A program made the translations under genes and the position numbers. From positions 1 through 20,434 of the IMG/VR virus record IMGVR_UViG_3300004369_000195: a DNA stretch of 20,434 bases; one strand, written 5' to 3'. Source of the DNA: a virus. Shown in pieces: positions 1-20,434 of this stretch; position 1 is the stretch's first letter; every line of letters begins with the position of its first letter. The notes under the pieces were generated by a model. That model was not told where the DNA came from, ran no database searches, and saw only the letters and a list, made by a program, of their open reading frames with translations.

Positions 1-147
1 TGTATCGTTTACGCCATAGAAACTTGTACCGTCACCAACAAATTCATTTCCTGGTGTTAAACCTGAGTCTGTGTAAACTGTTTTTCCAAGCTGGAACTGA
101 TCATACGAAACATATATGGTATTAACATAAGACGTATCTGCGCAAGC
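1..147 (-). repeat. Partial copy of shared VGT-type tail module
   Basis: Residues 693-741 of the Ig-like fibre include QLGKTVYTDSGLTPGNEFVG. This resembles the middle of the two modules at the end of the muzzle protein, where GLQVGTQMYNSLT and GINVGTKIWNLN occupy the same place. The rest of this copy would lie beyond the left edge. Similarity is at protein level and was judged by eye. Confidence 0.45.
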
Positions 148-2223
148 GTTAGCAGCAGAAGTGTTAGCTGCTGTTAATCCAAATGGAGATGGAACAAAAG
201 CTTGACAGTTAGCGTCAGGACAACATAAGCGTAATATATTCCAAGCTGTTCCAGATGGTCCAGTTACTCTTAAACTAGCATTAGGATTAGCTGTATAATC
301 TGCAGCTGTATACTCCCACCATATTACTTGTTGATAAGTAACAGATCCAACTGTCATGCTTGTTATATCAAAGTCTGTAGCTAAATTAAACTCAGTCTCT
401 CTAGTTGGTACAGTACCACTTGATGTTCCTATAAATTGATCTATATTGTTAACCTCTGTTGAAGTTGGTAATTGGTTAGCGGGTTCTGTTCCAAAGTTGT
501 TTTCAAAAGGTCCAAAATTATCAGCAGCTTTCATAGAGCTTGTTGCTTTCTTAACAAAGAAATTAGAACCTGGAGTACCGTGAATAATTTCAAATTTATC
601 TTCTAAGCTCTGCGCATTAACTAAGAATGCTATTAATCCACCAGCTGGGTTTAGATCAAGCATGTGATCTGTAACGCCGGTAGAACCATTATTAGTTTGT
701 GTAGCACAAGCGATAGATGGTATTTCTTGTATAAGTTTGTCTAAATCAAAAGTAAATGTAGTGTCTTGATCGCTAATATACTCTATGTTTATAGAAGCCT
801 GTAAATTTATAGTGTTAGCGTCTTCAATTATTAAATTAAATCCATTTAACACGGCATTATTTCCATTATTAGACCAAGCTTCTATATTTGTACCACTTAG
901 AACTGTTATATTAGGCGAAACAGATATCTGTGTTGGTGAATCAATAGACGTTATTTCATAATCAAAAACACCTCTACCAATATTACTATATATATTAAAT
1001 TCGTGATCAGTAGTTAAGTTAGATGTATCATCTACTGTTAATGTGGAAGAATTACTAGCGTTTGCTGTAACTTCAAAACCAACACTACGAGAATTTTCTA
1101 AAATATTCGTAACACTATAAGTGTCTTTAGGCGATATTACGTTTGCGGAAGTTAAAGTCCAATCTATTTCAACTACTTTAGGATTTTTAGTTAAATCACT
1201 AAAAGCAGCCCCTGACACAACAACATCATTAAATCCAGTTATACCACTAGTTGTAGATGCTGTAAATGTAAGTTTAGGTAGGTCAACACTTTGAACAACG
1301 TTAACAGATGTTGGTTGAGAAAAATCTGGATGTAAATCTCCTGATATAGTTAAAGTGTAGGTTTCAGACTGATAGGTTAACCCATAAATATTTGGAAAAT
1401 CTATTTCAACTTCATATATACCATTAGCTGGAATTGTTACATTATTAGCAGGTGTAAAATTGCTACCATTTAAGGCTGTAACATTTAAACTAAATACAGC
1501 CCCTTCTTGACCAAATACACGATAAGTTAAAGTAGCACCGCCTCCAGATACAAATGAATGAGCAAATCTATAACTTGTTACGTATTGTGGTTTAACAAAT
1601 ATTTCTTGAGCTGAAATTTGATAAATAGCTAATTTATCACCAGCTACACTTTGATTAGGGTATGTGTAATAAGCTGAATAAGTTATACTTGTTAGATTTC
1701 CATCTATATCATACGTTGGAGCTTGTTCTATACTATAATCGTTTTGATTGCCAATAGCGACTTGCATGCCTGTTGAAGTTAGTTTATAACCAGCGGCTGC
1801 CGTGTATGTTTTAGTAAGCATTAATTCAGTTTCTCCAAAAGCTCCTGAATCAGAATAAGATCCAGAAGTATCTCCTGTAACATTTGATCCAACGTTAGCA
1901 ATAAATGTTCCTGCTATAGTAATTTCAGCGATGTCAGCAGATCCTATAACACATAAAGGTATTGTAACATTAGCGGACGGCATAGTTACAGTAGGCAAAA
2001 AAGTAATTGTACATATAACATTAGTTCCGCTTTGAGTAAATGTTACACTTTCAACATATGAATTAGAAAACGAAGGATCTAAACTAAAGTCAGATGCCGT
2101 TGCAGTATACCCAGATAGCGGGGATATTGTTATTGTAGCATTTGTAACTTGATCATTTATTACACTACCTTCTTGTACAGTAAATACAGCGTTAGAAAAA
2201 CTATAATTATTTATTTCAGGCAT
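1..2223 (-). CDS. Ig-like tail fibre / appendage protein, 3' end outside window
   Basis: This reading frame is open for 741 codons from an ATG at 2223 to the left edge with no stop, so the C-terminus is missing. The start lies 9 bases after the stop of the muzzle gene and is preceded by an A/T-rich leader. The product is Ser/Thr/Asn-rich and almost entirely beta in character. It appears built of successive Ig-like sandwiches: near residues 8-110 (TISPLSGYTATASDF at 32-46), 209-297 and 298-395, with further beta segments at 395-500. There is no signal peptide or membrane segment. Cysteines cluster late (C667, C668, C673, C694). From about residue 694 the sequence (QLGKTVYTDS) resembles the module repeated at the end of the neighbouring muzzle protein. 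Its place directly after the muzzle suggests a tail fibre or receptor-contacting appendage. That role is inferred from context and fold pattern, and no enzymatic motif was recognised. Confidence 0.85.
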   Translation of the reverse strand, partial: MPEINNYSFSNAVFTVQEGSVINDQVTNATITISPLSGYTATASDFSLDPSFSNSYVESVTFTQSGTNVICTITFLPTVTMPSANVTIPLCVIGSADIAEITIAGTFIANVGSNVTGDTSGSYSDSGAFGETELMLTKTYTAAAGYKLTSTGMQVAIGNQNDYSIEQAPTYDIDGNLTSITYSAYYTYPNQSVAGDKLAIYQISAQEIFVKPQYVTSYRFAHSFVSGGGATLTYRVFGQEGAVFSLNVTALNGSNFTPANNVTIPANGIYEVEIDFPNIYGLTYQSETYTLTISGDLHPDFSQPTSVNVVQSVDLPKLTFTASTTSGITGFNDVVVSGAAFSDLTKNPKVVEIDWTLTSANVISPKDTYSVTNILENSRSVGFEVTANASNSSTLTVDDTSNLTTDHEFNIYSNIGRGVFDYEITSIDSPTQISVSPNITVLSGTNIEAWSNNGNNAVLNGFNLIIEDANTINLQASINIEYISDQDTTFTFDLDKLIQEIPSIACATQTNNGSTGVTDHMLDLNPAGGLIAFLVNAQSLEDKFEIIHGTPGSNFFVKKATSSMKAADNFGPFENNFGTEPANQLPTSTEVNNIDQFIGTSSGTVPTRETEFNLATDFDITSMTVGSVTYQQVIWWEYTAADYTANPNASLRVTGPSGTAWNILRLCCPDANCQAFVPSPFGLTAANTSAANACADTSYVNTIYVSYDQFQLGKTVYTDSGLTPGNEFVGDGTSFYGVNDT

Positions 2224-2232
2224 ACTATTATA

Positions 2233-5200
2233 TTAAGGAGTTGGTGTGACGGAATTATATTGCACTATTTGAGTAATAATTCCATCTATTAATTCTATAA
2301 ATTTATATTCATTAGGAATCGGTGTTGGATCATTAGGATCTAACGCTAAATTTGGATCAACAGTAGAAGAACCTGTCCATAACATTAACGAATCAGTTTG
2401 TAGATGGTTACAAGGATCTAACACGGAAGCATTAAGATTCCATATCTTAGTACCTACATTAATTCCATTAGTAATATTATATCTAAATTGTACATTAGGG
2501 TTACCAAGTGGGCCTGCATTAGGATAATTATTGAAGTTTTGTTCTATTGCATACCTTGCTTGCCCCAAAGTAAAACCATTTGTTGTTAAATAGCCACTCC
2601 AATTAAGTCCTCCAAGTTCCAAACTATCGTCCCATCTTCTAAACCAATAAAAATAAATTGGCGTATCTGGCAAGCATTCTTCTTCACATGCCGCTAATGT
2701 ATTATATTGCGTCCAAGAAGCTATTTGCCCATTGCTATCTAATATCATTACGTAATATGTAGACGGAACAGCAGTAGTATTGTTAGCGTCTAATCCAGCG
2801 TGGCTAACTGTTAAATCAGATAACTCTTCGCCGTTACCAACAAATAAGTAAGCTCCAGCGCTTGCAATAGGTTCATTGGTCAAACTATTATACATTTGTG
2901 TACCAACTTGTAGACCATCACTAAACACATAAGAAAATGCAGTTCCATTGTTCACTATTAAACTATAGTTTAAATTAAACAAATCATAAAGAGCTTCAAT
3001 AGCACATTTAACATCTTGAGCTGTTGTTTGGCTTGTAATATCTAAATGGTAAATCGGATCATTTTTTATATTATCCCATGTATTAATAAAAAACTGCGTT
3101 GTATCTGGAGTAATTGCACCACTTCCGCTGCAATTTTCATCAATAGTTACGGTTAACGTGTATTCTTGAGGGTCACACTCAACTATAACTGGTGGACCAA
3201 TGCCTTCACCTATAAACTCACAATCATTAAATTGTTGTAGTCCTTTTATGTAATTAAACCATTTGCCTTCTTTCTTTTCAAACTCTTTAACTTCACCTCC
3301 TTCAAGGTCTGTTTTAATGTAGTTTACGTACCAACCTGGTTGCTTTTGTTCTACAAAATTTGGAGTTATCTTATTAAAATTAATTTCAGCAATAGAGTAT
3401 GGTTTAGAATTTTGTTCTAGTTTATATTGTAATCTTCTACTTTGCGTTCCAGTATAGTTCAATGTACTAAATCCTTTTACAGATTGAGGCATTTCATTAA
3501 AAATAACGTTAAACGCACTATCGTATTGTATACCGTAAAAATTATTAGCTAAAATGTTTAACCCATGCTCCCAAATTCTACCGTGTTTAAAAGTAAAATA
3601 TCTATTATTTAAACTAAGACCACTTTCTTGTATAAATGATTTTCTTGAAGTCCAACCATCAACTGACTCTTTAAATGACACAGTAGTTTGTGTTATTGGA
3701 TCGCTAGTATCTGTGTTGCAGTCAGGGTTTAATTGATAATCTTGACTTTCGCTAAATGTGTTTCTCCAAGGTTGACTAAGATTATCTAAAGTTACATTGT
3801 ATATATCTTTGTCGTCATCATAACTACCTACTATTTTGGTAGAAACTCTTAAGTTATCAGCAAAGAAATCTGACATACCTTTTTCTGCAATGTTAGTTAT
3901 ACCGTCTCTAGACAGTCTTATAACAGCACCTCTGTTTTTATCTGTGAAGTAAGATCTAAACGCGTATTGAGCAAATGACTCAGGGTTTTTAGATATGCCA
4001 AACTCACCAACATAAGGAACTGCTTGACCTAAAACAGCTGTATTTCCAGTTAAGTTAACATTACCATCAGCATTATATAAAGCGTCTTTATTAGCTAATA
4101 TTCTCAAGCATTTGTCTTCACACAGTGCTATAAGATCAGTGTCTCTAGCATGAAGCTTTTGGATTGTGCCGTATATTGGATTTAAATCTTTTGTTATAGG
4201 TAAAGCTTGTATAAACTGATTAAGTCTATTTACACCGGATGTAGAGTTGTATATTTGTGAAAATATAAAACCACTACCTCTTCTTTCTTGCGCGTAAGGC
4301 TCATCTAGAACAGTGGACACTTTAGGTCCTTTATCTATATATGGCGCGTTAAAATCATCTCTAATTCTATTAGACTCAACGCCTTGACCATAAGTATAAC
4401 AATTAAACCAATTTAAAGTGTGAGGGATGTTAAAGTTAGATATAGGTAAAGCGTTTGATGCTTCGTAGTATAAATCTAAATCCACAGCTTCTTTAGGTTC
4501 TGTCTCAAATATAGCTGGATTACTAGATGTTAAAACTTTATTACCTTCTGATGTAATTTCTTCAACAATTTGAATACTAGGTAGTGTAGAACATAGAGTT
4601 GACCAGTCGCCTTCATTAGGCATCCACGTCTCTTGTATAGGCCTGTCTAAGGTTAAAACATAGACATTTCTCCAGTTATCGCCGCCATCTTTATGATTAC
4701 ATTCTGTACCCCAGTTTTCATTAACAATAAAACCTCTTGGTGTCAGTCTAGTTTGCGCTTGCACGATAGTATAAACATCAGATAATTTTTCATTAAATTC
4801 AGCGTCAATAGCGTTATTCGCAAATCTAATTTTAATACCTACATTTAATTGGCCATTTGGACCACCAATTTGGAATCTTGGACCAGCATGACCCCCTATT
4901 TGGCCTATGTGATCAAATTGACCTGCTCCTATATACATAATTCCAAATTGAGATTTATCATTACACGGTGGTGCAACACCTAAACCTTGCTCCCAGTGCA
5001 TATCATAACCATACTGCGGCGCTCCACCGCCGAGCCAACCCATTAGATGCCAAGCCTCTGCTTCTCCATCGCAAGTACCACCGTCGTGGTCGTCCCATCC
5101 TTTATCAGCGTAATACCAACCATCTATATTTTTTGCCGTGTCTGGAAAAAGTATTTGAGCTATGCTACTAGCGCCTCCTCCACTGGCTATGCAGTTTTTA

Positions 5201-7791
5201 AAATCTAATTCATTTTTTACAGCATATTCTCTATTTTGAGCATCAAAAGATTCTATTATGTTTGTATCAAAAGCAAAATCTCTGTTTATCTTAACAAAAA
5301 ACCTACCTTCAAACTCAGGTAGTTTTTTAACCTCTTCTTTATATATTGATATTGTTATATTAGAAGCGCCATTGGGTATAGTTTGTATTTCGTTTCCTAG
5401 AGGTTTTTCTAACGTTACATCGTAATTATTACCATTTATAGTGCATCCTGATATATCATATTTGTTAGAGGTTATGCCTTGATATGTTATAGTTATTTTA
5501 TTAGCACTACTACTTATAGCTTCATTAAAAAATTCTCCAGCACTCCCCAATGAAAACTCTAAAGTTATTCTACCAGGTTCTATTTCATTTTGAGACGTTA
5601 CTGATCTTGAAGACACAAAAGCATCAAAAGTGGATATAAATTCTGGAGCTTCGTTTTCTATAGCTAGTATTTTATATCTATGTAATTCATCTACAGCTAT
5701 ATTGTTATCGTGTTGTTTTTTAAGTATTAAATAAGTTTCTTCGTCAACTTTATTTCTTTCAGAAGAAGGAAAAGAAAGCCACGCGTTACCATCTTCAGCT
5801 AAATAATATCTATCTAAAGCTAAGTTGTAATACTCGTTTGAAGTTTCTTTTACAAAAAACTTATAATGAGTGGCCCAAGCTGGCGGTGTGTTATTGGGTT
5901 GAGCTACAATTTTATTTAATGTATCTGAATTAGCTATTTCTAACTGTAAACCAGCGTTTTTACTAGTGAACACGGGTGTCTCTCTGCCATATTTATCTTT
6001 ATAAACTAAACCTACCTGGTATGTTCTTATTGATTTTAAAGAGCTATAAGGCAGTGTAGTTGATATGATGTTTCCATCTTCATCTTCTAATGGATCTGGA
6101 TATGTTGTAGCGCTTAAACTCGCGCTAATGTCCACTTTAGTTGATACCTCACCTGTAGAAGAATTTATAACACCTACCGTATCATAGTTTTGTAAATAAT
6201 TAGCATAAACAACTCTATTGCCAATAATTTCTTGTGACTTTGCTTTTCTTGGAACATTATCCCAAGGTCTTAATATTTGGTTAGGTTCAACAGCAGCTCC
6301 AATAAGCTCTGTTCTTATTTCGTATTCTGTTGGTAGAGTAACATTTTGATATTCACTCTTTTTCAACGTGTCAACAACATATACAGCAGTGCTGTTAGAT
6401 TCTTTGTACAATATATCTACTTCAGATATTTCTGGGTCAGACCAAACTAAAGACTGTATAATTAGTTTTCTTATGTTATTTGTCATTCCAATGTTGTATC
6501 CATCTGAAGACACGTATTCAAAATCATTACCTAAAAAAGCAACAGTTGAAAAAGGAGAGAAAGTTGAATATTCGCCGTCAATATATTTCCATCTATATGC
6601 AAATCTTGGAAATACATATTCGAACATTGGCTTTTTTTCTTGAAGTAAAACTTCCCAAACAATAGGATCATAATCGCCTTGATCATCAAGTTTTTTATTT
6701 ATATCTAAAGATATTGCTTGTATTTCAGCTGTTATAGTAAGACCGTTTATTTGATGTATTTTTACACTTATCTCATACTCGCTATTTGGCCCAAAATCGT
6801 TTATAAGTTCACCTTTTAAAGTTAATAAACTTTCACCTTCTATCCAAGCTGAACCAGGAACTTCAGAGACATCAAAAGTTATTCTTCCGTCCCAGTAAGG
6901 TGCAGTATTAGAGCCATTAGGCCAATCTGCAGAATTATCAGTATTTAAAGAAGAATTTTGAAAATGATTTGGATTTTCTTCTATTAAGTCTAGATACTGA
7001 GCATATGTTGGTAAAGACTTAAAAGCGTCGGCGTTTATAACTATGTTTGGTTTATACGTAAAGTTTTCTAAGTCTAAATAATTCCAAGTAGTTGTAACAG
7101 GCGTTAAGCCGGTTCCAGGTTGAGGTTCTTGATTGGGATTATCAAACTCACTTGCCCCCATAAATAGTGTAGGAGCATTTAATGGTGATTTTTTTATAGT
7201 TGTTATGTCATCTTCAACAAAATCAGGTTGACCAGTTAAACTAGTTTGATAAGTGTTTTGCTCTGGTAGCCATTTAGGAACTTTAGTGTGCGTGGTAAAA
7301 TCTACAGAGCCTGTTTTAAATTTTTCAATATTAATTTTCTTTGGTTCAGTCTGATCGTCTGTCCAAAATAAAAATTTATCAAGTATATTAATACCTGTGA
7401 TTAAATAGTTTTGTGAAAAATTGAGTATACCAGCTGTATCAACTAATACTGGTTTTACTAGATCTGTAGTTTGATCATACTCAGCGATTGCGCTTACGTT
7501 GTCAGAGGCTATAAACCAATAAATTCTTTCGGTTTGGTCGTGCCTGTAAGACCCAATAACAACAGGGTTTTGAAGGGCATCTATATAGTCAGAACTCCAG
7601 TTTTCAGAACAACCTTCACATCCTCGCTGCTCTCGGTTTCCTTTTACATTTTGTAAAGTACCTACGTTAGATCCATCTGAGTTTGCTAAGTCTAAGTTTA
7701 GCGCGTCGCGGTATTCACCATTTGGTATTAACCGCTCATCAAGATCTTTATTCATTCTTCCTGATTGGAAGGTATGGATAAATTCTGGCAT
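2233..7791 (-). CDS. Large tail nozzle/muzzle (DNA stabilisation-like) protein
   Basis: This 1852-residue protein matches the N-terminal pattern of large crAss-like and marine podovirus stabilisation proteins, counterparts of P22 gp10 and T7 gp12. Residues 13-33 read NKDLDERLIPNGEYRDALNL and are followed by SDGSNVGTLQNVKGN at 38-52. A second conserved block starts at about residue 1264 (FGISKNPESFAQYAFRSYFT) and continues through a GMSDFFADNL segment, typical of the propeller-like core. Between about 867 and 1085 lies an unusual insert rich in Gly, His, Asp and Cys. The C-terminus carries two copies of a module at 1593-1697 and 1744-1846. No signal peptide or membrane segment is present. The gene starts 3 bases after the 301-residue connector gene and ends 9 bases before the Ig-like fibre. 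It probably closes the tail tube and anchors the fibres. The structural class is fairly sure; the exact equivalence to the crAss muzzle is inferred. Confidence 0.8.
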   Translation of the reverse strand: MPEFIHTFQSGRMNKDLDERLIPNGEYRDALNLDLANSDGSNVGTLQNVKGNREQRGCEGCSENWSSDYIDALQNPVVIGSYRHDQTERIYWFIASDNVSAIAEYDQTTDLVKPVLVDTAGILNFSQNYLITGINILDKFLFWTDDQTEPKKINIEKFKTGSVDFTTHTKVPKWLPEQNTYQTSLTGQPDFVEDDITTIKKSPLNAPTLFMGASEFDNPNQEPQPGTGLTPVTTTWNYLDLENFTYKPNIVINADAFKSLPTYAQYLDLIEENPNHFQNSSLNTDNSADWPNGSNTAPYWDGRITFDVSEVPGSAWIEGESLLTLKGELINDFGPNSEYEISVKIHQINGLTITAEIQAISLDINKKLDDQGDYDPIVWEVLLQEKKPMFEYVFPRFAYRWKYIDGEYSTFSPFSTVAFLGNDFEYVSSDGYNIGMTNNIRKLIIQSLVWSDPEISEVDILYKESNSTAVYVVDTLKKSEYQNVTLPTEYEIRTELIGAAVEPNQILRPWDNVPRKAKSQEIIGNRVVYANYLQNYDTVGVINSSTGEVSTKVDISASLSATTYPDPLEDEDGNIISTTLPYSSLKSIRTYQVGLVYKDKYGRETPVFTSKNAGLQLEIANSDTLNKIVAQPNNTPPAWATHYKFFVKETSNEYYNLALDRYYLAEDGNAWLSFPSSERNKVDEETYLILKKQHDNNIAVDELHRYKILAIENEAPEFISTFDAFVSSRSVTSQNEIEPGRITLEFSLGSAGEFFNEAISSSANKITITYQGITSNKYDISGCTINGNNYDVTLEKPLGNEIQTIPNGASNITISIYKEEVKKLPEFEGRFFVKINRDFAFDTNIIESFDAQNREYAVKNELDFKNCIASGGGASSIAQILFPDTAKNIDGWYYADKGWDDHDGGTCDGEAEAWHLMGWLGGGAPQYGYDMHWEQGLGVAPPCNDKSQFGIMYIGAGQFDHIGQIGGHAGPRFQIGGPNGQLNVGIKIRFANNAIDAEFNEKLSDVYTIVQAQTRLTPRGFIVNENWGTECNHKDGGDNWRNVYVLTLDRPIQETWMPNEGDWSTLCSTLPSIQIVEEITSEGNKVLTSSNPAIFETEPKEAVDLDLYYEASNALPISNFNIPHTLNWFNCYTYGQGVESNRIRDDFNAPYIDKGPKVSTVLDEPYAQERRGSGFIFSQIYNSTSGVNRLNQFIQALPITKDLNPIYGTIQKLHARDTDLIALCEDKCLRILANKDALYNADGNVNLTGNTAVLGQAVPYVGEFGISKNPESFAQYAFRSYFTDKNRGAVIRLSRDGITNIAEKGMSDFFADNLRVSTKIVGSYDDDKDIYNVTLDNLSQPWRNTFSESQDYQLNPDCNTDTSDPITQTTVSFKESVDGWTSRKSFIQESGLSLNNRYFTFKHGRIWEHGLNILANNFYGIQYDSAFNVIFNEMPQSVKGFSTLNYTGTQSRRLQYKLEQNSKPYSIAEINFNKITPNFVEQKQPGWYVNYIKTDLEGGEVKEFEKKEGKWFNYIKGLQQFNDCEFIGEGIGPPVIVECDPQEYTLTVTIDENCSGSGAITPDTTQFFINTWDNIKNDPIYHLDITSQTTAQDVKCAIEALYDLFNLNYSLIVNNGTAFSYVFSDGLQVGTQMYNSLTNEPIASAGAYLFVGNGEELSDLTVSHAGLDANNTTAVPSTYYVMILDSNGQIASWTQYNTLAACEEECLPDTPIYFYWFRRWDDSLELGGLNWSGYLTTNGFTLGQARYAIEQNFNNYPNAGPLGNPNVQFRYNITNGINVGTKIWNLNASVLDPCNHLQTDSLMLWTGSSTVDPNLALDPNDPTPIPNEYKFIELIDGIITQIVQYNSVTPTP
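2254..2562 (-). repeat. C-terminal tail module, copy 2 (muzzle residues 1744-1846)
   Basis: This 103-residue segment runs from QARYAIEQNF to IDGIITQIVQYN. It aligns with copy 1 at four landmarks: AIE near the start, the (D/N)G(L/I)xVGT core followed by a Y/W-N pair, a late I(L/E)xxxG(Q/I)I strand, and the closing QYN. The copies are diverged at DNA level. Confidence 0.6.
2701..3015 (-). repeat. C-terminal tail module, copy 1 (muzzle residues 1593-1697)
   Basis: This 105-residue segment runs from DVKCAIEALY to ILDSNGQIASWTQYN and contains GLQVGTQMYNSLT. A 46-residue linker, aromatic and cysteine-containing (C1702, C1706), separates it from copy 2. The copies were recognised by reading the translation, and no alignment score is available. 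Confidence 0.6.
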
Positions 7792-7794
7792 ATA

Positions 7795-8700
7795 TTAATG
7801 TTTTATTTGCTTAGATTTGTTACGCATAACTTGCGTAATCTCTTCTATTTTGATATTTGATAATCTTAATTTAGCATTACGTCTAGCGGCTTGTTTTTCA
7901 CGCTTAAACCTTGCTATAATATATTCTGGTGTATTTGATCTAGTTGATAAAATAGCGTAAGCTATATACTTATATAAAGCTTCTTCAGCAAACTTATGCA
8001 CTGTCATTTCTTCATCAGTGCCTAAACCATCACTTATATATTTTAAAGTGACAATGCGGTTCACCATATCAGAGCTGAAGTGTATTAAACCTTTTATTTG
8101 ATCTATAAAAAACACACCATTTGATTGAGAGTTTTCAGGATTAAGACCATAACGTCTACCTAAAAAATGCTCTGTCATTAAATCACCACTGTTTGTGTTT
8201 CTATTGTTTTCTTTATTGACTGGGTTGTCTTTAAATCTTTTCCAAGTCTCTGAGTCTTGAGCATATAATATCTCTCCGTTTTCGTCAAAAGTGTACTCGT
8301 AATTATTATCTTGAAGTATAGGTAATGGATCACTAGTTTTTCTAGCGGGATATATAACATGCTCTAAGCCTTGCTCATCTGTCCAAGTTAATTTAACGTA
8401 GTTTACATAGTCTTGTGGTAAGACCATATATAACTGTGGACCTATTTCTACTTCTTGAGACTTAAAAGAAGGTAGTAAATCAAAATTAAACTCTTGTATA
8501 CCTCGTTGCGCGTGAAAAGCAACATCAGTTCTTTTTATTTTACTTATAACTTTATTTTCACCTACGTAAGATATAATAAAGTTATTTATAATATCTTTTA
8601 ATGAGACAAACTGGTAATTACCATAATCCTCGTCTAAACTATTCCAGATACCATCTGGTCCTTCGTAATATTGTTGATTAGTGTAGTTTATTAGTCCCAT
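7795..8700 (-). CDS. Head-tail connector / ring protein next to muzzle
   Basis: This 301-residue protein has the look of an adaptor that docks under the portal. An N-terminal helical part (about 33-75) is followed by a beta region containing YMVLPQDYVNYVKLTW (91-106). The C-terminal half is strongly helical and basic, with EEALYKYIAYAILSTR (239-254) followed by a charged helix (260-301, rich in Arg and Lys). A long C-terminal helix is typical of the crAss-like ring 1 protein and of T7 gp11 / P22 gp4 type adaptors. The gene starts right after the 242-residue gene (TAATAAATG) and ends 3 bases before the muzzle start. Adjacency to the muzzle matches the order seen in crAss-like phages. The role is inferred from position and helix pattern, and no catalytic motif is visible. 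Confidence 0.65.
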   Translation of the reverse strand: MGLINYTNQQYYEGPDGIWNSLDEDYGNYQFVSLKDIINNFIISYVGENKVISKIKRTDVAFHAQRGIQEFNFDLLPSFKSQEVEIGPQLYMVLPQDYVNYVKLTWTDEQGLEHVIYPARKTSDPLPILQDNNYEYTFDENGEILYAQDSETWKRFKDNPVNKENNRNTNSGDLMTEHFLGRRYGLNPENSQSNGVFFIDQIKGLIHFSSDMVNRIVTLKYISDGLGTDEEMTVHKFAEEALYKYIAYAILSTRSNTPEYIIARFKREKQAARRNAKLRLSNIKIEEITQVMRNKSKQIKH

Positions 8701-8703
8701 TTA

Positions 8704-9432
8704 TTAAGATTTTTCTTGTTGTATAGTTTCAATTTCTTCTTGATTAGCTACATTGTATAAGTTGTAGTCTTTAATCAATAAGCCAGCCATTTCTAATATC
8801 TTTATAACAAGCTCTGTTTCTTCAGATGGATTTAATTCAAAATCAACTGAATTAGAGGCATCATACAATGGTTCGTCAAAAACTATTTGGTATGCCCATT
8901 GCGGAGTAGTTGGCTTTTTAATATAATTACACTTTACGTCAGAAATTAATTCGGAATCACCATAAACGTTGATTCCAGACGTGTTTTGAGTGTATATAGG
9001 ACGTGTATTCTTTGGTTTTGTAAGTGGAGATGAGTTGATATATAAAATTTCATTTTTAGCAACTCTCTCGGCTTCTATTTGCTCTGTTGTAGATGTGCCA
9101 AAACCGTCGGTTGTAGTGTTACTGTATATAACTGTACCAAGTCTATATAGGTCAGTAGGTAATTCAAACTTGCCAGAAGCGTAGTTTAAATCATCTGATG
9201 TTGTTTCAAATGGACTTATTTTTTCATTTAAAATATTTAACATATCTGAATACTCTGTGTCATTACCAGGTAATCTTCCAAACTGATTAATATCGTAAAA
9301 GTATTGCTCGAATAAATCTAACTGAGCTTGATTAGCAAATAAATTAAACTCTTGAGGCGTAACATATCCACGCTGTTCTTTGTTTAATATAGCTAAAACT
9401 TTTTGATATACTGTATCTATGCTTATTGCCAT
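8704..9432 (-). CDS. Probable tail ring / collar structural protein
   Basis: This 242-residue protein begins with a helical domain carrying NKEQRGYVTPQEFNLFANQA (17-36). I recall this as a recurring signature of virion proteins in Bacteroidota and marine podoviruses. The middle is beta-rich (about 85-195) and the end is a helix with many Glu and Gln (about 207-242). It lies between the 274-residue gene and the connector gene, where crAss-like phages carry small ring proteins of the collar. The start follows a strong hairpin by 13 bases, with A-rich leader and no Shine-Dalgarno. Whether it is a ring protein or another head-completion protein cannot be decided from sequence alone. Confidence 0.6.
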   Translation of the reverse strand: MAISIDTVYQKVLAILNKEQRGYVTPQEFNLFANQAQLDLFEQYFYDINQFGRLPGNDTEYSDMLNILNEKISPFETTSDDLNYASGKFELPTDLYRLGTVIYSNTTTDGFGTSTTEQIEAERVAKNEILYINSSPLTKPKNTRPIYTQNTSGINVYGDSELISDVKCNYIKKPTTPQWAYQIVFDEPLYDASNSVDFELNPSEETELVIKILEMAGLLIKDYNLYNVANQEEIETIQQEKS

Positions 9433-9445
9433 TTGTTGTTTTTAT

Positions 9446-9488
9446 TTATAATAGTTAGGCCACCATTACAGCGGCCTAGCTACTATAA
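9446..9488 (-). other. Strong RNA hairpin in the 62-base gap
   Basis: On the minus-strand transcript, two 16-base arms (plus positions 9473-9488 and 9446-9461) can pair with one C-A mismatch and one G-U wobble around an 11-base loop. The inner core is the six pairs UAGGCC/GGCCUA. No U-tract follows; the transcript continues AUAAAUAAAAAC into the next start. It follows the stop of the 274-residue gene closely and lies just upstream of the ring-protein start. It could be a weak terminator, an RNase processing or stability element, or a translational control site. Confidence 0.55.
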
Positions 9489-9494
9489 TGTGAC

Positions 9495-10319
9495 TTATAA
9501 TTTTTTAATTATATGTTTGTAAACTTCCATACCTTCGTCTGTTTTAAAGAAGGCTGCAAGTGCAGAGTAAGGATGCTCATCAAAAGGAACAGTCATTAAC
9601 TTTCTACCAGTTTCACCATATGTAAAAGTTCTCTGATCTGAAGATAATTTTAATATTCCTAAGTCTGTAGCTTTTATACCTACATTTCTAAGCTCAACGT
9701 TATCATCGTTGGCAAGCTCTAAAAATAATATAGGATTTTTCTTAGCAAAAACTAATCCATCTCTTTTAAGCTCGCTTGATGTTAACGTATCAACTCTACT
9801 TCCATACTCAACTCTTAATATAGCCTCTAAACTACTTATATCCATTTGTTTAGCCGCTAACAAAGCTTCAATTTCGTATTCCATGTAAGCAAGTTCGTTT
9901 ACAGATTCTTGCACTGGATTATACTCTTCATATACTTTATTTAGCGCTGGGTGATATAATGATAATAGTTTTTGAAGGTTTTGTTGTTCTTTTGGAACAG
10001 CTAATAATCCATCTCTAAAAATTATTCTACCTAATATATATTGACCTTTTTGATCATCAACAAAAGGTGAGTTTTGATTAGTAGCGTATCTAAGCTCTTT
10101 TTGCTCCCCTGTTTTTTCATCAAACCAAAGAAGAGGAGATCTTCTAGAGTTTTTTGATGGTAAGGTAAATACTAAAGGTGATTTACCTTGTTTTAATTGA
10201 TATAATCTATCTTTAATTTCCCAGCTTGGTTTAGCTGGTTTTTGAACTACAGTGTTTTTCACGGTAGTTGATTGAAGTGCAACCTCAATAGTTTCTTCTG
10301 CTTTAGCTTTTTTAGCCAT
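9495..10319 (-). CDS. Conserved phage protein of unknown function after capsid gene
   Basis: This 274-residue protein has a low-complexity basic and Thr/Val-rich N-terminus (1-30) and then a folded part. Notable segments are SPLLWFDEKTGEQKELRYAT (61-80), ILGRIIFRDGLLAVPKEQQN (95-114), and a helical stretch with ISSLEAILRVEYGSRVDTLT (161-180). The closing region has DLGILKLSSDQRTFTYGETG (219-238) and YSALAAFFKTDEG (251-263). I recall similar proteins beside the capsid gene in marine phages, but I know of no assigned role. Candidates are a capsid-associated, head-closure or cargo protein; none is supported by a motif. No membrane segment is present. Terminator-like hairpins flank the gene on both sides, so its dose may be set separately from that of the capsid protein. 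Confidence 0.75.
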   Translation of the reverse strand: MAKKAKAEETIEVALQSTTVKNTVVQKPAKPSWEIKDRLYQLKQGKSPLVFTLPSKNSRRSPLLWFDEKTGEQKELRYATNQNSPFVDDQKGQYILGRIIFRDGLLAVPKEQQNLQKLLSLYHPALNKVYEEYNPVQESVNELAYMEYEIEALLAAKQMDISSLEAILRVEYGSRVDTLTSSELKRDGLVFAKKNPILFLELANDDNVELRNVGIKATDLGILKLSSDQRTFTYGETGRKLMTVPFDEHPYSALAAFFKTDEGMEVYKHIIKKL

Positions 10320-10339
10320 GATATAATAAAATTAAATAG

Positions 10340-10386
10340 TTTAAAAATAAAACCTTGAGGTCACAAAGTGCGACCCCAAGATTTTT
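10340..10386 (-). terminator. Intrinsic terminator after major capsid gene
   Basis: On the minus-strand transcript, AAAAUCUUGGGGUC pairs with GACCUCAAGGUUUU (plus positions 10372-10385 and 10349-10362). All 14 positions can pair if two G-U type wobbles are allowed, around a 9-base loop. A U-rich run (AUUUUUA) follows at once. It starts 17 bases after the capsid stop. The 23 bases between the U-run and the next start are too few for a full promoter, so the downstream genes probably depend on read-through. That would make this a partial terminator that keeps capsid mRNA in excess. Confidence 0.75.
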
Positions 10387-10402
10387 AAATAATTACTAGA
10401 TA

Positions 10403-11863
10403 TTAAAATCCAGTAGTTTTGTTAAATAATACAAAGTTGTTAGCACCTTGAACACATAAACATCTTTCAGATAAGAAGTTTACATTCATTTCATCTACTT
10501 CACTTGTATAGTTTCCACCAACAGATCCAGTCACCCAAGACTTCAAACGACGATCGTCAGCTTCAGAAGCTCGGTAACGAACATGTAAGAAAGGTCTTTG
10601 AATATTTTGACCTAAAATTTGATCGTAAACAGTTGAAGTTCCAGCTGGTACTAAAACACCTAAAGTAGTTCCAGTTACTCCAGCAGTTGTAGAATCATTC
10701 AAATATTTCCAATCAGTTTTATAAAAGTCATAAGATCCTCTACGGAAACCAGAGAAGCCTAAGTTAAGTGCCATATCTTCTGAATTTTCAAATACTCCAT
10801 AAGAAGTACCTCCAGCTCCATAAGAATTTTGAGCAGCCAACATTAAGTCAATATCTAGAGAAGTAGCACGATTCAAGAAAAGCATATTTTCTTCAATAGC
10901 ACCTTGCTTGTCTAGCTCGGCTAAAATATCATCAAACTCTAGAATTCCTTCCGAACCAGCAGTAGTATCAGCAAAATCAGGATCGTTGTAAACAAGACCT
11001 CTGCTTTCAATAGCAGCAAAAAGACCTTCAGACCCAGTATAACCAGCAGTAGCAGCAGCTCCAGTTGAATCAGAAACAGCTTCAATCATCGACATTTCTA
11101 AATAGTCTTCAAAACGAATACGCGCTTCGTGCTCAGATTTTAAATACCAAAGATATCCTCCAGTTCCAGCTTCAGTAGTAACTTCAACCCATCCAATTTG
11201 AGCAACATCAGAACCATTGATATTGTATTTGTCTCTTAGAATAATAGGTTTGTTACTAAACTGAGTAAACTTAGCGTCAACAGATTTTTCTACAGTTCCG
11301 CTTCCTTTTTTGTATTCAGAACCATAAACAAAAACTTTAACACCAGTTTTAGCTCCTGGAGTACCAGCGTCATAAATAGCGCTTAAGTCAGCAGCTCCAT
11401 AAGGTGCAACTGTAATAGTTGTAGCAGTACCATTACCACCAGTTGTAACTCTAGCTTTAACTACAGTTCCTTGGTAAGCAATAACAATAGTGTTACCAGT
11501 GTTTATTAATGCAGCTTTTTGCGCAGCTGTTTGAGCTCCAGCAACTCCAGCAGCATCATCAACAAAAGTAACAAGATTAGTCTCGTCTAATACAACAGAA
11601 CAATCTTCAAACGCAATGTGAAGACGCCCTTGCTCAGACCAAACTACTTGATCAGAAGCCATAGGCATTTCAGCGCCTACCATTCTTAAAAATCCAGATA
11701 CAGTACGATTACCATATCGCTCTACCTCTTTTTCATACACTTCAGGTAGAAATTGTTGTGTAAAATCCATGTCATTTAGAGACAAATAGTTGTCACCAAA
11801 TAGACCTTTTATAGGGCGCGGAGTTACGTGATTTAACTCAGCACCAGTTCCAGCAAATGCCAT
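10403..11863 (-). CDS. Major capsid protein (HK97-like fold expected)
   Basis: This 486-residue protein is the main shell subunit by position (after the scaffold-like gene, before a terminator) and by sequence pattern. The N-terminus has an extended arm followed by DMDFTQQFLPEVYEKEVERY (31-50). A beta-rich stretch at about 95-185 has alternating Gly, Thr and Val, perhaps an insertion or extended loop domain. A long amphipathic segment YLWYLKSEHEARIRFEDYLE (237-256) fits a spine helix. The C-terminal part has RPFLHVRYRASEADDRRLKS (423-442) and ends in FLSERCLCVQGANNFVLFN (463-481). These resemble capsid proteins of crAss-like phages as I remember them. Pairs such as C468/C470 are visible. Its G+C looks higher than its neighbours by eye, as expected for a strongly translated gene. 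The leader is A/T-rich without a Shine-Dalgarno. Confidence 0.85.
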   Translation of the reverse strand: MAFAGTGAELNHVTPRPIKGLFGDNYLSLNDMDFTQQFLPEVYEKEVERYGNRTVSGFLRMVGAEMPMASDQVVWSEQGRLHIAFEDCSVVLDETNLVTFVDDAAGVAGAQTAAQKAALINTGNTIVIAYQGTVVKARVTTGGNGTATTITVAPYGAADLSAIYDAGTPGAKTGVKVFVYGSEYKKGSGTVEKSVDAKFTQFSNKPIILRDKYNINGSDVAQIGWVEVTTEAGTGGYLWYLKSEHEARIRFEDYLEMSMIEAVSDSTGAAATAGYTGSEGLFAAIESRGLVYNDPDFADTTAGSEGILEFDDILAELDKQGAIEENMLFLNRATSLDIDLMLAAQNSYGAGGTSYGVFENSEDMALNLGFSGFRRGSYDFYKTDWKYLNDSTTAGVTGTTLGVLVPAGTSTVYDQILGQNIQRPFLHVRYRASEADDRRLKSWVTGSVGGNYTSEVDEMNVNFLSERCLCVQGANNFVLFNKTTGF

Positions 11864-11882
11864 AATTTTAAATTTTTAGTTG

Positions 11883-13079
11883 TTATTTTCTAATTTTCAT
11901 TTTTAATTTAGAAGTATCAACACCATTAACAGATCTTACTGTCCAACCGTTAGAAGTCGTAGTTTTTTCATGGCCCCGTCTCGGTTCCATATCTACATTT
12001 TTAGCTCTAGCAACACTAGATTTTATAGCATCGGCTTTGCCTTGCTCATAAAAGTGTTGTGCTATAGCGTCAGGATTCATAGCGGTGAACAAAGACTTGT
12101 GATAACCTTTAGCATCAGACATTTCATTTTTATCATTTAAGAACTTCTTAACAAAATTATTAATGTCGCTTTGTGTGTTTTTCACATTGTCTACGTCTTT
12201 AACGTTAAAACGATATTTTTTGTCTCCAACAGAATATTCAAAACCTTTGAAATCGTTGTTGAACAAATCGTTTGTTTTCTTTAAAAACGTATTCTTTTGT
12301 TGTTCTGCAACTTTAGTTGACTCTTCGTTTTCTTTATTGTAGCGGTTGAAAAACTCAACTGCTTTTTGCTGCTCAGGCGTAAGCCTAGAACCAGCTTTTA
12401 TTTCGTCATAATATTTAGACTTTAAGCTTTCCATGTGGTTTTGAGCTTTCGCAAGCTCTTCCTTGTAAGCTATTTTTCTTTTTCTTACATCTCTTTCGTC
12501 ATCTAGCTCTTCATCATAACTAAAATCTTCCATTAACAAGTCGATGTCTTCTTTGTCTAAATGTGGTTTTGTGGTTTCGTAATATTCTCTTAATAACTGT
12601 TCGTTATTTAATTTAGAATAATCTTGGTTTAATTTAACATAATCTTCAAGAGTTCCGCCAGTGTCATTCATAAAGTCTACAACTTTTTGAATATTTTCTG
12701 GTAAATCAACTCCAGTTTGTTTTTGCTCTTCAATAGCTTCAGCAATATCCTCTGTTAATTGCTCTGTTTGCTCTTGTACTTCTTCTTCAGTAATTTCTTC
12801 AACTACCGGTGTTTCACTCCGCACATCTTCAACACGCTGCTCGGTGTTTTCTTCAACCACTTCTTGCAATTCCAAGTTGGTTTCTTCCCCGCTTTCTGTG
12901 CTTTCGTCTGTGCCGCGTAACACGCCTGCATCTGCGCTTTGTTCTTGAACGGCATCTTGATTTGTTTTGTTTAGTTTACTTAAATCAACCTTTATTACAC
13001 CATCTTCTTGTGTAACGGGTTTTGGCGCTTCTTGTTGCACCTCTTCAACTAAAGAATCTTTAATTTCTTCGTTTTCCAT
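11883..13079 (-). CDS. Putative capsid scaffolding protein
   Basis: This 398-residue protein has no recognisable enzyme motif but has the properties of a scaffold. It has a very acidic, Glu/Gln-rich and probably disordered N-terminal part (about 1-125), helical charged segments (about 145-275), and a basic C-terminus ending TSKLKMKIRK (389-398). A basic C-terminal tail is the capsid-binding element of many phage scaffolds. The gene sits between portal and major capsid genes, the usual scaffold slot. It starts 42 bases after the portal stop and ends 19 bases before the capsid start. A protease fused at the N-terminus, as in some scaffolds, is not visible. An alternative is a minor head protein; function rests on context and composition. 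Confidence 0.6.
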   Translation of the reverse strand: MENEEIKDSLVEEVQQEAPKPVTQEDGVIKVDLSKLNKTNQDAVQEQSADAGVLRGTDESTESGEETNLELQEVVEENTEQRVEDVRSETPVVEEITEEEVQEQTEQLTEDIAEAIEEQKQTGVDLPENIQKVVDFMNDTGGTLEDYVKLNQDYSKLNNEQLLREYYETTKPHLDKEDIDLLMEDFSYDEELDDERDVRKRKIAYKEELAKAQNHMESLKSKYYDEIKAGSRLTPEQQKAVEFFNRYNKENEESTKVAEQQKNTFLKKTNDLFNNDFKGFEYSVGDKKYRFNVKDVDNVKNTQSDINNFVKKFLNDKNEMSDAKGYHKSLFTAMNPDAIAQHFYEQGKADAIKSSVARAKNVDMEPRRGHEKTTTSNGWTVRSVNGVDTSKLKMKIRK

Positions 13080-13121
13080 GATAAAATATTATATAATTAC
13101 TATTAGTTATTATCACCTGGG

Positions 13122-15542
13122 TTATAGTGAACCTAAATCAAATCCACTGCCTAATATATCATTCCCAGATGATTCAAAGTTTTTTGGCGGTAGATCGTTT
13201 TTTCTTTGAGCTATAAGTTCGCTTTGCTGTGTAGCTTGTATTTTAGTTCTTTCGTCTTTTCTATCTTCTTTCATTTTATCTTTTCCAGATAAAACTTCAC
13301 CCTGCTGTTTTTGAAGCTGCATGTTAATTTGAAACTCATAAGCCATTAATTGTTTTTTCAACTCAGCTTCTCTCATTAACTTTTCTGTTTCAAAATTAGA
13401 TTTAGCTTGCTCTAACTGTATTTTACTTTGGGTAAGAGCATTTTGCTTTTGAACCTCTAATTGAGCAGCAACTTGCTGTGACTGTTGATTAGCTTGTGCT
13501 TGAGCTTGAATATTTTGCTGTTGAATCAACTGGTCGCGCTCCATTTTCTTTTTACGCCTAAGCTTTAAAAGTGCGTTAGCTAACTTTATGTTTTTGACCT
13601 CTCTAACATCAATAGCATCTTCTAGGTCTATAGATTTTTGGGCTATAGCCATTTGTATGTTGTTTTCTAGTACAGCTTTTTCTTCTTCGTCTGGTTGCAA
13701 CTCTATAAATATACCAAAGTCATACAAGTGTAATTCACTTAATTCATCTAATGTAGCTACGTTGTGAACACCTATTTGCTGTATAAACGCATCTTTTGTT
13801 GGTGAATATTCTAATATATCTGATATTCTAAGCGATAAATTTTCTGCTAAGTCAGATGTTATAAATAAACCACCAGTTAGTATGTGTCTTGTAGCTGTGT
13901 TTGAGTTAGCAGCCGCGAGTTTTTGCACGCCAACTAAAGCATCTTTCGAAGGTGTACTACCATCTCTAGCTTCATTAAGACCCGTCACGTCGCGAATCAT
14001 CTGCAAATAATAGTTATATGTATTTATAAGCTGAGGTATTTTATTACCACCAGATCCACTTGCTATTTCTTGAATAGGTACTTTACCTGGGTTTAAATCA
14101 CCTTCTTGTGTAAATGATCTACCAATTACAGAACCTGTTTGAAAGAACATATTTAACGCTTCTTGAGGGTTGTAATTAGTTCCATTACCAAGATCAACTT
14201 CAGCTAAACCATCAGCGTCTAAATAAACACCATCTGGCACCATACGTGATAATACTTGCTGCAGTTTCAAATGTGTTAATTGAATCATATCAGCAAAACC
14301 AGTTATACGGCTAACCAATGACTCAATCTGTCCTTTATACATACGAGGCGCGCATATACTATAGTTCATTTTAACTTTAGTAAAATCACTTTTTGGTCTT
14401 AGCATATTTTTAGCCATTTCCCATTTAAGCAGCTTATCTGTACCTAAAACTAAAACACCTTCATATAAAACTTCTAAAGATCTACCAATTTTTTGTATAC
14501 CATATTGTTCTAGTATCTCTTGTGGTGGATTAAATTGATCATCTTTTATTAATATCTTTTCAGCGCCAGTAGCAGATTCTTTAACTTTATATACTTCATT
14601 CATATATGTCTTGTAGTTGAAGTATAATATTTGAACGGTGTTAGAATCTGTTTCGTCGTAATTAGCTATTGTTCTATCGTAAAAGCCATTGTTTTGAAAC
14701 GATGTCTTACTAATATCTTCTAGTTGATCATCTGTTAACTCTGGAAATTGCTTTTTAAGCTCGTTGATATGAACTGATTTTATTTCACCAACATAATATA
14801 TGTCGTCAAAATATGGAGATTCTGTGTAAGAATAAACCATATAAGCTGGATCAACATAATCAACAACAACACCTTCTGATTGTGTAAATCTATTTTTAAC
14901 AGCACCAATACCTATGGTGGTTAAATCGTAATTAACTCTTTTTCTAGTTAAATCGTATTTATTACCTTCTAACAAAACATTAATAGCTTGTTCTTGAGCT
15001 ATTTCAATGTTCTGCTTATATGTAAGCTGCATGTGCAACTCAAGTTCTTCTTTTGTTTCTGGTAAAGTAGCTGGATTATTTTCAAATAAATTAATACCTA
15101 AATTTTCTTGTACGTATTCGTTTATTTGTTTCGTTTGCATATCACGAATAATAGATTCCATATATGCAGTTCTCTTGCCAACACCGTAAGGATCTTGTGA
15201 GTATGCGCTTATATCAAAAGCTCTCTCAGATATACCATTAACAACAATATCAACAAACTTAGGTATAATAGGTACTGGTTTCCAGTCTAAATTCAAATAA
15301 GATAAATCACCGTTTATAGATAATTCGTCTTTGTATTTTTGTATACTCTGCTCTCCACGAGCGTATAATCTCAACCTATGAAAAGTATTTTGATTACTTT
15401 TATATCTATTAACACCGTTAGTAGATTTAAACCATTCATCTTGAATAGCTCTACCAACTTTTAAGCCATACTCGAAAGAGGCTTTTTCTTGATCACTAGC
15501 AACTTGACTAGGAAAAAAACTTTTTACAACTGACTCAGCCAT
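13122..15542 (-). CDS. Portal protein with Gln-rich C-terminal coiled coil
   Basis: This 806-residue protein would form the dodecameric channel at the capsid vertex, through which DNA enters and leaves. The N-terminal part holds the conserved block YKSNQNTFHRLRLYARGEQS (47-66) and then DWKPVPIIPKFVDIVVNGIS (86-105). The core has the mixed alpha/beta pattern of portals. From about residue 660 the protein becomes a long, highly charged, Gln-rich helix (to about 780). Its opening KLRRKKKMERDQLIQQQ would suit the inner barrel of crAss-like and P22-like portals. The size matches crAss-like portals. The gene starts 2 bases after the terminase stop with A-rich leader, so the two are probably translated from one message. 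Identification is strong from size, neighbours and tail architecture; I did not trace individual portal domains. Confidence 0.85.
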   Translation of the reverse strand: MAESVVKSFFPSQVASDQEKASFEYGLKVGRAIQDEWFKSTNGVNRYKSNQNTFHRLRLYARGEQSIQKYKDELSINGDLSYLNLDWKPVPIIPKFVDIVVNGISERAFDISAYSQDPYGVGKRTAYMESIIRDMQTKQINEYVQENLGINLFENNPATLPETKEELELHMQLTYKQNIEIAQEQAINVLLEGNKYDLTRKRVNYDLTTIGIGAVKNRFTQSEGVVVDYVDPAYMVYSYTESPYFDDIYYVGEIKSVHINELKKQFPELTDDQLEDISKTSFQNNGFYDRTIANYDETDSNTVQILYFNYKTYMNEVYKVKESATGAEKILIKDDQFNPPQEILEQYGIQKIGRSLEVLYEGVLVLGTDKLLKWEMAKNMLRPKSDFTKVKMNYSICAPRMYKGQIESLVSRITGFADMIQLTHLKLQQVLSRMVPDGVYLDADGLAEVDLGNGTNYNPQEALNMFFQTGSVIGRSFTQEGDLNPGKVPIQEIASGSGGNKIPQLINTYNYYLQMIRDVTGLNEARDGSTPSKDALVGVQKLAAANSNTATRHILTGGLFITSDLAENLSLRISDILEYSPTKDAFIQQIGVHNVATLDELSELHLYDFGIFIELQPDEEEKAVLENNIQMAIAQKSIDLEDAIDVREVKNIKLANALLKLRRKKKMERDQLIQQQNIQAQAQANQQSQQVAAQLEVQKQNALTQSKIQLEQAKSNFETEKLMREAELKKQLMAYEFQINMQLQKQQGEVLSGKDKMKEDRKDERTKIQATQQSELIAQRKNDLPPKNFESSGNDILGSGFDLGSL

Positions 15543-15544
15543 AT

Positions 15545-17755
15545 TTATTTCATTATTTTTGATATATTCCCGCTGTTAGTATATCTAGCGATTTTTATAT
15601 TTATTGGTTCTTTTTCTATTTTAGCTACAGGTCTATATAAATGTCTATTACAAGCCATTATAGCTAAACCAGAACTTATAGCAGCATCAAACTTTGTTCT
15701 TTTATTTATGTCGAACTTAGCCCAATCATTTAGTGTTTTATTAAAATACATATCTCCATATTGAGCATCTGATTTTAATCCAACATATTTATCTATGTAA
15801 GATTCTATAGCAGCTGCGTGAGCTTGCTTTATATCCTCACTTGAGTTAGGTATACCACCTATTTCTTTTTCAGCTATGGATAATTTATTCCAAAGCTTAT
15901 CAGGTCTATTCATTGAATAACCTCTATAACCTCTTCTTTTTAAATAATACAAAAGTCTTGGTTTGTTATTTTCAGCAAGCAAAGGCATACCGTAAAAAAC
16001 TAAAGCCATTAAAACGTCTTCAAAAAACATTTCAGCTGTTTGTGGCCTAGCTATGTATTCTAGAAAAAACGAGTTTGGTGGCGCGTCTTCCATACTAAAC
16101 TTAGTTAAACCGTGTAAAGCACCTTTAGATCCTTTGCCGTCTACTGTTCCAGATATATCGTAACTATCACAACCAAAAGCACCTATATGTTCATTACCAG
16201 GGTGCTTAATACCGTTTTTTATTATTTGTTTATTTTGTAAATCATAACTAGGAACCCAAGTTATATTGAAATTACCGTTTGGATTTGGTACAAATTTAAC
16301 TCTAGTATCTTTTACACCATTTTCCCACTGAAACGTTCCAGTTGTAATAACACTTGTATTTCTTAAATCTTCGTTATAATCTATTTGTTCGTATATTTTA
16401 ACTAAGTTAAATATACTATTTTTAGTTTCGTCTCTAAAAGCGTGCTCTTCAGTTCTTGGAAACTGTCTGTAAAATTCGTTTAAAGCGTCTTGATCGCTTC
16501 TAAGACCATCTGCTTCATTATCCCAGTGTTCTATAACACCTACGTCAATTAACTCGCCGTGTGGTCCTTCAACTGCTTCTTCCGGAGTATCGAAAACAGG
16601 GTGTCCATAAGAATCAATGAATCCCTCGTAGTTCCACTCCATAGGTATGAACAAAGAATATAGTCCTGAGCTAGTCTGTCCATTCCTGTTTCGTTTAGTA
16701 ACATCGGAGTTGTAATATAATTTTTTAAAATTTTCTCCACCTTTATCTAAAGCATTTGACGTTGATCCCATCATGCACTTACCTATAACCCTAGAACCTA
16801 GTCTTAAACAAGTTTTTGTTACACGCCAGTTATTTAATATGTTATCAGGTCTTTCCCACTTACCACTTTCATCGTGAACTAGTAAAGCTAATTTTTCACC
16901 ATCATAACTATTGTCACCTGTATTTTTCCAGTCAATAGTTGTATCTAATCCTTCTAATATTTCTTGCTCTTGCTTTGCTTGTATTGACTTTTTTGTGAGT
17001 CTTGAAGCTGGTATTCTATAGGCAAGTTCTGTTTTTGGACGGTCCATACCGTCTTGTATTGGTTTAAAGAAGAAGGGGTAATTAACTGATATTGGTACGA
17101 CTTTGTCTGTAAACATTTTCTTAGCATCGGCACCAGACTTAGACAAGATACCGTACCGTGCGTCTGATGTAATTGTTGCCAAATTAACGGTTTCTGCTGA
17201 AGACATAAATGAAAATCCGGAACGACGGTTTTTAAGGTAACACATTCCGTAACAGCGTGAGTCGGCTTTACAAGCTTCCCAGAATATAAAGAATAGTCTG
17301 TTTGCTTCTCTAAACTCTGGCTTCCCAACATCAATCTTGGACCACTGCAAGTACATAAAGTGAGTGCCAGTAATGTAAGTAGCCACGCCTCTATTATAGA
17401 ACCAATGACCTTCTTCTCGTTTTTTAAACTCATTGTCAATGTAATTTTCCCATTTAGCTTTAAATTCATCTGGATAATCTCTCCATTCAAATATACTATT
17501 GATGTTTTTAAGCTCTTTAGGGTACTCTTTAGCTTCCCACCTATCGTTACCTTTAATTAAATTTTTCGGCGCCTTAGGTAGCGCTATTTTAAGACCTTGT
17601 ATTTCGTATATTTCACCTATTTGACCTGTCTTACTAATAACTACAATATCATTTTCTTTGTTGTAGCCATAATTCCATTTTTTAGATTTATTAAGTCTAT
17701 TTAATGTATTTATTTTTACAGGTTCAATTATTTTATATAAACTCTGCTTATACAT
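15545..17755 (-). CDS. terL: Terminase large subunit (packaging ATPase-nuclease)
   Basis: This 736-residue protein is the motor that pumps and cuts phage DNA at the portal. The ATPase domain has a variant Walker A (KNRRSGFS, 175-182), a Walker B (LALLVHDE, 289-296, with D295 and E296) and the coupling motif GSTSNAL (330-336). The RNase H-like nuclease has D530 in HIGAFGCDSYD, E595 in PLLAENNKP, and D690 in RTKFDAAISSGLA, a plausible metal triad. The length matches the 700-750 residue terminases of crAss-like phages. The ATG at 17755 shares one base with the stop of the preceding gene (TAATG) and has a perfect AAGGAGGT seven bases upstream, so translational coupling and strong initiation are likely. 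No frameshift or missing motif was noted. Catalytic residue assignments are by eye. Confidence 0.93.
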   Translation of the reverse strand: MYKQSLYKIIEPVKINTLNRLNKSKKWNYGYNKENDIVVISKTGQIGEIYEIQGLKIALPKAPKNLIKGNDRWEAKEYPKELKNINSIFEWRDYPDEFKAKWENYIDNEFKKREEGHWFYNRGVATYITGTHFMYLQWSKIDVGKPEFREANRLFFIFWEACKADSRCYGMCYLKNRRSGFSFMSSAETVNLATITSDARYGILSKSGADAKKMFTDKVVPISVNYPFFFKPIQDGMDRPKTELAYRIPASRLTKKSIQAKQEQEILEGLDTTIDWKNTGDNSYDGEKLALLVHDESGKWERPDNILNNWRVTKTCLRLGSRVIGKCMMGSTSNALDKGGENFKKLYYNSDVTKRNRNGQTSSGLYSLFIPMEWNYEGFIDSYGHPVFDTPEEAVEGPHGELIDVGVIEHWDNEADGLRSDQDALNEFYRQFPRTEEHAFRDETKNSIFNLVKIYEQIDYNEDLRNTSVITTGTFQWENGVKDTRVKFVPNPNGNFNITWVPSYDLQNKQIIKNGIKHPGNEHIGAFGCDSYDISGTVDGKGSKGALHGLTKFSMEDAPPNSFFLEYIARPQTAEMFFEDVLMALVFYGMPLLAENNKPRLLYYLKRRGYRGYSMNRPDKLWNKLSIAEKEIGGIPNSSEDIKQAHAAAIESYIDKYVGLKSDAQYGDMYFNKTLNDWAKFDINKRTKFDAAISSGLAIMACNRHLYRPVAKIEKEPINIKIARYTNSGNISKIMK

Positions 17756-18030
17756 TATCTAGACCTCCTTTCCGCAAAACCACTAAAAGTTTTTTTATTT
17801 TCTTCTTTTGGTTTATTCTCTAAAACAGCCTCTTCTTCTTGTATTCTTGTCAATATCTCAAAAGCGTCAAATATAGCTAGTTTTTTAGTCGCAGCAGCAT
17901 TTTTAAGTCTATCAGCTGAAACATCATCTTCTGTATTAGTAATGATTTTTTCTTCAGCAACTTTTATTAATTCCTCAACTGCTTTGTGACCAGCTTGGAT
18001 TATACTCTTTTTCGTTTCCTTGATATTCAT
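17755..18030 (-). CDS. Putative terminase small subunit
   Basis: This 91-residue protein is mainly helical, with an acidic middle (TEDDVSADRLKNAAATKKLA, 33-52) and a Lys/Glu-rich flexible end finishing FAERRSR. It has no clear helix-turn-helix and is short for a small terminase. It lies directly before the large terminase and shares the TAATG junction with it, the position in which the DNA-recognition subunit is normally found. Its start is the only ATG in frame. It lies inside the end of the GroES-like gene, giving a 56-base overlap in a different frame, and is preceded by ACAATTAAAT. The last codons include AGG AGG, which double as the Shine-Dalgarno of the large terminase. The function is inferred mainly from position. 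Confidence 0.5.
   Translation of the reverse strand: MNIKETKKSIIQAGHKAVEELIKVAEEKIITNTEDDVSADRLKNAAATKKLAIFDAFEILTRIQEEEAVLENKPKEENKKTFSGFAERRSR
17763..17770 (-). promoter_or_regulatory. Perfect Shine-Dalgarno of the large terminase
   Basis: The minus strand reads AAGGAGGT here, 7 bases before the terminase ATG. It lies inside the last codons of the preceding gene. No other start in the window has such a site; the others have A/T-rich leaders. Confidence 0.8.
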
Positions 18031-18565
18031 ATTTAATTGTAATAAGTCTATTTGGAACCCTATATAGTCTTTCGTTTTCTATAAAAAACTCGTATTCAGC
18101 CCCGGGTTTAAAAGAAACTAATGTATTTTTTTCTAAGTAACCATCACTGTGTTTTACGACACCTTTACCAACAATTTCTTTGTTTAGCTTAAACATGTCT
18201 TCGTCTTGCAAAGGCTTGATGAAAGAAAAACCACTTATAGCTTTCCATTCACCATCTCTCTTGTAAGCATAAACTTGATCTTGTTGCACAAAAAACAAGT
18301 CTTCTTTAAAATAGCTTTTACTATTTTTTTCTTTACCTCTTACATCATAAAATCTTCTAAATACATTATGATGTACTATAACTTCATCACCTGTTTTGAC
18401 TTCACTGCAAGTAGCTAATGGTGTAGCTATTACAACACCGTGTCTGCTTACATATTGATGATTTTGCATTTCTGTATTTAGTATTAATTCAGAGTCATCA
18501 ATTTTAATCTTATTGTTGTTTCTTTCGTCAAACGGTTTAACTATAAAATTAAAAATACTATTCAT
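17975..18565 (-). CDS. Tandem GroES-like co-chaperonin protein
   Basis: This 196-residue protein reads as two GroES-like halves. Half one has a first strand FNFIVKP (5-11), a loop with the hydrophobic triplet LIL (27-29), then GVVIATP (43-49), VKTGDEVIVHHNVF (56-69), and a final strand FFVQQDQVYAYK (91-102). Half two has FSFIKPL (113-119), GKGVVKHSDG (133-142), LEKNTLVSFKPGAEYEF (144-160), and RVPNRLITIKY (169-179). GroES itself is about 97 residues with the order strand, mobile loop, G(x)V(I/L)A, VGDxVIF, and a closing strand. Only the first half keeps a long loop; the second looks degenerate there. Phage GroES analogues such as T4 gp31 help host GroEL fold the capsid protein. A similar role is inferred here from fold and from location beside the packaging genes. 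The start shares one base with the previous stop (TAATG). Confidence 0.65.
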   Translation of the reverse strand: MNSIFNFIVKPFDERNNNKIKIDDSELILNTEMQNHQYVSRHGVVIATPLATCSEVKTGDEVIVHHNVFRRFYDVRGKEKNSKSYFKEDLFFVQQDQVYAYKRDGEWKAISGFSFIKPLQDEDMFKLNKEIVGKGVVKHSDGYLEKNTLVSFKPGAEYEFFIENERLYRVPNRLITIKYEYQGNEKEYNPSWSQSS

Positions 18566-18783
18566 TAATATTCTAAATCATATTCAACTGCAATTGCCAT
18601 GTTTTTATTAAAATCTTTCCACGGCAGTATCTCATCATTTTTCTTAATATAAATAGAGTACTTAGTGTCTTCTTCTATTATATTTTCTATAATATGACCA
18701 CCATACACTTCTTGACCAACAGAATAGTGCATGGCGTCATTTTTATAATCTCTTCCTATACTAATCTTCCTTACTAGACTCAT
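18565..18783 (-). CDS. Small conserved phage protein, unknown function
   Basis: I place the start at the ATG at 18783 (MSLVRKISIG), giving 72 residues. Two further in-frame ATGs at 18801 and 18822 lie deeper in the preceding gene and would add residues of low quality; the chosen one has an A-rich leader (GCAAAAA). The protein has a short beta pattern, with GRDYKNDAMHYSVGQEVYGG (10-29) and an acidic C-terminus. It lacks membrane segments and enzyme motifs. I recall related small proteins in marine phages but no function. It overlaps the preceding gene by 23 bases and shares one base with the GroES-like gene, so all three are probably co-translated. Confidence 0.7.
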   Translation of the reverse strand: MSLVRKISIGRDYKNDAMHYSVGQEVYGGHIIENIIEEDTKYSIYIKKNDEILPWKDFNKNMAIAVEYDLEY

Positions 18784-19003
18784 TTTTTGCAATTTTACCA
18801 TCGTTGATATCGATGCTAACATCTCCGTAAGTTTCTCTTAATTCATCTTGAAACTTTTGAAGATCTCGCTGAACATTTGATATACTATGCAGCAGCCCGT
18901 GTTTTTCAACTTCTAGCTCACCTAGTTTTAATTGATGTTGATTGTAGTTCTTTACTAAATCTTGAAGTTTAGTTAATTCGTCTTTTTTAATTTTCTTTGC
19001 CAT
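18761..19003 (-). CDS. Small coiled-coil protein
   Basis: This 80-residue protein starts MAKKIKKDEL and is a nearly continuous, highly charged helix to about residue 58. Leu and Val spacing suits a coiled coil (KLQDLVKNYNQHQLKLGELE, 12-31). A short beta-like end, YGDVSIDINDGKI, follows at 59-71. There is no DNA-binding motif or membrane segment. The architecture resembles small phage proteins that bind a larger partner, but I cannot name the partner. Its end overlaps the following gene by 23 bases. The leader upstream of its ATG is A/T-only except for one C and holds an inverted repeat further up. Confidence 0.7.
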   Translation of the reverse strand: MAKKIKKDELTKLQDLVKNYNQHQLKLGELEVEKHGLLHSISNVQRDLQKFQDELRETYGDVSIDINDGKIAKNESSKED

Positions 19004-19034
19004 TTTATTAAATTTAATTGTTTTACATATAGTT

Positions 19035-19060
19035 AAGTATTACGTATTTACGTATTACTT
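19035..19060. repeat. Imperfect 12-base inverted repeat in gap
   Basis: The arms AAGTATTACGTA (19035-19046) and TACGTATTACTT (19049-19060) are inverted with one mismatch and a 2-base centre, abutting the stop of the 106-residue gene. TACGTA occurs in both arms. It could be a protein-binding palindrome or a weak hairpin. There is no U-tract, so a terminator is unlikely. Confidence 0.45.
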
Positions 19061-19380
19061 TAATCTTCTATTGTCATAGTTACTGAAGTTGGGTTTTCTA
19101 ATTCAGCTATTTGCGAAGCAATACTATCTTCAATAGCTTGAACTTGCTCTTCACCCATAGCGTCTTTTGTCCAACCAACAATTATTTCATTTGTTAAATC
19201 TTCAAATGGTATAAAAGGAGTTTCAGGATCTAAAGCTACTACTTGAGTTCCAATGTTATTAACTGAGTAATCTTCTTTAGTACCAGTTACGATCCAGTGT
19301 ATGTTGTACACTACGTTTGTTTCACCTTCTTCTTGAGGGTGTACATCTACTGTTTTACAATTCCAATCGTATGTTATCAT
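19060..19380 (-). CDS. Small phage protein linked to tail-fibre gene, unknown function
   Basis: This 106-residue acidic protein starts MITYDWNCKTVDVHPQEEGE. It has a beta-rich first half (VVYNIHWIVTG, 23-33) and a helical second half (GEEQVQAIEDSIASQIAELE, 76-95) ending in a strand, TSVTMTIED. I recall this pattern as a frequent small protein in marine tailed phages, near tail genes, without known function. It begins 6 bases after the stop of the S74 fibre gene, which suggests a fibre-associated role such as an assembly helper or cap. That is inference from adjacency. No signal peptide, membrane segment or catalytic motif is visible. Confidence 0.7.
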   Translation of the reverse strand: MITYDWNCKTVDVHPQEEGETNVVYNIHWIVTGTKEDYSVNNIGTQVVALDPETPFIPFEDLTNEIIVGWTKDAMGEEQVQAIEDSIASQIAELENPTSVTMTIED

Positions 19381-19386
19381 TTTTAT

Positions 19387-20434
19387 TTATTTGTCTGGGT
19401 TAAATTTATATATTGCGTCTCCTATTGTTATTTCTAGTTGGTTTGTTTTTTCATTAAATGCTATAGATTTTACGTTATCTAAATGACTGTTTCCATTTGT
19501 ACCGTTTTTTCCGTCAGCTCCTGCTGGCCCTGTTGCTCCGGTTGCTCCTTGCGGACCTTGAGGTCCAGGCGTCAATGATACGTCTTCAAGTTCTTTTTCA
19601 AGTTCAGCTACACGCTTAACTAATAAGTCGATATAGTTAACACCTTTAACGCCATCAGGTCCAGTGTGAACTAGCTCAGGGTAATCATTTTCTATATCCT
19701 CAGCTATTACACCATAACGCTTTTTAGATAAACCATCAATAGAGCTTTTGTATGTATACTCTTTAAACGGTATTGATGTAGCTTTTCTTTTATCAATATC
19801 ATTTATGTTTTCTTTTTGATCTCTTTGAGATGTTTGTATTAAACTTAAACATCTTAAATCACCTGTAAATCTACCTGTTCCATATACGTCAAGAGTGTAT
19901 GCTGGTACTGAACCACCTGTGGCTATTCCCACGTTACCACCTCTTGGATTTATTAATAAGTCAAAAGCTAGTAGAGCACCGTCAGATCTTCCTTGTTGTA
20001 TTACACCTCGCCCTGATGTCAAAGTACTAAATAAAGTACCGTACGCTGAGCCACCTATTTGAGCCGCTGAAGCAGCTGCGCCTAGAGCTGGTACACTTCC
20101 CGTTACACCTTGTGCGTGGAGCTTAGATCTTGGACTAGTCGTTCCAATACCAACGTTTCCACTTTCTCTAAATGTAACTAATTTATTTCGGCTTCTATCA
20201 ACAATATCTAAGTTTATATTAACATTGTCGTATTCTAAACCTAGTCTTAAAGCTCCTGCTGTATTTTGAAAATCAATAGATCTGTTATCTCCATTGTTTG
20301 ACGCTTCTAAAACTAAACCACTAACAGAGTCAGATATACCATCTATATGTAATTTACCATCTGGACTAGTAGTTCCAACACCAAGGTTGCCGGATATTAT
20401 TGCACTACCATTTACGTGAAGTTTTTCGGAAGGA
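19387..20434 (-). CDS. Tail fibre with S74 intramolecular chaperone and collagen-like end (5' end outside)
   Basis: The frame is open to the right edge, so the N-terminus is missing; 348 residues are visible. A TTG at 20022 is not the start, because coding continues through fibre repeats upstream of it. Visible parts in order: GNxGxGTTSP...KLHxxG fibre repeats (from the edge to about residue 185); an S74 chaperone domain opening SQRDQKENI (Ser202, Lys207, spaced five as in the SDxxxK motif of the family); GVIAEDIENDYPELV; and the coiled-coil helix ending in ELEKELEDV. A collagen-like Gly-X-Y run and about 33 further residues follow. S74 domains assist trimer folding of fibres and then cut themselves off. 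The Asp normally after the catalytic Ser is Gln here. The fibre probably mediates host binding. Confidence 0.88.
   Translation of the reverse strand, partial: PSEKLHVNGSAIISGNLGVGTTSPDGKLHIDGISDSVSGLVLEASNNGDNRSIDFQNTAGALRLGLEYDNVNINLDIVDRSRNKLVTFRESGNVGIGTTSPRSKLHAQGVTGSVPALGAAASAAQIGGSAYGTLFSTLTSGRGVIQQGRSDGALLAFDLLINPRGGNVGIATGGSVPAYTLDVYGTGRFTGDLRCLSLIQTSQRDQKENINDIDKRKATSIPFKEYTYKSSIDGLSKKRYGVIAEDIENDYPELVHTGPDGVKGVNYIDLLVKRVAELEKELEDVSLTPGPQGPQGATGATGPAGADGKNGTNGNSHLDNVKSIAFNEKTNQLEITIGDAIYKFNPDK
19489..19566 (-). repeat. Collagen-like Gly-X-Y run
   Basis: The run encodes GPQGPQGATGATGPAGADGK and continues to GTNGN, about eight and a half Gly-X-Y triplets. It is visibly more G+C-rich than the flanks. 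It should form a short triple helix in the trimeric fibre product. Confidence 0.85.
19879..19938 (-). repeat. Fibre repeat unit, diverged copy
   Basis: It encodes GNVGIATGGSVPAYTLDVYG, a diverged unit of the GNVGIGTTSP...KLHxxG fibre repeat, just before the S74 domain. Confidence 0.65.
20107..20160 (-). repeat. Fibre repeat unit
   Basis: It encodes GNVGIGTTSPRSKLHAQG, 18 residues, a canonical phage tail-fibre head repeat. Confidence 0.8.
20338..20391 (-). repeat. Fibre repeat unit
   Basis: It encodes GNLGVGTTSPDGKLHIDG, 18 residues. The end of another unit (PSEKLHVNG) is visible at 20407-20433, so the array continues beyond the right edge. Confidence 0.8.

Follow-up and report, generated by a model that had tools for sequence, protein, structure and literature searches.

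The muzzle protein gp44 of phage phiCrAss001 belongs, by Pfam crAss_MUZ_C, to the same family as the protein described here, and the accessible part of its account shows variation in the length of this tail-tip protein, as we see among the relatives of our protein (PMC10172136). That part of the text ascribes the length variation to insertions of crass and IG2 domains and states that the crass domain at the tip touches the cell; it makes no mention of a C-terminal tandem module in gp44, unlike the muzzle analysed here (PMC10172136). Adhesins of the Ig-like, BACON and PKD types occur in varied combinations on phages whose predicted hosts are Bacteroidota, crAss-like phages included, according to the accessible portion of a second study (PMC13370021). 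These adhesins belong to Pfam families other than the muzzle modules reported below, and the word "muzzle" is absent from the main text of that study (PMC13370021).

Two modules close the muzzle protein

The window, by which we mean the whole 20,434-nt stretch analysed (positions 1 to 20,434 of the IMG/VR virus record IMGVR_UViG_3300004369_000195), encodes a crAss-like muzzle protein next to a fibre-like protein (Table 1). The PF25729 crAss_MUZ_C match of the muzzle scored 28.6 bits, above the cut-off of 27, and suggests that phrog_14478, to which the protein is also assigned, represents the muzzle family; terminase (E 1.2e-165) and portal (E 3.6e-156) PHROG matches lie within the same window. 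A profile of 16 muzzles returned nothing at E 1 from PDB chains, a set that may or may not contain the gp44 chain. The variable extension of the window muzzle begins shortly past crAss_MUZ_C.

Table 1. Coordinates of the muzzle and fibre features in the window
Feature	Position	Strand	Basis
crAss-like muzzle protein P0002, 1852 aa	2233..7791	-	ORF; PHROG 14478, E 2.4e-134; Pfam PF25729 crAss_MUZ_C, E 1.9e-6
crAss_MUZ_C, last conserved muzzle domain, residues 1416-1516	3244..3546	-	Pfam; coordinates checked
Module copy 1, residues 1561-1699	2695..3111	-	HMM match, E 9.6e-46; coordinates checked
Module copy 2, residues 1706-1848	2248..2676	-	E 2.9e-14, first-copy-only profile; E 2.3e-30, iterated profile
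Gap between muzzle and fibre genes, 9 bases	2224..2232	.	Coordinates checked; exchanged block crosses here into the fibre gene in some relative pairs
Fibre-like neighbour protein, first 741 aa, cut by record end	1..2223	-	ORF open at 3' end
Fibre module, residues 684-741, incomplete	1..174	-	HMM, E 9.6e-23; 5-sequence profile that includes the window copy

A first-pass annotation had proposed that two copies of about 105 residues close the muzzle protein. Both copies were borne out, and the full unit comprises about 140 residues, the 105 corresponding to its last part. An HMM built from 23 first copies, with no second copies included, found the second copy of the window over model positions 44-141 (Table 1), and hhalign alignment of first with second copies gave a probability of 99.3% (E 1.2e-20). 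Judged by these profile comparisons, the repeat in the window muzzle is real. Overall identity was low in an alignment of 20 module copies, in which P121 and G133 were invariant and 11 more positions were conserved in at least 90%; a further set (A7) held 18 of the 27 two-module tails (26 relatives and the window). The AlphaFold2 model of copy 1 had pLDDT block means of 81-95, with one block at 65.

The muzzle modules matched no Pfam, NCBIfam or PHROG family significantly, and no Ig or BACON family in Pfam. Scanned alone to E 1, window residues 1518-1852 returned nothing from Pfam, an NCBIfam match at E 0.035 that lay under the cut-off, and E 0.52 in PHROGs; the three-module tail of the relative L028, scanned in the same way, returned E 0.0074 in Pfam, again under the cut-off, nothing from NCBIfam and E 0.13 in PHROGs. 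VIA second looks in the PDB reached best Z values of 3.2 and 3.1. A tblastn search of 50,697 cultured-phage records with one muzzle module of L034 (145 aa) found none at E 0.1, and bacterial genome contigs scanned with patterns for the muzzle (A5) and fibre (A3) modules yielded nothing confirmed, the patterns being short and absence unproven. Our searches turned up no printed account of the muzzle module and no solved relative, and the module, carried by muzzles of uncultured crAss-like phages, is apparently an undescribed protein domain.

Module number and content vary at the muzzle end

The copy-number survey suggested by the first-pass annotation revealed from 0 to 3 modules per muzzle among 39 distinct complete muzzles (0, 1, 2 and 3 modules in 16, 5, 17 and 1 of them, respectively). 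The scan covered 62 loci, 18 incomplete or broken and 44 complete, with the window outside the 39; the 39 include near-identical muzzles, and one of the six patterns of the scan falls inside the module. The counts come from this one scan because the other scan relied on the module pattern.

Other domains occupy the same muzzle end in some relatives. The slot of L105 contains TIGR02167 PARCEL (E 4.4e-36) and DUF285 (E 5.3e-153) after its one module; these surface repeats (PMC2996958) are unrelated to the module and absent from the window. L106 and L107 carry nearly identical letters to L105 in the PARCEL/DUF285 region. The slot of L052 holds a Big_9 domain, of Ig type (E 3.3e-5). Such variability would be expected if the extension were a structural spacer or assembly domain, neutrally exchanged because the region tolerates anything. 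The wide length range of complete muzzles (1394-2344 aa, the longest, L060, being perhaps outside the family) and the muzzles devoid of modules fit this explanation, but the module core kept despite low overall identity and the surface-repeat and Ig-type domains held by the slot elsewhere argue against it; we consider it unlikely.

Modules have been exchanged between phages

Identity contrasts, DNA identity steps and tree tests demonstrated exchange of modules between phages at the muzzle, and the earlier proposal of a swappable unit moving by recombination is well supported for this protein. The bodies of L025, L028 and L032 were 93-95% identical and their first modules 33-41%, with copy numbers of 1, 3 and 1, respectively. 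The bodies of L003 and L024 were 58% identical and their last (second) modules 95%; likewise, L008 and L028 shared a second module at 87% identity on bodies of 59%, and this module is the last in one protein and the middle in the other. At the DNA level, L003 and L024 were 93-97% identical in the six 90-nt intervals that begin 420 nt ahead of the muzzle stop and end 120 nt past it, flanked by 48-66% in six preceding and 52-80% in four following intervals. Between L032 and L025, identity was 44-64% in the stretch that starts 420 nt ahead of the stop and ends 30 nt past it, 74% in the preceding interval and 80-98% farther away. The identity steps sit near module edges, and in two pairs (the window and L002; L032 and L028) the exchanged block reaches the first 60-120 fibre residues. 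First-module data rejected the body clades L025+L028+L032 (p-AU 1e-48) and window+L002 (p-AU 2.6e-5) in an AU test of 23 of the 44 distinct module-bearing muzzles, with long branches present and both clades chosen after the identities had been seen. Seven pairs had bodies of 90% identity or more; in three of them, all from the trio L025/L028/L032, the first modules were below 50%, and in the other four they were at 87-99%.

Rapid point divergence under selection of a C-terminus passed on vertically, in which modules are duplicated and lost but little exchanged, would explain why modules mostly resemble each other less than bodies do (first modules had a median identity of 38% in 346 pairs with bodies of 55-70%). 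It would not explain modules far closer than the bodies that carry them, as in L003/L024 and L008/L028, the sharp edges in DNA identity or the rejection of two body clades. Near-identical modules on distant bodies already contradict this explanation, unless all such cases are assembly errors, and we consider it highly improbable. We infer homologous recombination as the route of exchange. Variation driven by a DGR was considered and set aside as unlikely: the PF00078 reverse transcriptase was found in 0 of 20 records, which are possibly fragments, and the differences cover whole modules.

Fibre docking as a disfavoured role

The first-pass annotation had also offered a fibre-docking role. On such a reading, the modules would bind the N-terminus of the next-door protein and hold it on the muzzle, both ends being exchanged together. 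The 9-base distance between the two genes in the window, the entry of the exchanged block into the fibre in the two pairs named above, and the fusion of muzzle and fibre into a single ORF in L054 are compatible with such an adaptor. Given the body, the last module also covaried with the fibre N-terminus (partial Spearman 0.23, 0/500 permutations; first module 0.09, 39/500) in 39 of the 44 distinct module-bearing muzzles, no fibre having been found for L008, L015, L097, L113 and L120. However, linkage alone would produce this covariation, with the nearest module showing it most, and the L054 fusion contains no module. The fibre N-terminus was 90% identical in L032/L025 with modules at 35-37%, 80% in L034/L010 with the first module at 59% and the last at 26%, and 88% in L112/L114 with the first module at 65%, the last at 18% and copy numbers of 2 and 1. 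Fibres that share the N-terminal family of the window fibre come after the muzzle in relatives, and 14 of the 16 module-less muzzles are followed by one (eight at E 5.6e-52 to 2.9e-116, six at E 3e-25 to 1.8e-31), L054 being fused and L060 having none. This test was repeated with a profile of 26 fibres from module-bearing phages only, because the earlier N-terminal profile, built without L051, L060 and ORFs of at most 450 aa, contained the fibres that it then found. Docking is disfavoured because of the L025/L032 contrast and the fibre family kept after module-less muzzles, and we regard it as quite improbable.

The muzzle end as a candidate adhesion slot

We consider it reasonably probable that the muzzle C-terminus is a variable slot, often filled with tandem adhesion-type cassettes and reshuffled by recombination, the likeliest use of which is host-surface contact. 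The conserved body, which by homology would build the hexameric tail tip, would be inherited separately from the array. Recombination between phages would replace, extend or trim the array past residue ~1550, and its likely anchors are the conserved end of the muzzle body and, on the far side, the beginning of the next gene. Six or more modules would be displayed per virion and would most likely contact the bacterial host surface, so that a swap would alter what the phage sticks to; we infer hexameric display, surface binding and the effect on host range. Receptor binding by the modules is plausible because known surface-repeat or Ig domains occupy this end of a few other muzzles. The module region matches no Pfam, NCBIfam or PHROG family significantly and therefore gives no family-level pointer to binding. 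The module-less muzzles (16/39) count against an adhesion slot, and the muzzle C-terminus may sit at a distance from the tip because cell contact of phiCrAss001 is ascribed to the crass domain at the tip in the accessible account (PMC10172136).

Should the muzzle end prove to be an exchangeable specificity slot, a short, defined part of a single gene could serve to read and test host range; L025 and L032 provide an existing natural pair that differs near the muzzle end mainly in the slot. With the muzzle module comes a further domain family, of which our searches found no solved relative.

A probable remote relative in the fibre

The record ends at the same window edge that cuts the fibre module. 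The fibre-like protein of the window matched nothing in Pfam to E 1 or in PHROGs to E 0.01. The L013 fibre contains the module in full, and its residues 692-767 match phrog_21885 (E 2.2e-9); this family covers the fibre module, whereas the muzzle modules have no match to E 1. Foldseek comparison of the fibre model with the PDB gave a best E of 2.5, tblastn with one L124 fibre module found none at E 0.01 in cultured phages, and two further scans for relatives returned only records already known.

The fibre module had been read as a third copy of the muzzle module with a common VGTxxYN core. This core is absent from the fibre, which reads LGKTVYTD, and HMM searches linked the two modules in neither direction (an HMM of five fibre modules reached a best E of 5.7 in muzzle ORFs, outside any module, with in-module matches only at E 8.7). 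The profile comparison advised in the first pass gave hhalign probabilities of 0.1-3.2% with narrow fibre profiles, one run scoring 17.0 versus 16.9 for the best of 200 shuffles and 16.4 for the reversed profile. A widened fibre profile gave a probability of 44% and a score of 25.4; the best of 250 column shuffles scored 17.4, the best of 27 decoy windows 17.6 and the reversed profile 16.0. Its E-value (2.3e-4) is not that of a planned test because the L012, L035 and L039 fibre ends were added by eye after the narrow tests. AlphaFold2 models placed the predicted secondary-structure elements of both modules in like order, and BFVD fold searches with the two models had six targets in common between the listed top 50s, at muzzle-model TM-scores by query length of at most 0.26. 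Because of the borderline wide hhalign result, the like order of elements and the six shared targets, the fibre module is probably a remote cousin on a separate branch, rather than another copy of the muzzle module. Exchange between muzzle and fibre modules, or movement between neighbouring tail proteins as first envisaged, was not seen: all 150 domain hits of the muzzle-type module, spread over 122 partly overlapping sequences, fell in muzzle ORFs, and 20 records searched whole had them in the muzzle only (27 hits in 16 of the 20). More tentatively, a new fold family of small adhesion modules may be present in two neighbouring crAss-like tail proteins, with the muzzle end serving as a host-specificity slot in which cassettes are swapped singly and independently of the fibre.

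The fibre module also matches gp62 of Cellulophaga phage phi18:1 (42.6% over 47 aa, E 1e-4), a hypothetical protein that adjoins an MS-confirmed tail protein.

Tandem modules at the C-terminus of the muzzle protein

The muzzle gene of the 20,434-base virus fragment was grouped with crass-like viruses by Pfam and PHROGs. A tblastn search with the muzzle in the phage collection retrieved 87 records (Flavobacterium, 68; Cellulophaga, 15; Tenacibaculum, 2; Maribacter, 1; other, 1) at identities below 60% and protein coverage below 80% throughout; among the 40 of 87 rows listed, the top ones covered 49% and stopped near residue 1450, short of the modules.

Location of the features in the window and in related phage loci (L handles)
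Feature	Location	Strand	Basis or remark
Terminase, portal, several virion proteins, muzzle, fibre-like gene		minus	ORFs, PHROGs
Muzzle	2233-7791	minus	ORF
Fibre-like gene	9 bases beyond muzzle; off fragment end	minus	ORF
Fibre module	1-174		incomplete
Fibre middle	784-1323		fibre residues 301-480
Open-ended ORF upstream of terminase	19387-20433		hits many tail-fibre and collagen-like PHROGs weakly
Split muzzle	L051:11344-14522		several ORFs, the last with modules; broken gene or assembly error
Muzzle with PARCEL/DUF285 array	L105:1357-8196		PKD-looking stretch in tail (letters read by eye)
Fused muzzle and fibre	L054:9001-15078		one 2025-aa ORF

The conserved crAss_MUZ_C domain ends at residue 1516, and beyond it lie two module copies of ~140 residues each. 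The first-pass annotation had proposed that two copies of about 105 residues close the protein, and the repeat was borne out by a profile of 23 first copies matching the second copy of the window (E 2.9e-14) and by hhalign comparison of first with second muzzle copies (99.3%). Iterated search of the ORFs of 122 sequences, many of which overlap as several loci derive from the same contigs, converged at 150 domain hits, every one in an ORF also matching the muzzle body. In 20 whole records (26-67 kb) we obtained 27 hits in 16 records, all in muzzle ORFs as judged by open frames, including the broken muzzle of L051. The module region alone gave no significant match in PHROGs, Pfam or NCBIfam, and searches of the open-licence literature, at the level of titles and abstract openings, gave no description of muzzles with such arrays at their C-terminus.

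Copy number varied among relatives. In 39 distinct complete muzzles, all from a single scan that targeted the full protein, 16, 5, 17 and 1 carried zero, one, two and three modules, respectively; among 44 distinct module-bearing muzzles, which include the cut muzzle of L015, one, two and three modules were found in 14, 29 and 1. Other domains also occupied this C-terminal slot. In L105 a single module is followed by a lengthy repeat array, which hits both TIGR02167 PARCEL (E 4.4e-36) and DUF285 (E 5.3e-153); L105 was the one scanned, and the L106 and L107 tails resemble it. The muzzles of L113, L114 and L119 end earlier, 72 or 227 residues past the module and still within this PKD/DUF285-like stretch, at real stops or broken frames. 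The module-less L052 muzzle matched Big_9 (E 3.3e-5). About 340 further residues follow the last module in L007, L013 and L045; those of L045 gave a weak Vps10-like match (E 2e-4, below the Pfam cut-off) and those of L007 none at 0.01. The L054 fusion, on a single contig and in an ORF without N, matched L050 at 86.7% over 1-1493 (muzzle) and 63% over 1490-2020 (fibre).

Exchange of modules between muzzle bodies

Body and module histories conflict in places and concur in others. Among the 7 pairs with body identity of at least 90%, first modules were 87-99% identical in four, and the remaining three, with differing first modules, formed one trio. The bodies of L025, L028 and L032 were 93-95% identical, their first modules 33-41%; for the window and L002 the values were 80% for bodies, 44% and 16% for modules. 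Conversely, the second modules of L008 and L028 were 87% identical on 59% bodies. The module tree rejected both body clades tested, which were picked once the identities were known.

The proposal of a swappable unit was well supported at the muzzle end, where L003 and L024 share 95% identical last modules on 58% identical bodies, with edges visible in the DNA: in 90-nt windows identity was 93-97% between -420 and +120 nt relative to the muzzle stop, as against 48-66% in six windows before and 52-80% in four after. For the L032/L025 pair, identity sank into a 44-64% trough between -420 and +30, with 74% in the preceding window and 80-98% farther away. In WIN/L002 (WIN being the window) and L032/L028 the trough continued into the fibre gene. 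Such edges would fit recombination in conserved flanks.

Adhesion or fibre docking

The module had been suggested to bind receptors or dock fibres. If modules docked the neighbouring fibre, the two should change together, and given the body, the last module did covary with the fibre N-terminus (0.23, 0/500 permutations; first module 0.09, 39/500). However, such covariation is expected of DNA neighbours, arrays differed in several pairs while the fibre N-terminus was little changed, and 14 of 16 module-less muzzles retained the same fibre family. The domains that occupy the slot in other muzzles suggest, by analogy, that adhesion to the host surface is the likelier role. In phiCrAss001, hubs in rings R1 and R2 carry the docked fibres, and the crass domain at the tip is the part proposed to contact the cell (PMC10172136), so the C-terminus on these virions may lie away from the tip.

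A probable remote relative in the fibre

The fibre of the close relative L002 stops at RLCCPDANC..., and the window fibre extends beyond with a module cut by the window edge; the L013 fibre closes with a complete copy. The fibre N-terminus occurred in 54 distinct ORFs, a set that takes in cut ORFs and the L054 fusion, and HMMs detected this fibre module in 5 of them; in L018 the fibre forms two ORFs, with the module on the second.

The claim that this is a third copy of the muzzle module stood only in part: HMM searches gave no connection, and hhalign with narrow profiles gave 0.1-3.2%. Two related copies close each of the L012, L035 and L039 fibres, matching the fibre module at 87% (E 4e-6) and the muzzle module at 17.7% (E 1.4e-3). 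Adding them, post hoc after the narrow tests had failed, raised the match to muzzle modules to a score of 25.4 (44%, E 2.3e-4), compared with control maxima of 17.4 (250 column shuffles), 17.6 (27 decoy windows) and 16.0 (reversed).

AlphaFold2 modelled the fibre module at pLDDT 94.8 and the muzzle tail at 72 overall, with 81-95 in most module 1 blocks; in module 2 the values were 37-78 for the initial two-thirds and 68-87 thereafter. Both models share the order strand, helix, strand, three-residue helical turn, short bridges and strands, the muzzle having additional short elements. Six BFVD targets were common to the top 50 listed for each, ranking among the first 11 hits for the muzzle model and among the first 24 for the fibre model, but individual muzzle matches were weak (1/282 with E ≤0.001; TM-score by query length at most 0.26). 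The fibre module is probably a remote relative of the muzzle modules.

The fibre middle formed a second variable patch, with only 45-57% identity between the window and L002, against 82% before and 78-85% after.
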